Below, piece by piece: positions 1-64,000 of a stretch of 64,000 nucleotides of DNA. Each line of letters begins with the position of its first letter. The first letter of the stretch is position 1. Where the stretch lies: NCBI GenBank assembly GCA_902622955.1, contig CACNRP010000003.1, positions 29,402 through 93,401 on the forward strand, read 5' to 3'. The notes below the pieces were generated by a model. It did no database searches. It saw only the letters and a list, made by a program, of their open reading frames with translations, and was not told the DNA's origin. The position numbers were made by a program, and so were the translations under genes. The DNA is from an uncultured Pelagibacteraceae bacterium. GTDB taxonomy: Bacteria > Pseudomonadota > Alphaproteobacteria > Pelagibacterales > Pelagibacteraceae.

Positions 1-1105
1 CAGCTAGTCCGATTGCTCCCATTGACTCTGGTTCATCCATTTCTCCATCACCTAAAAAAGCCCACACTTTTCTTCCTTCATCTTTAATAAAACCTCTATT
101 AATTAAATATTTCATATACCTTGCCTGATATATAGCAAGCATAGGACCCAACCCCATTGATACGGTAGGGAATTGCCAAAATTTTGGCATCAACCATGGG
201 TGTGGATATGAAGATAGACCTCCAGGTTTTACCTCCTGCCTGAAACTATCTAATTGTTTTTCAGTCAATCTACCTTCTAAGTAGGCCCGAGCATACATTC
301 CTGGAGCACTATGTCCTTGAAAATAAATTAAATCTCCGCCAAATTTATTATTTTTTGCTCTCCAAAAATGATTCATACCCACATCATATAATGTTGCAGC
401 AGATGCAAATGTTCCAATGTGTCCACCAAGTTCAGGGAATTTCTTATTTGCTCGTACCACCATTGCCGCTGCATTCCATCTAATTAGTGATCTTATTCTT
501 CTCTCAATATTTTGATCTCCAATAGATTTTACTTCAGCTTCAGGAGGTATTGTATTTATGTAAGGGGTATTTTGTGTGTAAGGAATATTTGCTCCTTCAC
601 GATAAGCTTTATTTATTAATTCTTTTATCAAAAAATGAGCTCTTTGATTTCCATCTTTAGATATTACTGCAGATAAAGATTCCAACCAGTCCCTAGTTTC
701 AAGTGGGTCAATATCATTACTATCAACCACTTGAATTGTAGATTGTGTTTTATCTTTAACAGGTTTATAAATAATTTCTTCTTTAACTTCTTTATTAGCC
801 ATTGCTTCTTCAGCTTGTTTAATTATATTTTCTGTATCTTTTGGAAGAATGTTTTCAGATGATATTTTCGATAACGATATAAGTTTGATCAACAAATCAC
901 CTTTGGAAACTTTGTCGCCAACTTTAACTTCCACACTCTCTACTTTTCCAGCTATTGTTGACGGAATTTCAACACTAGATTTATCACTTTCAATTGTAAC
1001 AATCGGATCATTTTCCTTAACTTGATCACCGGGTTTTACAAGTATCTCAATAACCTCAACATTTTCGAAGTCACCAATGTCAGGAACCAATAATTTTTCA
1101 TTCAT
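1..1105 (-). CDS. aceE: pyruvate dehydrogenase E1 (homodimeric type) with N-terminal lipoyl domain, partial
   Basis: E1 decarboxylates pyruvate using thiamine diphosphate and passes the acetyl group to lipoyl-lysine in the pyruvate dehydrogenase complex. I translated the reverse strand by hand; the gene runs off the left edge, leaving about 368 N-terminal residues. Residues 1-75 are a lipoyl domain with the acceptor motif ESDKSSVEIP (Lys42). A charged linker follows (about 76-125). From about residue 128 the sequence is AceE-type E1, with GHIGTFASAATLYDVG, GHSAPGMYARAYLEGR and the ThDP motif GDGEMDEPES near the edge. E1 proteins usually lack a lipoyl domain, so the fusion is notable. The start is the ATG giving MNEKLLVPDIG; no clear Shine-Dalgarno precedes it. 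The gene is divergent from tRNA-Arg. Confidence 0.93.
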   Translation of the reverse strand, partial: MNEKLLVPDIGDFENVEVIEILVKPGDQVKENDPIVTIESDKSSVEIPSTIAGKVESVEVKVGDKVSKGDLLIKLISLSKISSENILPKDTENIIKQAEEAMANKEVKEEIIYKPVKDKTQSTIQVVDSNDIDPLETRDWLESLSAVISKDGNQRAHFLIKELINKAYREGANIPYTQNTPYINTIPPEAEVKSIGDQNIERRIRSLIRWNAAAMVVRANKKFPELGGHIGTFASAATLYDVGMNHFWRAKNNKFGGDLIYFQGHSAPGMYARAYLEGRLTEKQLDSFRQEVKPGGLSSYPHPWLMPKFWQFPTVSMGLGPMLAIYQARYMKYLINRGFIKDEGRKVWAFLGDGEMDEPESMGAIGLA

Positions 1106-1261
1106 TATTTAAAACGGTTTATATATCTTATTAAAAGTATATTTAATGTTATTTTAGCACATAAATTAATCTTTTTGTGTAAACTGTATTTTAATTGAAT
1201 AAAATTTGTTAATAACAGCAAAAAAACAGTAACTTTGATATATTTTGTAATAAAAAATTAA

Positions 1262-1338
1262 GGACCGCTGGCCAAATTGGATAAGGCGCTCGGCTACGAA
1301 CCGGGAGATTCCAGATTCGAGTTCTGGGCGGTCCACCA
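1262..1338 (+). tRNA. tRNA-Arg (anticodon ACG)
   Basis: A full cloverleaf can be folded. The acceptor arms GGACCGC and GCGGTCC pair, the anticodon stem CTCGG/CCGGG encloses loop CTACGAA, and the T arm is CCAGA-TTCGAGT-TCTGG. The ACG anticodon (read as ICG after deamination) decodes CGN arginine codons. The 3' CCA is encoded. A short ORF begins only 13 nt after the CCA. Confidence 0.96.
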
Positions 1339-1351
1339 AGAAGGGAATAAA

Positions 1352-1450
1352 ATGTTTGATTGGTTTTTAAAAGTATCTCTACAAAAATCAGTAATTTATT
1401 TTTTTATAATTATTTTAATTATTTTATTAATTATAACTTTTATATTATAA
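1352..1450 (+). CDS. possible 32-residue membrane peptide
   Basis: This small ORF is below the track's length cutoff. It has ATG, 32 codons and TAA, and encodes a basic, aromatic N-terminus (MFDWFLKVSLQK) followed by about 20 almost purely hydrophobic residues, that is, one membrane span. A purine-rich AAGGGA lies 5 nt before the ATG as a plausible ribosome-binding site. It sits between tRNA-Arg and the thioesterase gene, with 6 nt to the latter, so it could be a leader or translational-coupling peptide. I do not recognise the family. AT-rich DNA easily produces Ile/Leu/Phe-rich ORFs by chance, so this remains tentative. Confidence 0.4.
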   Translation: MFDWFLKVSLQKSVIYFFIIILIILLIITFIL

Positions 1451-1456
1451 AAAATT

Positions 1457-1882
1457 ATGAGTAATAAATTTGAGCAAATAAGTATTAAACCTGGATTTAT
1501 GAAACATAATGGAGGCGTTTTATTTAGATCTATTTCGGAGAATGAGTATGAATTTAAATCTGTAGTTAATGAAAACCATTTAAATGCCGCTGGAATAACT
1601 CATGGAGGCTACTTGTCTGCATTAATAGATGCTGGAGCGGGGACAGCTGCACATAGAACTGCAGATAATGCACCCTGTGTAACAATTTCCTTAGATATAA
1701 AATTTATAGGTGCTTCAAAAGTTGGGGATGAAATTATTGGACATACAAAAATTTTAAAAAAAACAAATACTCTTATTTTTTTATTTTGTGAGCTGAAATG
1801 TAACAATAAGATAATAACTTCTGCATCTGGGGTATGGAAAATTTTAAAAATTAAGCCTTCTAATCTTGGACCAGGTGGATAA
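1457..1882 (+). CDS. PaaI-like hotdog-fold thioesterase
   Basis: This 141-residue protein fits the PaaI/YbgC-like hotdog thioesterases, which hydrolyse acyl- or aryl-CoA thioesters in the cytosol. The motif HGGYLSALIDAGAGTAAH (about residues 49-66) is the catalytic helix region of PaaI-type enzymes, with HGG and the following acidic Asp as expected. The TISLDIKFIGASKVGDEI segment is the typical central strand. Length is normal for a single domain. It follows tRNA-Arg and a possible tiny membrane ORF on the same strand and converges on the TRAP permease gene with 4 bp between stops. The substrate cannot be deduced. Confidence 0.85.
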   Translation: MSNKFEQISIKPGFMKHNGGVLFRSISENEYEFKSVVNENHLNAAGITHGGYLSALIDAGAGTAAHRTADNAPCVTISLDIKFIGASKVGDEIIGHTKILKKTNTLIFLFCELKCNNKIITSASGVWKILKIKPSNLGPGG

Positions 1883-1886
1883 AAAT

Positions 1887-3872
1887 TTATTTTTTAAATT
1901 GTAAAAAAAGTACTGGAGATATTAAAAACAATCCCAAAATAGAACTCTCGAGTCCCGGAGCAATAAAAAATAAAGAATTAATACCCAAATACCAACGTTG
2001 GTAAATTGATACACTTTTAAACCAATAGCCTGAAAAACTTATACCTATTAACCCTATCCCAATCATTGCAGAAATTAAAGTTTGAAAAAAAATATATATA
2101 TCAAAACCTTGTGCTACCAATAATAAAGACGGTGAATAAACAAAAACAAATGGAACTAATGCCTTTGCAATACCCAATCTGAATGCTGTATTTCCTGTTT
2201 TAAAAGGATTAGAGCCTGCTATTCCTGCTGCAGCATAAGCAGCAAGTGCTACTGGGGGTGTTATATCTGCTAAAACACCATAGTAAAAAACAAAAAAATG
2301 AGAAACTATTGGTTCAATATTTAGCTGAGTTAGTGCTGGTGCAGCGACAGCAACTAAAATTATGTATGTCGCAGTTGTTGGAACACCAGTACCCATAAAA
2401 ATACATGAAAATGCAATTAATAATAACGAAAAAAAAAGTGTCAAATCCCCAATAGTCAATAAACCAAAAGGAATAAAATTAAGAAAAAAACCTCCTATGT
2501 CACCTGCTGTTTGAATTACAACATAACCTAATCGAAATCCAACACCAGTAAGTGTTACAACACCAACTATAATTCCAATTGCTGCAGCTGCAGCTCCAAC
2601 AGCTAAAGTATTCTTTGCGCCCTGTGATAAACACTGGATAAGATCTTTTATAGTAAGTCTATTTGTTTTTTTTACAAAACCAATTAATACGCATGCTATA
2701 ATTGAAATTACTGCAGAATAGTCAGGCGTTCGACCAATCAAAATTAAGTAAACTAAAAGTATTAGTGGCGCCAGGGACAACCAGTTATCTTTAATTACTG
2801 ACAAAAATTTTGGCACTTCTTCATCTGTTAGTCCCCTAAGGCCTAATTTTTTAGCTTCTAGATGAACCATAATAAATATACCAAAATAATGAAGCAAAGC
2901 AGGTATTAGTGCTGCTGCTAAAATATCTCTTAATGGAACTTCTAAATATTCTACCATTATAAATGCTGCAGCTCCAAGTATTGGTGGTGTAATTTGACCC
3001 CCTGTAGAGGCTGTTGCCTCTACAGCTCCAGAAAAATGTGGTGGATAACCAACTTTTTTCATAGCTGGAATAGTTAAAGAACCAGTCGTAACAGTGTTTG
3101 CGATAGAGGAACCAGAAATAGTTCCTAAAAAAGCTGATGAAAAAATTGCAACTTTAGCAGGTCCTCCAGAATATTTTCCTGCTATAACCATTGCCAGATC
3201 TATAAAAAGCTGACCCAATCCTATTCTTGTTGCAAGAACACCAAATAAAATAAATAAGAAAACATATTGAGCCATAACTCCAACAGCAATTCCATAGATA
3301 CCTTGATTGGTTATATAAATATGATTTACAAATCCAACCCAACTAGCACCCCCATGTTTTAGAGCACCAGGGAAATAAGGTCCGAAGATAGCAAATAAAA
3401 TAAAAAGTAAACAAATAAAAGGAAGAGTAAAACCAATTGACCTTCTTGCAGCTTCCAAAGTTAAGACTATCAAAATAGATCCCATTATAATTTCTATATT
3501 TTCAGGATTACCGACTCTTGAAGCTAAAACTTCTGGAGGTAGTAAAGGTAAATAGAGTGCCGAAATAACTACAAAAATTGAAAGAATTATATCAATGTAA
3601 GGTGTTTTTAAATTTTTTTTACTATGATCTATTTTTTTCCAACTAAAAAAAATAAAAACTAAACCTACAACAAAAGATATATGTATTCCTCTATGTAATA
3701 TTTCTCTGATTGTTCCAAAACCAGAAGCATAGAAATGATAAACCGACATTAATGCTAAAACAAAAAAAGCAAAAGACTTTAAGAGATTTTTTAATTCCCT
3801 CTCATTAGTTTTAACCTCATACTTTTTTTGTAAATCAGAAACTTTTTTTTGTGAAATATCAAACTTAGACAT
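1887..3872 (-). CDS. TRAP transporter fused permease, TAXI-associated (4TM/12TM)
   Basis: This 661-residue polytopic membrane protein matches fused TRAP permeases, in which the small DctQ-like and large DctM-like subunits form one chain. It would use an ion gradient to import the ligand delivered by the adjacent periplasmic binding protein. After a cytoplasmic N-terminal stretch there are about 16 hydrophobic segments. The DctM half carries glycine-rich repeats such as GTISGSSIANTVTTGSLTIP and GTGVPTTATYIILVAVAAPAL, which are diagnostic for this family. It lies 50 bp downstream of the TAXI binding-protein gene, separated by a hairpin. The substrate is unknown; TAXI systems have been linked to dicarboxylates, amino acids and other small acids. 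Confidence 0.9.
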   Translation of the reverse strand: MSKFDISQKKVSDLQKKYEVKTNERELKNLLKSFAFFVLALMSVYHFYASGFGTIREILHRGIHISFVVGLVFIFFSWKKIDHSKKNLKTPYIDIILSIFVVISALYLPLLPPEVLASRVGNPENIEIIMGSILIVLTLEAARRSIGFTLPFICLLFILFAIFGPYFPGALKHGGASWVGFVNHIYITNQGIYGIAVGVMAQYVFLFILFGVLATRIGLGQLFIDLAMVIAGKYSGGPAKVAIFSSAFLGTISGSSIANTVTTGSLTIPAMKKVGYPPHFSGAVEATASTGGQITPPILGAAAFIMVEYLEVPLRDILAAALIPALLHYFGIFIMVHLEAKKLGLRGLTDEEVPKFLSVIKDNWLSLAPLILLVYLILIGRTPDYSAVISIIACVLIGFVKKTNRLTIKDLIQCLSQGAKNTLAVGAAAAAIGIIVGVVTLTGVGFRLGYVVIQTAGDIGGFFLNFIPFGLLTIGDLTLFFSLLLIAFSCIFMGTGVPTTATYIILVAVAAPALTQLNIEPIVSHFFVFYYGVLADITPPVALAAYAAAGIAGSNPFKTGNTAFRLGIAKALVPFVFVYSPSLLLVAQGFDIYIFFQTLISAMIGIGLIGISFSGYWFKSVSIYQRWYLGINSLFFIAPGLESSILGLFLISPVLFLQFKK

Positions 3873-3880
3873 GAAAAAAT

Positions 3881-3906
3881 GCCCTAGATCAAAATAGATC
3901 TAGGGC
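3881..3906 (-). terminator. intercistronic hairpin between TAXI binding protein and permease
   Basis: A perfect 10-bp inverted repeat GCCCTAGATC ... GATCTAGGGC has a 6-nt loop. On the transcribed minus strand the hairpin is followed by ATTTTTT just before the permease ATG. It resembles a leaky intrinsic terminator or 3'-stabilising stem that would make the binding protein more abundant than the permease. Confidence 0.75.
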
Positions 3907-3922
3907 AATGTATATTTGTTAA

Positions 3923-4930
3923 TTATTTTATAAGTCCTGCTTCTTTATAGAACTTTTCTGCACCAGGATGCAATGGCACTCCTACTCCTGAAAGAGCTGT
4001 ATCAGGCGTAATTGTTTTTCCTTTTGCATGACCTACATCCATTAACTTTCTAGACTCTTTATTCCACAAAGCTTTTGTTATTTTATATATTAAATCAGTG
4101 TCTTCTTTTGCAGATGTAAACCATTGAGCACCAACAGCTACCGTATTAACAGCATCAACGCCCTCATAAGTTCCTGAAGGTATTGGACTTTCAGAAAAGA
4201 AACCATATTTTGAAGTAAGAGCTTTTGCTCCAGAGCCATCAATAGGTACTAATTTAATATCAACTGCAGATGCAAGCTCAACTATTGCACCCGTAGGGTA
4301 GCCGGCTACAACAAAAATAGCATCAACTTTACCATTTCTTAGAGCGTCAGTTGCTGCTTTTCCTTTTAAAGCTTCTGCTTTAACATCATTAGTACTTAAT
4401 CCATTTGATTCTAAAATTAATTTAGCATCTACATATGTTCCAGAACCTGGCTCATCTAAAGATACTCTTTTTCCTTTTAAATCTTTTACTGAATTAATAT
4501 TACTTTTCTTTAAAGCTACCAAATGGATATGTTCCTGAAATAAGGCCGCAATAGTTCTCAAATCTTTTGCAGGTTCCTTGCCTTCCATTGTTCCTGTCCC
4601 TGTGTAAGCCCAATAAGCAACATCAGATTGTGCAAATCCAGAATTTCTCAAACCTGAAATAATTGCATTTACATTGTCAACTGAACCTCTAGAGGAAACT
4701 GCAGATGCAATCAAACCATCAACTCCACAACTTCCTCCCTTTCCACATTCTCTTGATCCTGGTGGTTTTGAAATAGCATTAGCTATCATTCCTCCAACTG
4801 GATAGTAAGTATAAGCAGTTCCTCCAGTACCTATTGTAAAAAAAGTCAATTCATTAGAAATCGCTTTCCCTACAAAAGAACTTGAAAGAATCAAAAAAAC
4901 TGCAAATGTTTTAAATAATTTTTTAAACAT
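3923..4930 (-). CDS. TAXI-family TRAP transporter solute-binding protein
   Basis: This 335-residue periplasmic protein belongs to the TAXI group of TRAP solute receptors. The N-terminus is a Sec signal peptide (KKLFKTFAVFLILSSSFVGKA) followed by the mature start with TIGTGGTAYTYYPVGG, the TAXI hallmark. Later motifs include LRTIAALFQEHIHLVALK, the family segment GKRVSLDEPGSGTYV and a DAIFVVAGYPTGAI core. It would capture a solute for the fused permease encoded downstream. A strong Shine-Dalgarno, AAGGAG, lies 5 nt before the ATG, stronger than for most genes here, which fits high expression. Ligand unknown. Confidence 0.92.
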   Translation of the reverse strand: MFKKLFKTFAVFLILSSSFVGKAISNELTFFTIGTGGTAYTYYPVGGMIANAISKPPGSRECGKGGSCGVDGLIASAVSSRGSVDNVNAIISGLRNSGFAQSDVAYWAYTGTGTMEGKEPAKDLRTIAALFQEHIHLVALKKSNINSVKDLKGKRVSLDEPGSGTYVDAKLILESNGLSTNDVKAEALKGKAATDALRNGKVDAIFVVAGYPTGAIVELASAVDIKLVPIDGSGAKALTSKYGFFSESPIPSGTYEGVDAVNTVAVGAQWFTSAKEDTDLIYKITKALWNKESRKLMDVGHAKGKTITPDTALSGVGVPLHPGAEKFYKEAGLIK

Positions 4931-5009
4931 AAATCTCCTTCTATTTCTTATTTTATTAAAAATTTATTAATCATATCATCTAAAAATATTGAATTCTAAT
5001 ATTTTATAT

Positions 5010-6971
5010 TCAGATACTTAATTCTTTTAAATTACTATATTGTTCAAGTGCCTCGGGATTTGCTAAAGCTTCAATGTTTTTAATTTCACTTCCTTCTATC
5101 TTACTTTTAACTGCAAGTTCGACTATTTTGCCACTTTTTGTTCGAGGAATATCTTTGACAATAATAATTTTACTTGGAACATGTCTAGGAGAAGCATTTT
5201 TTTTTATTTGTAATTTTATTTTATAAGTTAATTGTGGTGTTAGTGAATAATTTTTGCTCATTACAATAAATAAAACTATTCTAACGTCATTATCCCAAGA
5301 TTGTCCTACAACAATAGACTCTTTAATTTCTTTAAACTTTTCGACCTCTGAGTATATCTCTGCAGTTCCAATTCGGACACCTCCTGGATTTAAAGTGGTA
5401 TCTGATCTTCCATGAATTATATATCCACCGTTGTTCTTTATCTCTGCATAATCTCCATGATGCCATATATTTAAAAATTTTTTAAAATAAGCATTTTTAT
5501 ATTTAATATCATTTTTATCATTCCAAAATTTTAAAGGCATTGATGGAAAAGGATTTTTACAAACAAGCTCTCCCTTAATATTTTTTAATGACTTACCTTT
5601 ATCACTTAGAACATCTACGTCTAATGCCAACCCTTTATTTTGTATTTCACCTACATGTACTGACTGATACAAATTTCCTAATACAAAACATGATACAATG
5701 TCAGTGCCACCAGAAATAGAGGACAAGTGTACGTTTTTTTTAATATGATTATAAACATATTTAAAACTTTCATCAGAAAGAGGTGAACCGGTAGAACAAA
5801 TTGTTCTTAATTTATTTAATTTAAATTTATATTTTAATTTTGGTTTGAACTTTCTTAGAGCATCTAAATACTTTGCGCTAATACCAAATAAAGTTATTTT
5901 TTCTCTTTGTGCTATTTTCAAGAGCAAATCAGGTGATTTAAACATTGGAGATCCATCAAATAGAACAATAGATGCTTTAGATGCTAATGAGCTAACCAAC
6001 CAATTCCACATCATCCAACCACATGTAGTAAAATAAAAAACATTATCATTTTCTTTAATATTACAATGTAATTGATGTTCCTTCATGTGCTGAATTAAAA
6101 CACCACCAGATCTATGACAAATACACTTGGGTTTTCCGGTAGTTCCACTTGAATATAGTATTGCTAACTCTGTTTCAAAATCAAATCTTTTGAAATTAAT
6201 TTTTTCAGGATTAATTTGCATTAATTTATTCCATTTAAATAAGTTAATCCTTTTCAATTTATTTCTATTTTTAATAAATTTTTTTCCAGGATAATTACTA
6301 ATTACAACATTTTTAATTGATGGAATTGATTTTAAAATCTCTGGAAGTCTTTTTAAAACGTCTATTTTTTTTCCATTATAAAAATACTGATCAGTGATAA
6401 ATAAAACTTTTGGATTAATTTGAGAAAATCTTTCTATGACACCTTTTGAACCGAAATCAGGACTGCAAGAAGACCAAATACACCCCAAGGAACTTGTAGC
6501 AATAAATGCTTCAACTGTTTCAATGGTATTGGGCATATAGGCCGCTATTCTATCTCCTTTTTTAATATTCAATTTTTTAAGAAATTTTAAAATTTTACTA
6601 GTATTAAAATTTAATTGTCTCCATGATCTTTCCTCTCTAAATCCATTTTCACTTATAAATGTGAGTGCTTTTTCTTGATTATTTTTTGATAATAAATTTT
6701 CACCAAAATTTAACTTTGTCCCTGGAAGAAATAAATTTCTATAAAAAATTTTGGATTTTCTATATTTTTTTTTACTTTTGTTTCCTTTAATTTTGCTATA
6801 ATCCCAAAATATACTCCAAAACTCAGGTGAATTTTTAACACTCCAATTTAGTAAGTTTTTATAATTTCTATAAAATTTTACTTTTAATTTTTGAGAAATA
6901 TAATTTTCAAAAGCAAATAAATTTGAATTTCTTTTCTCAATAATAGAAGGTTGCCAAAGTTTTTTACTCAT
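5010..6971 (-). CDS. acsA/aacS: acetoacetyl-CoA synthetase
   Basis: This 653-residue ANL-superfamily enzyme matches acetoacetate-CoA ligases (about 650 residues) better than acetyl-CoA synthetase. The N-terminal LWQPSIIEKRNSNLFAFENYI and SPEFWSIFWDYS segments are typical. The AMP-binding P-loop is LYSSGTTGKPKCI, followed by TTCGWMMWNWLVSSLA, then ISGGTDIVSCF, the hinge HGRSDTTLNPGGVRIGTAEIY and the catalytic Lys in PRTKSGKIVELAVK. It would activate acetoacetate to acetoacetyl-CoA with ATP, feeding ketone bodies or polyhydroxybutyrate products to thiolase. It lies just upstream of the TAXI transporter genes on the same strand, so co-regulation is possible, though substrate matching is unproven. 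Confidence 0.9.
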   Translation of the reverse strand: MSKKLWQPSIIEKRNSNLFAFENYISQKLKVKFYRNYKNLLNWSVKNSPEFWSIFWDYSKIKGNKSKKKYRKSKIFYRNLFLPGTKLNFGENLLSKNNQEKALTFISENGFREERSWRQLNFNTSKILKFLKKLNIKKGDRIAAYMPNTIETVEAFIATSSLGCIWSSCSPDFGSKGVIERFSQINPKVLFITDQYFYNGKKIDVLKRLPEILKSIPSIKNVVISNYPGKKFIKNRNKLKRINLFKWNKLMQINPEKINFKRFDFETELAILYSSGTTGKPKCICHRSGGVLIQHMKEHQLHCNIKENDNVFYFTTCGWMMWNWLVSSLASKASIVLFDGSPMFKSPDLLLKIAQREKITLFGISAKYLDALRKFKPKLKYKFKLNKLRTICSTGSPLSDESFKYVYNHIKKNVHLSSISGGTDIVSCFVLGNLYQSVHVGEIQNKGLALDVDVLSDKGKSLKNIKGELVCKNPFPSMPLKFWNDKNDIKYKNAYFKKFLNIWHHGDYAEIKNNGGYIIHGRSDTTLNPGGVRIGTAEIYSEVEKFKEIKESIVVGQSWDNDVRIVLFIVMSKNYSLTPQLTYKIKLQIKKNASPRHVPSKIIIVKDIPRTKSGKIVELAVKSKIEGSEIKNIEALANPEALEQYSNLKELSI

Positions 6972-7135
6972 TTTATTAAATTAAATTACTGTTATAGAAT
7001 TAATCTTATTTATGATAATCTCATTAACATTTAAAAGAAAATGAGAACTTTTTACCCTCCGATTCGGTCATGTTTTAGTCTATTTTTGTTCTTTAGCACT
7101 AACAATATCTGGTAGGTAAAAAAATAAAAGCACAA
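6972..7135. other. divergent intergenic region, nothing recognised
   Basis: This 164-bp gap separates the divergent acetoacetyl-CoA synthetase and helicase genes and must hold both promoters. A locally less AT-rich stretch (CCCTCCGATTCGGTCATG) stands out, but I found no RNA family, strong hairpin or confident promoter. A 24-codon ORF inside it is treated as chance. Confidence 0.5.
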
Positions 7136-9625
7136 ATGATAGAAATGAGTAAAAATAAAATTACAGCTGTTCTTGGTCCTACTAATACTGGTAAAACCCA
7201 CCTTGCTATTGAAACAATGCTTTCTTTTGAGAGTGGGATGATTGGATTTCCACTTAGATTGCTTGCAAGAGAAGTATATGACAAAGTTATCAAGAAAATA
7301 AGCTTAGATAAAGTTGCTCTAATAACTGGAGAAGAAAAAATAATTCCATCTAACGCTAAATATTTTTTATGTACAGTCGAATCTATGCCAATTGACAAAC
7401 ATTTAGAATTTGTTGGTGTGGACGAAATTCAAATGTGCTCTGATCATGAAAGAGGACATATTTTTACTGATAGACTTTTAAACATGAGAGGAGAAAAACT
7501 TACAATGCTAATGGGTTCAAATACCATTAGAAATATTATTTCAAAATTGGATGGAGATATTGAATTTATTAATAGAGAAAGATTATCAAAACTTAGTTAT
7601 GCAGGTCATAAAAAAATATCAAGAATTGATAGAAAAACAGCAATAATAGCGTTTTCAGCAGAGGAAGTTTATGCGATAGCCGAGTTAATAAGAAGACAAA
7701 AGGGTGGTGCTGCCATTGTAATGGGATCATTAAGTCCAAAAACAAGAAATGCTCAAGTTGAACTTTATCAATCAGGAGATGTTGATTTTTTAGTTGCAAC
7801 AGATGCAATTGGGATGGGTATAAACATGGATTTAGATTTCGTTTATTTTTCAAATATAAAAAAATTTGATGGAAAAAAATTAAGAAGATTAAATCTAGCT
7901 GAAATAGGACAAATAGCAGGAAGAGCTGGTAGATACCTTAATGATGGAAGTTTTGGTATTACTGGTGATTGTAAAGAAATTTCTCCAGAGGAAGTAGAAT
8001 TAATAGAAAACCATAAATTTGAGGAAATTAGAACTTTATTTTGGAGAAATTCAAATCTAGATTTTAGTAATCCAATAAGTTTAATCAAAAGTTTGGAGGA
8101 GAAACCACAGGTAGTATGGCTAAGAAAAATTCATGAATGTGAAGATGAAAAAGCACTCAAATACTTTCTAAAAGATCAGAAAATTTTAAATACAGAATTT
8201 GATGAGAAAAATTTAATGCTTTTATGGGAATGTTGTCAAATACCTGATTTTGTAAAAAAAACTTACGGTAATCATTTTGAAGTAATTGGAAATGTATTCA
8301 AATTTTTAACAAGCAAAAAAAGATTAATTTCTGAGGATTATATAAGATTACAGCTTATGAAACTTGATAAATTAGAGGGAAATGTAGATTCTTTATCAAA
8401 TAGAATTGCAAATGTCAGAACTTGGTCATATGTTTCAAATAAAAATAATTGGGTAGAAAATCAGAGTTATTGGATAGAAAAAACAAAACATTTAGAAGAT
8501 AGACTATCAGATAGATTGCATGAGGAACTTACTAAAACTTTTATTGATAAAAGAGCAAGTATACTCGCTAGAGGTTTAAAACAAGATATGGAATTCAAGA
8601 CTGAAATTTTAAAAAATAATGATGTTAAAATTGATGATCAATTTATTGGGAAAATAAACGGGCTTAAATTAGAACTAGATTTAAAGAAAGGAGCTTTAGA
8701 AACTGATATTAAATCTTTAAAAAAGGCAGCTAGACAAACTATAGGACCAGAATTAGAAAAACGTATTCAATCTATTATTGACACTGGATTAATAAATTTA
8801 AATGAAGATTTTAAAATTTATTGGAATAATTTTCCGATTGCCAAATTAACATCAGGCAATGATTATTTGAATCCTAATTTTGATTTAATTGTCGATGATA
8901 TTGTTGAGCAAAATGCTAAACAAAAATTAAATGAATATATAAACAGGTGGTTACACACAAAAATAAATTCTGTTCTTAAAAGCTTATTTGATTTAAAAAA
9001 TATAAGAGAAAATAACTCATCAATAAAAGCATTGGCTTACCAACTTTATGAAAATAATGGAGTATTAAAAAGAGATACAGTTTCAGAATATTTAAAAAAT
9101 CTAGAACAAAATGAGAGAAAAATTCTTAGAGAGTTAGGAGTAAAATTTGGAAGATATCATGTTTTTCTTTATCAACTAATTAAGCCTGAAGCAGTGTCTT
9201 TAAGAACGTTATTGTGGAAAAATTTTCATCAAAAATTTCATAATTTAAAACCACCTACATTTGGATTAAATTTTTTAGATGATAAAGATATTAAAAATAA
9301 AAACTTTATGCTTTTGTGTGGATTTGAAAAATTTGATAACTTTTTTGTGAGAATTGATATCTTAGAAAGATTGTTTGTATTAATAATAAATTCAAGCACA
9401 AAAGATAATTCTGAGATAAAATTAGTTCCAGAAATGTTAAATCTTTTAGGATGTAGTAAAGATAATTTCAAAAAGTTAGTTCAAAAAATGAATTACAAAA
9501 TATTTGAAAAAGAAGATGAAACATTTTTTAAATATAATCCTTCAAAAAAATTTAAAAGAATTACTTCAAAAAAAATCTCAAATGAAAATCCATTTAAAAT
9601 ATTAAAAAATCTAAATTTAAGTTAA
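7136..9625 (+). CDS. Suv3-like superfamily 2 RNA helicase
   Basis: This 829-residue protein resembles the alphaproteobacterial/mitochondrial Suv3-type ATP-dependent RNA helicases. The Walker A motif is GPTNTGKTHLA near the N-terminus, motif II is DEIQ (VDEIQMCSDHERG), and the C-terminal RecA domain has GSLSPKTRNAQ, VATDAIGMGINM and the motif VI segment QIAGRAGRY. A long helical C-terminal half follows, as in bacterial homologues. Likely role is RNA unwinding in decay or maturation. The track start may be 3 codons early; MSKNKITAVLG is an equally good start. It begins a + strand run with a TerB-like gene, ferredoxin and CarD, the usual alphaproteobacterial neighbourhood. Confidence 0.9.
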   Translation: MIEMSKNKITAVLGPTNTGKTHLAIETMLSFESGMIGFPLRLLAREVYDKVIKKISLDKVALITGEEKIIPSNAKYFLCTVESMPIDKHLEFVGVDEIQMCSDHERGHIFTDRLLNMRGEKLTMLMGSNTIRNIISKLDGDIEFINRERLSKLSYAGHKKISRIDRKTAIIAFSAEEVYAIAELIRRQKGGAAIVMGSLSPKTRNAQVELYQSGDVDFLVATDAIGMGINMDLDFVYFSNIKKFDGKKLRRLNLAEIGQIAGRAGRYLNDGSFGITGDCKEISPEEVELIENHKFEEIRTLFWRNSNLDFSNPISLIKSLEEKPQVVWLRKIHECEDEKALKYFLKDQKILNTEFDEKNLMLLWECCQIPDFVKKTYGNHFEVIGNVFKFLTSKKRLISEDYIRLQLMKLDKLEGNVDSLSNRIANVRTWSYVSNKNNWVENQSYWIEKTKHLEDRLSDRLHEELTKTFIDKRASILARGLKQDMEFKTEILKNNDVKIDDQFIGKINGLKLELDLKKGALETDIKSLKKAARQTIGPELEKRIQSIIDTGLINLNEDFKIYWNNFPIAKLTSGNDYLNPNFDLIVDDIVEQNAKQKLNEYINRWLHTKINSVLKSLFDLKNIRENNSSIKALAYQLYENNGVLKRDTVSEYLKNLEQNERKILRELGVKFGRYHVFLYQLIKPEAVSLRTLLWKNFHQKFHNLKPPTFGLNFLDDKDIKNKNFMLLCGFEKFDNFFVRIDILERLFVLIINSSTKDNSEIKLVPEMLNLLGCSKDNFKKLVQKMNYKIFEKEDETFFKYNPSKKFKRITSKKISNENPFKILKNLNLS

Positions 9626-9626
9626 A

Positions 9627-10037
9627 ATGTTTTTTAAAAAAAAAGAAAAAAACAATAATAATTTTCAAACAAAAGTTTGTGCTTTATTAATTCATGCTGC
9701 TAAAATAGATGAAAGATATTCCGAAAAAGAGGAGGAAATTATTAAAAAATCACTTATTGAGCTTGGTTTAGAAAAAGAAAAAATTTCTGAAGTAATTGAG
9801 GAAGCAAAAATAATTGAAGAAAACTCAAATCAAATATTAGATTTTACGAAAGAAGTTAAAAATTTACCTGATAAAGATAAAATAATAATCGTTGAGACTC
9901 TATGGTCGATAATTTATTCAAATAATGAAGCGGATATTTATGAAACTAACTTGATGAGACGACTTGCAGGGTTACTTTATATTGACAACAAAACTATGGG
10001 GGATATTAAAGAAAAAATTAAACTGAACTCAAAATGA
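9627..10037 (+). CDS. TerB-like (tellurite-resistance TerB/DjlA N-domain) protein
   Basis: This 136-residue acidic, all-helical protein fits the TerB fold. The [24 protein letters not shown] segment, with a D/E-rich putative metal-binding loop, and the later [29 protein letters not shown] repeat-like half match TerB-domain proteins. It sits 1 bp after the helicase and overlaps ferredoxin by 4 bp (ATGA), so translation is coupled. Function in bacteria without tellurite genes is unclear. The N-terminal run of lysines and asparagines is probably disordered. Confidence 0.72.
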
Positions 10038-10360
10038 CATATATCGTTAATGACAAGTGCATTAAGTGTAAACTAACAGACTGTGTTGATGTATGCCCGG
10101 TTGATTGCTTTTATGAAGGTAAAAATATGCTTGTAATTAAACCGGATGAGTGTATAGATTGTGGCGTTTGCGAGCCAGAATGTCCTGTTGATGCCATAAA
10201 AGCAGATACTGAACCTGGAAGTGAAAAATGGTTAGAGATCAATAAAAAATACTCTGAAATCTGGCCTAACATAAGTGAAAAAAAGGATCCCCCTGCGGAT
10301 CATGAAAAATTTAAAAATGAGCAAGATAAGTACGAAAAATATTTTAAAGAAAATCTTTAA
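10034..10360 (+). CDS. fdxA: FdxA-type ferredoxin (two Fe-S clusters)
   Basis: This small electron carrier has 108 residues. The N-terminal half carries [18 protein letters not shown] and the second binding motif is [16 protein letters not shown], the pattern of 7Fe/8Fe bacterial ferredoxins of the FdxA group. A helical C-terminal extension ([16 protein letters not shown]) is normal for this group. It overlaps the TerB-like gene by 4 bp upstream and the likely CarD start by 44 bp downstream. The redox partner is not evident. The position between an Suv3-like helicase and carD is conserved in alphaproteobacteria. Confidence 0.93.
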
Positions 10361-11213
10361 AAGTAAAAAAGTTACCAAAGTAAAAAAAAAGGTTTCAAAA
10401 AAAAAAGCGGTAAAAACAAAAAAAAATTTAAAAATAAAAAAAACAAAAAAAATAATTTTAAAAAAACCAAAAAAACTCGTAAAAAAAATTCTTCCTAAAA
10501 CAATAAAGACAAAAAAAGTTGTTAAGATTTCTGAAACCTCGGCTGAACCGAAATTAGACAACCTAAGAATTTCAAAAACAAATGAAGTTAAACCAGAAAT
10601 TAAAAAAGTTAAAAAACAAGAAACTGAGAAAAGAGAGTACAAAATAAAAGACTATGTTGTTTATCCAAAGCATGGGGTAGGTCAAATTACTGAATTTAAA
10701 AAAATTAATATTGGTGGAATTGATGTTGAAACATATGTAATTAAGTTTGAAAAAGATAAAGCTAATGGAATGGTGCCCGTTAATAAACAATCTCACTTAA
10801 GGCCTTTAGCAACTATTAATCAAGTAAATAAATGTATTTCAATATTAAAAAGTAAACCAAAAATTAAGAGATCAATGTGGAGTAGGAGAGCTCAAGAGTA
10901 TGAGGCAAAAATTTCCTCAGGAAAAATATATGAGTTAGCTGAAGTTGTAAGAGATTTAAATAAAGGTGATGATCTTATGGTTGATCAATCTTATAGTGAA
11001 AGACAATTATTTGAAAAAGCTTATGAAAGAATCTTATCTGAGTTCCAGATTGTATTAAATGTGTCTATGGAAGATACCCAAAAAAAACTGGATAAGGCTT
11101 TAAAAAGAAACTTAGGTGGTCAACCTCAACCAGTGGCAGTTTCAAAGGCTTCGACAAATGAAATACCTGTTGATGAGCCAATTTCTGAAAACGACGAACC
11201 GATTGATGAATAA
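10317..11213 (+). CDS. carD: CarD/CdnL-type RNA polymerase-binding regulator with lysine-rich N-tail
   Basis: CarD proteins bind the RNA polymerase beta subunit and stabilise open promoter complexes, notably at rRNA promoters. The RNAP-interaction domain starts at about residue 108 of my start ([17 protein letters not shown]) and continues into the helical domain ([36 protein letters not shown]). The track begins at a GTG; I prefer the internal ATG giving [10 protein letters not shown], since the others extend further into fdxA. Typical CarD is about 165-175 residues; here about 105 extra N-terminal residues are extremely lysine-rich (33 Lys in the first 70), and the C-terminus ends in an acidic tail. 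A bidirectional terminator follows. Confidence 0.85.
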
Positions 11214-11217
11214 AAAA

Positions 11218-11256
11218 AAACGCCTCTCACACAAATTGTAATGAGAAGCGTTTTTT
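11218..11256. terminator. bidirectional intrinsic terminator (carD / lysine-rich peptide gene)
   Basis: An inverted repeat AACGC-C-TCTCA ... TGAGA-A-GCGTT has one C/A mismatch. T runs lie on both outer sides (six on the plus strand, eight on the minus strand). It lies between the two convergent genes, so it can end both transcripts. Confidence 0.85.
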
Positions 11257-11274
11257 GTAAAGAATACTAAGTTA

Positions 11275-11367
11275 CTATTTTCTTCTTCTTTTTTTTGCTT
11301 TTTTCTTAGCTTTTTTCTTAGCTTTTTTCTTAGTTTTCTTTGCCGCTTTTTTTCTTTTCTTAGGCAT
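11275..11367 (-). CDS. 30-residue lysine-rich basic mini-protein
   Basis: This ORF is missing from the track because it is short. It encodes 30 residues, of which 18 are Lys and 4 Arg, beginning MPKKRKKAAKKT and ending KKRRRK, with an AKKK unit repeated. The DNA has three exact 12-bp repeats (GCTTTTTTCTTA on the plus strand). Support for a real gene: a near-perfect Shine-Dalgarno AAGGGAG ends 6 nt before the ATG, a TTGACA-like promoter lies upstream, and a terminator follows the stop. It resembles the lysine-rich tails of histone H1-like proteins, suggesting nucleic-acid or ribosome binding by charge, but I do not recognise a named family. Confidence 0.7.
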   Translation of the reverse strand: MPKKRKKAAKKTKKKAKKKAKKKAKKRRRK

Positions 11368-11391
11368 CTTTAGCTCCCTTTTTTAGTTAAA

Positions 11392-11408
11392 CGAATCAAA
11401 TTGATTCG
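11392..11408. promoter_or_regulatory. 8-bp dyad in the 5' region of the lysine-rich gene
   Basis: CGAATCAAATTGATTCG is a perfect inverted repeat with 8-bp arms around a single central base. It lies between the predicted promoter and the Shine-Dalgarno of the lysine-rich mini-gene, at about the transcription start. It could be a repressor operator; with a 1-nt loop it is unlikely to fold as a simple RNA hairpin. Confidence 0.5.
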
Positions 11409-11419
11409 GTATTACTATA

Positions 11420-11448
11420 TTTTTATTTTTTTATGTAAGTTATGTCAA
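11420..11448 (-). promoter_or_regulatory. sigma70-type promoter for the lysine-rich mini-gene
   Basis: On the minus strand a consensus -35 TTGACA is followed after 17 nt by TAAAAA as a weak -10, with TATAGT a few bases further on as an alternative. The element is 50-80 bp upstream of the mini-gene ATG and is one of the clearest -35 boxes in the window. Confidence 0.5.
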
Positions 11449-11567
11449 TTCTTTAATTAAAAGTTAAATTTTAAAAAAAAAATTTTAATTTTTTTATTTT
11501 TATAAAACTTTTTATTATTAATTTTGTTAATGTTTATGCGGTTAATAAACAATTTTTTTTAAACAAT

Positions 11568-13298
11568 TTAGTAAAGATTTTCTAGCTGATTTTTATATTT
11601 TTCAGTAACTTTTTTTCTTTTTACTTTCATTGTTGGTGTCATTAAACCATTTTCAATAGAAAAATTTTCATCTATTAATTGAATTCTTTTTATCTTTTCT
11701 AATAAAGTTAATTTTGTATTTATTTTTTCAATTACTTGATTTATTTTTTCTTTTTCATTTAAAAAATCTTTATTAGGTACTATTAAAGCAACTAAATAAT
11801 TTTTTTTATCACCATAAACCATGCATTGATCTATTTCTGGCTCATTTGTGATCATATTTTCAATTTTGGCTGGAGAAATATTATCTCCTCCTGCACTTAC
11901 TATAATATCTTTTTTTCTATCAGTAATTTTTAAATATCCATCTTTTGGATCTATCTCTCCTATATCGCCTGTATGGAGCCATCCATTTATAATTACTTTT
12001 TCAGTTTCCTCTTTTTTATTCCAATATCCAAGCATTACATTTTCACCTTTAACTAAAATTTCTCCATCTTCAGCAATTTTAACTTTATTCCCTTTAAATG
12101 GTGGGCCTACAGTTTCTATTTTTATTCTATCTATCGGATTACAGCTTACAACTGGTGATGTTTCTGTTAATCCATAACCTTGTAGTGTCGGTAGCCCCAC
12201 AGCATTTAAAAATTCACCTATTTCTTTATCAAGAGCGCCACCGCCTGAAACAAAAGCCTTTAAATTTCCACCAAACTGGTTTTTTATTTTTCTTCTAACT
12301 AATATATCAACTGTAAGATTGAGTAATTTTTCTAAAGAAGTCAATTTTTGATTTAATAACTTTTTTCTCCCTAATCGGAGAGTTGCCTCTATTAATTTTG
12401 CTTTAAGACCTGTTTGTTTTTTTAAATTCATATTTATTTTGTTATAAAGATTTTGGTAGAACCTGGGTACAGCAGTCATAACTATAGGTTTTGCCTCAGA
12501 TATATTTTCTAAAAGTTTTTCAATTTTTTCAGCATAAAAAACTTTTGCTCCTACAGCTATTTGTAAAAATTGAACGCAATGCTCATAAGAATGAGATAGG
12601 GGAAGCCAAGTTAAAAATACTGGCCTTGAATTGAATAATGGTTTTGTAATCTCACAAGCTCCAACAAGATTATTTAAAATTCCACCATGACTTAAGATAA
12701 CTCCTTTTGGATTTCCTCCAGTGCCAGATGTATAGATAATACATGCAGGAGAAGTTCTCTTCAATTTATTATTTTCAATTTTATCTTGTTCTAATAAGTC
12801 TTTCTTTACGATTGAGTTAAAATCTAAATATTTTTCTTTTTTAATTAATTTAAAATTATTTAATACTTTAACTAAATCCTCAAACACGATGACTTTTCTA
12901 ATAAAATCTTTTTCATCAATTGTATTATTTAATTTATTTAACATTTCATTGTTTGAAACGATAATTAGACTAGGCTCACAATCTTGTATTAAATACTTAT
13001 AATCATCTTCTGTATAGGTTGTGTACGCAGGTACTGTAATTCCTCCAGCTAACATGATAGCTAAATCAGAAACAAGCCATTCTGGCCTATTCTCCGAAAC
13101 TAACAGACATCTGTCGCCTTCCTTTATAGTTTCTTTAATTACTTTTGATAATTTTAAAATATTTTTTTCTGTTTCTTCCCACGTATAAACTTTTTTATTG
13201 TTTGGGTTTAACCATTGCAAAAAAATATCTTTTTTATTTTGTTTATTTGCCTGATAGGCAAATAATTCGATCAAATTATTTAAATTATCTAAATTCAT
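11568..13298 (-). CDS. long-chain fatty acyl-CoA synthetase (FAA1/FadD15-like)
   Basis: This 576-residue AMP-forming ligase activates fatty acids to acyl-CoA for degradation or lipid synthesis. Motifs in order are IYTSGTGGNPKGVILSH (P-loop), LPLSHSYEHCVQFL, VSGGGALDKEIGEFL and LQGYGLTETSPVVSCNP, then GWLHTGDIGEID and TDRKKDIIVSAGGDNISP. The LSHSYEH motif and absence of a long linker place it with bacterial and plant-like long-chain ligases. The C-terminus is slightly shorter than in E. coli FadD relatives but includes the catalytic Lys region (MTPTMKVKRKKV). Its ATG is only 7 nt beyond the CCA end of the upstream tRNA-Leu, so it is probably cotranscribed with it. Confidence 0.9.
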   Translation of the reverse strand: MNLDNLNNLIELFAYQANKQNKKDIFLQWLNPNNKKVYTWEETEKNILKLSKVIKETIKEGDRCLLVSENRPEWLVSDLAIMLAGGITVPAYTTYTEDDYKYLIQDCEPSLIIVSNNEMLNKLNNTIDEKDFIRKVIVFEDLVKVLNNFKLIKKEKYLDFNSIVKKDLLEQDKIENNKLKRTSPACIIYTSGTGGNPKGVILSHGGILNNLVGACEITKPLFNSRPVFLTWLPLSHSYEHCVQFLQIAVGAKVFYAEKIEKLLENISEAKPIVMTAVPRFYQNLYNKINMNLKKQTGLKAKLIEATLRLGRKKLLNQKLTSLEKLLNLTVDILVRRKIKNQFGGNLKAFVSGGGALDKEIGEFLNAVGLPTLQGYGLTETSPVVSCNPIDRIKIETVGPPFKGNKVKIAEDGEILVKGENVMLGYWNKKEETEKVIINGWLHTGDIGEIDPKDGYLKITDRKKDIIVSAGGDNISPAKIENMITNEPEIDQCMVYGDKKNYLVALIVPNKDFLNEKEKINQVIEKINTKLTLLEKIKRIQLIDENFSIENGLMTPTMKVKRKKVTEKYKNQLENLY

Positions 13299-13305
13299 AA
13301 TCTTT

Positions 13306-13390
13306 TGGTGGGCGAAGAGAGAATCGAACTCTCACTTCTTACGAAACACGATTTTGAGTCGTGCGCGTCTACCAGTTCCGCCATTCGCCC
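13306..13390 (-). tRNA. tRNA-Leu (anticodon CAA)
   Basis: A class II tRNA with a long variable arm. The acceptor arms GGGCGAA/TTCGCCC pair, anticodon stem CACGA/TCGTG encloses loop CTCAAAA (anticodon CAA, decoding UUG), and the T loop is GTTCGATTC. CCA is encoded. The acyl-CoA synthetase start codon follows within 7 nt. Confidence 0.96.
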
Positions 13391-13452
13391 CTGGTATTTA
13401 ATTAAATTAAATTTAAATAGTATAAGAACTAAATTTATAATAAAACCAAAAA

Positions 13453-14058
13453 ATGTTTCAAACACTTTACAAAAAATGTCTAAAATTAGCTGAGCATAAA
13501 AGTTCTAATTTTTATTTGGGTCTAGTATCTTTTGTAGAAAGTTCATTTTTTCCAGTACCTCCAGATGCAATGATAATTCCAATGGTTATTGCTAAAAAAA
13601 AGGAATATATAAAAATATTCTTAATAGCTTCAATATTTTCTGTCTTGGGAGGAATTTTTGGATATTTGATTGGCTATCTGTTTTTTGATTTAGCAATGTA
13701 TGTGATCGAATTTTATAGTTATCAAAGTAAGGTTGAAAATTTAAAAATAAGTATGTCCCAGGGAAGTGGTTTCCTTGCTTGGCTAAGCATACTATTTTTA
13801 GCAGGTTTTACACCATTACCCTATAAAGCTTTCACTATTTCAAGCGGTTTAATTGCTTTCAATTTACCTTTATTTATTATTGTAAGTATGATTTCGAGAA
13901 GTCTGAGATTTTTTATAGTCGCTTATCTCTCTTATAAGTTTGGTGAATATTTTACTGAATTCATGGAGAAACATGGATCAAAATGGTTCACTATAATTGG
14001 TATTGTAATAGTAATAATATGTATTTTTATATACTTATTTTTAAAATTTAATGGTTAA
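13453..14058 (+). CDS. YqaA/DedA-family membrane protein (VTT domain)
   Basis: This 201-residue integral membrane protein belongs to the SNARE-associated/VTT (DedA) superfamily, YqaA-like subgroup, whose members are implicated in lipid scrambling or flipping. The motif SFVESSFFPVPPDAMIIPMV near the N-terminus and LAGFTPLPYKAFTISSGL in the middle are the conserved re-entrant-loop motifs, with the usual acidic and proline residues. About five hydrophobic segments are visible. It starts a + strand cluster and overlaps dsbB by 8 bp. Specific substrate unknown. Confidence 0.88.
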   Translation: MFQTLYKKCLKLAEHKSSNFYLGLVSFVESSFFPVPPDAMIIPMVIAKKKEYIKIFLIASIFSVLGGIFGYLIGYLFFDLAMYVIEFYSYQSKVENLKISMSQGSGFLAWLSILFLAGFTPLPYKAFTISSGLIAFNLPLFIIVSMISRSLRFFIVAYLSYKFGEYFTEFMEKHGSKWFTIIGIVIVIICIFIYLFLKFNG

Positions 14059-14533
14059 AATTAACAAATTAATAACAACTAAATTAATTTTTATAATTAG
14101 TATTGTTGCTTTAGCTTCAGCTTTTTTTATTGAACACGTTTTAGGCTATCAACCTTGTAATCTATGTATATTGGAAAGAATTCCATATTTACTAGCAATA
14201 ACAATAATTATAATAAATTATAAATTTATTCATCTTGAAAAGTACTTCTTACTTGCGCTTACTTTAATTTTTTTAGTAGCTACTTTTCTGTCTCTTTATC
14301 ATTTGGGCATTGAGCAAGGTTTTATTAAAGAGTCATTAGTTTGTGACTTAAATAATGGAACAAATTTATTGTCAAAGGAGGATATTCTCATACAATTACA
14401 ACAAAAAAATGTAAACTGCCAAGATGTTACATTTAAAATCTTTGGATTATCACTTACAAGTTACAATGTTTTAATATCTTTAATAATTAGTATTATTACG
14501 GCAAAAATTTATTTTAATTATGACAAAAGTTGA
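14051..14533 (+). CDS. dsbB: disulfide bond formation protein DsbB
   Basis: DsbB is an inner-membrane enzyme that reoxidises DsbA and passes electrons to ubiquinone. This 160-residue protein has four hydrophobic helices. The first periplasmic CXXC is in GYQPCNLCILERIPY and the second cysteine pair is in SLVCDLNNG and NVNCQDV, as expected. It overlaps the DedA-like gene by 8 bp and the ubiquinone gene coq7 by 14 bp. The pairing with a ubiquinone hydroxylase is fitting, since DsbB uses quinone. No dsbA is in the window. Confidence 0.9.
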   Translation: MVKINKLITTKLIFIISIVALASAFFIEHVLGYQPCNLCILERIPYLLAITIIIINYKFIHLEKYFLLALTLIFLVATFLSLYHLGIEQGFIKESLVCDLNNGTNLLSKEDILIQLQQKNVNCQDVTFKIFGLSLTSYNVLISLIISIITAKIYFNYDKS

Positions 14534-15053
14534 CAAAAAGAGAATTGAAGAATTTATAAGAGTAGACCATGCTGGTGAACGAGGTGCAGTCAAAATATAT
14601 GAAGGACAGCTATTAGCACTAAATACATTAGTGAAAGATGAGGATTTAAAAAAAAAAATTGAAGATATGAAGGTTCATGAAAAAGAGCATTGTGAATTCT
14701 TTGAAAACGAAATTAAAAAAAGAAACATACAACCTACTAAATTTTTGCCGTTATGGGACTTATTGGGTGTGGGATTAGGATTTGGTACAACGTTACTTGG
14801 AAAAAAAGCTGCTATGTTATGCACTGCATCCGTTGAAGAAGTTATAGATGAACACTACTTAAATCAAATTAATCAACTAGATAATAGTGAAAAAGATTTA
14901 AAAAAAAAAATTACAAAATTTCGACAAGATGAAATAGACCACAAACACATAGCTTATGATGAGGGTGCAACAAAAAAAGGGCCATACTTACTATTAGATA
15001 AAATTATTAAGACAGGTTCAAGAATTGCGATTAATATTTCTGAAAAAATTTAA
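14520..15053 (+). CDS. coq7: demethoxyubiquinone hydroxylase Coq7
   Basis: This 177-residue di-iron carboxylate enzyme hydroxylates the ubiquinone precursor at C6 in late ubiquinone synthesis. The iron-ligand motifs are visible: RVDHAGERGAVKIYEGQ (first Glu), HEKEHCEFFE (EXXH) and, in the second repeat, CTASVEEVIDEHYLNQI and RQDEIDHKHIAYDEG. Length matches bacterial Coq7. The start overlaps dsbB by 14 bp; its TAA shares a TTAA with the stop of the convergent HNH gene. The ubiE and ubiB genes for the same pathway lie 10 kb to the right. Confidence 0.93.
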   Translation: MTKVDKKRIEEFIRVDHAGERGAVKIYEGQLLALNTLVKDEDLKKKIEDMKVHEKEHCEFFENEIKKRNIQPTKFLPLWDLLGVGLGFGTTLLGKKAAMLCTASVEEVIDEHYLNQINQLDNSEKDLKKKITKFRQDEIDHKHIAYDEGATKKGPYLLLDKIIKTGSRIAINISEKI

Positions 15054-15619
15054 GCTTCAAGTTCTACATCCCAATATAAGTAATCCATCCAACTTTTGTG
15101 TAAATAATTAGGAGGAAAGTTTTTACCATTTTTATGTAGATCCTCTGTTGAAGGACGATAGGGATATTGATTGAGCTTCATATCTGAATATTTTAATAAT
15201 TTACCACCTTTTTTTACATTACAAGCAGAACATGCTGTAACAACATTATCCCAATTTGTCTGTCCACCTTTTGATCTTGGTAATAAATGGTCGAATGTAA
15301 GCTCTTCATTACTTCCACAGTATTGGCATGAAAATTTATCTCTTAAAAATACATTAAATCTTGTAAAACTAGGTTTTGATTGTGGAACAATATAGTCTTT
15401 TAAAGCAATTACACTTGGTAATCTCATGTTAAATGATGGACTTCTTATAACTCTATCATAATTACTAACAATAATCACTCGATCAAGAAAAACTGATTTT
15501 ACTGTATCCTGCCAAGACCATAAAGATAATGGATAATAACTTAATGGCCTATAGTCTGCATTGAGCACTAATGCTGGACATTTTTCTAATGAAACATTTT
15601 GCTCAATAAAATTATTCAT
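15050..15619 (-). CDS. HNH endonuclease family protein
   Basis: This 189-residue protein carries a zinc-stabilised HNH nuclease domain. CQYCGSNEELTFDHLLPRSKGG supplies the first CXXC and the catalytic His, and WDNVVTACSACNVKKGG gives Asn and the second CXXC. The N-terminal part (ALVLNADYRPLSYYPLSLWSW) matches a chromosomally conserved alphaproteobacterial HNH family rather than a mobile element. The biological target is unknown; DNA processing or repair is possible. It converges on coq7, sharing a TTAA stop. Confidence 0.85.
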   Translation of the reverse strand: MNNFIEQNVSLEKCPALVLNADYRPLSYYPLSLWSWQDTVKSVFLDRVIIVSNYDRVIRSPSFNMRLPSVIALKDYIVPQSKPSFTRFNVFLRDKFSCQYCGSNEELTFDHLLPRSKGGQTNWDNVVTACSACNVKKGGKLLKYSDMKLNQYPYRPSTEDLHKNGKNFPPNYLHKSWMDYLYWDVELEA

Positions 15620-15666
15620 AAAATAATTTTAACTTACTTAAACAATTTTATCAATAACAAGGAGTA

Positions 15667-16317
15667 TTAAATTTTTTTTAAAATAAAATTTAGAGCTGTA
15701 CTTGACGCTTCAATAGGAATATGATGATCACAATTTTTAATTAATAATGTATTAACATCTATATTATTTCTGATTAAAAAATCTTTTGCTTCTAATAAAT
15801 GTGTTGATGAGACAATTTGATCAGCATCTCCATGAATTAGTAATGTCTCAGTATTATTTTTAATTCTACTTTTCAAATTCTCTTGATTTATAATCTTTCC
15901 AGAAAAGCCAACTATACAAGAAAATTTTTCCTCAGTCGTAAGGCCAACATTTAAAGACATCATACAACCTTGACTGAAACCTGAAAGGCAAATTTGATTA
16001 TTAGATAATTTGAATTCTTTTTTTACTTCAATAATAAATTTTTTTAAAATATTCTCAGCTTTAATTGATTGATCTAAGATATATTCAGAGTCCTCTCTCG
16101 TTAAATCAAACCATTGATAACCTGTAGGATTTATAGAACAAGGTTCGTGACCGTTTGGACAAATAAAGACAGTATTAGGCATGTGTCTTTTCCAATTCAA
16201 AGAAAGCATACTTATATCCTTTCCATCTCCACCATAGCCATGGAGTAAAATAATTGCATTTTTAATTTCAATACCTTTTTCTGGTCTAATAATTATTGAA
16301 TTTAGGCAAAATGTCAT
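15667..16317 (-). CDS. phospholipase/carboxylesterase, alpha/beta hydrolase (YpfH-like)
   Basis: This 216-residue cytosolic hydrolase matches the phospholipase/carboxylesterase family. The oxyanion motif is ILLHGYGGDGKDIS, the nucleophile elbow is LSGFSQGCMMSL, the acid is in LLIHGDADQIVS and the catalytic His is in NCDHHIPIEA. No signal peptide is seen. It is divergent from the HIG1-like gene with only a short gap. The substrate is probably a short acyl ester, but this is not determined. Confidence 0.85.
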   Translation of the reverse strand: MTFCLNSIIIRPEKGIEIKNAIILLHGYGGDGKDISMLSLNWKRHMPNTVFICPNGHEPCSINPTGYQWFDLTREDSEYILDQSIKAENILKKFIIEVKKEFKLSNNQICLSGFSQGCMMSLNVGLTTEEKFSCIVGFSGKIINQENLKSRIKNNTETLLIHGDADQIVSSTHLLEAKDFLIRNNIDVNTLLIKNCDHHIPIEASSTALNFILKKI

Positions 16318-16367
16318 AGTTGATAAATTATGTTTTTTATTTAAAAAAACAATCTACAATAAATAAT

Positions 16368-16571
16368 ATGATTTCTGCAGTTATTATAAAAGTTTTATCA
16401 ATAGCACTTTTGATTGCTGTCGGTATTGTATTGATTTTAGGTATTGGAACTCTTTTTAAGGGTGGGGAAACTAGTAAAAAATATTCAAATAAGTTAATGC
16501 AATTAAGAGTTCTTTTACAATTTATTGCAATTATTGCTTTGGTTGGTTTTGCTTATTTTTTTAAAAATTAG
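16368..16571 (+). CDS. HIG1-domain twin-transmembrane protein
   Basis: HIG1 proteins are small membrane proteins; mitochondrial members help assemble cytochrome c oxidase or supercomplexes. I chose the internal ATG (MISAVIIKVLSIALL) rather than the TTG of the track, giving 67 residues that fit the family. Two hydrophobic helices flank the loop LFKGGETSKKYSNKLMQLRVLLQ; the GG plus NKLMQLRVLLQ segment with an RX3Q core is the HIG1 signature. Its TAG shares a TTAG with the stop of the convergent thioredoxin-like gene. A role in terminal oxidase assembly is inferred from the family only. Confidence 0.8.
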   Translation: MISAVIIKVLSIALLIAVGIVLILGIGTLFKGGETSKKYSNKLMQLRVLLQFIAIIALVGFAYFFKN

Positions 16572-17077
16572 TTATACTTTTTAATCCAGTTGATAAATTT
16601 TTTATCCTCAAAATTAATTGAGCCTATTATTCTAGCAAATTCTTGACCCTTTTTATTTATCAAAATTGATGTAGGAACTCCTCTTAATGAAAAAGTTTTT
16701 GCCAGTGTTGTTGGAGTATCAAAATAAGGTTCAAAATTTTTAATATTAAGGTTTACAAAAAATTTATTAACTTTTTCTGAATTTTCTTTACCTATATTGA
16801 TTGCAAAAATTTTTATTTTATTCAATTCTGGATTGGCTTGAAGGTTATCCAAAGATGGCATTTCTTCCTTACAAGGTTCACACCAAGTTGCCCAAAAATT
16901 TAATATTAACAAGTTTCCTACATATTCATTGATATTAATTTTTTGATCCTTTTTGTCTAAAAAAATAACATTATCATATGTTTTTGGTACTTTATGAATT
17001 ACAATATTTTTAATCCCAGGTAGTTCTTCGGCTACAACATTTGTTATTAAAAAAATAAATAATATTAAAAATCTCAT
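16568..17077 (-). CDS. exported TlpA/ResA-like thiol-disulfide oxidoreductase
   Basis: This 169-residue protein has an N-terminal signal peptide or anchor (MRFLILFIFLITNVVAEELPG) and a thioredoxin-fold redoxin domain with active site NFWATWCEPCKEEMPSL. The cis-proline is in LRGVPTSILINKKG. Such proteins reduce disulfides in the periplasm, often apocytochrome c or CuA-site proteins. It is divergent from argH with a 24-bp gap and converges on the HIG1 gene, sharing stop bases. In several alphaproteobacteria a TlpA gene sits next to argH, as here. Confidence 0.9.
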   Translation of the reverse strand: MRFLILFIFLITNVVAEELPGIKNIVIHKVPKTYDNVIFLDKKDQKININEYVGNLLILNFWATWCEPCKEEMPSLDNLQANPELNKIKIFAINIGKENSEKVNKFFVNLNIKNFEPYFDTPTTLAKTFSLRGVPTSILINKKGQEFARIIGSINFEDKKFINWIKKYN

Positions 17078-17101
17078 GTTAAATAGGTATAATTAAATAT
17101 C

Positions 17102-18493
17102 ATGGCAAAAAATAAATACAACCAAGCAATCTGGAGCACACGTATAAAAAAAAATGCATCGAGTTTGTTTCAAAAAGTCGGTAATTCAATAGATATTGAT
17201 AAAAGACTTTATAAAGAAGACATCCAAGGATCAATTGCTCATGTTGAAATGCTTTTTAAACAAAAAATAATTTCATTTAAAATTAAAAATAAAATTGTTT
17301 ATGGACTTACAAAAATTGATAAGGAAATTACAAACAATAAATTTGAGTTTAATAAAAAATATGAAGATATTCATATGAATATCGAAAAAAGACTTTTTCA
17401 AATTATAGGTGAAGAGGCAGGTTATGTTCACATCGCAAGATCAAGAAATGATCAAGTAATTACTGATTTTAAAATTTGGATTAAAAATTCAACTAATGAA
17501 ATAAATAATAATATTAATAAAATTATTAAAAGCACTCTTAAACTAGCTGAAAAAAATATTGAAACTATTATGCCAGGATTTACTCATCTTAAAAATGCTC
17601 AAACTATCTCTTTTGCACATTATATAATGTCTTATGTAGAAATGTTTAATAGAGATAAAAAAAGATTTTCAAATAATTTAGACAGTTTAAATGAAAATCC
17701 ATTAGGCGTTGCAGCCTTAGCAGGAACGTCATTCAATATAGATAGAAATCACACGACAAAAAAACTTGGTTTTAAAAAACCTACAAATAATTCTGTTGAT
17801 ACTGTTTCAGATAGAGATTTTGTGCTAGATTTTTTATACGCTTCATCTGTATGTGCGATGCATATTTCTAGAATTGCTGAAGAGCTAATTATTTGGAATT
17901 CTGATGGTTTTAACTTAATAAATTTATCTGACAAAGTTGTTACCGGATCATCTATTATGCCACAAAAGAAAAATCCTGATCTTCTAGAGTACTTACGTGG
18001 AAAATCAGGAAGTGCTTATGGAAATTTATTTTCGATGCTTACAATTTTAAAAGGTTTGCCATTATCTTATTTTAAAGATTTGCAAGACGATAAAGAAATT
18101 GTTTTCACATCTAAGGATAATCTAATTAATTGTTTAAAAATTTTTAATGAAATACTTAAAAATTGTAAACCAAATAAGAGTAAAATGTTAGAACTTGCTA
18201 ATTCAGGATATACTACAGCAACTGATTTGGCTGACCATTTAGTGAAAAATCACTCAATGTCTTTTAGAAAAGCTTATCAAAAAACTGCAGTGATAGTTAA
18301 TTTTGCTGAAAAAAGAAGAAAAAGATTAGATGAATTAACGTTAGATGAGCTAAGAAAAATTGAACCTAAACTTAAAGAAGATGTGTTGAAAGTATTTAAT
18401 TTAAAAAATTCAGTGAATTCGAAAAAATCTTATGGCGGAACTTCTTTTGATAATATTAAAAAAATGATAATGAAATATAAAAAAGAAAAATGA
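17102..18493 (+). CDS. argH: argininosuccinate lyase
   Basis: ArgH cleaves argininosuccinate to arginine and fumarate, the last step of arginine synthesis. The 463-residue length is normal. Motifs include HIARSRNDQV, the GFTHLKNAQTISFAHY segment with the general acid/base His, and the superfamily signature TGSSIMPQKKNPDLLEYLRG. It starts an operon-like run: ATGA overlap with a small lipoprotein gene, then lysA and plsC. The pairing argH-lptM-lysA is typical of alphaproteobacteria. Confidence 0.96.
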   Translation: MAKNKYNQAIWSTRIKKNASSLFQKVGNSIDIDKRLYKEDIQGSIAHVEMLFKQKIISFKIKNKIVYGLTKIDKEITNNKFEFNKKYEDIHMNIEKRLFQIIGEEAGYVHIARSRNDQVITDFKIWIKNSTNEINNNINKIIKSTLKLAEKNIETIMPGFTHLKNAQTISFAHYIMSYVEMFNRDKKRFSNNLDSLNENPLGVAALAGTSFNIDRNHTTKKLGFKKPTNNSVDTVSDRDFVLDFLYASSVCAMHISRIAEELIIWNSDGFNLINLSDKVVTGSSIMPQKKNPDLLEYLRGKSGSAYGNLFSMLTILKGLPLSYFKDLQDDKEIVFTSKDNLINCLKIFNEILKNCKPNKSKMLELANSGYTTATDLADHLVKNHSMSFRKAYQKTAVIVNFAEKRRKRLDELTLDELRKIEPKLKEDVLKVFNLKNSVNSKKSYGGTSFDNIKKMIMKYKKEK

Positions 18494-18621
18494 TCAAAAA
18501 AATTATTATAATTATGTTTTTATTTTTTACAGTCATTTCTTGTGGAAAGAAAGGTGATCCTAAATACATAGATCCAGATAAGAAAGTAGAAATAAAAGAG
18601 GTTTTGATTAGCTTAGCTTAA
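18490..18621 (+). CDS. lptM: LptM-like small lipoprotein
   Basis: This 43-residue protein was missed by the track. It has a short basic N-terminus, a hydrophobic stretch and a lipobox TVISC, and the mature part starts CGKKGDPKYIDPDKK. LptM (YifL) proteins have a conserved CG-KG-P start after the lipid-modified cysteine, and in E. coli LptM stabilises the LptDE lipopolysaccharide translocon. The gene overlaps argH (ATGA) and lysA (TAATG), matching the usual argH-lptM-lysA context. SAR11 has an unusual outer membrane, so the partner function is inferred. Confidence 0.8.
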   Translation: MIKKIIIIMFLFFTVISCGKKGDPKYIDPDKKVEIKEVLISLA

Positions 18622-19835
18622 TGAAGTACGTTAATAAAAAACTAACAATTGAAAAAATTAATCTCCAAAAAATTGCAAATAAATTTGGAACTCCTTTTTA
18701 TTCTTATTCCTATTCTAAACTTAAAGAAAATATTAATAATTTTAAAAAAAACTTTAGGTCTTTTTCACCACTTATCTGCTTTGCAGTCAAATCCAATACA
18801 AATATAAATTTAATTCGAGAAATTAAAACATTTGGATTAGGTGCTGATGTTGTTTCAAAAGGAGAACTTATGATGGCGCTAAAAGCAGGAATTAATCCAA
18901 AAAAAATAGTGTTTTCTGGAGTTGGTAAGACAACAAGTGAAATCAGTTTTGCTATTGATAAAAAAATTTTACTTATTAACGCAGAATCTTTAAGTGAAAT
19001 AAAAGAAATAAGTAGGATAGGAAAATCAAAAAATAAAATGATAAATATAGGAGTAAGACTAAATCCTAACACAGACGCAAAAACATTGAGTCAAATCTCT
19101 ACTGGAAAAAAAGAGAATAAATTTGGTGTTAACAAAAATACATTCTATGAAATTATAAATTATTGTAAAAAATCAAAAAATATTAAATTAAAATGTTTAA
19201 GTGTTCATATAGGGAGTCAAATTTTAGACCATAGACCTTATGAAAAAATGCTAAGAATAGTCAGTCAAATTCTTGATAAAACTGATCATAAATTTGAATT
19301 TGTAGATTTAGGTGGAGGTATGGGCATTACTTATACTAAAAATAATAAAAAACTTAATTATAATAAATATAACACCGCTATTGTTAAATTTTTACGAAAA
19401 CATAAAGTAAAAATAATATTCGAACCAGGTAGATCGATTATTGGAGATACTGGTGTTTTAGTATCAAAAATAACCTACATAAAAGACAGTGGAATTAAAA
19501 AATTCATCATTTTAGATGCAGCAATGAATGATTTAATGAGGCCCGCTTTATATGGTGCAGTCCATAAAACCTTGCCTGTTATAAAGTCTAATAAAACATC
19601 TAAAAAACCATATGAATTTGTAGGTCCTATTTGTGAAAGTACAGATAAATTTATTACATTAAAAAAATTTCAAAAATTAGAAGAAAAAGATTTAATAGCA
19701 ATTTGTGACGTGGGAGCTTATGGAATGTCACTTAGCTCAAATTATAATTTAAGACCTAAGCCAGTAGAATTATTGATTAAGGGATCAAAAATTAAAGTAA
19801 TAAGAAAAAGACAAAAACATAAAGATATAATTTAG
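18621..19835 (+). CDS. lysA: diaminopimelate decarboxylase
   Basis: LysA is a PLP enzyme that decarboxylates meso-diaminopimelate to L-lysine. The 404-residue protein has the PLP-lysine motif ICFAVKSNTN, the glycine-rich phosphate loop FVDLGGGMGITY, IIFEPGRSI, and the second active-site motif GPICESTDKF with the Cys from the partner subunit. It ends in YGMSLSSNYNLRPKPVE, typical for the family. It starts in the TAATG overlap with the lipoprotein gene. The plsC-like gene follows after 12 bp. Confidence 0.96.
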   Translation: MKYVNKKLTIEKINLQKIANKFGTPFYSYSYSKLKENINNFKKNFRSFSPLICFAVKSNTNINLIREIKTFGLGADVVSKGELMMALKAGINPKKIVFSGVGKTTSEISFAIDKKILLINAESLSEIKEISRIGKSKNKMINIGVRLNPNTDAKTLSQISTGKKENKFGVNKNTFYEIINYCKKSKNIKLKCLSVHIGSQILDHRPYEKMLRIVSQILDKTDHKFEFVDLGGGMGITYTKNNKKLNYNKYNTAIVKFLRKHKVKIIFEPGRSIIGDTGVLVSKITYIKDSGIKKFIILDAAMNDLMRPALYGAVHKTLPVIKSNKTSKKPYEFVGPICESTDKFITLKKFQKLEEKDLIAICDVGAYGMSLSSNYNLRPKPVELLIKGSKIKVIRKRQKHKDII

Positions 19836-19847
19836 TTTTTGATATAA

Positions 19848-20549
19848 ATGATAAGAAACTTTTTATTTTCAATTTTATTTTTAGTTGGAATTATTTTTAT
19901 TTCGATAATTTTTTTACCCTCATTTTTTTTGCCAAAAAAAATTGTCTTAATAGGAGGAAAATTAATGGGATATTGGGCTAGTTTTTGTTTAAGGTTTGTT
20001 CTCTCAGTAAAAATTTTGATAAAAGGAGAGGAAAATATTGTCAATGATGAAAAATTTTTTATAGCAGCGTCACATCAATCAATGTTTGAAACTTTTTATT
20101 TACAAACAATTTTTAACTCTCCTGTATTTATTCTAAAAAAAGAATTATTGTTGATTCCAATATTTGGATGGTACTTAAAAAAAATTGGATCAATTTCAAT
20201 AAAAAGAAATAAAGTTACAAAAGAGAACCTGGGTTTTTTTGATGATATTTCAAAAATAATGAATACTTCAAACAGGCCTCTAATTATATTTCCTCAAGGA
20301 ACTAGAGTTCTTCCAGATGAAAGACCACCTTTTAAAAAAGGTGCTTCGAGAATTTATGAGCAGCTTAATGTTAAGTGTCAACCGGTAGCGATAAATTCTG
20401 GGTATGTTTGGCCAAAAAAAGGTGAAAAAAAAGCTAACAAAACAATTACAATTTCTATTCTTAAGCCAATTCCATCTGGATTAACAAAAGAAAATTTTAT
20501 AAAAATACTTGAAAAAAATATTTATTCAGAATTAGATTTAATAAATTAA
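19848..20549 (+). CDS. plsC: 1-acyl-sn-glycerol-3-phosphate acyltransferase (PlsC-like)
   Basis: This 233-residue membrane-associated acyltransferase would convert lysophosphatidic acid to phosphatidic acid. An N-terminal hydrophobic helix precedes motif I ASHQSMFETF and motif III IIFPQGTRVLPDERPPFKKGASR. Motif I is HX4E rather than the usual HX4D, and motif III has FPQGTR instead of FPEGTR; both substitutions are conservative and may be lineage traits. The gene ends in a TTAA shared with the stop of dnaN on the opposite strand. Confidence 0.87.
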   Translation: MIRNFLFSILFLVGIIFISIIFLPSFFLPKKIVLIGGKLMGYWASFCLRFVLSVKILIKGEENIVNDEKFFIAASHQSMFETFYLQTIFNSPVFILKKELLLIPIFGWYLKKIGSISIKRNKVTKENLGFFDDISKIMNTSNRPLIIFPQGTRVLPDERPPFKKGASRIYEQLNVKCQPVAINSGYVWPKKGEKKANKTITISILKPIPSGLTKENFIKILEKNIYSELDLIN

Positions 20550-21658
20550 CCCTTCATAGGCATTACAACAAAAATACTATCAAAATCACCTGGATCTTTT
20601 ATCAATGCTGGTGAACCAGTATCATTAAAGAAAATTTCAACTCTATCTCCATCTAGTTGCGAGGCAACATCTATTAAGTATCTAGAATTAAAACTTATCT
20701 CTAAATCATGATCAAACTTAACACTTAAAGTTTCTTTACCATCACCACTGTTAGTATTATTTACCGACATATCTAGAGTGTCTTTAGATAAATTGAATTT
20801 CACACCATCCTTTTTATCTAATGAAACTGACGCTACTCTATCAACAGAATTTAAAAATAATTTTAAATCTATTTCTAATTTTTTTTGATTATTTTTAGGA
20901 ATAACTTGAATATAATTGGGAAATTTTCCATCAATAAGTTTTGAAATTAAAATACTATTATTTAATTCAAATTTAATTTTAGATTTTACATTTGAAACTT
21001 TTACATCTCCATCATAGCTGTCTAGTAAAGAGCAAAGTTGAAAAATTGTTTTTTTTGGTAAGATTATTGGATCAAAATCAATTTTTTCTTCTAATCTAAT
21101 TTTTGAAATAGACATTCTATGACTATCTGTTGCAACCGCAGTTAAATAATTTTTATCTTCAACTTCAGTTTGATGGAAATAAATACCGCTTAAATAATGT
21201 CTTGTTTCATCATTAGAAACTGAAAATTTACACTTATTTAATAATTTCAGCAGTTGTTTTGACTTAATTACAAATTCATTTTGATTAAAATTTTCATCTG
21301 TTAATGGAAACTCTGTAGCACTTATGCAATTTAAATTAAAAATTGATTTTTCAGACTCTACTTGTAGTTTACTTATATCTGTAAGTGAAAGATTTATTTT
21401 TTTTCCTGAATTAAACTTTCTTACAATATCATACATTATTGAGGAAGTTGTAGTTGTTTTACCCTCCTCTAAAATTTCTACATTATTTAATTTATGTATA
21501 AATATTAAATCTAAATCAGTCGCTGTGATAGTAAGCTTTGAATTACTTGCATCTAATAAAATATTAGAAAGTATTGGTAGCGTACTTCTTTTCTCGATAA
21601 CCCCTTGACAATAATTTAATGCTTGCTGAAGGTCCTGCTGATTAACGTTAAATTTCAT
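20546..21658 (-). CDS. dnaN: DNA polymerase III beta sliding clamp
   Basis: The 370-residue beta clamp forms a dimer ring that tethers polymerase III to DNA. Three repeated clamp domains are visible: the N-terminal MKFNVNQQDLQQALNYCQGVI start, the LSGIYFH middle region and the C-terminal SRYLIDVASQLDGD with VVMPMKG end. It is the second gene of dnaA-dnaN; its start codon lies 11 bp inside the end of dnaA, so the two are translationally coupled. recF is not next to it, as in other alphaproteobacteria. Confidence 0.97.
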   Translation of the reverse strand: MKFNVNQQDLQQALNYCQGVIEKRSTLPILSNILLDASNSKLTITATDLDLIFIHKLNNVEILEEGKTTTTSSIMYDIVRKFNSGKKINLSLTDISKLQVESEKSIFNLNCISATEFPLTDENFNQNEFVIKSKQLLKLLNKCKFSVSNDETRHYLSGIYFHQTEVEDKNYLTAVATDSHRMSISKIRLEEKIDFDPIILPKKTIFQLCSLLDSYDGDVKVSNVKSKIKFELNNSILISKLIDGKFPNYIQVIPKNNQKKLEIDLKLFLNSVDRVASVSLDKKDGVKFNLSKDTLDMSVNNTNSGDGKETLSVKFDHDLEISFNSRYLIDVASQLDGDRVEIFFNDTGSPALIKDPGDFDSIFVVMPMKG

Positions 21659-23066
21659 TTTCTTTAGTATTATATAAAATCTGATTCTTTAATTTATTTA
21701 TATTATCAACCATTTCAGGATCTTTTTCTTTAATTTTTTCAATAGTTTTTACTGAATGAATTATTGTAGTATGATCTCTATTAGAAAATTCTCTTCCAAT
21801 TTCAGGTAACGATTTAGATGTCAAAATTTTGGTTAAATAAATTGCTGTTTGCCTAGGTCTTACTAAGTATCTGGATCTTCTAGATGATAACATTTCATTT
21901 TTACTGATTTTAAAGAATTTACAAACAATTGTCTGAATTAAATCTATCGTAACTTTATTTTCTGCTAAATTTAATAAATCTTTTAAAACTACTTTTGTTT
22001 CAGAAAGATTCGGGGCTTTATTATAAATTCTTGAAAATGAGACAACTCTATTTATTGCACCAACTAACTCTCTTATACTTCCAGTTATTTCATTGCTTAT
22101 AAAATCTTGAATTTCTTTAGAAACTTGTAATTTTTCCGAATACAAAGCATTGAGTTCATCTGTTTTTTTTTCAACAATTTTTTTTCTCAACTCAAAATCT
22201 GGTTTTTGGATATCAACAACTAGTCCGCCAGAAAATCTTGATTTAATTCTTTCTTGAATTCTTGATAATTTATTTGGTGCTCTATCAGCTGATACAATTA
22301 TTTGAGATCCTTTATCAAGTAATGCATTAAATGTGTGAAAAAATTCTTCCTGCATAGCTTCTTTTCCACTAATAAACTGAATATCATCGATTAATAAAAT
22401 ATCTGTATTTCTAAAATATTCTTTAAATTTAACCATATCATTTGATTTGATTGATTTTACAAACTGATACATGAAACGCTCAGCAGAAATAAACATTACT
22501 TTATTATTTCTTTTAACCTCTAAACCTATTGAATTTAGTAAATGAGTTTTTCCCATCCCAACCCCACCATAAATGTAAAGTGGATTATAATGAGATATAT
22601 TCTCTGAAACTTTTAAAGAAGCTTCGTATGCCAATTTATTTGAGGAACCTGTTATAAAGTTATCAAACCTTTTATTTGGATCAATTCGATTATATTGGAG
22701 GTAAGAATCTTTAATGAATGAAATATTTTCAACTGTATTGCTCTCCTCAGTATTGCCCTCTTTAATTGTATTACCTTGGGCTTTTTCAACTATTTTGAAC
22801 TCAATCCTAATAATATCTTTTTTATATATTTTAATAATTTGTAATATTTGGTCTAAATATCTCGACGTAATCCAATCTCTTATAAATCTAGTTGGAACCG
22901 ATAATAATAAATAATTACTAAATTCCTCTACGAACGAAATCTTTTTTAACCAACTCTCATAAACTTCTAAGCCTAGTTTTTTTTTCATTTCATTCTGAAC
23001 TTGTTTCCATTCAAAACTTTCTGAAGAAAAATTATTAATATTTTTTGTATTTGTTAATTTGTTCAT
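21648..23066 (-). CDS. dnaA: chromosomal replication initiator DnaA
   Basis: DnaA binds origin boxes and unwinds the origin. In this 472-residue protein domain I (about 20-100) includes YESWLKKISFVEEF; the AAA+ domain has Walker A GGVGMGKTHLLNSIG, Walker B DILLIDDIQF and the sensor segment; domain IV has RRSRYLVRPRQTAIYLTK and the DnaA-box signature FSNRDHTTIIHSVKTI. Order dnaA-dnaN on the minus strand with an 11-bp overlap. The 312-bp gap upstream, before rpsT, carries iteron-like repeats. No strong Shine-Dalgarno precedes the ATG. Confidence 0.97.
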   Translation of the reverse strand: MNKLTNTKNINNFSSESFEWKQVQNEMKKKLGLEVYESWLKKISFVEEFSNYLLLSVPTRFIRDWITSRYLDQILQIIKIYKKDIIRIEFKIVEKAQGNTIKEGNTEESNTVENISFIKDSYLQYNRIDPNKRFDNFITGSSNKLAYEASLKVSENISHYNPLYIYGGVGMGKTHLLNSIGLEVKRNNKVMFISAERFMYQFVKSIKSNDMVKFKEYFRNTDILLIDDIQFISGKEAMQEEFFHTFNALLDKGSQIIVSADRAPNKLSRIQERIKSRFSGGLVVDIQKPDFELRKKIVEKKTDELNALYSEKLQVSKEIQDFISNEITGSIRELVGAINRVVSFSRIYNKAPNLSETKVVLKDLLNLAENKVTIDLIQTIVCKFFKISKNEMLSSRRSRYLVRPRQTAIYLTKILTSKSLPEIGREFSNRDHTTIIHSVKTIEKIKEKDPEMVDNINKLKNQILYNTKENEI

Positions 23067-23378
23067 AACGTAAGGGGAAATCTCAGTTAGAACTATTTAA
23101 AAAAATTTGCAACAAGTTAATAAGAAAAAGAAAAAAAAAATAAAATCTATGATTGTGGTTTAGATTTTTAACTAATAAGTATTTTAGATTTTAAATTTAA
23201 AATTTAAAATTGAATCGAACATAGATTGAATTAACAATAAGTTTAACTTTAGATTGAATCAAACATAGATTGAATGAACCTAATTCAAATATTTACTAAG
23301 TCTAAATGTAGTAATTTAAAGTAGAGTTTAAATATATAATGTAGATATCAGGAGTTGTTGAAAAATCTAAGCTAACGT
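23067..23378. other. dnaA-rpsT intergenic region, repeat-rich candidate regulatory/origin region
   Basis: This 312-bp gap is the longest without a gene. It contains an extremely AT-rich block with TTTTAAATTTAAAATTTAAAA, four iteron-like ATTGAATN(R)AAC elements, many TAGATT words in both orientations, and a weak rpsT terminator at the right end. No consensus TTATCCACA DnaA box is present; only weak matches such as TTATTAACT occur. It must contain the dnaA promoter. Confidence 0.6.
23209..23280. repeat. iteron-like direct repeats upstream of dnaA
   Basis: Two 27-bp units with 25 identities are offset by 44 bp, each made of two ATTGAAT-containing subrepeats 16 bp apart. The four elements read ATTGAATCGAAC, ATTGAATTAAC, ATTGAATCAAAC and ATTGAATGAAC. 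All are in the same orientation, and most are preceded by TAG or AT. The arrangement is like iterons or a multi-site operator. Confidence 0.75.
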
Positions 23379-23387
23379 TTAGATTGC
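23361..23387 (-). terminator. weak terminator after rpsT
   Basis: On the minus strand AATCTAA ... TTAGATT (7-bp stem, 8-nt loop) overlaps the rpsT stop and is followed by TTT. The stem is AT-rich, so termination would be modest. Confidence 0.4.
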
Positions 23388-23639
23388 AGCAATTTTTTTT
23401 GTTATTCTAGAAACATTTCTAGAGGCATTTTGTTTTTTAATAATCCCAGTTTTTGCAATTTTCATCAACTCAGAGTTTAACTTTGGTAAGAATTTTAAAG
23501 CTTCATCTTTCTTTTTTCCATCGATTAAAAGATTCATCTTTTTAAGAGCATTTCTAAACCTACTTTTTCTAGCTTTATTAACTGCTGTTTGTTTAGAAAT
23601 TCTTCTAATTCTCTTAATTGCTGATTTTGTGTTTGCCAT
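23379..23639 (-). CDS. rpsT: 30S ribosomal protein S20
   Basis: S20 binds 16S rRNA early in small-subunit assembly. I start at MANTKSAIKRIRRISKQ, giving 86 residues, normal for S20; the track's 24-residue extension would overlap mutM and does not resemble the family. The protein is helical and very basic, with the conserved KSRFRNALKKM core and the SRNVSRITKKIAA end. rpsT upstream of dnaA is a common alphaproteobacterial arrangement. No clear Shine-Dalgarno is seen. Confidence 0.95.
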   Translation of the reverse strand: MANTKSAIKRIRRISKQTAVNKARKSRFRNALKKMNLLIDGKKKDEALKFLPKLNSELMKIAKTGIIKKQNASRNVSRITKKIAAI

Positions 23640-23689
23640 ATGCGCAGGGGTATAGCTTGAGAATTTATAGTGGTCAACTAAATATTTAA

Positions 23690-24553
23690 CTATTTTTGAC
23701 AGGAAACACAAAAAAAAGTTGACCTATTTGATGTTATTTTTTTTTTTATAATACCTTTACAATTCGAGCGCTTACAATTAGCTCCGTCTTGCTGATAAAC
23801 TCTAAACTCTTTTTGAAAAGTACCTTTGTCACCAGTTATATTTTTAAAATCTCTAATACTCGAGCCTCCCTTATTAATTGCATGTTTAAGTATTTTCTTT
23901 GAATTTAAAATAATATTTAGACATTCATTTTTATTTAGTCTCTTTGCCTTTTTAAAAGGATTTACTCTGCTTGCAAAAAGAATTTCACTTGCATAAATAT
24001 TACCAATTCCAGAAACAAATCTCTGATCAAGTAAAAAATTTTTTATATCCTTATTTTTGTTCTTAAAATAATTAACAACATAATTTAAGTTAAATTTATC
24101 ACTGAAAGGTTCGGGTCCCATTAATTTAAATCTATTCTCTAAATCTCTATTATTTTTGATTATTTCAAAAAATCCAAAACGTCTTGGATCATTATAAATT
24201 ACTTTAAAATTATTAAATATAAACTCTGCATGATTATGTTTTTTTGGTAGAAAAGGTGAATGATAAAAACTAGTATTTGTAAACTTTAGGGGGTTTTTTT
24301 TATCAAGAATATGGATTGTTCCCGACATTCCTAAATGAATTAAACAATAGTCCTCATTTTGAAAATGAATGATTAAATATTTAGAAAATCTACTAACTTT
24401 AATTATCTTTTTATCTTTTAGAAAACTTTCAAAATCACCTGGTATTTTAAACCTTAAATTCCTGTTTCTAATTATTACTTTTTGTATACTTTTTTTTTCG
24501 ATCTTTTTATGAAGGGATTGTCTAACAATTTCTACTTCTGGTAATTCTGGCAT
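23690..24553 (-). CDS. mutM: formamidopyrimidine-DNA glycosylase
   Basis: MutM removes oxidised purines such as 8-oxoguanine from DNA and nicks the abasic site. The 287-residue protein begins MPELPEVEIVRQ, with catalytic Pro1 and Glu2 after Met removal. It has HLGMSGTIHI, NDPRRFGF, the helix-two-turn-helix DQRFVSGIGNIYASEILF and the C-terminal zinc finger. The first cysteine pair of the finger is spaced CX4C (NCKRSNCK) rather than the usual CX2C, the second is CVSC. It is divergent from ubiE with a 29-bp gap. Confidence 0.94.
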   Translation of the reverse strand: MPELPEVEIVRQSLHKKIEKKSIQKVIIRNRNLRFKIPGDFESFLKDKKIIKVSRFSKYLIIHFQNEDYCLIHLGMSGTIHILDKKNPLKFTNTSFYHSPFLPKKHNHAEFIFNNFKVIYNDPRRFGFFEIIKNNRDLENRFKLMGPEPFSDKFNLNYVVNYFKNKNKDIKNFLLDQRFVSGIGNIYASEILFASRVNPFKKAKRLNKNECLNIILNSKKILKHAINKGGSSIRDFKNITGDKGTFQKEFRVYQQDGANCKRSNCKGIIKKKITSNRSTFFCVSCQK

Positions 24554-24582
24554 TTGATACTATATTCAATATATATTTTTTT

Positions 24583-25287
24583 ATGCAACAAAATCTTCAA
24601 AATAAAAAAGGCCTCGTAGAAAATGTATTTAATCAGGTATTCAATAAATATGACTTGATGAATGACTTTATGTCTATGGGTGTTCATAGATATTGGAAAA
24701 AAAGTTTAATTAACATGATGAATCCAAGAGATAAAAGAAAACTAATTGATGTTGCATGTGGGACGGGAGATGTTGGAAAGTTATTTTTAGATACTATAAA
24801 TAAAGAGAGTGAAATTACTTGTGTAGATCCCAATAAAGGTATGATTGGTAAGGGAAAACAAAAATTATCTAATTATAAAAATATAAAATGGGTTATTTCG
24901 CCAGCAGAAAAATTACCTTTAGCGGATAATTCATTTGATTATTACACTATTAGTTTTGGGCTCAGGAATACCAAAAATTTAAATAAAGCACTTTCAGAAG
25001 CCTATAGAGTTTTAAAACCTGGTGGACGTTATCTATGTCTGGAGTTTTCTAAGATTCAAAATTCAAATCTTGATTTTATATACAAAAATTACTCAAAACT
25101 TATTCCTATAATTGGTCAGTTTGTCGTTGGAGAAAAAGAACCTTACGAATATTTAGTCAAAAGTATTGAAGAATTTATTAATCAAGACGAATTAATAGAT
25201 ATGATGGAGAAAAATAATTTTCAAAAATGTTCTTATAGAAATCTTTCTGGTGGTATTGTTTCAATTCATAGTGGTTGGAAAATTTAA
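24583..25287 (+). CDS. ubiE: ubiquinone C-methyltransferase UbiE
   Basis: UbiE transfers a methyl group from S-adenosylmethionine to the demethylated benzoquinol ring in ubiquinone synthesis. The 234-residue protein starts QNKKGLVENVFNQVFNKYDLMND, a family signature, has SAM motif I LIDVACGTGDVGKLF, and the later FGLRNTKNLNKALSEAYRVLKPGG. It opens an operon with ubiB (TAATG overlap), coaBC and dut. Same order, mutM/ubiE/ubiB/coaBC/dut, is known in other alphaproteobacteria. Confidence 0.95.
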   Translation: MQQNLQNKKGLVENVFNQVFNKYDLMNDFMSMGVHRYWKKSLINMMNPRDKRKLIDVACGTGDVGKLFLDTINKESEITCVDPNKGMIGKGKQKLSNYKNIKWVISPAEKLPLADNSFDYYTISFGLRNTKNLNKALSEAYRVLKPGGRYLCLEFSKIQNSNLDFIYKNYSKLIPIIGQFVVGEKEPYEYLVKSIEEFINQDELIDMMEKNNFQKCSYRNLSGGIVSIHSGWKI

Positions 25288-26855
25288 TGATTAAAAAACT
25301 TATTACTTTATTTAAATTAGGAAGAAAAATTGCAAAATCTGATATTTTAAAAATTGCATCAAAATTTAAAAAACCTCCTTTAGCTGTAATAGTATTATTC
25401 CAAATTTTATCTATTTCATTTGAAAAAAAGGATCAAAAAAATTTAATCGAAGATGATGGTGAAAGACTATCTAGATCATTAGAGTCTATGGGTACCACTT
25501 TTATTAAACTTGGGCAATTTCTTGCTACTAGACCTGACATAATTGGAGAAGAATTATCTATAAAGCTAGAAAAACTTCAAGATCGATTGCCACCTTTTTC
25601 AATTAATGAAGCAAAAAAAATTATTAAAGAAGATCTTGGAATTGACGCATTTAATTCAATAATAGATTTAAGTGAGCCTGTTGCTGCTGCATCAATTGCA
25701 CAAGTCCACAAAGCAAAAATAAATGACAATGGAACAATCAAAGATGTGGCTATTAAAATTTTAAGACCAAACATAAAAAAAATATTTAATGAAGAAATAG
25801 ATGCGATGATGTTATTTGCATTTATTATTGAATCATTTGTAAAAAAAACAAAAAGATTGAAACTTGTTGAAGTTGTTTTTTTACTTAAGGAAATAACTAA
25901 TCTTGAGATGGATTTAAGATTCGAAGCTGCTGCAGCAAATGAATATGCAGAAAATACTAAAAACGATGCAGGGTTTAAAGTTCCTGAGATTTACTGGAAT
26001 TTTACTAGTGAAAATGTAATGACTTTAGATTGGATAGATGGAATTTCAATAAGAGAAGCTGAGGAGTTAAAGAAAAGAAATTTAGATACTAGTAAAATAG
26101 CAGAAGATATTATTCAACATTTTTTGAGACATGCTGTAAGAGACGGTTTTTTTCATGCAGACATGCATCAAGGAAATATTTTTGTTGATAATAGTGGCCA
26201 GATTGTACCTATAGATTTTGGAATTATGGGTAGATTAGATAAAATTAGTAAAAGGTTTTTAGCAGAAATTTTATTTGGATTTATTCAAAGAGATTATCGC
26301 AAAGTAGCTGAGGTTCACCTGGTGGCTGGATTAGTTCCTAAAGAAGTACCAATTGATGATTTGGCTCAAGCTTTGAGATCAATTGGTGAGCCTATATTTG
26401 GTCAAGAGGTAAAAGATATTTCAGGAGGTAAATTACTCAAACAATTGTTTGATGTAACAGAAAAGTTTAATATGCAAACTCAACCTCAATTATTAATGTT
26501 GCAAAAAACTATGGTTGTTGTTGAAGGTGTGGCAAGAAAATTAAATCCAAAAACAAATATTTGGACAACTTCAAAGCCCGTACTAGAAAATTGGCTTAAA
26601 GAAACAAAAGATCCAATTAATAATTTAAATGAAACTTTAAAAAGTACATCTGAAGTTATTAAACGTTTACCAGAATTTCCTGAGATTATGGATAAAGCAA
26701 ATCAAGCATTAACGTTTTTAGCTAGCGGTCAAATTCCACAAAATTCAAATTCTTATACCGCTCTAAATGATAAGAAATCAGAAATGATAACATTTAGAAA
26801 TCAATCTATTATTAGTTTATTACTTCTTGTAATTTTTGGCCTTATAGTATTTTAA
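25287..26855 (+). CDS. ubiB: ubiquinone biosynthesis atypical kinase UbiB
   Basis: UbiB is an ABC1/ADCK-family membrane-associated ATPase needed for ubiquinone synthesis. I use the ATG overlapping the ubiE stop (MIKKLITLFKLG), giving 522 residues; the track start is a TTG inside ubiE. Motifs are TFIKLGQFLATRPDI (KxGQ), AAASIAQVHKAKI (the A-rich nucleotide loop), HADMHQGNIFVDNSGQIVPIDFGIMGRL (catalytic and metal loops) and a C-terminal hydrophobic segment SIISLLLLVIFGLIVF that anchors it in the membrane. Confidence 0.93.
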   Translation: MIKKLITLFKLGRKIAKSDILKIASKFKKPPLAVIVLFQILSISFEKKDQKNLIEDDGERLSRSLESMGTTFIKLGQFLATRPDIIGEELSIKLEKLQDRLPPFSINEAKKIIKEDLGIDAFNSIIDLSEPVAAASIAQVHKAKINDNGTIKDVAIKILRPNIKKIFNEEIDAMMLFAFIIESFVKKTKRLKLVEVVFLLKEITNLEMDLRFEAAAANEYAENTKNDAGFKVPEIYWNFTSENVMTLDWIDGISIREAEELKKRNLDTSKIAEDIIQHFLRHAVRDGFFHADMHQGNIFVDNSGQIVPIDFGIMGRLDKISKRFLAEILFGFIQRDYRKVAEVHLVAGLVPKEVPIDDLAQALRSIGEPIFGQEVKDISGGKLLKQLFDVTEKFNMQTQPQLLMLQKTMVVVEGVARKLNPKTNIWTTSKPVLENWLKETKDPINNLNETLKSTSEVIKRLPEFPEIMDKANQALTFLASGQIPQNSNSYTALNDKKSEMITFRNQSIISLLLLVIFGLIVF

Positions 26856-26863
26856 TTCTGCAA

Positions 26864-28069
26864 ATGAAAAATCTGTTAAATAAAAAAATACTATTTATTA
26901 TCTGTGGGGGCATATCTGCCTACAAAAGTCTGGAAACAATTAGACTTTTTAAAAAAAATGGAGCAGAAATAAAGACTATCCTTACTACAAGTGCAAAAGA
27001 ATTTGTAACTCCACTTTCAGTTACATCGCTTTCTCAAGGTAAAGTATATAGTGATTTATTCAGTGCAGAAAATGAAGCTGAAATGGATCATATTTCTCTT
27101 TCAAGATGGGCAGATATAATTGTGATTGCACCAGCTACAGCAAATACAATTTCAAAACTAGCTCAAGGAACTACTGATGATTTAGCATCTACTGTTGTTT
27201 TAGCTTCAGATAAAGACATTATTTTAGCACCAGCAATGAATGTAAGAATGTGGGAACATCCAACTACAAAAATAAATTTAAAAAAATTAAAAGAGTTTGG
27301 ATATACATTAATTGGACCAGAAATTGGTGATATGGCATGTGGTGAATATGGAGAGGGGAAAATGTCAGACCCATCAGTAATTGCTGAAGAAATTGATAAA
27401 TATTTTTTAAATAAAAAAAATAACAAAAAATTTAAGGCATTAGTTACAGCAGGGCCAACTAATGAGTATATAGATCCAGTTCGTTTTATTACAAATAAAT
27501 CAAGTGGCAAACAAGGATATGAATTAGCAAAATCATTATCCAAAAAGGGTTTTGATACAACATTAATATCGGGTCCAACTAATCTTGAAATAACTACAGA
27601 TATTAATCTTATAAAAGTTGAAACAGCAGATGAAATGTTAATTGCCACTCAAGAAAATTTACCTGTTGACGTAGCAATTTTTTCTGCTGCGGTAGCTGAT
27701 TTTAAAATTAATAAAAAGTATGAAAATAAAATTAAAAAACAAGAAAACTTAAACTTAAATTTAGAAATGAATATAGATATACTTAATTATGTTTCTAACC
27801 ATAACTCCATGAGGCCTGGACTTGTCATTGGATTTGCAGCAGAAACCAATGAGATCGATAAAAATGCAGAGGAAAAATTGTACAAGAAGAATTGTGACTG
27901 GATAATTTCCAATGATGTATCAAATAAAAATATAGGATTTAATTCTGATTATAATGAGGTAACAATTCATTACAAAAACAAAGATGTTAAAAAAGAAAAA
28001 CTTTTGTACAAAAAAAAATCTGGAATTTCTGATGAAATAGTTGATAGAATAATTGATCAATTAAATTAA
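26864..28069 (+). CDS. coaBC: bifunctional phosphopantothenoylcysteine decarboxylase/synthetase
   Basis: CoaBC adds cysteine to phosphopantothenate and decarboxylates the product, two steps of coenzyme A synthesis. The 401-residue protein has an N-terminal flavoprotein CoaC domain (LFIICGGISAYKS, catalytic His region MDHISLSRWAD, PAMNVRMW, and Cys flap GDMACGEYGEGKMSDP) and a C-terminal CoaB domain (TAGPTNEYIDPVRFITNKSSG and IISNDVSNKNIGF). It ends in a TAATG shared with dut. Confidence 0.96.
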   Translation: MKNLLNKKILFIICGGISAYKSLETIRLFKKNGAEIKTILTTSAKEFVTPLSVTSLSQGKVYSDLFSAENEAEMDHISLSRWADIIVIAPATANTISKLAQGTTDDLASTVVLASDKDIILAPAMNVRMWEHPTTKINLKKLKEFGYTLIGPEIGDMACGEYGEGKMSDPSVIAEEIDKYFLNKKNNKKFKALVTAGPTNEYIDPVRFITNKSSGKQGYELAKSLSKKGFDTTLISGPTNLEITTDINLIKVETADEMLIATQENLPVDVAIFSAAVADFKINKKYENKIKKQENLNLNLEMNIDILNYVSNHNSMRPGLVIGFAAETNEIDKNAEEKLYKKNCDWIISNDVSNKNIGFNSDYNEVTIHYKNKDVKKEKLLYKKKSGISDEIVDRIIDQLN

Positions 28070-28506
28070 TGGCAAAAGTTCTTTTCAAAAAGTTAGACCC
28101 TACAGTTGAATTACCTGCGTACAAAACAGAAGGTGCATCAGGCATGGATTTAATGGCATTATTAAAAGAACCTATTAATCTTAAACCAAACTCTTCATGT
28201 TTAGTTCCAACAGGTCTTGCAGTAGCCTTTTCAAGTGATTTTGAGATTCAAATAAGACCAAGATCTGGTTTAGCTGCAAAAAACAGTATAAGTGTTTTAA
28301 ATACACCTGGAACTATTGATAGTGATTACAGGGGAGAGATAAAAGTAATTCTTTTTAATCATGGAAAAAATGATTTCTTAATAAATAATAAAGATAGAAT
28401 AGCACAAATGATTTTAACTCCTGTAATTAAAATGGATCTTGAGGAAACTGATGATCTACCGAAAACAATTAGAGGAGAGGGTGGGTTTGGCTCAACAGGA
28501 AAATGA
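28069..28506 (+). CDS. dut: dUTP diphosphatase
   Basis: Dut hydrolyses dUTP to dUMP and diphosphate, keeping uracil out of DNA and supplying thymidylate synthesis. All five trimeric dUTPase motifs are present in 145 residues: GASGMDLMA, RPRSGLAAKNSI, NTPGTIDSDYRGE, RIAQMILTPV and the C-terminal RGEGGFGSTGK arm. It overlaps coaBC by one base and the following ThiF-like gene by 4 bp (ATGA). Confidence 0.97.
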   Translation: MAKVLFKKLDPTVELPAYKTEGASGMDLMALLKEPINLKPNSSCLVPTGLAVAFSSDFEIQIRPRSGLAAKNSISVLNTPGTIDSDYRGEIKVILFNHGKNDFLINNKDRIAQMILTPVIKMDLEETDDLPKTIRGEGGFGSTGK

Positions 28507-29249
28507 GCAAAAATTTAAGCAAAAAAGAAATAGATAAATTTTCGAGGCAAATAATTTTAAAAAACATAGGTCCATTAGGACAAAAAAAAATTCTAGTCTC
28601 AAAGGTTTTAATTATCGGAATGGGTGGTCTAGGATGTCCAGCAGCTGATTTTTTAACCAGGTCTGGTATTGGCACACTAGGAATTGTTGATCATGACATC
28701 GTTAGCCTATCAAATATTCACAGACAAAGTTTATACGATGAAAAAGATTTAAATCAGTCAAAAGTTATAATTGCTAAAAAAAAACTAAATAAAATAAACC
28801 CAAAAACAAAAATTAATATTTATAACTTTAAAATGGATAGAACAAAATTTAAAAAAATAATAAAAAATTACGACTACATAATTGATGGTACTGACAATTT
28901 TGAGAGTAAATTTTTAATAAATGATTTAAGTTTAAAATATAAAAAATATCTTGTAACTGGAGCTATTAGTAAATTTGATGGTCATATTTTTACTTTTGAT
29001 TTTGTAGATAAAAATGCTCCTTCTTTAAGAGACTTCTATCAAGAGGAAGTTATTACCGATGAAGTATTAAACTGTGAATACGAAGGGATATTAGGGCCAG
29101 TAGCAGGAACAATTGGTACCATGCTAGCTAATGAAGTTTTAAAAAGAATATTAAAAGTTGGTCAAAATTTAAATGGATTTATTCTTATTATAGATTTATT
29201 AAATTTAAGCTTTAGAAAAGTTAAATTAAATAAGACTAAAAAAAAGTGA
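28503..29249 (+). CDS. HesA/MoeB/ThiF-family adenylyltransferase
   Basis: These E1-like enzymes adenylate the C-terminal glycine of sulfur-carrier proteins for molybdopterin, thiamine or other thio-cofactors. The 248-residue protein has the ATP loop IGMGGLGCPAADFL, the RQSLYDEKDL segment, DGTDNFESKFLINDL and the crossover region LNCEYEGILGPVAGTIG. There is no rhodanese domain. The two CXXC pairs that bind structural zinc in MoeB and ThiF are absent: SLRDFYQEE stands where the first usually lies and the C-terminus ends before the second. The exact carrier cannot be named. It sits in a dut-thiF-SH3 operon. Confidence 0.85.
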   Translation: MSKNLSKKEIDKFSRQIILKNIGPLGQKKILVSKVLIIGMGGLGCPAADFLTRSGIGTLGIVDHDIVSLSNIHRQSLYDEKDLNQSKVIIAKKKLNKINPKTKINIYNFKMDRTKFKKIIKNYDYIIDGTDNFESKFLINDLSLKYKKYLVTGAISKFDGHIFTFDFVDKNAPSLRDFYQEEVITDEVLNCEYEGILGPVAGTIGTMLANEVLKRILKVGQNLNGFILIIDLLNLSFRKVKLNKTKKK

Positions 29250-29701
29250 AAATAAGAAATTTAATAATTAATAATTTTATACTCTTGCTATTAATATCTT
29301 TCATTACCTCAGGTAATGCGGAAGAAATATTTATCTCCCTAAAAAAAAATGAGGTTAATGTACGTTATGGACCAAGTTTTGAATCAGACATTAAGTATGT
29401 TTATAAAAAAATAAATTTACCATTGAAACAAATTGATAAAAAAGAAAATTTTAGACGAATTATTGATTTTAAAAATAACAGTGGATGGATTCATATTTCA
29501 CAATTAAAAAAAAGAAATTCAGTAATAGCTACTAAAGATAAAGTTTTATTTAAAAACCCATCATCTTTTGCTAAACCAGTTGCTCAAATTAAAGAGGGAA
29601 GGTTATTAATTTTAGAAAAATGTGAACAAAATTGGTGCAAAATAACATCAGATGAATTTAAAGGCTGGATCAAAACAGATAATATTTGGGGTCTTAATTA
29701 A
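29246..29701 (+). CDS. exported SH3-domain protein
   Basis: This 151-residue protein starts at a GTG that overlaps the previous stop. It has a signal peptide (hydrophobic ILLLLISFITSGNAEE) followed by two bacterial SH3-like repeats: EVNVRYGPSFESDIKYVYKK with NNSGWIHISQLKK, and VLFKNPSSFAKPVAQIKEG with QNWCKITSDEFKGWI. Such proteins of the COG3807 type are widespread in alphaproteobacteria and may bind cell-wall peptides in the periplasm. Function not established. Last gene of the ubiE operon. Confidence 0.85.
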   Translation: MKIRNLIINNFILLLLISFITSGNAEEIFISLKKNEVNVRYGPSFESDIKYVYKKINLPLKQIDKKENFRRIIDFKNNSGWIHISQLKKRNSVIATKDKVLFKNPSSFAKPVAQIKEGRLLILEKCEQNWCKITSDEFKGWIKTDNIWGLN

Positions 29702-29734
29702 GATTGACCAATCTGTAATGTAGTTTAATAAAAA

Positions 29735-29917
29735 CTAAATATTTTTTTGTTCACAAACATCCTTAATTACTGGCGTATTAGCACAATCTAAACACTTTGT
29801 TTTTTGAACTATGCACCCATCATCAAGAATTTGCACATCAACAATTTTATCACACTTTGAACAAGTAGATGAAATTGTTAATCCACATTTTTTGCAACTA
29901 TAATTTTCTGTCTGCAT
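29735..29917 (-). CDS. small zinc-ribbon-like protein
   Basis: This 60-residue protein contains three CXXC pairs, CKKC, CSKC and CLDC, plus two further cysteines, which suggests one or two structural zinc sites of the zinc-ribbon type. Coding support comes from the regular cysteine pattern, a clean ATG and position as the last gene of a minus-strand run. I do not recognise a named family. It is separated from the DUF2061 gene by a tandem hairpin repeat. Confidence 0.65.
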   Translation of the reverse strand: MQTENYSCKKCGLTISSTCSKCDKIVDVQILDDGCIVQKTKCLDCANTPVIKDVCEQKNI

Positions 29918-29963
29918 AAAAAAAAATTAAGTTATAATAAAAATAAATTCAATCTTTATCAGT

Positions 29964-30023
29964 GCGAATGATTATTATTCGCTCATTTTTTTTGCGAATG
30001 ATTATTATTCGCTTACTTTTATT
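29964..30023. repeat. tandem 30-bp hairpin repeat
   Basis: Two adjacent 30-bp copies each begin GCGAATGATTATTATTCGC, identical in both, followed by a T-rich tail (TCATTTTTTTT and TTACTTTTATT). Each 19-mer folds as an 8-bp hairpin with a 3-nt loop, including one G-T pair. Read on the plus strand they look like two successive intrinsic terminators; read as DNA they are two dyads about three helical turns apart, upstream of the zinc-ribbon gene. Confidence 0.85.
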
Positions 30024-30059
30024 GGAAATTAAATTTTTGAAGTAATAAATTATTTTAGT

Positions 30060-30299
30060 TTAATTTTTTGATTTACTTGCCCACCACTTATCTAAAATAA
30101 AGTACCAAATAGAATTTGCTATTGGTTCAACTATTGCATCTGTTAATGCAATCATAAAAGATACATCCGCAACTAACATTAAAACTGATATAGCAATTAT
30201 AAAATGACCAATTGTATAAATAATTGTTCTTAAAATAGACCCTTTATTATTTTGATAAATATTTCCTGCTGCTTTAAATATGCCGTTGGTAATTTCCAT
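30060..30299 (-). CDS. DUF2061-family membrane protein
   Basis: This 79-residue protein has two hydrophobic helices and matches the DUF2061 family of small membrane proteins. Signature-like pieces are SILRTIIYTIGHFIIAI and the C-terminal EPIANSIWYFILDKWW, where the family has E-x-x-x-x-x-x-W-Y. Its start shares one base with the stop of the hydroxylase gene, so it is the third gene of katG-hydroxylase-DUF2061. Function unknown. Confidence 0.82.
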   Translation of the reverse strand: MEITNGIFKAAGNIYQNNKGSILRTIIYTIGHFIIAISVLMLVADVSFMIALTDAIVEPIANSIWYFILDKWWASKSKN

Positions 30300-30895
30300 T
30301 ATTTTTTAAAAGGACTTTCTAGAACACATGCTACAAGATGAATTCTTGCTTGTTCTCCGCCATTAAAAAAATTATGGTATTTAGTGTTGTTTGTTATCCA
30401 TACATTACCATCTGCAGGTAAATGTTTAGCTACATTTTCTATCACCATAGAACAACCTTTGTTAGTTATAATAGGCACATGCAATCTACACTCAGGATCT
30501 TTGTGCCAACTTAACGTTGATCGGGGTTCCTTTAACAACAGCCTTACTCTTCCAAGTTTAAACCTGGAATTTAATGCTTCAAAAACATCTTGAAAATAAG
30601 TTTTTTCAAATTCAGGAACTAATTGAGTGTATTTACTTTCATCAATATCAATGTCTCTTGCAACTTCCTTTCCAGTATCATCTGCAATTGTCCAGTATTT
30701 TCCTCTTACATTATTTCCTTCAATAGATTTTTCATCATTTGGAATTTGATTAACAGGTATTGCACCAAAATGCGTTACCCCAGGTGATTTAAATCTTTTT
30801 TGTTTTAATATTTTTTCTAAATCTAATCTCAATCTAGAAATATTAAATTTTAAATTCGGAACCTTATAAAAATCCTCAAAACTTACAATCGTCAT
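30299..30895 (-). CDS. aspartyl/asparaginyl beta-hydroxylase-family dioxygenase
   Basis: This 198-residue protein matches the Asp/Asn beta-hydroxylase family of Fe(II)/2-oxoglutarate oxygenases. The core includes LSWHKDPECRLHVPIITNKG with a metal-binding His and Asp, and NTKYHNFFNGGEQARIHLVA with the second metal His and the Arg for 2-oxoglutarate. There is no signal peptide. The target (protein, peptide or free amino acid) is unknown. The gene lies 27 bp after katG and overlaps the DUF2061 gene by one base, so a shared transcript is likely. Confidence 0.82.
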   Translation of the reverse strand: MTIVSFEDFYKVPNLKFNISRLRLDLEKILKQKRFKSPGVTHFGAIPVNQIPNDEKSIEGNNVRGKYWTIADDTGKEVARDIDIDESKYTQLVPEFEKTYFQDVFEALNSRFKLGRVRLLLKEPRSTLSWHKDPECRLHVPIITNKGCSMVIENVAKHLPADGNVWITNNTKYHNFFNGGEQARIHLVACVLESPFKK

Positions 30896-30922
30896 TATTG
30901 ATAACTTTCTCTTTTCAAAGTG

Positions 30923-33160
<2,238 letters not shown>

Positions 33161-33171
33161 TTTTCTCCTTT

Positions 33172-33188
33172 TAAATAATTATTCTAGA
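33172..33188. promoter_or_regulatory. weak Irr/PerR-like box at katG ribosome-binding region
   Basis: TAAATAATTATTCTAGA matches the iron-control element pattern TTTAGAATNATTCTAAA at 12 of 16 fixed positions. It lies 24 bp from a better box and next to the katG Shine-Dalgarno. It may be a secondary site. Confidence 0.35.
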
Positions 33189-33195
33189 CAATTAG

Positions 33196-33212
33196 TTTAT
33201 AATAATTCTAAA
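33196..33212. promoter_or_regulatory. Irr/PerR-type operator upstream of katG
   Basis: TTTATAATAATTCTAAA matches the iron-control element TTTAGAATNATTCTAAA with a single mismatch, and also the PerR box TTATAATNATTATAA with one mismatch. It lies in the 94-bp gap between katG and irr, 36 bp upstream of the katG start. Confidence 0.7.
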
Positions 33213-33254
33213 AAAGAATGTCAAATAGATTAGAATGATTTTAATGTAAATATG

Positions 33255-33665
33255 TTAATCTTCTAATTTAACAAGAACTTCAACAGATTTTATTTTTTTT
33301 CCAGGAATTGATTTTTGTATGTTGATTGGACCAATGTCTTTATTATCAAGATCAATTAACTTCTCAGCTTTAATATCATAAAAATGATGATGATCAGTTG
33401 TATTTGTATCAAAATATGTTTGGCTAGAATTAATTGGTATTTGTTTTAAATAACCTTTTTTTTCAAAAGCATGAACAGTGTTATAAACTGTAGCAACTGA
33501 TATTTTTTTATCAGTTCGTAAATGTATTTTTTTTGTAAGATCGTTAACTGTAAAGTGAAAAGTTTTGTCTGTTTCAAACAAAACTTCACATATTTTTATT
33601 CTCTGTTTTGTGGGTCTTAGACCTGAATTTCTCAATTTTTTAATATATTTGTCTAAAATTGACAT
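33255..33665 (-). CDS. irr: Fur-family regulator of the Irr type
   Basis: This 136-residue winged-helix repressor belongs to the Fur superfamily. It has the DNA-binding part [15 protein letters not shown] and [19 protein letters not shown], and the sensor motif [15 protein letters not shown]. The HHH motif and the lack of a CXXC zinc site are features of Irr, the haem/iron-status regulator of alphaproteobacteria. Its position next to fabA-fabB-fabI is the usual Irr neighbourhood. It lies 94 bp upstream of katG on the same strand, so a PerR-like peroxide role is an alternative. Operator-like boxes occur before both irr and katG. Confidence 0.85.
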
Positions 33666-33669
33666 GTTA

Positions 33670-33686
33670 ATTATAATTATTCTAAA
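33670..33686. promoter_or_regulatory. Irr/PerR-type operator at irr / fabA
   Basis: ATTATAATTATTCTAAA is 15/17 identical to the katG box and has two mismatches to the iron-control element consensus. It lies 4 bp before the irr ATG and over the likely -35 region of fabA, so it could control irr itself and perhaps fabA. Confidence 0.65.
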
Positions 33687-33704
33687 CTATTTCTATATTA
33701 TAAT
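33676..33704 (+). promoter_or_regulatory. candidate fabA promoter
   Basis: A perfect -10 TATAAT is preceded after 17 nt by a weak -35 ATTATT. It lies about 34 bp before the fabA ATG and overlaps the Irr-like box. The same AT-rich core read backwards (TTAATA, 16 nt, TATAAT) could serve irr. Confidence 0.4.
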
Positions 33705-33737
33705 TGCCTTAAATCAAGTATTAAGGGAACTCAAATT

Positions 33738-34238
33738 ATGAAAAAAAACTCATACTCTTACGATGATCTTATAACTTGTGGAAATGGGGATCTTTTTGGA
33801 CCTGGAAATGCAAAATTACCTCTTCCACCAATGCTTATGTTTGACAGAATAACTGAAATCAATGAAAATAACGGAAAATTTAATAAAGGCTTTTTAAAAG
33901 CTGAATTAGATATTAAAGATAATCTCTGGTTTTTTGATTGTCATTTTAAAAAAGATCCAGTTATGCCTGGATGTCTAGGTTTAGATGCTATGTGGCAACT
34001 GGTAGGTTTTTTTCTAGGTTGGTTAGGAAATCCTGGAAAAGGAAGAGCGTTAGGTGTGGGTACTGTAAAATTTACAGGTGAAGTTTTACAGAGTGTAAAA
34101 AATGTAAGATATGAAATAGATATGAAGAAAATTATGTCTCCTGGAGGAACAACTGTTGGGCTTGCAAATGGAATTGTTCTTGCAGATAATAAAAAAATTT
34201 ATTCAGCAGAAAGTTTAAAGGTAGGTTTGTTTAAATAA
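33738..34238 (+). CDS. fabA: 3-hydroxydecanoyl-ACP dehydratase/isomerase
   Basis: FabA dehydrates 3-hydroxydecanoyl-ACP and isomerises the trans-2 to the cis-3 decenoyl form, the branch point to unsaturated fatty acids. The 166-residue hotdog protein has [12 protein letters not shown] and the active-site helix [20 protein letters not shown] with His and Asp. It overlaps the start of fabB by one base, so translation is coupled. The gene order irr-fabA-fabB-fabI is typical of alphaproteobacteria. Confidence 0.97.
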
Positions 34239-35449
34239 TGAGAAGAGTAGTTATCACCGGTTTAGGGGTAGTTTCTTGCTTAGGGAATAATCAAGAAGAG
34301 GTTCATAAATCTTTGTTAAATTCAAAATCAGGAATTTCTTTTGCGGAAGAATATAAAGAGCATAATTTAAAAAGCCATGTTCATGGTAAACCAAATATCA
34401 AACTAGAGGATCATATTGATAGAAAAACAATTAGATTTATGGGTTCAGGATCAGCTTATAATTATATTGCTATGAAAGAAGCTATTGAAGATTCTGGATT
34501 AGAAGAAAGTGAAGTAAGTAATTTTAAAACCGGGATTGTAATGGGTTCAGGTGGCCCATCAATTGAAAACGTAATACTTGCGGCTGACAAAACAAGAGCT
34601 AAAACTCCAAAACTAATGGGGCCCTTTATTGTTCCAAGAACAATGGCCAGTACTGCCTCAGCAACACTTGCTGTCCCATTTAAAATTAAAGGGACTAACT
34701 ACACAATGAGCTCTGCTTGTGCAACAAGTGGACACTGTATTGGAAATTCAATGGAATTGATTCAAATGGGTAAACAAGATGTTGTTTTTGCTGGAGGAAG
34801 TGAAGAAGTTCACTGGGCAATGACAGCCATGTTTGATGCGATGACAGCTTTATCATCAAAATATAATGATGCTCCAGAAACAGCATCTAGAGCATATGAT
34901 AAAACGAGAGATGGTTTTGTAATTGCTGGTGGCGCAGGCGTTTTGGTACTTGAAGAATATGAACATGCTAAAGCAAGAGGAGCAAAAATATATGCAGAAT
35001 TAACTGGTTATGGAGCAACCTCAGATGGATACGATATGGTAGCTCCATCTGGCGAGGGAGCTGTGAGATGTATGCAGATGGCAATGTCTACAACTAAAAA
35101 TAAAATTGACTATATCAATACTCATGGAACATCCACTCCAGTGGGAGATATCACTGAGTTAAACGCTATTAAAAATACCTTTGGAGACAATATTCCAAAA
35201 ATTAGTTCAACTAAATCTTTATCAGGACATCCTTTAGGTGCTGCTTCAGTGCATGAAGCAATTTATTGTTTAATAATGATGAAAAACAATTTTGTTGCTG
35301 GCTCTGCAAATATAACAGACATGGATGATGACGCTAAAAAATTTCCAATAGTTTCCAAAACTGAAACGGGGGCAACTTTAAATACAGTTATGTCAAATAG
35401 CTTTGGTTTTGGTGGAACAAATGCTGCTTTAATTTTTGAAAAGGTTTGA
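34238..35449 (+). CDS. fabB: 3-oxoacyl-ACP synthase I
   Basis: FabB elongates the cis-3-decenoyl-ACP made by FabA and other acyl-ACPs. The 403-residue thiolase-fold enzyme has the catalytic Cys in [16 protein letters not shown], the His residues in [13 protein letters not shown] and [15 protein letters not shown], and ends with [17 protein letters not shown]. The start overlaps the fabA stop; fabI follows after 3 bp. Confidence 0.96.
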
Positions 35450-35452
35450 TTA

Positions 35453-36238
35453 ATGAGTTTGATGAAAGGTAAAAAAGGATTAATCATGGGTGTTGCCAAT
35501 GAAAGATCTATTGCCTGGGGCATTTCTCAAAAACTTGCAGAAGCTGGAGCTGAGTTAGCATTTACATATTTAGGTGATGCTCTTAAAAAAAGAGTAATTC
35601 CTTTAGCAGAAAAATTAAATTCGAAAGTTACATTTAGTTGTGATGTTGAAAAAAAAGAAGAAGTAGTAAAATTATTTGAGGATATCAAATCTCAATGGGG
35701 TGAAATTGATTTTGTAGTTCATGCAGTTGCTTTTTCAGATAAATCAGAGTTATCAGGTGAATATTTAAATACCACAAGAGAAAACTTTTTAAGAAGTATG
35801 TTAATTTCTTGTTTTTCATTCACTGAAGTAGCAAAAGAAGCTTCTAAAGTAATGAAAGAAGGCGGAAGTTTATTAACTTTAACTTATGAATCTACTAAAG
35901 CAATTCCGAATTATAACGTAATGGGTGTTTGTAAATCTGCTCTTGAAGCTAGTGTTAAGTATCTTGCAAGAGATTTAGGAGCTAAAGGTATGAGAGTAAA
36001 TGCAATCAGTGCTGGGCCTATTAAAACACTGGCAGCTTCTGCAATTGGAGATGCGAAATTCCTTTATAAGTGGAATGAAGACCATTCTTTTCTTAAGAGA
36101 AATGTAGATATTAATGATGTTGGAAATTCAGCATTATATTTATTAAGTAACCTCGCAAATGGAGTTACTGGCGAAATTCACTATGTAGATGCTGGATATA
36201 ACAAAGTTGGGATGCCCGACCCAAAGAATATTAGCTAA
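35453..36238 (+). CDS. fabI: enoyl-ACP reductase FabI
   Basis: FabI reduces trans-2-enoyl-ACP with NAD(P)H in each elongation cycle. The 261-residue short-chain dehydrogenase has the nucleotide motif GVANERSIAWGI, the FabI-type active site with Tyr in LTYESTKAIPNYNVMGVCKSAL, and AGPIKTLAASAIGD. The start is ATG; an ATG four codons inside is an alternative. It ends the fabA-fabB-fabI operon, facing the terminator of the convergent pnp gene. Confidence 0.95.
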   Translation: MSLMKGKKGLIMGVANERSIAWGISQKLAEAGAELAFTYLGDALKKRVIPLAEKLNSKVTFSCDVEKKEEVVKLFEDIKSQWGEIDFVVHAVAFSDKSELSGEYLNTTRENFLRSMLISCFSFTEVAKEASKVMKEGGSLLTLTYESTKAIPNYNVMGVCKSALEASVKYLARDLGAKGMRVNAISAGPIKTLAASAIGDAKFLYKWNEDHSFLKRNVDINDVGNSALYLLSNLANGVTGEIHYVDAGYNKVGMPDPKNIS

Positions 36239-36248
36239 ATTAAATTAA

Positions 36249-36284
36249 AAAAACCCCCAGAACTCTCATTCCAGGGGTTTAAAA
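36249..36284. terminator. intrinsic terminator after pnp (and fabI)
   Basis: An inverted repeat AAACCCC ... GGGGTTT lies between two convergent genes. On the minus strand it is followed by a run of seven T, a strong terminator for pnp; on the plus strand only TTTAAAATTT follows, so termination of fabI is weaker. Confidence 0.75.
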
Positions 36285-36303
36285 TTTAAATTTAAACTAT
36301 TAA

Positions 36304-38376
36304 TTATTCAGTGGCTTGTTTCATAGAAAGCTTAACTTTACCTCTATCGAAACCAATTACTTTGACTTTTACTTCGTCGCCTTCTTTGACAACGTCAGTT
36401 ACTTTAGCAACTCTCTTATCTGCAAGTTCTGAGATATGAACCAGTCCATCTTGTTTTCCTAGGAAATTAACAAATGCACCAAACTCCATGATCTTCATCA
36501 CTTTACCTGAATAAATTTTATTCAATTCAGCTTTTGCTGTGATGTCTTTAATCATCTGCATTGCAATGTTTCTAGACTCTTCATCGGGAGCGGCAACTGT
36601 TACTACACCTTCATCATTTACATCCACTTTTGCACCCGATTTTTCAACAATTTCTCTGATCGTTGCACCACCTTTTCCAATGACAGCAGCGATGTCTTTT
36701 TTATCTACATTAACTTGTTCCATTTTTGGAGTGTGCTTTCCAACATCAGATCTTGAAGCTGATAATGCTTTATTCATTTCTCCTAAAATATGAACTCTTC
36801 CATCTTTAGCTTGGCTTAATGCTTGCTCCATAATTTCAAATGTAATACCTGTAATTTTAATATCCATCTGAAGAGAAGTAATTCCATCTTTAGTTCCAGC
36901 AACTTTAAAGTCCATATCACCTAGGTGATCTTCATCACCTAAAATATCTGACAGAACACTAAAATCATCGCCTTCTTTAATTAATCCCATAGCAATACCT
37001 GCAACCGGCTCCTTAATCGGTACTCCTGCGTCCATTAATGCTAATGATGTTCCACAAACAGTAGCCATTGAAGAAGAACCATTAGACTCAGTAATCTCTG
37101 AAACTACTCTGAAAGTATATGGAAATGCTTCTTTTGTAGGTAATGAAGAATTGATTGCTCTCCATGCTAATTTACCATGACCAATTTCTCTTCTACCAGT
37201 TCCAATTCTACCAGTTTCTCCAACTGAAAATGGAGGAAAGTTATAGTGAAGCATAAATCGCTCTCTTTGTAATCCATCTAAACTTTCAATTCTTTGCTCA
37301 TCATCAGATGTCCCTAAAGTTGCAACAACAATTGCTTGAGTTTCCCCCCTAGTAAATAATGCAGAACCATGTGCTCTTGGTAGAACACTAACTTCACATT
37401 CGATAGGTCTTACATCTGATAAGCCTCTACCATCAATTCTATTTTTGTTTTTTAGAATATCAGTTCTAACAATTGATTTTTCAAGAATTTTTAACTGACT
37501 GTTAACATCTAGATCGGTGTAATTTTCATCTTCCTCATAAAGCTTTTTGGCTTTATCAGTAATCTCTGAAATTTGATTTGATCTATCTTGTTTATCTCTA
37601 GTTGCAAAAGCTTTCTTAAGATCTTCTGTAAAAGTTTCTTCAAGTTTTTTCTTAACTTCTGATAGATCTTTCTTTTCAACAGTCCACTCAGATTTTCTGC
37701 ATTCTTTTGCAAGTTCCTCGATCATTTCAATCACTGGAACAAATCCCTCATGACCAAATTTCACTGCATTTAACATTTCTTCTTCTGTTAAACCATTAGC
37801 TTCAGACTCAACCATAAGCACGGCGTCTTTTGTACCTGCTACAACTAAATCTAATTTTGATTTTTCTAAGTCTACTTTAGATGGGTTTAAAACATATTTT
37901 CCATTTATAAAACCAACTCTTGAAGCACCTACAGGACCCATAAATGGCATTCCTGAAATAGCTAAAGCTGCTGAAGATGCAGTGATTGATAAAATGTCTG
38001 GTTCATTTTCTTTATCGTATGAAATTACTGTTGGTAATAACTGAACTTCATTTTTAAATTCATCTGGAAACAAAGGTCTGATTGGTCTGTCAATTAATCT
38101 AGAGATTAATGTTTCGCTCTCAGTTGGTCTTGCTTCTCTTTTAAAATATCCACCTGGAATTTTTCCAGCTGCATAATATTTTTCTTGGTAATTTACAGAT
38201 AATGGAAAGTAATCAATTTCAGGATTTACTTTTTTTGCTCCTACTACTGTTGCTAGTACAACTGTCTCTCCACATGTTGCGATTATTGCACCGTCTGCCT
38301 GCCTTGCTACTTTACCTGTTTCTAAACTTATCTTCTTTCCTGCTACTTCAATTTCCTTCTTGTATACTTTAAACAT
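36304..38376 (-). CDS. pnp: polynucleotide phosphorylase
   Basis: PNPase degrades RNA 3' to 5' with phosphate and is part of the RNA-decay machinery. The 690-residue protein has two RNase PH domains ([15 protein letters not shown] in the second one), an all-helical linker, a KH domain with [19 protein letters not shown], and a C-terminal S1 domain ([21 protein letters not shown]). It lies 62 bp after rpsO with a TTTCG repeat (CGAAA on the coding strand) in the leader. A partner Suv3-like helicase is encoded at the left of the window. Confidence 0.97.
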
Positions 38377-38386
38377 TTCATTTCCA

Positions 38387-38410
38387 TTTCGTTTCGTTTC
38401 GTTCGTTTCG
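38387..38410. repeat. TTTCG short tandem repeat in rpsO-pnp spacer
   Basis: The plus strand reads TTTCG three times, TTCG, then TTTCG (CGAAA on the pnp coding strand), ending 10 bp from the pnp start codon. It lies in the 5' leader of pnp, a region that in E. coli is cut by RNase III for autoregulation. I see no equivalent long hairpin here. Confidence 0.7.
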
Positions 38411-38438
38411 TTCCATTCCGTTCTATCTATCTTGACTT

Positions 38439-38687
38439 CTATTTTCTTAAATTCAATTTCGACAGTACATTTTTGTAAGAATCCATTTTATTTTTCTTTA
38501 GGTATTCTAACAATTTCTTTCTTCTATTGACTGCTCTCAACAATCCGACGGATGAATGTTTGTCCTTTTTGAATTGCTTAATATGTTTAGAGAGAGTTTC
38601 AATTTTCTCTGTTAGCAAAGCGATCTGTATCTCTGAAGATCCAGTGTCTTTATCATGCATTGCTAATTCTTGCGCCTTTTTGTTCAT
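38439..38687 (-). CDS. rpsO: 30S ribosomal protein S15
   Basis: S15 binds 16S rRNA and nucleates the central domain of the small subunit. The 82-residue protein has [39 protein letters not shown] and the C-terminal LSKLNLRK. It is about 6-7 residues shorter than the usual 89, all at the N-terminus. It is followed by pnp, as usual, but truB, which normally precedes it, is missing. Confidence 0.95.
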
Positions 38688-38699
38688 GCCTCTTTCTTC

Positions 38700-39068
38700 C
38701 TATTTATTTGTTTGTTTTATTAAGTTTTCTATTTTTTCCGCATACTCGAAAGACTCGTCTTTTCTAAAAAGTAATTTTGGTAAAAATTTCATAACCACTT
38801 TTTGTGATAAAATTTTTCTAATTAAAAATGAGTATTCTTTTAAAACATTAATTGTTTCCTCCGCATCTTTTCCACCCAATGGAAGAACGTAAGCTTTCGC
38901 AATTTTTAAATCTGGACTCATTTTAACTTCAGTAACTGTTATAGTATTCGTTTCTAAATTTGGAACCTTAGCCTCATTTCTTATAAAAATCATACTTAAA
39001 GACTGCTTGATCATTTCCCCTACTCTAAGCTGTCTTTGAGATACTGGTTTTCCTATTCTATCTGCCAT
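38700..39068 (-). CDS. rbfA: ribosome-binding factor A
   Basis: RbfA is a KH-fold assembly factor for late 30S maturation. The 122-residue protein has SQRQLRVGEMIKQSLSMIF, VKMSPDLKIAKAYVLPLGG and the C-terminal LPKLLFRKDESFEYAEKIENLI. Its start overlaps the infB stop by one base, so it is translationally coupled to IF-2, a conserved pairing. Confidence 0.94.
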   Translation of the reverse strand: MADRIGKPVSQRQLRVGEMIKQSLSMIFIRNEAKVPNLETNTITVTEVKMSPDLKIAKAYVLPLGGKDAEETINVLKEYSFLIRKILSQKVVMKFLPKLLFRKDESFEYAEKIENLIKQTNK

Positions 39069-41287
39069 TAAATTGACCTTTCTGTAGATGTAACACTAAA
39101 TGCTTCTATTGTGTCGTTTTTTTGAAAATCCATATAATCTTTTAATGTAATTCCACATTCTTGGCCGTCACTTACTTGTTTTACTTGGTTTTTTTCTCTA
39201 AATATTGTGGAAACTTTTCCAGTATAGATAATAGTACCATCTCTAATAATTCTGACATCTGAAGTGCTATTAATCTCTCCTTCAGTTACTTTAGAACCAG
39301 CAACCTTTCCAGCACCTGAAACTTTAAATATTTCCAAAATTTGTGCTGTACCAGTAATTTTTTCTTGAACATCGGGTGCTAATAATCCTGACATTTTTTG
39401 TTTAATATAATCCAAAACTTCATAAATAATATTGTAAGAAGAAATTTTAATTTTTTCGTTTTCAGCAAGTTTTTTTGCTTCTTTACTTGGCTTAACATTA
39501 AAAGCTATTAAAACTGCATTTGATGCTTTAGCTAATGTAACATCAGTTTCAGTTACCATTCCAATATCTGCTAAAATTATTTTTGGTTTTACTTCATCAT
39601 GCTTAATTTGATTAATTGCATTTTTAATTGCTTCCGATGATCCATGTACATCTGATTTAATAATTAAATTAAGCTCTTCTGTAGATTTATCAGAAAAAGC
39701 AGAATCTTGAGTTGCAAATGTAAGAGGATTTTTTCCATCTTTGCTTTCTTGTGCTCTATTTTCGCTCAATGACTTAGCTTCTTTTTCTGTATCAAGAACA
39801 ATAAAATCATCTCCAGCTTTTGCAGCACCATTTATTCCCAAAATTTCAACAGGAGTAGATGGTAAAGCCTCATTAATATTTTTTCCTTTGTCATTAATAA
39901 TAGCTCTAATTTTTCCCCATTTTAAACCACTCACAAAAAAATCACCTCTTCTTAGTGTTCCAGTTGTTACGATTATATTTGCAACAGGACCTCTACCTAC
40001 ATCAATTTTTGATTCTAAAACTATACCAGTAGCTTTAGATTCATAATCTGTTTTAAGATCTAAGATTTCTGCTTGAAGGATTATAGACTCTACTAATTTA
40101 TCTAAGTTTTGTTTTGTTTTAGTTGAGATTTCAACCATTAGAGTATCACCAGATAAATCCTCTGCTATTAACTCATGTTCTAATAATTGGTTTTTAATTT
40201 TCTGAGGATCTGCCTCTGGTAAATCACATTTATTTATTGCTACAACAATTGGAACATTCGCTGCTTTTGCATGTTTAATAGACTCGATAGTTTGAGGTTT
40301 AACTCCATCATCAGCAGCAACTACTAAAACAACTACATCTGTTAATTTTGAACCTCTTGCTCTCATCTCTGTAAAAGCAGCATGGCCCGGTGTATCAATA
40401 AATGTTAATTTATTATCTTGGCTTTTAATTTGATAAGCTCCAATATGTTGAGTTATTCCACCAAATTCTCCTGAAACTACGTTTGCACTTCTGAGTACAT
40501 CTAGTACTGATGTCTTACCATGATCAACATGACCCATAACAGTAACTATGGGTGGTCGATTTTTTAAATTTTCAGTTCTTGATGCTTTAATTTTTTGAAT
40601 TATTTCTTCTGCTTTTTCCTCTCTTATCGGATTATGACCAAATTCTTTTACTAAATACTCAGCCGTATCTGCAGCTAATGTTTGATTGATAGTTACTGTA
40701 ACTCCCATTCCAAATAAGTGCTTTATCACACTGCTTGATTGCTCAGCCATTCTATTCGCAAGTTCTCGAACAGTAATTGCCTCTGGTATATTTACTTCTC
40801 GCTTTATAGGTTTCAAATTTTCTTGAGAATCATCTTTCGTTGCATTTTTAATTTCTTTCTGTCTAGCTCTTTTTACTGACGCCAAACTTCTTTGCTTTGC
40901 ATCAATCTCGTCACTTAATGCTCTTGATACAGTTAACTTTAATTCCCTTTTCTTAGCTCCTGCTTTTAAGGTTTTTCGATCTTTACTTTCACTGTCTCCC
41001 TTTAGTCTTTTTGTTGCTCTTTGTTCTGCTAGTTTTCTCTTCTCAAAATCATTTGTTATAGGTGGTGATTTAGAATTAAATGAGGGTTTTAGAGGTGCAC
41101 CTCTATTAAATGTAGAGTTAGGTCTTGGCTTACTTGTAGTAGGTCTATAAGAACCGCCTCTAGATGTAAATCTGCCAGTTTGTTTTCCAATTACTACGGA
41201 GTTTTTTCCTTGGGTTTTTGCAATCTCAATGTTCTTGATTGATTTTTTGGCTGAGCCTGAAATTGTTAATTTTGTTTTTTTTTCCAT
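39068..41287 (-). CDS. infB: translation initiation factor IF-2
   Basis: IF-2 is a GTPase that brings fMet-tRNA to the 30S subunit. The 739-residue protein has a short basic, disordered N-terminal part (no long repeats), the IF2_N-like segment [20 protein letters not shown], the G1 motif [17 protein letters not shown]3 [15 protein letters not shown] and G4 [10 protein letters not shown]. The C-terminal domains III and IV follow. It is shorter than the roughly 890 residues of E. coli IF-2 because of the N-terminus, as in other streamlined genomes. It is 10 bp downstream of nusA; ylxR, usually between them, is absent. Confidence 0.97.
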
Positions 41288-41297
41288 ACCTCATCAC

Positions 41298-42851
41298 TCA
41301 ATCTTTATAAACAATATTTCGAGCAGACATTACTAATTCATCCGCTTCTTCTTTTGATAATGCAAAATCCTCAAGATAACCATGAATTTTAACCCTCTCA
41401 CCTTTAACCACGTCAAATCCTCCAGTTAATTCATCAGATGCTAAATCTGCAAAATCCTCTAGTGTTAAAATTTTTTGCTCTCCAAGTGTTACTAGCATTC
41501 CTGGAGTTAATCCTTTTAGATTAATCAAAGAATCCTCGAGACCCAATTCTTTTATCCTCTGAGAAATATCTTCTTGATCTTTTACGTGAAACTCTTTAGC
41601 CCTTTCTATTAACGCTTTAGCAGTATCTCCCTCGATGCCTTCAATCTTCATTAAGCTTTCCACTGAACTATCTTTGATGTCGTCGATAGTTGAAAACCCT
41701 TCCGCAACAAGTAATTGACCTAATGTTTCATCTAATTCCAAATTTTTAACAAAATTTTCAGTTTTTTCTTTAAATTCTAACTGTCTTCTCTCAGAATCCT
41801 CCGCGTCAGTCATTATGTTTATTTCATAATTTAAAAGTTTAGTTGCAAGTCTTACATTTTGACCTCTTCTTCCAATTGCTTTGCTCAAATTATCCTCGGT
41901 TAAAATTACATCAAGTTTTTTTCTTTCGTCATCAACATTCACTCTTTGAACTTCTGCGGGTGATAAAGCATTTGAAACTAAGATTGCTGGATCTTCTGAC
42001 CAATTTACTATATCGATTTTCTCTCCTTGAAGTTCATTCACTACAGCTTGAACTCTTGATCCTCTCATTCCCACACATGCACCAACAGGGTCTAAAGATG
42101 TATCAACTGCTTTTACACATATTTTTGCTCTACTTCCAGGATCTCTAGAAGAAGATTTAATTTCTATTAATCCATCATAAATTTCTGGAACTTCTTGAAC
42201 AAAAAGTTTTTCCATAAATTTAGGGTGTGCTCTAGATAAAAAAATTTGTTGTCCTCTTGGCTCTCTTCTTACATCATAACAATAAGCTTTAATTCGATCA
42301 CCAGCTTTAATATTTTCACGAGGAATTAGCTCATTTTTTTGTATTATAGCTTCAGTTCTACCTAAATCCACAATCACGTTTCCAAATTCTAATCTCTTAA
42401 CAATCCCACTTAAAATTGTATCTTTCTTATCAATAAAATCATTAAATTGTCTTTCTCTTTCTGCCTCTCTTACGTTAAAACTTATTACTTGTTTTGCGGT
42501 TTGAGCAGCTATACGCCCAAAATCAAAAGAGGGAAGTGGTTGTAATACTTCGTCACCAATAGATTTATCTTTATTAATTTCATTTAAACTTATTGCATCC
42601 TCTAATTTTATTTCAGTATTAGCATTTTCTGGATTTTCACAGATAACTAATCTTCTGAAAAGCTCAATGTCTCCATTATCTCTATTTATAGAAACCTTAA
42701 TTTCATTTTCCTGACCAAATTTTGATTTAGCTGCTTTTGCAATTCCTGTTTCCATGGAACTTATAATTAATTCTTTATCAATTGATTTTTCCAAAGCTAC
42801 AGCTTCAGCAATTCTTAATAATTCAAGTTTGTCAGCTCTTTTATTTAACAT
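41298..42851 (-). CDS. nusA: transcription termination/antitermination factor NusA
   Basis: NusA binds RNA polymerase and nascent RNA and modulates pausing, termination and antitermination. The 517-residue protein has the N-terminal polymerase-binding domain, an S1 domain (DTILSGIVKRLEFGNVIVDLG), KH domains (DPVGACVGMRGSRVQAVVNEL and LSKAIGRRGQNVRLATKL) and a C-terminal helical repeat region (LLVAEGFSTIDDI, LEDFADLASDEL). The usual upstream rimP is absent. It has its own candidate promoter and a terminator-like leader hairpin directly before the ribosome-binding site. Confidence 0.96.
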   Translation of the reverse strand: MLNKRADKLELLRIAEAVALEKSIDKELIISSMETGIAKAAKSKFGQENEIKVSINRDNGDIELFRRLVICENPENANTEIKLEDAISLNEINKDKSIGDEVLQPLPSFDFGRIAAQTAKQVISFNVREAERERQFNDFIDKKDTILSGIVKRLEFGNVIVDLGRTEAIIQKNELIPRENIKAGDRIKAYCYDVRREPRGQQIFLSRAHPKFMEKLFVQEVPEIYDGLIEIKSSSRDPGSRAKICVKAVDTSLDPVGACVGMRGSRVQAVVNELQGEKIDIVNWSEDPAILVSNALSPAEVQRVNVDDERKKLDVILTEDNLSKAIGRRGQNVRLATKLLNYEINIMTDAEDSERRQLEFKEKTENFVKNLELDETLGQLLVAEGFSTIDDIKDSSVESLMKIEGIEGDTAKALIERAKEFHVKDQEDISQRIKELGLEDSLINLKGLTPGMLVTLGEQKILTLEDFADLASDELTGGFDVVKGERVKIHGYLEDFALSKEEADELVMSARNIVYKD

Positions 42852-42870
42852 ATTTTAATTACTCCAAAAA

Positions 42871-42892
42871 AAAATGGGCTAAAGCCCATTTT
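42871..42892 (-). terminator. attenuator-like terminator in the nusA leader
   Basis: The hairpin AAAATGGGC TAAA GCCCATTTT (9-bp stem) is followed on the minus strand by nine T and then GGAG, the nusA Shine-Dalgarno. It can end metK transcripts and also transcripts starting at the promoter just after metK, leaving only readthrough for nusA. Confidence 0.85.
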
Positions 42893-42915
42893 GTAAAGGT
42901 CAACAATGTACAGGC

Positions 42916-42943
42916 AATATAGTAAAATTTTTTTTTAATTCAA
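42916..42943 (-). promoter_or_regulatory. candidate promoter for nusA-infB-rbfA-rpsO-pnp
   Basis: On the minus strand TTGAAT (-35) is followed after 16 nt by TATATT (-10), immediately downstream of the metK stop. It would start a leader of roughly 50-60 nt holding the terminator hairpin before nusA. Confidence 0.55.
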
Positions 42944-42949
42944 CAGAAA

Positions 42950-44119
42950 CTATTTAGAAAAAATATTAATTTTATCAGTTTTTTCCCAGGAAAATGAGCC
43001 ATTTTCCTCAGGTGTTCTTCCAAAATGACCATAAGCAGATGTTTTTTCATATATAGGTTTATTCAGGTCTAACATTTCTCTAATACCCCTTGGGCTTAAA
43101 TCAAAATTTTCTTTAATCTTTTCTACTACAAATTTATTTTTATCTAAATCATTATCAAATAAATCAACATAAATAGATAAAGGTTTTGAGACCCCGATTG
43201 CATAAGCTAATTGAATTAAACATTTTTCTGCAATTTTTGAACCAACAATATTTTTAGCAATATATCTTGCTGCGTAAGCAGCTGATCTATCAACTTTGGT
43301 TGGATCTTTTCCAGAAAAAGCACCACCGCCATGAGGTGCCGCTCCTCCATATGTGTCAACAATAATTTTTCTACCAGTAAGACCACAATCTCCATCGGGA
43401 CCACCAATTACAAAATTACCAGTTGGATTCACATAGAATTCATCTTCATTAAAATCATCCAAAAAATTTTCAGGAATAGATTTTAACATATAAGGTTTTA
43501 GCAAATCTCTAACCTGAGCCTGATTAACATCTGCTGAATGTTGAGATGATATAACCACTGATTTAACTTTTGAAGGTTTTCCATCAATATACTCAAAAGT
43601 TACTTGGCTTTTTGAGTCTGGCTCGATATTTTTTAACTTTCCAGATTTTCTGTCCTCAGCCATTAATCTTAAAATTTTATGAGAGTAGTGAATTGGTGCT
43701 GGCATTAATACATCTGTTTCGTTACATGCGTAACCAAACATTATACCTTGATCTCCAGCTCCTTCATCTTTATTTCCTGATGAGTCCACTCCCATAGCAA
43801 TATCGGCTGATTGGGAATGTAAATGACTTTCAATTTTTGTGGCTTCTTTCCAACTAAATCCTTCTTGGTCATAACCAATATCTTTTATACAATTCCTTAC
43901 TTTTTGAATTAACTCATCTTTTTTAATTTCTGGTCCCCTTACTTCACCAGCTAAAACAACTTTATTTGTAGTTGTTAGTGTTTCGCAGGCAACTCTAGAA
44001 TATGGATCTCCAGAAATAAAACTATCAACAACCATATCTGAGATTCTATCAGAGACTTTATCCGGATGGCCTTCAGAGACAGACTCACTTGTGAAAAGAT
44101 AATTTTTTAAATTACTCAT
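42950..44119 (-). CDS. metK: S-adenosylmethionine synthetase
   Basis: MetK makes S-adenosylmethionine from methionine and ATP. The 389-residue protein has [14 protein letters not shown], the [15 protein letters not shown] signature, [20 protein letters not shown], and [19 protein letters not shown]. The start overlaps lnt by 8 bp. No SAM riboswitch is recognisable, as the gene lies within an operon. It is followed by the nusA promoter/terminator leader. Confidence 0.97.
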
Positions 44120-45656
44120 TTCTAAGTTTCTTAAATGAAAATATCAAAAAAATATACAATAAAATTATAAAACCAAAAATTTTGTTTCCAAATTTTGCAA
44201 ATAGAGTTGTCTCAATTTTTCTTGACTCAATTAAATCAATGTAACCTGATTTATTTATATCAACTTTTTGCTCAATAACTCCTATTGGATTAATAATTGC
44301 TGTTGTCCCATTATTTGCAGACCTTAAAACATATTTCCCACTCTCTATCGCTCTAAAAATACTATGAGTTAAATGTTGCTCTGGTCCAATTGATTTACCA
44401 AACCAGCCATCTTCTGAAATATTTACAATGTAATCAAAGTTACTATTTGTGAAAATTTTACCTGAATAAATTATCTCATAACAAATAAGGGGTAATATTT
44501 TAACTGATAAATTATTATATTTCAGATTAATTATGTTTCTTTGTGCACCTTTTGAATATGATTGATAGTCATTAGTAATTGTTTTTAAACCAATACTTTT
44601 TAATAAGCTTTCAAAAGGTAAAAATTCACCAAAAGGAACGAGATTAATTTTGTTATATGAATTAATTACATTAAGGTCATAGTCAAAAATAGATAATGAA
44701 TTAAAATATTTAATAGTTTTATTTTCATCTTCTTTGCTATTAATCCCAATTGCTAATAAATGATTTTTGTTGAATTTATTTTCAAATAACCATTTGTATT
44801 CTTTTAGTTGGTCTTGTGAAATACCTGGAATAATACCTTCTGGCCAAATAAAAATTATTTTTTGATTTTTTTTAGGAGAGCTGATTTCAATTAGCTCTTC
44901 TATTGCAGTTATGGGATCAATATTACTATAAAATCTATCTATACTTATATTTGAACTCAAAATTCTTATTTTATAGTCAAGATTTTTTACTTGTTGATTG
45001 TTAAATTTTTCTAAATTTTGTGAACCAAGTATATAAAATGACATTGTTGTAATAAGAAATGCAACACAAATACTAATATCTTTTTTGTTCTCTCTTAAAA
45101 TGAATATTGATGGGCTTGTAAATAATGAAATACAGAAAAGATTAAAGCTATATGTGCCTATGACTGATGTAATGTTTAAAATTTCGATTTGATTAGAAAA
45201 ACTATAAGCAATTAAATTCCAAGGGAAACCAGTGAGTATTGATCCTCTCACAAATTCTACTATTCCAAATATTAAAGGGAAAAGAAAAAATGAGCTTAAA
45301 TTATTATTTGGTTTTAAAACCACAAATAGATAAGCAACTAAAGCATAAAACAAGGCTAAGAAACCAGGTATCAATATTATTGTAAAAGGTATTAAAAACT
45401 TAAAATTTTGATCAAACGTTAATGATATTGAGATCCAATATAAATTACTTACAAAATAACCAAACCCAAATAACCAACCATAAAGAAAAAATATTCTTTT
45501 ATTTTTATTAAACTCAATTTTTTTTATTAAAAATATATAGAATAAACTAAAAGTTAAAAAATTTATTACGACATAATTAAATGGAGGCAAACTTAAGGAA
45601 GTAAGCACTCCTAACAAAATTAAATAAATTAATTCAATATAAAATTTATTTTTCAA
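44112..45656 (-). CDS. lnt: apolipoprotein N-acyltransferase
   Basis: Lnt adds the third acyl chain to the N-terminal cysteine of lipoproteins in the inner membrane. The 514-residue protein has an N-terminal block of hydrophobic helices and a C-terminal periplasmic nitrilase-fold domain with the catalytic triad visible: Glu in [11 protein letters not shown], Lys in [13 protein letters not shown] and Cys in [12 protein letters not shown]. It overlaps metK by 8 bp and follows ybeY after 1 bp. corC, often between ybeY and lnt, is missing. Lipoproteins encoded here (LptM, BON protein) are its likely substrates. Confidence 0.93.
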
Positions 45657-45657
45657 T

Positions 45658-46119
45658 TTAATTTATTTTTGATTTTACGGATTTAAATAATAGGTCTTCC
45701 TCTTTTAACATTTTGGAATAATCATTACTTTTTTTATGATCAAAACCTAAAAGATGAAGAAAACCATGTATATAAATTTTAGCAACTTTTTCTTTAAAAG
45801 ATTTTAAGTCTTGTGATCTTGGTTTATCTAGATAATTATAGCTAATGATAATATCTCCCAAATAAGTATTTTTTTTAATTTTTATTTTTTTATCTGATGG
45901 AAAAGATAAAATATCGGTAGATTTATTTTTTTTTCTAAAAACCTTATTTAATTTTTTAATATTCTTATTATTCGAGAGTAATAGTGTGAGGGTTACTTTT
46001 TTATTCAAAAATTTATATTTTTTTGGAAAAGCTTTACATATTTTATTAAAAAAAATATCTTTATTTTTAAGTCTTTTTGACCAAGCCTTCTCCTCAGAGA
46101 AGACATTAACACTAATCAT
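45658..46119 (-). CDS. ybeY: endoribonuclease YbeY
   Basis: YbeY is a zinc-dependent single-strand RNase involved in 16S rRNA maturation and ribosome quality control. The 153-residue protein has the signature HGFLHLLGFDHKKSND with three metal-binding His and the N-terminal STDILSFPSDKK segment. It overlaps phoH by 8 bp and is followed by lnt. Confidence 0.95.
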   Translation of the reverse strand: MISVNVFSEEKAWSKRLKNKDIFFNKICKAFPKKYKFLNKKVTLTLLLSNNKNIKKLNKVFRKKNKSTDILSFPSDKKIKIKKNTYLGDIIISYNYLDKPRSQDLKSFKEKVAKIYIHGFLHLLGFDHKKSNDYSKMLKEEDLLFKSVKSKIN

Positions 46120-47107
46120 TATTTGAGTATGCTTTTACTATTTTAGAAACAAGAGGATGTCTGACAACATCTGAATGATCAAAATTAACTGTAGATATTT
46201 CCTTTAAATGTCCAAGTAACTTTTTTGATCGAACCAATCCTGACATACTTTTATTCGGTAAATCAATTTGAGATGGGTCACCATTAACAACTATTTTTGA
46301 ATTTTCACCAATACGAGTTAAGAACATTTTAATTTGAGTATCTGTTGCATTTTGTGCCTCATCTAAAATTGCAAAAGAATTTTTAAGAGTTCTTCCTCTC
46401 ATAAATGCTAATGGTGCAATTTCAATATCTCCAATCTCAATCATTCTCTGTATTTTTTCAAAATCAAAAAGATCGTATAAGGAGTCATATAAAGGTCTTA
46501 GATAAGGATCTACTTTTTCCTTCATATCACCTGGTAAAAATCCCAAACGTTCTCCTGCCTCTACTGCTGGTCTTGAAAGAATAATTCTCTCAATTTTTTT
46601 TTCTAATAACATAGTTAAACCTACAGCTACTGCTAAGAAAGTTTTTCCTGTACCTGCTGGTCCAGCTGAAATTATAATATCACTTTCCCTTAAAGCTCTA
46701 ACATAACTTTTTTGTTTTTCTGATCTAGGAATGATAGATTTTTTTGGAGTTTTAATTATATCTGTAACATTATTGTTCTTTACTTTTTCATTAATCATAA
46801 ATTTATCAACTGATGAAAGTATATCTTTATTCTCTATATTTCCATTATTAATAAATTGATTAGCTAAAAATTGAATGGCATTTTTAATTTTTTCATTAAT
46901 CTCAGGTGTTGATTTAATCAAAATTGAGTTCCCTCTTGAATACAAACTACAATTTGTAATTTTTTCTAATTCTTGTAAATTTTTATTAAATTCACCAACC
47001 ACACCCATTAATAAGTTATTATCATGAAAAATTACGCTTAAAGAATTGTTATCCGAATAAACAAATTTTAAGGACTGATCGATATTTTTTTTCGTTAATC
47101 CGCTCAA
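46112..47107 (-). CDS. phoH: PhoH-like ATPase (YbeZ)
   Basis: PhoH/YbeZ is a P-loop NTPase that works with YbeY in RNA processing. The 331-residue protein has an N-terminal KH-like segment and then Walker A AGPAGTGKTFLAVAVGLTML, the LSRPAVEAGERLGFLPG motif and Walker B FAILDEAQNATDTQ. It lies 3 bp after miaB and overlaps ybeY by 8 bp. Confidence 0.95.
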   Translation of the reverse strand: MSGLTKKNIDQSLKFVYSDNNSLSVIFHDNNLLMGVVGEFNKNLQELEKITNCSLYSRGNSILIKSTPEINEKIKNAIQFLANQFINNGNIENKDILSSVDKFMINEKVKNNNVTDIIKTPKKSIIPRSEKQKSYVRALRESDIIISAGPAGTGKTFLAVAVGLTMLLEKKIERIILSRPAVEAGERLGFLPGDMKEKVDPYLRPLYDSLYDLFDFEKIQRMIEIGDIEIAPLAFMRGRTLKNSFAILDEAQNATDTQIKMFLTRIGENSKIVVNGDPSQIDLPNKSMSGLVRSKKLLGHLKEISTVNFDHSDVVRHPLVSKIVKAYSNND

Positions 47108-47110
47108 ATT

Positions 47111-48439
47111 CTACGCAACTTTCTTATCTGAATGGGTTACAATTTCACCAAATAAAGTATTTCTATTACTTTCTTTAATTTTTACTTTCACAATTTTTCC
47201 AATATCGCTCATTTTACCATTAAAAATTACAGATGTCATATACTCAGATCTTCCAAAAGCTTTACTTTTGTCATCAGTTAAATTTTCTACTAATACCTCA
47301 ACTACTTTATCTTCCAAAGATTTGTTCATTTTAATTTGATTTTCAAACAAAATATTTTGAATTTTTTCTAATCTCTGTGTAGAAATTTTTTTTTCGATTA
47401 AGTCTAAATTTTCAGCAACTGTTCCAGGTCTAGGACTAAAAATAAAAGAATAAGAATTAATAAATTTAACTCTCTTAATTAATTTAAAAGTATCAGTAAA
47501 ATCTTGATCTTCTTCTCCAGGATAAGCAATTATAAAATCACTTGAAAACTCTATTTTTGGATTAATTTCTTTTAATTTATCAAAAGTACTTAGATATTCT
47601 TCAATAGTATGTTTTCTATTCATTGATTTTAGAATTTTATTAGATCCACTCTGAACAGGTAAATGCACAAGTGGCATTAACTTTTTTGATGTTTTATAAA
47701 TTTCGATTAAATCCTCCGTCATATCTTTTGGATGAGATGTGGTATATCGAACTCTTTTTATTTCAGGTAATTTTTCAATATTTAATATTAAATCTGACAA
47801 TCTAAATCCTTCACTATCATAAGCATTCACATTTTGGCCTAACAAAATTATTTCTCTTGCCCCATTATCAACTAAATATTTTGCTTCATCTAAAATTTGT
47901 TTAAATGGTCGTGAGTATTCTGGGCCTCTGGTGTATGGTACTACACAAAAATGACAAAATTTATCACAACCCTCTTGAATAGTTAAGAAAGATGAAACTT
48001 TTCCAGCTTCATTTTTAATATTGCTCAAATATTCAAATTTTGAAATAGCATCAAATTCTGTTTCTTCTATTTTTTTCTTTTTTTCGATATGACTCAAAAT
48101 TGTATCATTAATTTTATGATAAGATTGAGGACCAATTACCAAATCAATGTAAGGTTCTCTTTTCAGCATCTCCTCATTTTCAGCTTGAGCTACGCATCCT
48201 GCGATAATTACTAATGGTTTTTTTTTAAATCTAAATTTTTTTTTTACTCTACCAATTTCATGATAAACTTTTTCTTTTGCTTTATCTCTAATATGACATG
48301 TATTTAATAAATAACAGTTAGCATCTTCGTAATGCTCTGTTTTATCAAAACCAATTTTTTTAACTGAGTCAAATATTCTATTAGAATCATACTCATTCAT
48401 TTGACATCCAAAAGTTTTAATGAATATTTTTTGACTCAT
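47111..48439 (-). CDS. miaB: tRNA-2-methylthio-N6-dimethylallyladenosine synthase MiaB
   Basis: MiaB is a radical-SAM enzyme that methylthiolates the isopentenyl-adenosine at position 37 of tRNAs reading codons starting with U. The 442-residue protein has the N-terminal cluster domain (FGCQMNEYDS, CHIRDKAKEKV, IAGCVAQAE), the radical-SAM CDKFCHFC motif, and a C-terminal TRAM domain (VVEVLVENL). tRNA-Leu(CAA) in this window is of the class that can carry such a modification, an inference only. Fur lies 5 bp upstream. Confidence 0.95.
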   Translation of the reverse strand: MSQKIFIKTFGCQMNEYDSNRIFDSVKKIGFDKTEHYEDANCYLLNTCHIRDKAKEKVYHEIGRVKKKFRFKKKPLVIIAGCVAQAENEEMLKREPYIDLVIGPQSYHKINDTILSHIEKKKKIEETEFDAISKFEYLSNIKNEAGKVSSFLTIQEGCDKFCHFCVVPYTRGPEYSRPFKQILDEAKYLVDNGAREIILLGQNVNAYDSEGFRLSDLILNIEKLPEIKRVRYTTSHPKDMTEDLIEIYKTSKKLMPLVHLPVQSGSNKILKSMNRKHTIEEYLSTFDKLKEINPKIEFSSDFIIAYPGEEDQDFTDTFKLIKRVKFINSYSFIFSPRPGTVAENLDLIEKKISTQRLEKIQNILFENQIKMNKSLEDKVVEVLVENLTDDKSKAFGRSEYMTSVIFNGKMSDIGKIVKVKIKESNRNTLFGEIVTHSDKKVA

Positions 48440-48444
48440 AATTA

Positions 48445-48867
48445 TTAGGATTTTTTTTTTATCCCATATAACTCAAGCTTATGATCAACTAATGTGTAAC
48501 CATATTTTTCTGCAATTTTCTGTTGAAGATGATTAATTTCATCATCAACAAATTCTATTATTTCTCCAGTTTTAATATCTATTAAATGATTATGGTCATC
48601 ATTTAATTCATATCTTGCTTTACCAGTTTTAAAATCATGCTTTGTTAATATTCCAGCTTCTTCAAATAGTTTCACTGTTCTATAAACTGTAGCAATACTA
48701 ATTTTAGGATCAATTTTTGAAACTCTGTTATATAATTCATCAACATCTGGATGATCAGACTCTCCATACTCCTCTTTCGACTCCAACAAAACTCTTGCTA
48801 TCGTCCTTCTTTGGTCAGTTAATTTAAGACCTTTTTTCTGAAATTTTTGCTCTAATTTATCTGGCAT
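48445..48867 (-). CDS. fur: Fur/Mur-family metal-responsive repressor
   Basis: This 140-residue winged-helix repressor senses iron or manganese. It has GLKLTDQRRTIARVLLE, ISIATVYRTVKLFEEAGIL and ELNDDHNHLIDIKTGEIIEF. The CXXC of classical Fur is replaced by IDIKTG, as in alphaproteobacterial Fur/Mur. Its synteny, tsaB-fur-miaB-phoH, matches alphaproteobacteria. It is clearly distinct from the Irr-type protein near katG. Whether it responds to Fe or Mn cannot be told. Confidence 0.93.
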   Translation of the reverse strand: MPDKLEQKFQKKGLKLTDQRRTIARVLLESKEEYGESDHPDVDELYNRVSKIDPKISIATVYRTVKLFEEAGILTKHDFKTGKARYELNDDHNHLIDIKTGEIIEFVDDEINHLQQKIAEKYGYTLVDHKLELYGIKKKS

Positions 48868-48881
48868 AATTAATTTTAACC

Positions 48882-49262
48882 TTAATAAATAGGATTAATC
48901 AAATTCTTTTCAATTTTAAATTTTTCACATAATTCAGGTATATTTTCGTATTTTATGTCTTTTTCACCTTTAAAATCTTTAATACTAAAACAATAATAAT
49001 CAATATTATTAGTTAAATTAAATGCTTTTACTATGGACAGAGAATTTCTTATTCCAGCAAAGCTTCCTGGACCTCTATTTAGATAAATTTTATCAATGTC
49101 TTTTAGACTCAATTTGTGGGAATTTAAAAAATCATTAATTATTAAAGTTAATTTTTCATAATTAATTTTAGTATTCTCTTTAGTAATATTATAAATATCA
49201 TTACTAGTAATGATCATTAAAAAAATTTTTTCTCCAGCCACATCAATTATAAGTTTATTCAT
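48882..49262 (-). CDS. tsaB: short TsaB-like tRNA threonylcarbamoyladenosine protein
   Basis: TsaB partners TsaD in making t6A on tRNAs. I start at MNKLIIDVAGEKIFL, the usual first strand, giving 126 residues; the track adds 17 residues not typical of the family. The signature RGPGSFAGIRNSLSIVKAFN is clear. Typical TsaB has over 200 residues, so most of the second lobe is gone, but the last residues LINPIY resemble the normal C-terminus, suggesting an internal deletion. The start overlaps the divergent deacetylase gene by 53 bp. rimI, usually next, is absent. Confidence 0.8.
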   Translation of the reverse strand: MNKLIIDVAGEKIFLMIITSNDIYNITKENTKINYEKLTLIINDFLNSHKLSLKDIDKIYLNRGPGSFAGIRNSLSIVKAFNLTNNIDYYCFSIKDFKGEKDIKYENIPELCEKFKIEKNLINPIY

Positions 49263-50271
49263 AATTATTTTATTTTCTAATATCAGTTCTAAATCAGATG
49301 AAAATAATATCAAATATTATTCTAATGATGAGGGAATTCTCTCAATAATGTATCATCGTTTTAATGAAAATAAGTATCCTTCAACCAATATAAAAATGGA
49401 TATATTTAAGGAACATATTGATATTATTAGAAACTCAAGTTTTAATTTTCATAATCCAAATGACTTTGAAAATAAATTTAATGAACCAAAATCAAAAAAA
49501 GAAATTCTAATTACTATTGATGATGCTTTTGAGTCTTTTTATGCTGAGGCATGGCCTTTTTTTAAAAAGAATAAAATCCCTTTTATCTTATTTGTTTCTA
49601 CTGAACCTGTGGGAAAAAAAGGTTATATGACATGGGAGCAAATTAAAGAAGTTGAAAGTAATGATTTTGCATACATTGGACATCATTCGCATACTCATGA
49701 ATATCTTATAGATGTAAGTAATGAAGAGTTTATTCTAGACATTGAAACAGCAAATCAAATTTTCTTAAAAGAACTTGGTTATATCCCTAATCTATTTTCA
49801 TATCCATTTGGTGAATATTCAAAATTTATGAAAGATTATATATCTAATAATTTCAAATTTGCTTTTGGTCAGCATTCTGGAGTTATTGATTTAAATAAAG
49901 ATAAATTCGAACTACCCAGATTTCCAATTAATGAAAAATATGGTGAGATAAAAAGGTTTAAATCAATAATAAATTATTTTCCACTTGAATATAAAAAAAT
50001 ATATCCAGAGGAAAAACAACTTTTTAAAAATACAAATCCTCCAAATTTCAGAGTTGAATTTTTTAAAGAGCAAAAAAATTATTCTAATATTAATTGTTAT
50101 TCTAATGAGGGAGGTATTTGGGAAAAATCAAAGACAATCTTTGCTAATAACTCTCTAACAATTGAATTTAGAGGACCATTCAAACCAAGAAGAGGAAGAA
50201 TTAATTGTTCTCTAAATGATAATGGAAAGTGGAGATGGTTCGGAATTCAATTTCCCATCAAAAAAGATTAA
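49210..50271 (+). CDS. polysaccharide deacetylase family protein
   Basis: This 353-residue exported protein has a NodB-like deacetylase domain. The N-terminus is basic and hydrophobic (MIIKKIFSPATSIISLFIIILFS, a signal peptide or anchor). Motifs include ILSIMYHRFNENKYP, the catalytic ILITIDDAFESFY, and IGHHSHTHEYL, with FSYPFGEYSK as the later motif. It would deacetylate an amino-sugar polymer, possibly peptidoglycan. Its start lies inside tsaB on the other strand. Its stop shares TTAA with the convergent glucosaminidase gene, which may act on the same material. Confidence 0.85.
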   Translation: MIIKKIFSPATSIISLFIIILFSNISSKSDENNIKYYSNDEGILSIMYHRFNENKYPSTNIKMDIFKEHIDIIRNSSFNFHNPNDFENKFNEPKSKKEILITIDDAFESFYAEAWPFFKKNKIPFILFVSTEPVGKKGYMTWEQIKEVESNDFAYIGHHSHTHEYLIDVSNEEFILDIETANQIFLKELGYIPNLFSYPFGEYSKFMKDYISNNFKFAFGQHSGVIDLNKDKFELPRFPINEKYGEIKRFKSIINYFPLEYKKIYPEEKQLFKNTNPPNFRVEFFKEQKNYSNINCYSNEGGIWEKSKTIFANNSLTIEFRGPFKPRRGRINCSLNDNGKWRWFGIQFPIKKD

Positions 50272-51332
50272 ATCAAACTTTCTAGATCTTTGCTTGAAGG
50301 TAACAACCTTGCCTCATCAAAATCTTTCAATTTATTCTGCTGAATAATTTTTTGTAAAACCTCTATATATTGACTTCCTGTTTCTGCATATTTATCTAAA
50401 TGTCTAGATAATATTAAGCTATCTAAAGGTTTGTTTTTATTTCTAAGCTCTGTTCTAGCTTTTCTCAAATTTTTATATGATGAATGAGTATTCAAATTTC
50501 TTAAATATGCTCTAACTGATAACTGTAAGCTGTGAAATCTCATGACTTTATGATCCTTACCTTCTTCAGCATTTTTTGGCTTAAGACCTTCTCCAGACCA
50601 AGTCCATTGACCAAACAATGCATTTCCTTTTAGTGCAAATCTCGAGGTTCCCCAACCTGTTTCCTTAGCTGCTTGAGCTATAGCCAGCGAAACTGGTATT
50701 TCATCCATTCTTATTTTTAATGAAGATAAATCATTCTGCCTCACACCATATTGCTTATATTTTTTTTCTAACCATTTCTTTTCAATATCGGTATTGCCAT
50801 TTTTATTAAGAATAATGAATAATCTTTTTCTATCTATTCTTATTTTATTGTTTTCCTTAACAATTAAAGGAAGAACAATTTTTATAAACATATCTTTTCT
50901 TTTTTTAGAATTACTAATATTTTTAATTTCATTTGGTAAAAGACCAATATCTACTGGTTTTACTAATTTTGTATCTCTAACATCTTTTAGATTATAATTT
51001 ACTTCCTTAAATAAAGAGTCTATTTCGGAAGTTGTATATCTAACTAGGTTAATTTCAGAATTATTTTCATCTAAAATATCATACAATAAATCTCTTTCAT
51101 CGCCATCTACAACAGATTCATCCTCTAATAATTTATCTTTGTTTAAAATTTTTTCTAAAATATTTTTAGAATTATTAGTAAACTCTTTATTGTTAAAATT
51201 TTTGTTTGTAAACTTAATAATTATTGGTGCTACATAAAAAAATGAAATTACAAAGAACGAACTTAAAAAAAATCGTGAAACTATATTTAAACTTTTTTTT
51301 TTTAAAAAACCTGATTTTTTAAATTTAGCCAT
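50268..51332 (-). CDS. Bax-like glucosaminidase family protein
   Basis: This 354-residue protein has a single N-terminal membrane segment (IVSRFFLSSFFVISFFYVAPI), a long low-complexity linker and a C-terminal glucosaminidase/muramidase domain: VSLAIAQAAKETGWGTSRFA with the catalytic Glu and GNALFGQWTWS. The layout resembles the E. coli Bax protein. It probably cuts peptidoglycan glycan chains at the periplasmic side. It ends on a TTAA shared with the deacetylase gene and follows nfuA after 6 bp. Confidence 0.87.
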   Translation of the reverse strand: MAKFKKSGFLKKKSLNIVSRFFLSSFFVISFFYVAPIIIKFTNKNFNNKEFTNNSKNILEKILNKDKLLEDESVVDGDERDLLYDILDENNSEINLVRYTTSEIDSLFKEVNYNLKDVRDTKLVKPVDIGLLPNEIKNISNSKKRKDMFIKIVLPLIVKENNKIRIDRKRLFIILNKNGNTDIEKKWLEKKYKQYGVRQNDLSSLKIRMDEIPVSLAIAQAAKETGWGTSRFALKGNALFGQWTWSGEGLKPKNAEEGKDHKVMRFHSLQLSVRAYLRNLNTHSSYKNLRKARTELRNKNKPLDSLILSRHLDKYAETGSQYIEVLQKIIQQNKLKDFDEARLLPSSKDLESLI

Positions 51333-51338
51333 AAATTA

Positions 51339-51881
51339 TTACTGTATTGCAACGACCTCTTTTACCTCTGGCAAATAATGACATAAAAGATTTTGAACAC
51401 CTTGTTTTAAAGTCATGGTTGAACTTGGACAGCCAGAACAGCTTCCTTGCAATTGTACCTTTACAATTCCATCTTTAAATTCTTTAAATTTTATATCTCC
51501 ACCATCCCTAGCAACTGCTGGTCTTATTTTTTGCTCTAAAATTTTCACTATTTTTTCTTCAATTTCACTTAAATCTGTAAGCTCCTCTTTTATATTTTTA
51601 TCAATTACAAATTCTTTACCGCCTGCATAAAAATCATTTATTAATGAGATTATTATATGCTTTATTTCATCCCACTTAATATTGTCTTTCTTGTTTACTG
51701 AAATAAAATCTTTACCTAAAAAAATACCTTCTACACCATTTACCGATAATATATTTCTTACTAATTCATTTTGAACATCATCTTTATTAGTAATCTCATA
51801 GGGACCGCTGTTTGAAACTTTCTTTCCGGGAAGAAATTTCAAAGAATTAGGGTTTGGTGTTTCTTCTGTTTGGATAAACAT
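51339..51881 (-). CDS. nfuA: Nfu-type iron-sulfur cluster carrier
   Basis: NfuA-type proteins hold and deliver Fe-S clusters to apoproteins. The 180-residue protein has an N-terminal Nfu domain (TEETPNPNSLKFLPG and GVEGIFLGKDFISV) and a C-terminal NifU domain (IRPAVARDGGDIKFKEF and the cluster ligand motif GSCSGCPSSTMTL). This matches alphaproteobacterial and mitochondrial Nfu1. Clients in this window could include MiaB and the ferredoxin. It lies between trpS (52 bp) and the glucosaminidase gene. Confidence 0.94.
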   Translation of the reverse strand: MFIQTEETPNPNSLKFLPGKKVSNSGPYEITNKDDVQNELVRNILSVNGVEGIFLGKDFISVNKKDNIKWDEIKHIIISLINDFYAGGKEFVIDKNIKEELTDLSEIEEKIVKILEQKIRPAVARDGGDIKFKEFKDGIVKVQLQGSCSGCPSSTMTLKQGVQNLLCHYLPEVKEVVAIQ

Positions 51882-51933
51882 AGTTTATATATAGTTAATA
51901 TTTTAAAAATTAAAACTTGATAATAAATTTTTC

Positions 51934-52935
51934 TTAAAAACCCACTATTTCTTTAATTCTTTCAATCTTTTTAGATGCTATCAAATCAGCTTTTTCAACT
52001 CCATCTAGAAGGATTCGATCTAAATAACTTTTATCTCTTAGGAGTTTTTTTATTTCATTTGAAATTGGTTCAATTTTGTTAACGAGCTCCTCTATTAATT
52101 TTTCTTTAAATTCTGAAAAATTTTTACCTGCAAAAGTTTTAATTGAGTTATGCAATGATGAATTAGTTAAGCTTGAATAAATTCCTAAAAGATTCTTTGC
52201 TTCTAACCTTTCATCAAGATCCTTAATATCTTGTGGCATAGGTAAAGGATCGGTTTTTGCTTTTTTAATTTTATTAATTATCTGGTTTTTATCATCTGTT
52301 AAATTAATTCTACTTAAATCTGATAATTCTGATTTACTCATTTTTTTTGAACCATCTTTCAAACTCATAATTCTTGAAAACTCATTTTGGATTAAAGGTT
52401 CAGGAACTTGGAGAAAATTTTTTACCCCAAAATCATTATTAAATTTTTGAGCTATATCTCTACATAACTCCAAATGTTGCTTTTGGTCATCACCTACAGG
52501 AACATGAGTGGCATCATATAAAAGAATATCAGCCGCCATTAAAACTGGATAAGAGTATAACCCAATACTAGCTTTCTCTTTGTCTTTTCCAGCTTTCTCC
52601 TTGAATTGAGTCATTCTATTTAACCAACCCATTCTAGCAACACAGCTTAATATCCATGCTCCTTCAGCATGAGCTGTTACACTGGATTGATTAAAAATAA
52701 TACTTTTTTTTGGATCTATTCCACTTGCTATGAAAGTTGCAACAGTTTCTCTAATATTATTTTTTAATTCTTTTGGATCTTGCTTGACGGTTATGGCATG
52801 TAAATCAACTACACAAAAAATACATTTGTTATTATTATCATTATTCAATTCTACAAAATTTTTAATAGCTCCTAAGTAATTTCCAAGATGAAGATTACCT
52901 GTAGGTTGAACTCCCGAAAATATTTTTTTACTCAT
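51934..52935 (-). CDS. trpS: tryptophanyl-tRNA synthetase
   Basis: TrpS charges tRNA-Trp. The 333-residue class I synthetase begins [21 protein letters not shown] with the HIGH-like motif HLGN. It has the [18 protein letters not shown] segment and the KMSKS motif in [11 protein letters not shown]. Length is normal. It is 4 bp downstream of murJ, as often in alphaproteobacteria. Confidence 0.96.
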
Positions 52936-52939
52936 AAAA

Positions 52940-54469
52940 TCAGTACTTTAATTTAATATCATTCATTTGAAAAGCTTTGATGAAATAACATACAATTAAA
53001 TAGAATAATAATCCCAATATTACACATAAAACTAAATATAAAGATTTTGTTGTCTCATCAAATGATAATTTGTTTTGAAAAAAATTTAATAAAAAGTAAA
53101 AAAATAAACCCATCAAAATTGATGCAAAAATTATTTTAATGAATTTTATAAAAAACTTTTGATTAAAATAAAATAGTTGATGATTTTTTAAAAATAAAAA
53201 TAGAAGAATTGAATTAAACCAAGATGAAATCGAAGTTGCTATTGGAATTATTATAAAACCAATTTTGTTAAAAAAGTAAACACTAATTGAAATATTTAGT
53301 ATTACAGATATTAATGAAATATAAAACGGTGTTTTAGTGTCATGATTTGCAAAAAAAAAGCTTGAAAAAACTTTTATTAAAGCAAAAGCAGGTAAGCCTA
53401 ATGCAAAATAATACAAAGCTAAACTTGAGTTACTCACTGAATTTTCGTTAAATGATCCATAACCAAATAAAGCTGAAATAATTTGTTCTGATCCAATAAT
53501 TAAAGCGATAGTAGCTGGAAGACTCAAAAATAAACTTAATTCAAGAGCTTTATTTTGTATTAGTAAAATCTTACTTCTATTTTTAGATTGAACGTGTTTT
53601 GAAAGCTGAGGAAGTATAACAACTCCAATTGCAATGCCAGCTATAGCAAGGTTTATTTGATAAATTCTATCTGCATAATATAAGTAAGACACTGCACTTG
53701 CTTGAAATGATGCAATTATAGTACCAATTAAAATATTTATTTGAGTAACTCCAGAGGAAAAAATACTTGGTAAAAGCTTTTTAAAAAAAAACTTTACTTT
53801 ATTGCTTACTTTTAATTTAAAACTTAATTTAAGGTAGTAATATTTTGATACATATTTAAATAAAAATATTAGTTGTAAAAAACCAGCCAAAGAAACACCG
53901 TAAGATAAATAATAAACCAACTGATCGCCCAAAAATTTAGAAAAAATTAATACTAAAGTTAAAACAATATTTAAGATTATTGGGGCTGCTGCTGCAACTG
54001 CAAACTTATTATGTGAATTTAAAATTGCAGAAAAAAATGAAGCTAAAGAAATAAAAAGTAAAAAAGGAAAAGTAATTCTTGTTAAATCAATTGCTACCTC
54101 CATTTTTTCTACATCACCAACAAAACCTGGTGCAATAATTGAAACAAATATTGGCATGAAAATTTCAACAATTATTGTTAAAAATAATAATCCTAAAAAA
54201 AGAAGATTGAAGATATCGTTAGCAAATTTATTTGATTGTTTTTTCCCTTTTCTAATTTCTGATGAATAACTTGGTACAAACGCTGCATTAAAAGTTCCCT
54301 CTGCAAACAATCTTCTGAAAGTATTTGGAATTCTGAATGCAACAAAAAAAGCATCGGCTAACATTCCTGTTCCTAGAAAAATTGCTATTAAAATATCTCT
54401 TAAATAACCTAGCAATCTACTAATGATAGTATAAAAACCAAATGTCCCTGTTGACTTAAGTAAATTCAT
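52940..54469 (-). CDS. murJ: lipid II flippase MurJ
   Basis: MurJ moves lipid II across the inner membrane for peptidoglycan synthesis. The 509-residue MATE-like protein has about 14 hydrophobic segments. The N-terminal motif [30 protein letters not shown] and [15 protein letters not shown] are diagnostic of MurJ/MviN (quoted in part). It is the first gene of murJ-trpS on the minus strand and divergent from the malic enzyme gene. Confidence 0.94.
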
Positions 54470-54521
54470 AAATCATATTAGTCTTAATTTTAACCCAATT
54501 GTACACTTATTGTTATCAGAA

Positions 54522-56807
54522 ATGAAAAAAACAAAAATTGATCATTACACAGATAAAGAGGCTTTAGAATTTCATAAAGACAAAAAACCTGGGAAGATCG
54601 AGATTATTTCTTCTAAAAATATGACAACAAAGCGAGATCTCGCTTTAGCATACTCTCCAGGAGTTGCTGCTCCAGTAAAAAAGATAAGTGAAAATCCAGA
54701 AGCAGCTTATGATTATACAAGTAAAGGGAACTTAGTTGCTGTAATAAGTAATGGTTCAGCCATATTAGGGATGGGAAATTTAGGTGCTCTCGCATCAAAG
54801 CCTGTGATGGAAGGAAAGGCTGTATTGTTTAAAAGATTTGCAGATATAGATTCCATTGATTTAGAAATTGATTGTAAAGACTCTTATGAGATCATAAATT
54901 CGATAAAAAATTTTGCCCCAAGTTTTGGAGGAATAAATTTAGAGGACATAGCAGCCCCAGATTGTTTTATAATTGAACAAAAACTAAAAGAGATTTTAGA
55001 TATTCCTGTATTCCATGATGATCAACATGGAACAGCAATTATAACAACAGCAGCATTAATTAATGCATTAGATATTAGCGGCAAATCAGTTAAAAAAATT
55101 AAAGTAGTAGTTAATGGTGCTGGAGCATCAGCGCAAGCTTGTACTGAATTATTTATAAACTCAGGTGTAAAATCTGAAAATATAATAATGTTAGATAGAA
55201 AAGGAGTTATTTATCAAGGAAGAATTGAAGGAATAGATCAATGGAAATCTAGATATGCAGTTAAAACAAAACATAGAAATTTAGCAGATGCTGTTAAAGG
55301 TGCAGATGTTTTTTTAGGATTATCTGCAAAAGGTGTTTTAAAAAAAGAAATGGTTAAATCAATGGCAAAAAATCCAATAATATTTGCTTGCGCTAATCCA
55401 GATCCTGAAATTACTCCAGAGGAAATTAACGATATTAGAGATGATGCAATTATTGCAACTGGAAGATCGGATTATCCTAATCAAGTAAATAATTTAATTG
55501 GATTTCCTTATATCTTCAGGGGAGCTTTAGATGTTAGGTCTAAAACTATTAATGAAGAGATGAAAGTTGCTGCAGCTAATGCAATAGCTAAACTTGCAAG
55601 AGAGGATGTACCTGATGAAGTTGTTGCGGCTATGGGTGGTGAAAGACCACATTATGGAAAAGATTATATTATTCCATCAACCTTTGATCCAAGATTAATT
55701 AGTGTAATTCCAGCTGCTGTAGCGAAAGCAGCTATTGAAAGTGGTGTTGCTCGAAAAAATATTGATGATTTTGAAGTTTATAAAGATCAACTCAAACAAC
55801 GACTAGACCCAACAGTTACTATAATGCAAGGTATAAATTCTTTTATCAAAAAAAACCAAAAAAGAATTGTATTTGCAGATGGTGAAGATGAAAATACTTT
55901 AAAAGCTGCTATAGCATTTAAAAATTCTAAATTAGGTATTCCGATTTTAGTTGGTAAAGAGAGTAAAATTAAAGAACAGATAAAAAATATTGGATACAGT
56001 GATAGTTTTGATATTGAGATTGTTAACTCAACTGATGAAAAAAAAAGAAAAAGATATGTAAAACATTTATTTAAAAAATTACAAAGAGAACAAGGATTAT
56101 TAGAGCGCGATTGTGATAGAATGATAAGAAATGATCGAGTTGTCTGGGCTACCAGCATGGTTGCTTGTGGTGATGCAGACGGTGCTGTAACTGGTAATAC
56201 AAGACGTTTTGGTGTTTCATTTGAAAAAATTAAACAAGTTGTAGATGTCAGAAAAGGAGAAATAATGTTTGGATTAAATATGATAGTTCATAAAGGAAGG
56301 ACTATTTTTATCGGTGACACAAGCGTTCATGAGTACCCTTCCTCTGAACAGATGGCTGAAATAGCTATATCAACAGCTAGAGTAGTTAGACTTTTTGGGT
56401 TTGATCCTAAAGTTGCTTTTGTATCTCATTCTACATTTGGACAACCTCTAACAAGTAGAACAAAACACATTCGAAATGCAGTTGAAATATTAAAAGAAAA
56501 AAAAGTTGATTTTGAGTTTGATGGGGATATGCAGCCAGATGTTGCTTTAAACTCAGAATATGAGGAACTATACCCTTTTGCAAAAATTGTTGGTAAGGCA
56601 AATATTTTAATAATGCCTGGTCAACATAGTGCTGCAATTTCATATAAGTTAATGAAAACTATTGGAGACACAAAAGTTATAGGCCCTTTATTAATTGGAT
56701 TAGGCTTGCCAATAGAGATTGCCCCACTTAGATCATCAACCTCGGAAATTCTTAACCTTGCATCTATAGCAGCATATTCTGCGGATGTAATTGATTATAA
56801 AAAATAA
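54522..56807 (+). CDS. maeB: NADP-dependent malic enzyme with phosphotransacetylase-like domain
   Basis: MaeB decarboxylates malate to pyruvate with NADP+. I start at MKKTKIDHYTDKEALEFHK; the track's TTG adds 4 residues. Residues 1-420 form the malic enzyme: AYSPGVAAPVKKI, FKRFADIDSIDLEID, PVFHDDQHGTAI, VVNGAGASAQAC and CANPDPEITPEEI. The C-terminal part (about 430-760) is a phosphotransacetylase-like regulatory domain, as in E. coli MaeB. It feeds pyruvate to the dehydrogenase whose E1 lies at the left edge. Its stop abuts the BON-domain gene directly. Confidence 0.95.
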   Translation: MKKTKIDHYTDKEALEFHKDKKPGKIEIISSKNMTTKRDLALAYSPGVAAPVKKISENPEAAYDYTSKGNLVAVISNGSAILGMGNLGALASKPVMEGKAVLFKRFADIDSIDLEIDCKDSYEIINSIKNFAPSFGGINLEDIAAPDCFIIEQKLKEILDIPVFHDDQHGTAIITTAALINALDISGKSVKKIKVVVNGAGASAQACTELFINSGVKSENIIMLDRKGVIYQGRIEGIDQWKSRYAVKTKHRNLADAVKGADVFLGLSAKGVLKKEMVKSMAKNPIIFACANPDPEITPEEINDIRDDAIIATGRSDYPNQVNNLIGFPYIFRGALDVRSKTINEEMKVAAANAIAKLAREDVPDEVVAAMGGERPHYGKDYIIPSTFDPRLISVIPAAVAKAAIESGVARKNIDDFEVYKDQLKQRLDPTVTIMQGINSFIKKNQKRIVFADGEDENTLKAAIAFKNSKLGIPILVGKESKIKEQIKNIGYSDSFDIEIVNSTDEKKRKRYVKHLFKKLQREQGLLERDCDRMIRNDRVVWATSMVACGDADGAVTGNTRRFGVSFEKIKQVVDVRKGEIMFGLNMIVHKGRTIFIGDTSVHEYPSSEQMAEIAISTARVVRLFGFDPKVAFVSHSTFGQPLTSRTKHIRNAVEILKEKKVDFEFDGDMQPDVALNSEYEELYPFAKIVGKANILIMPGQHSAAISYKLMKTIGDTKVIGPLLIGLGLPIEIAPLRSSTSEILNLASIAAYSADVIDYKK

Positions 56808-57401
56808 TTAGTCTCTTTGAATTCTTAAATCTTCAACAAGTATTATACTTGCAATTACGTCCTCAACATCAAGTATCTCTTTAGCTTCGCTTATAACAAG
56901 ATCTTTTTCCTCTGAGGTTAAAGCAATTCCATAAATATAAATTTTTTTTTTATAGGTATCTATTTGATAATTGGTTGCTTTAATATTTTTATTCACAATT
57001 ATAGCTGTTCTAAGTTGAGATGTTATCAATAAATCTTTTGCAGATTGTTTAAAATTAAATTCTTCTTTTATTTTAATATCATTTCTAACAGATCTAGCTC
57101 CTTTCGTTTCCCACGCCAGTTTAGTAATTACTAATTTCTCTTCAGGCGTATCTACTTTTCCTGTTATAAAAATTCTACCATCTAATACTTTTGACTTAAC
57201 CGAAATAAGATATTTTTTATCTTTAGCTAAAATTTTTGCACTTATAGTTTTTTGCATTATTGAGTCATCTATCTGCGTACCAACTGTTCTAGGATCTAAA
57301 GCTACCGACACACCAGTTCCAAAAAGACCTTTAGAACCAACACCAACACATCCTGTTGAAATAAGACTTATTAAGATAAAAATTAGTAATTTATTTTTCA
57401 T
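56808..57401 (-). CDS. BON-domain outer-membrane lipoprotein (DolP/YraP-like)
   Basis: This 197-residue lipoprotein has a signal peptide ending in lipobox ISTGC. Two BON domains follow: SAKILAKDKKYLISVKSKVLDGRIFITGKV (in part) and LRTAIIVNKNIKATNYQIDTYKKKIYIYGIA (in part). E. coli DolP, a dual-BON lipoprotein, supports outer-membrane integrity and is near rsmI and lpoA; the same three kinds of gene are clustered here. It overlaps rsmI by 11 bp. Confidence 0.88.
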   Translation of the reverse strand: MKNKLLIFILISLISTGCVGVGSKGLFGTGVSVALDPRTVGTQIDDSIMQKTISAKILAKDKKYLISVKSKVLDGRIFITGKVDTPEEKLVITKLAWETKGARSVRNDIKIKEEFNFKQSAKDLLITSQLRTAIIVNKNIKATNYQIDTYKKKIYIYGIALTSEEKDLVISEAKEILDVEDVIASIILVEDLRIQRD

Positions 57402-58254
57402 TTTTTAATTTTAAACAATAATTGTATATTTCTTTTTTAGGTACGTTTGTAATTTGACTTAAAATATCTGTAATTTCTTTAGTAGATAATTTGTTAATCA
57501 TTTTTTTGACTATATTCATATCTGATTCAGTTAATTTTTGAGACAAATTTTTATTTATTTTTTTTTCAGAAATTACAACCGTAAGCTCACCTTTTGGTTC
57601 TTTTTCAAATAATTCTAATTCATCTACGTTTTTTCGTATAAATTCCTCATACATTTTTGTTAATTCTCTACAAAAAACTATCTTTCTCCCAGTAAAATTC
57701 TTTTTTATAACAGGTATAATCTTATTAATTTTTTTTGGGGAAACAAAAAAAACTAATGAGTTTTCAAATCCACAAATTTTTTTCAATTCATTTGATAATT
57801 GTTGTTTTTTATCTGGAAAAAAACCACAAAATAAAAATTTATCAGAAAATCCGCTGATAGAAACAGCCGCTGCTACTGCTGAAGGTCCTGGAATAGGGAA
57901 TATTTTAATCTTATTATTAATACATTCATTAACTAATATGGAGCCTGGATCAGAAATACCAGGTGTACCTGCGTCTGATATCAAAGAAATTATTTTTCCA
58001 GATTTAAGATATTCAATAATTTTTACTAAATTTTTCTTTTCATTAAATTTATGATTTGAAATTAATTTTGATTTTATTTGATATCTTTCTAAAAGATTTT
58101 TTGAAATTCGAGTATCTTCACATAATATATAATCGGATTTCTCTAATACCTCAATTGCTCTTATGGTTATGTCTTTTAGATTGCCTAAAGGGGTTGATAC
58201 TAAATAAAGACCATTTTCGTATTCTTTTAATTTAAATTGTGGTTTTATGATCAT
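57391..58254 (-). CDS. rsmI: 16S rRNA 2'-O-methyltransferase RsmI
   Basis: RsmI methylates the ribose of C1402 in 16S rRNA. The 287-residue tetrapyrrole-methylase-fold protein has GLYLVSTPLGNLKDITIRA, EDTRISKNLLERY, ISDAGTPGISDPGSILV and PIPGPSAVAAAVSISG, all diagnostic. It is divergent from the LpoA-like gene with a 34-bp gap. RsmI overlaps the BON lipoprotein gene by 11 bp. Confidence 0.95.
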   Translation of the reverse strand: MIIKPQFKLKEYENGLYLVSTPLGNLKDITIRAIEVLEKSDYILCEDTRISKNLLERYQIKSKLISNHKFNEKKNLVKIIEYLKSGKIISLISDAGTPGISDPGSILVNECINNKIKIFPIPGPSAVAAAVSISGFSDKFLFCGFFPDKKQQLSNELKKICGFENSLVFFVSPKKINKIIPVIKKNFTGRKIVFCRELTKMYEEFIRKNVDELELFEKEPKGELTVVISEKKINKNLSQKLTESDMNIVKKMINKLSTKEITDILSQITNVPKKEIYNYCLKLKNEK

Positions 58255-58288
58255 AATTTAGCTTAAAAAATATTATACTAACATCAAA

Positions 58289-59443
58289 ATGACTAAATTA
58301 ATTAAAATTATTTATCTGATTTTTTTAAGCTTCTACTTTCTTTTTTTTCAAGCTGTGAATGCCCAAGAAAAAATAAAAATAGGATTATTGGTTCCCATGA
58401 CTGGAGACAATAAAGAGATTGGAGAGTCAATCATTAAAGCAGTTGGATTAGCTGTCAAAGATATTGACAATGATTTAATAGAAATCTTTCCTAAAGATAC
58501 TGCCACTAAAGCTAACCAAACTTTAAAATCAGCATTTGAATTAAGTGAAATGGGGATAAAAATTGTTATTGGCCCAGTCTTCTATGAAAGTTTGACTTAT
58601 TTAGACGAAATGAAAGATTTAACATTTTTATCGTTAACTAATAAAACATTAGAACTTCCAAAGAATGTGATTTCTGCTGGAATTAATTCTACATCTCAAT
58701 TTAATACAATAAAGAAATTTTTAGAAACTAATCAAATAAAAAAAACTATTTTTTTAACACCAATTCAAGATTATGAGTTTGAAGTTAAGAAAGGAATGAA
58801 AAATTCAAAAATAAAAATTTTTAAAGATTATGAATATAATACAGAACCTACTACACTTACAAAACAAATAGAAGATATTACAAACTATAGAATTAGAAAG
58901 CAAAATTTAGAGGATGAGATTAAAAGAATAAAAAATTCGAATGAACTAAATAAAGAAAAAAAAATAAAGAGGTTAGAAAAAAGATATACATTAGGTGGTT
59001 TAAACTTCGATGCCATTGTAATTGCAGATTTCGATGAAAGTTTAAAAAGTGTATCTACATCTCTTTTATACACAGATGTACTTCCAAAAAAAAAATATTT
59101 TATAACATTAAACCAATGGTTTGATGAAAGTTTATTAAATGAAACCGATATTCAACCATTATACTATCCATCAATAAATAAAGAAAATTTTGAAAAATAT
59201 AAAATAAAATATTTTAATGCGTTTAACGAAGATCCCACGCATTTGTCTTTGTTAAGTTATGATCTTGTCGGATTAGTTTATTATTTATCACTAAACTCAA
59301 AAACAGAAAACTTAAATGAAATTTTTAAAAGAAAAAATTCTTTCAAAGGTAAAATAGGAATTTTTGATATTAAAAATAATAAAATTTACCACAGACTTAA
59401 TTTTTATAAAATTGAAGATCAAAAACTTATAGAAATTTTTTAA
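58289..59443 (+). CDS. periplasmic-binding-protein-like penicillin-binding protein activator (LpoA-like)
   Basis: This 384-residue exported protein has a signal peptide (hydrophobic FLSFYFLFFQAVNAQE) and a type I periplasmic-binding fold (KIKIGLLVPMTGDNKEIGES, VIGPVFYESLTYLD, FDAIVIADFDESL). There is no lipobox Cys; the cleavage looks like a signal peptidase I site. In other proteobacteria a protein of this fold (LpoA/LppC) sits next to rsmI and activates a peptidoglycan synthase. That role is inferred from synteny; an amino-acid receptor is an alternative. A lysine-rich coiled-coil insert (about 205-235) is present. The 3' end overlaps rdgB on the other strand by 17 bp. Confidence 0.75.
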   Translation: MTKLIKIIYLIFLSFYFLFFQAVNAQEKIKIGLLVPMTGDNKEIGESIIKAVGLAVKDIDNDLIEIFPKDTATKANQTLKSAFELSEMGIKIVIGPVFYESLTYLDEMKDLTFLSLTNKTLELPKNVISAGINSTSQFNTIKKFLETNQIKKTIFLTPIQDYEFEVKKGMKNSKIKIFKDYEYNTEPTTLTKQIEDITNYRIRKQNLEDEIKRIKNSNELNKEKKIKRLEKRYTLGGLNFDAIVIADFDESLKSVSTSLLYTDVLPKKKYFITLNQWFDESLLNETDIQPLYYPSINKENFEKYKIKYFNAFNEDPTHLSLLSYDLVGLVYYLSLNSKTENLNEIFKRKNSFKGKIGIFDIKNNKIYHRLNFYKIEDQKLIEIF

Positions 59444-60029
59444 TTTTTTTAAAGGCCAAATATCTATGATCCATCTTATATTTTTGAGATGGTTTCATTT
59501 CTCCAAAAGTTTTTGTTTTTTTTAAAGGAATAAAAATTGGATCATAGCCAAATCCATTGTTTCCTTTTGGTTTATCTGAAATTTGACCCTCTACTTTTCC
59601 AAAGACACAAGCGATTTTTTTATTTAAATATGAAATAGAAAGAGCACAAATAAATCTTGCTTTAATCTTTTTATTTTTCCAATTTTTATCTTTTTTATTC
59701 AGTTCCCTATAAACTCTCCTTATGGCTTTGCTAAAATCTCCACCTCTTCCACCCCACCTTGCAGAGTAAATCCCAGGATTTTTATCCAACAAATCTATCT
59801 CTAAACCTGAGTCATCAGCCAAACAAATTAATCCTGTTTTTTTTGAAAAATATTTAGATTTAATCAATGAGTTTTCTTTAAATGTTTTGCCATTTTCGAT
59901 TGGGCTCCTAAGATTAAACCCTGATGTAGAATAAATTTTTATATTTTTTGGTAACAAATTCTTGATTTCACGTAATTTACCCTTGTTATTGGTCCCAATT
60001 AGTAATTTATTAATTTTTTGTTTAGACAT
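59427..60029 (-). CDS. rdgB: dITP/XTP pyrophosphatase
   Basis: RdgB removes non-canonical purine nucleoside triphosphates such as dITP and XTP. The 200-residue HAM1-family protein has LLIGTNNKGKLREIKNLL, ENSLIKSKYFSKKTGLICLADDSGLEID (in part), GIYSARWGG and NGFGYDPIFIP, all conserved. Unusually, its 3' end overlaps the convergent LpoA-like gene by 17 bp. It is divergent from grpE with 36 bp between starts. The usual neighbour rph is not here. Confidence 0.95.
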   Translation of the reverse strand: MSKQKINKLLIGTNNKGKLREIKNLLPKNIKIYSTSGFNLRSPIENGKTFKENSLIKSKYFSKKTGLICLADDSGLEIDLLDKNPGIYSARWGGRGGDFSKAIRRVYRELNKKDKNWKNKKIKARFICALSISYLNKKIACVFGKVEGQISDKPKGNNGFGYDPIFIPLKKTKTFGEMKPSQKYKMDHRYLAFKKIKKFL

Positions 60030-60065
60030 CTAGAAATTATCAAAATCCTTACCATATAAGATGAC

Positions 60066-60719
60066 ATGGAAAAAGAAGAAAACCAAAGTACAACTTTAGC
60101 AGATGAAAATCAGGATACTGCAAAACAACCTGAAAAATCTGAAGAAACTTTGGCTGAGGAAAATAAACAAAAAACAGACCCAGAACTTAAAGAAGAAATT
60201 AAAGAACTAACACCAGAGGAAAAAATTGCTGAACTTGAGGACAAGGTAGCTAGAACCTTTGCTGAAATGGAAAATCAAAGAAGAAGATTTGAAAAAGAAA
60301 AAGAGGATGCTTTTGAATATGGTGGTTATAGTTTTGCTAAAGAAGCATTAAATTTAATTGATAACTTGGATCGATCAAAACATGTTCTTGAAAGTGACGA
60401 TAAGTTAAAAGAAACTGAAGCATTAAAGAAAATACTAGAACATTTAGAAATTATTAAAAAAGATTTAATTTCAATATTTGAAAAAAATAACATTAAACCA
60501 ATTGACAGCTTAAACAAAAAACTAGATCCAAACTTTCACCAAGCCATGATGGAAATAGAAGATGATACGAAAGAACCAGGAACAATAATCCAAGAAATTC
60601 AAAAAGGCTTTACTATAAAAGACAGATTACTTAGGCCTTCATTAGTAGGAGTGTCAAAAAAAACTACAGTAAAAAAGGAAAAAACTGAGGAAAATCAGGA
60701 AAATAATGGAAATAAATAA
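60066..60719 (+). CDS. grpE: nucleotide exchange factor GrpE
   Basis: GrpE is the nucleotide-exchange factor of DnaK. The 217-residue protein has a highly acidic N-terminal region of about 60 residues, a helical dimerisation part, EKEDAFEYGGYSFAKEAL, and the C-terminal beta domain KLDPNFHQAMMEIEDD and EIQKGFTIKDRLLRPSLVGV. It is the first gene of grpE-dnaK-dnaJ; hrcA is absent nearby. Confidence 0.94.
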   Translation: MEKEENQSTTLADENQDTAKQPEKSEETLAEENKQKTDPELKEEIKELTPEEKIAELEDKVARTFAEMENQRRRFEKEKEDAFEYGGYSFAKEALNLIDNLDRSKHVLESDDKLKETEALKKILEHLEIIKKDLISIFEKNNIKPIDSLNKKLDPNFHQAMMEIEDDTKEPGTIIQEIQKGFTIKDRLLRPSLVGVSKKTTVKKEKTEENQENNGNK

Positions 60720-60731
60720 TTATGAGATCAA

Positions 60732-60759
60732 CTTGTAGTTTCACATTTAAACCCTATAT
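60732..60759 (+). promoter_or_regulatory. RpoH (sigma32)-type heat-shock promoter for dnaK
   Basis: CTTG followed after 17 nt by CCTATAT matches the alphaproteobacterial sigma32 consensus CTTG-N17/18-CYTATNT exactly. It lies in the grpE-dnaK gap, 23 bp before the dnaK ATG. GAGAGA before the ATG is a plausible ribosome-binding site. Confidence 0.65.
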
Positions 60760-60782
60760 GACGAAAGAGAGACATTAATATT

Positions 60783-62708
60783 ATGAGTAAAATTATTGGA
60801 ATAGACCTGGGAACAACAAATTCATGTGTTGCTATAATGGAAGGAACACAAGCTAAGGTTTTAGAAAATGCGGAGGGAGCAAGAACCACTCCATCAGTTG
60901 TAGCGTTTACAGATGAAAATGAAAAATTAATTGGACAACCAGCAAAAAGGCAAGCTGTTACAAATCCAGAAAATACTATATTTGCAGTAAAAAGATTAAT
61001 TGGAAGAAATTTTGATGACCCAACAGTAAAAAAAGATGTAGAAGCAGCTCCTTTTAAAATAGTCAATTCTGAAAAAGGTGATGCTTGGATAGAAGCAAAA
61101 GGTGAAAAATATTCACCTTCTCAAATATCTGCTTTCATTTTACAAAAGATGAAAGAGACAGCAGAAAAATATTTAGGTCAAGCTGTTACTAAGGCTGTTA
61201 TTACAGTACCAGCTTACTTTAATGATGCACAAAGACAAGCGACAAAAGATGCAGGAAAAATTGCTGGATTAGAAGTTTTAAGAATTATCAATGAACCAAC
61301 AGCTGCATCTCTAGCTTATGGGTTAGATAAAAAACAAAATAAAAAAATTGCTGTATATGATTTAGGTGGAGGAACGTTTGATGTTTCTATTCTAGAGCTT
61401 GGTGATGGTGTATTTGAGGTTAAATCAACTAATGGTGATACTTTTTTAGGTGGTGAAGATTTTGATAATGCTGTTGTTGACTATTTAATTTCTGAATTTA
61501 AAAAGGATAACGGCATCGATCTTAAGTCGGATAAACTTGCTTTACAGAGGCTAAAAGAGGCTGCGGAAAAAGCAAAAATAGAATTATCTTCTGCTGAACA
61601 AACAGATATAAATTTACCTTTCATTACTGCAGACAAAACAGGTCCAAAACATATTAATTTAAAAATGACTAGAGCAAAACTTGAAGCTTTAGTTGAGGAC
61701 TTAATTGCAAAAACAATGCCTCCATGCAAAACAGCCTTAAAAGATGCTGGGATTACAGCAAGTGAGATTGACGAAGTAGTTATGGTTGGTGGTATGACAA
61801 GAATGCCGAAAGTTTTAGAAGAAGTTAAAAACTTTTTTGGAAAAGACCCAAACAAAAGTGTTAACCCAGATGAAGTAGTTGCTATGGGAGCAGCTATTCA
61901 GGCTGGTGTATTACAAGGCGATGTTAAAGATGTACTTCTATTAGATGTAACTCCACTATCACTTGGTATTGAAACACTTGGTGGGGTCTCAACTAAACTA
62001 ATTGATAAAAATACAACAATACCAACTAAAAAAAGTCAGGTATTTTCAACTGCAGAAGATAATCAACCAGCTGTATCTATTAGAGTGCTTCAGGGTGAAA
62101 GAGAGATGGCAGCTGATAATAAAGCCCTAGGTAATTTTGAATTAGTGGGTATCGCACCTGCTCCAAGAGGTGTTCCTCAAATTGAAGTTACTTTTGATAT
62201 TGATGCAAATGGCATCGTAAATGTTTCAGCAAAAGATAAGGGAACTGGTAAAGAACAAAAAATTCAAATCCAAGCTTCAGGTGGACTAAGTGATGAAGAA
62301 ATTGAAAAAATGGTTAAAGATGCAGAAGCTAATAAAGAAGCTGATAAAAAGAAAAGAGAGTCTGTTGATGTTAGAAACCAAGCAGATACTCTAATTCACT
62401 CTACAGAAAAGAATTTAAAAGAGCATGGTTCAAAAATTTCTGATGCAGAGAAAAAAGCAATAGAGGATGCATCATCTGCTGTGAAAGAAGCTTTAAAAGG
62501 CGAAGATATTGAAGATATCAAGAAAAAAACTGAAACTTTAGTTCAAGCTTCAATGAAACTTGGAGAAGCAATCTATAAATCACAACAAAGCGCAAAACCT
62601 GAGTCTGGAAAAGATGATGATGGAGATGATGCTGGTAAAAAAGACGAGAATGTTGTTGATGCTGATTTCGAAGAAGTGAAAGACGAGAATAAAGAAAAAA
62701 GCGCATAA
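60783..62708 (+). CDS. dnaK: molecular chaperone DnaK (Hsp70)
   Basis: DnaK binds unfolded proteins in an ATP-dependent cycle with DnaJ and GrpE. The 641-residue protein has [66 protein letters not shown] and the linker [15 protein letters not shown]. The helical lid and acidic tail follow, ending in [12 protein letters not shown]. It sits between grpE (63 bp) and dnaJ (29 bp) with its own heat-shock promoter candidate. Confidence 0.97.
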
Positions 62709-62737
62709 ACTGACATTTAATTGTCTGGGGTAATTTG

Positions 62738-63865
62738 ATGGCTAAAAGAGACTATTACGATGTCCTAGGCGTTAACAAAAGCGCAAGCCCTGAAGAACTA
62801 AAGTCTGCATACAGAAAACTAGCTGTTAAATATCATCCTGATAAAAATCCTGGGGATACCAAAGCTGAAGAAAAATTTAAAGAAGCGAGTGAGGCTTACG
62901 GAATACTCTCTGATAAAGATAAGAAACAAAACTACGACAACTTTGGTCATGCTGCATTTGAAAATGGTGGTGGAAGATCCGGTGGTGGCTTTGGTGGTTT
63001 TAGTGGAGCAGATTTTTCAGATATTTTTGAGGATTTTTTTGGAGATTTTGGGGGTGGTGGAAGATCAAGAAACAGAAGGTCAAATAACAGAGGTTCAGAC
63101 TTAAGATATGATTTATCAATCTCCCTTGAGGAAGCATATAGTGGAAAGAAACAAGACATAAAATTTTCAACAACCGAACAATGTGGAACGTGTAAAGGAA
63201 ATGGTTCTAAACCAGGCTATTCTCCAGATAGATGCTCGTATTGTGGAGGTAGTGGGAAAATAAGATCAAACCAAGGTTTCTTTACTGTTCAACAAACATG
63301 CCCTCAATGTAACGGGAATGGTGAGGAAATTACCAACCCTTGTCACGATTGTAATGGTCAAGGTAAAAAACAGGCTTCTAAAAAAATATCCGTAACTATA
63401 CCGAAAGGTGTAGATGATGGAACAAGAATAAGGCTTGCAGGAAAAGGTGAGGCTGGAAGCAGAGGTGGAGCATCAGGTGACTTATACCTTTTTATCAACG
63501 TTCACTCTCATGATTTATTTAAAAGATCAGATGAAAATTTATTTTTTGAGTTTCCTCTATCATTAGCTGATGCTGCTTTAGGGACAACTATCGAAATTCC
63601 AACAATTGATGGTGGAAAAGCCAAAATAAAAATTCCTGATGGAACTCAGAATGGTAAACAATTTAGATTAAAAGGTAAAGGAATGCCATTCATGAGAAGA
63701 GGTGATTTTGGTGACCTATATGTTCAGGTAAAAACAGAAGTACCTGTATACTTAAATAAAAAACAAAAAGAATTACTGGAACAATTTAGAGAAATTGAAA
63801 ACGATAAATCAAACCCAAGTATTAAAAAATTTTTTCAAAAAGCTAAAGACTTTTGGAAAAATTAA
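62738..63865 (+). CDS. dnaJ: chaperone DnaJ (Hsp40)
   Basis: DnaJ delivers clients to DnaK and stimulates its ATPase. I use the ATG giving [16 protein letters not shown], one codon after the track's TTG start, 375 residues. The J domain has HPDKNPGD, then a Gly/Phe-rich region, four zinc-binding repeats ([32 protein letters not shown]) and the C-terminal client-binding domains. A type I DnaJ of normal layout. Confidence 0.97.
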
Positions 63866-63868
63866 AAT

Positions 63869-64000
63869 ATGGGATTAAAAGAAATTATTCCAGCAATAGC
63901 TCTGATATTGGTATTAATTCTTGTTCTACCTAGCTTTGTAAAATCAAACTTGAAGAAAAAAGTGTTTTTTAAAAACTTTGGTATTTGGGGTATTATTGTT
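63869..64000 (+). CDS. N-terminus of a membrane protein, partial
   Basis: A reading frame begins 3 bp after the dnaJ stop and stays open to the window end (44 codons). The start is MGLKEIIPAIALILVLILVLP, one membrane segment, then a basic loop KSNLKKKVFFKN and a second hydrophobic start. Two or more membrane helices are likely. I cannot name the family from this piece. Confidence 0.6.
   Translation, partial: MGLKEIIPAIALILVLILVLPSFVKSNLKKKVFFKNFGIWGIIV

Follow-up and report, generated by a model that had tools for sequence, protein, structure and literature searches.

Conserved elements between rpsT and dnaA in SAR11 bacteria point to a dnaA control region with GANTC-bearing repeats

In iteron-type origins (plasmid Rep, Vibrio RctB), short direct repeats accompany an AT-rich stretch and a gene for the initiator. 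The chromosome origins of Alphaproteobacteria have a known arrangement of their own, between hemE and COG1806, as in Caulobacter and Rickettsia (PMC1914354). In Caulobacter, transcription of dnaA depends on the methylation state of GANTC sites (PMC3973325, PMC2217572). A CcrM of SAR11 has been noted previously (PMC3973325), GANTC methylation has been seen both in a cultured Pelagibacter and in the sea, the methylated fractions being lower around ori (PMC9516812), and in one comparative study likely GcrA targets were few in Pelagibacter (PMC7987155).

Here we analyzed the gap between rpsT and dnaA in a window of 64,000 nucleotides from a SAR11 (Pelagibacter) bacterium. Its closest named relatives, all single-cell genomes, are Pelagibacteraceae whose DnaA is at most 95% identical. 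The assembly from which the window was taken comprises 856 kb in 47 contigs and is 67% complete. The gap (positions 23067-23378; 312 bp, 21% G+C) separates two co-directional genes on the minus strand, rpsT (ribosomal protein S20; 23379..23639; TIGR00029) upstream and dnaA (21648..23066; TIGR00362, 482 bits) downstream. A preliminary description of the locus called it the longest gene-free stretch of the window, which is incorrect: by mechanical ORF calling (at least 60 aa), the stretches 11214-11567 (354 bp) and 48868-49209 (342 bp) are longer. Neither of them gave a tRNA or Rfam match.

Conserved elements of the rpsT-dnaA gap

We aligned 106 rpsT-dnaA gaps, that of the window included, from relatives that are not independent of one another, and grouped them by DnaA identity as near (at least 91%), mid (84-91%) and far (below 84%). 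The four-fold sites of dnaA, with identities of 0.83 near-near and 0.43 near-far, served as a rough neutral yardstick. The alignment, which had been proposed in the preliminary description, resolved a structured region composed of promoter-proximal blocks, a site referred to here as ii, a 16-bp repeat array and a palindrome, iv. Closest to dnaA, on the minus strand, are the promoter-proximal or leader block CAGTTAGAACT (23084..23094; AGTTCTAACTG on the dnaA strand), with identities of 0.96 near-near and 0.79 near-far, and the block TTTGCAACAAGTTAAT (23106..23121; 0.99 and 0.76), which is possibly the -35 region of the dnaA promoter. Site ii, an A-tract with AAATCTATGATTGTG (23133..23157, plus strand), is conserved at 1.00 near-near and 0.94 near-far, and palindrome iv (23293..23314; consensus TTACTAAATCTAAATATAGTAA, TTACTAAGTCTAAATGTAGTAA in the window) at 0.97 and 0.89. 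Because these identities exceed those of the four-fold sites, we conclude that ii, iv and the promoter-proximal blocks are under strong constraint. Block vi, which adjoins rpsT (23333..23358, minus strand), reaches 0.95 near-near and 0.55 near-far and is weak beyond close relatives. An 8/9 match to a DnaA box in vi of many close relatives, TGTGGATAT, was rejected; the window has TGTAGATAT at this place, and other gaps have GTGAGTA, GTGCTTA or GCGTATG.

The four same-direction elements reported in the preliminary description were confirmed at 23209 (ATTGAATCGAAC), 23225 (ATTGAATTAAC), 23253 (ATTGAATCAAAC) and 23269 (ATTGAATGAAC), as were the spacings of 16, 28 and 16 bp between their starts and the pair of 27-mers with 25/27 identities. 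Among 300 dinucleotide shuffles of the gap, a chance model without repeat expansion, the best such pair had 22/27 identities, and none contained four ATTGAAT words. The repeats exceed chance and are conserved. They form a direct-repeat array (23209..23279, plus strand) with four ATTGAAT units and an ancestral unit, ATTGAATCAAACATAG, of 16 bp; the array stands upstream of dnaA, about 140-210 bp from the start codon. Relatives retain the unit core ATTGAATC-AA but differ in copy number and in the spacer, which drifts; the repeat steps are mostly 16 bp in mid-group gaps and 16+28 in near-group gaps. A distance of 39 bp separates the last repeat from site iv in 51/58 near and 18/29 mid gaps; six further mid gaps have 23 bp, shorter by one unit. 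The far clade lacks the array. In some far-clade gaps (e.g., L102, L108, L113 and L115), the place of the array is taken by TTTGACA...TATGTATTA, which resembles sigma-70 sequences well, reads in the direction opposite to dnaA and may be a divergent or antisense promoter.

The view that the gap is under selection is supported mainly by sites outside the motif on which the preliminary description was based, namely ii and iv. It does not extend to the array as a whole, with identities of 0.82 near-near and 0.24 near-far, or to the AT-rich block TTTTAAATTTAAAATTTAAAA. The latter is present as described (23189..23209) and is unconstrained: the AT spacer 23158-23208 has identities of 0.78 and 0.39, like the four-fold sites of dnaA (0.78 vs 0.83 near-near). 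The recurrence of TAGATT/AATCTA words was also borne out: the gap has 7, where 0.40 would be expected per 312 bp, and nowhere else in the window are these words as dense.

In nearly every close relative, site ii (A-tract and AAATCTANGATTG) precedes the start codon of dnaA by about 75 bp. The exact sequence AAATCTANGATTGTG has 26 matches in 101 genus genomes, 26/26 of which stand beside dnaA as judged by coordinates. A looser pattern gave 40 matches in an order-wide sample, of which 33/40 adjoin dnaA, all inside the genus (coordinates compared by hand), and three genomes carry ii in tandem, with two or three copies 42-45 bp apart. When scoring matrices for ii and iv were applied to the complete genomes G012 and G082, the best site was in each case the dnaA gap; the next-best site scored 8-15 bits lower for ii and 5.5-17 bits lower for iv, and neither site has a comparable second copy in these two genomes. 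Being nearly unique in the genome, ii and iv are therefore not ordinary regulon operators; a dnaA-dedicated factor probably binds them. The GATTGTG stretch within ii was considered as a DnaA box and rejected, as it matches at 6-7/9 positions by inspection and turns to GATTGAAG in some relatives. Candidate IHF and Fis sites in the gap, judged by eye, were partial matches that are not conserved.

GANTC sites and a proposed control of dnaA

The repeats embed GAATC, a form of GANTC, the target of the CcrM methylase. The site in repeat 1 (23212..23216) is present in 62/62 close relatives, that in repeat 2 (23228..23232) in 53/62, with the window having lost it (GAATT), and that in repeat 3 (23256..23260) in 26/62. 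GANTC occurs 2.44 times per near gap vs 0.58 expected and 2.41 times per mid gap vs 0.46 expected, nearly always as GAATC, which amounts to a 4-5-fold enrichment in both groups. At least one site is found in 62/62 near, 28/29 mid and 10/15 far gaps; the other 5/15 far-clade gaps have none. The last repeat (23269) is GAATG rather than GANTC, yet it is the best conserved unit, and the repeat motif is therefore more than a methylation target. Given this unit and a far clade without the array, methylation can account for no more than part of the function and does not apply throughout the group.

The genomes tested (G000, G012 and G082) each encode one CcrM-like methylase (PF01555) and a GcrA (PF07750, above cut-off). 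The G012 methylase matches Caulobacter CcrMI along its length (472 bits) and falls below the NF050803 Caulobacter cut-off. On the dnaA strand, the repeats read CGATTCA/TGATTCA, which fits the YGAKTC part of the GcrA motif YGAKTCK (PMC7987155) and not its final K. Upstream of ccrM itself, which starts at 135734 (minus strand) in G012 and at 697245 (plus strand) in G082, two GANTC sites, spaced by 11 bp, are conserved in both lineages (at -34/-23 and -32/-21); this pair suggests that ccrM may be under GANTC control.

It is very likely that the gap is a dnaA control region of some kind, and we consider it probable, with distinctly less assurance, that its GANTC repeats are functional. A regulatory array at dnaA, one of the suggestions of the preliminary description, stands as the best reading, in which control of dnaA, a role of methylation here and protein binding at ii and iv are what we infer from sequence comparison. 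The accompanying proposal of DnaA autoregulation through a noncanonical motif is unsupported: DnaA retains its conserved recognition segment, RDHTT, and boxes of the normal type are present at hemE. DnaA boxes in the promoter region, as expected of a DnaA-autoregulated promoter, are lacking.

In the mechanism that we propose, the dnaA promoter would lie within ~75 bp of the start codon, with the A-tract and ii flanking it upstream and the methylatable repeats and palindrome iv further upstream. The repeats ATTGAATCAAA, with their GAATC, would be CcrM methylation sites. Once a fork leaves oriC (most likely at hemE), dnaA would be copied early, and its GAATC sites would remain hemimethylated until CcrM acts; GcrA or another factor would read this methylation state, which would then alter dnaA transcription, as in Caulobacter. 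Sites ii and iv, which flank the repeats, would be bound by the dnaA-dedicated factor. Counting against this mechanism, the repeats are ~140-210 bp from the start codon, farther than in typical GcrA-activated promoters, and the mismatch at the final K of the GcrA motif, the few likely GcrA targets in Pelagibacter (PMC7987155), the GAATG of the last repeat and the far clade without the array speak against it as well. A bolder version, in which ii and iv are operators of an unrecognised, dnaA-dedicated SAR11 regulator that, together with repeat methylation, sets initiation timing without CtrA and replaces the control by DnaA boxes and CtrA known from other alphaproteobacteria, is speculative and rather unlikely.

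Two other explanations of the conserved elements were weighed. The repeats, ii and iv could be operators for some protein controlling dnaA, the overlap with GAATC being incidental to ATTGAATCAAA. The positions outside GANTC (ATT.... and ..AA) are indeed equally conserved, about 20% of near units lack either the G or the C of GANTC, the array has GAATG in its last unit, and the most constrained sites, ii and iv, contain no GANTC. Speaking against an incidental overlap are the presence of GANTC in 90/91 near and mid gaps at 4-5-fold enrichment, the CcrM and GcrA encoded in the genome and the far clade, which keeps TTGAATCAA(C) in 8/15 gaps at another place, near rpsT; we regard it as doubtful, though deserving of consideration. 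Conservation at the RNA level, whether of an rpsT terminator, a dnaA leader RNA or a small RNA, appears very improbable. The dnaA strand of ii does contain an inverted repeat, AATC-ATA-GATT, followed by a T-run (TTTTATTTTTTTTT), and GTTG...CAAC inverted repeats occur near the rpsT stop in some far-clade gaps. However, the arms of ii are nearly invariant and its loop is partly conserved, unlike in a terminator stem, and searches for a conserved secondary structure of an RNA leader or terminator were negative: the region has no Rfam match, a promoter/terminator scan gave no hits, terminator-like hairpins included, and RNAalifold, run on both strands of 37 diverse sequences in windows of 80 nt, yielded no consensus structure. 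The main text of a P. ubique structured-RNA survey mentions neither dnaA nor rpsT (PMC2704228), and that of a marine TSS study does not mention dnaA (PMC5069720).

A dnaA control region with functional GANTC repeats, the reading that we prefer, offers concrete and testable candidate sites for dnaA control in SAR11 and a probable link between this control and the GANTC methylation already measured in Pelagibacter.

Probable position of the replication origin

The preliminary description also considered the gap as a candidate origin, while observing correctly that it has no standard DnaA box: TTATNCACA with 0 or 1 mismatch is absent from the gap of the window. No perfect DnaA box was found in any of the 106 rpsT-dnaA gaps, and boxes with at most one mismatch occur in them at the chance level (72 vs 71.5 in shuffles). 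Alphaproteobacterial oriC is flanked by hemE and COG1806/COG1253, and the gap is flanked by dnaA and rpsT. We compared the hemE locus and skew in two complete relatives, G012 and G082. In both, hemE and a COG1806/DUF299 gene, identified as COG1806 by reading its sequence rather than by a family search, diverge from a gap of 261-267 bp with 15-18% G+C, ~60 kb from dnaA; in several other relatives, hemE and dnaA are about 60-66 kb apart on one contig. The hemE-COG1806 gap contains 4-6 DnaA boxes (at most 1 mismatch), three of which, including TTATTCACA, are at matching positions in G012 and G082, and no GANTC sites. The probable oriC coordinates are 1261949-1262209 in G012 and 910394-910660 in G082 (L195:10394-10660).

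The GC-skew check suggested in the preliminary description gave a divided answer. In both complete genomes, the turning point of the raw cumulative skew is about halfway from dnaA to hemE and thus favors neither locus, whereas GC3 skew corrected for gene strand fits hemE better than dnaA by ~3.4 lnL in each of them; TA3 skew was uninformative. The window itself has a cumulative GC skew minimum at ~53000-54000, which agrees with the raw turn between dnaA and hemE in G012 and G082. No match for hemE or ParB was found in the window's own assembly (67% complete), and the position of its oriC is therefore taken from the relatives.

We conclude that the replication origin is most likely at hemE, ~60 kb from dnaA, and that the dnaA gap is probably not the origin. 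For the gap to be the chromosome origin, or a second one, its repeats would have to act as iterons and its AT-rich block as an unwinding element. The repeats, the AT-rich block and the place beside dnaA would suit such a role, as would the tandem copies of ii in three relatives, and the midway turn of the raw skew is compatible with dnaA. Set against this are the counts of DnaA boxes, absent as perfect matches and at chance with one mismatch in the dnaA gaps vs 4-6 at hemE, the GC3 skew preference in two genomes, the unconserved AT block, the array missing from the far clade and the known alphaproteobacterial origin position at hemE-COG1806. An origin in the dnaA gap is thus highly improbable. 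The probable SAR11 oriC at hemE is of consequence for growth-rate methods in which contigs carrying dnaA are assigned to the origin (GRiD, described in PMC7852909); in the present case, this assignment would miss the origin by about 60 kb.

Comparison with known systems

The dnaA gap resembles iteron-type origins in its short direct repeats, its AT-rich stretch and the adjacent initiator gene. In contrast to them, its array has a non-helical spacing of 16 bp and a variable copy number and is absent in the far clade, the AT stretch is unconserved and the initiator is an ordinary DnaA. With the alphaproteobacterial oriC (Caulobacter Cori, Rickettsia), the gap shares its AT-richness and a location near dnaA's chromosomal neighborhood, but it has other neighbor genes and no DnaA boxes; it is the SAR11 hemE-COG1806 gap that fits this family.

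The CcrM/GANTC-regulated dnaA promoter of Caulobacter crescentus is similar in that GANTC sites precede dnaA and the genome, likewise alphaproteobacterial, encodes CcrM and GcrA. The Caulobacter promoter has DnaA boxes (PMC2217572), whereas the SAR11 gap has none, and no CtrA has been reported in Pelagibacter (PMC2877005), in contrast to Caulobacter. In SAR11, the GANTC sites stand in a 16-bp direct-repeat array well upstream of the gene, and the gap has two additional, near-unique sites, ii and iv.
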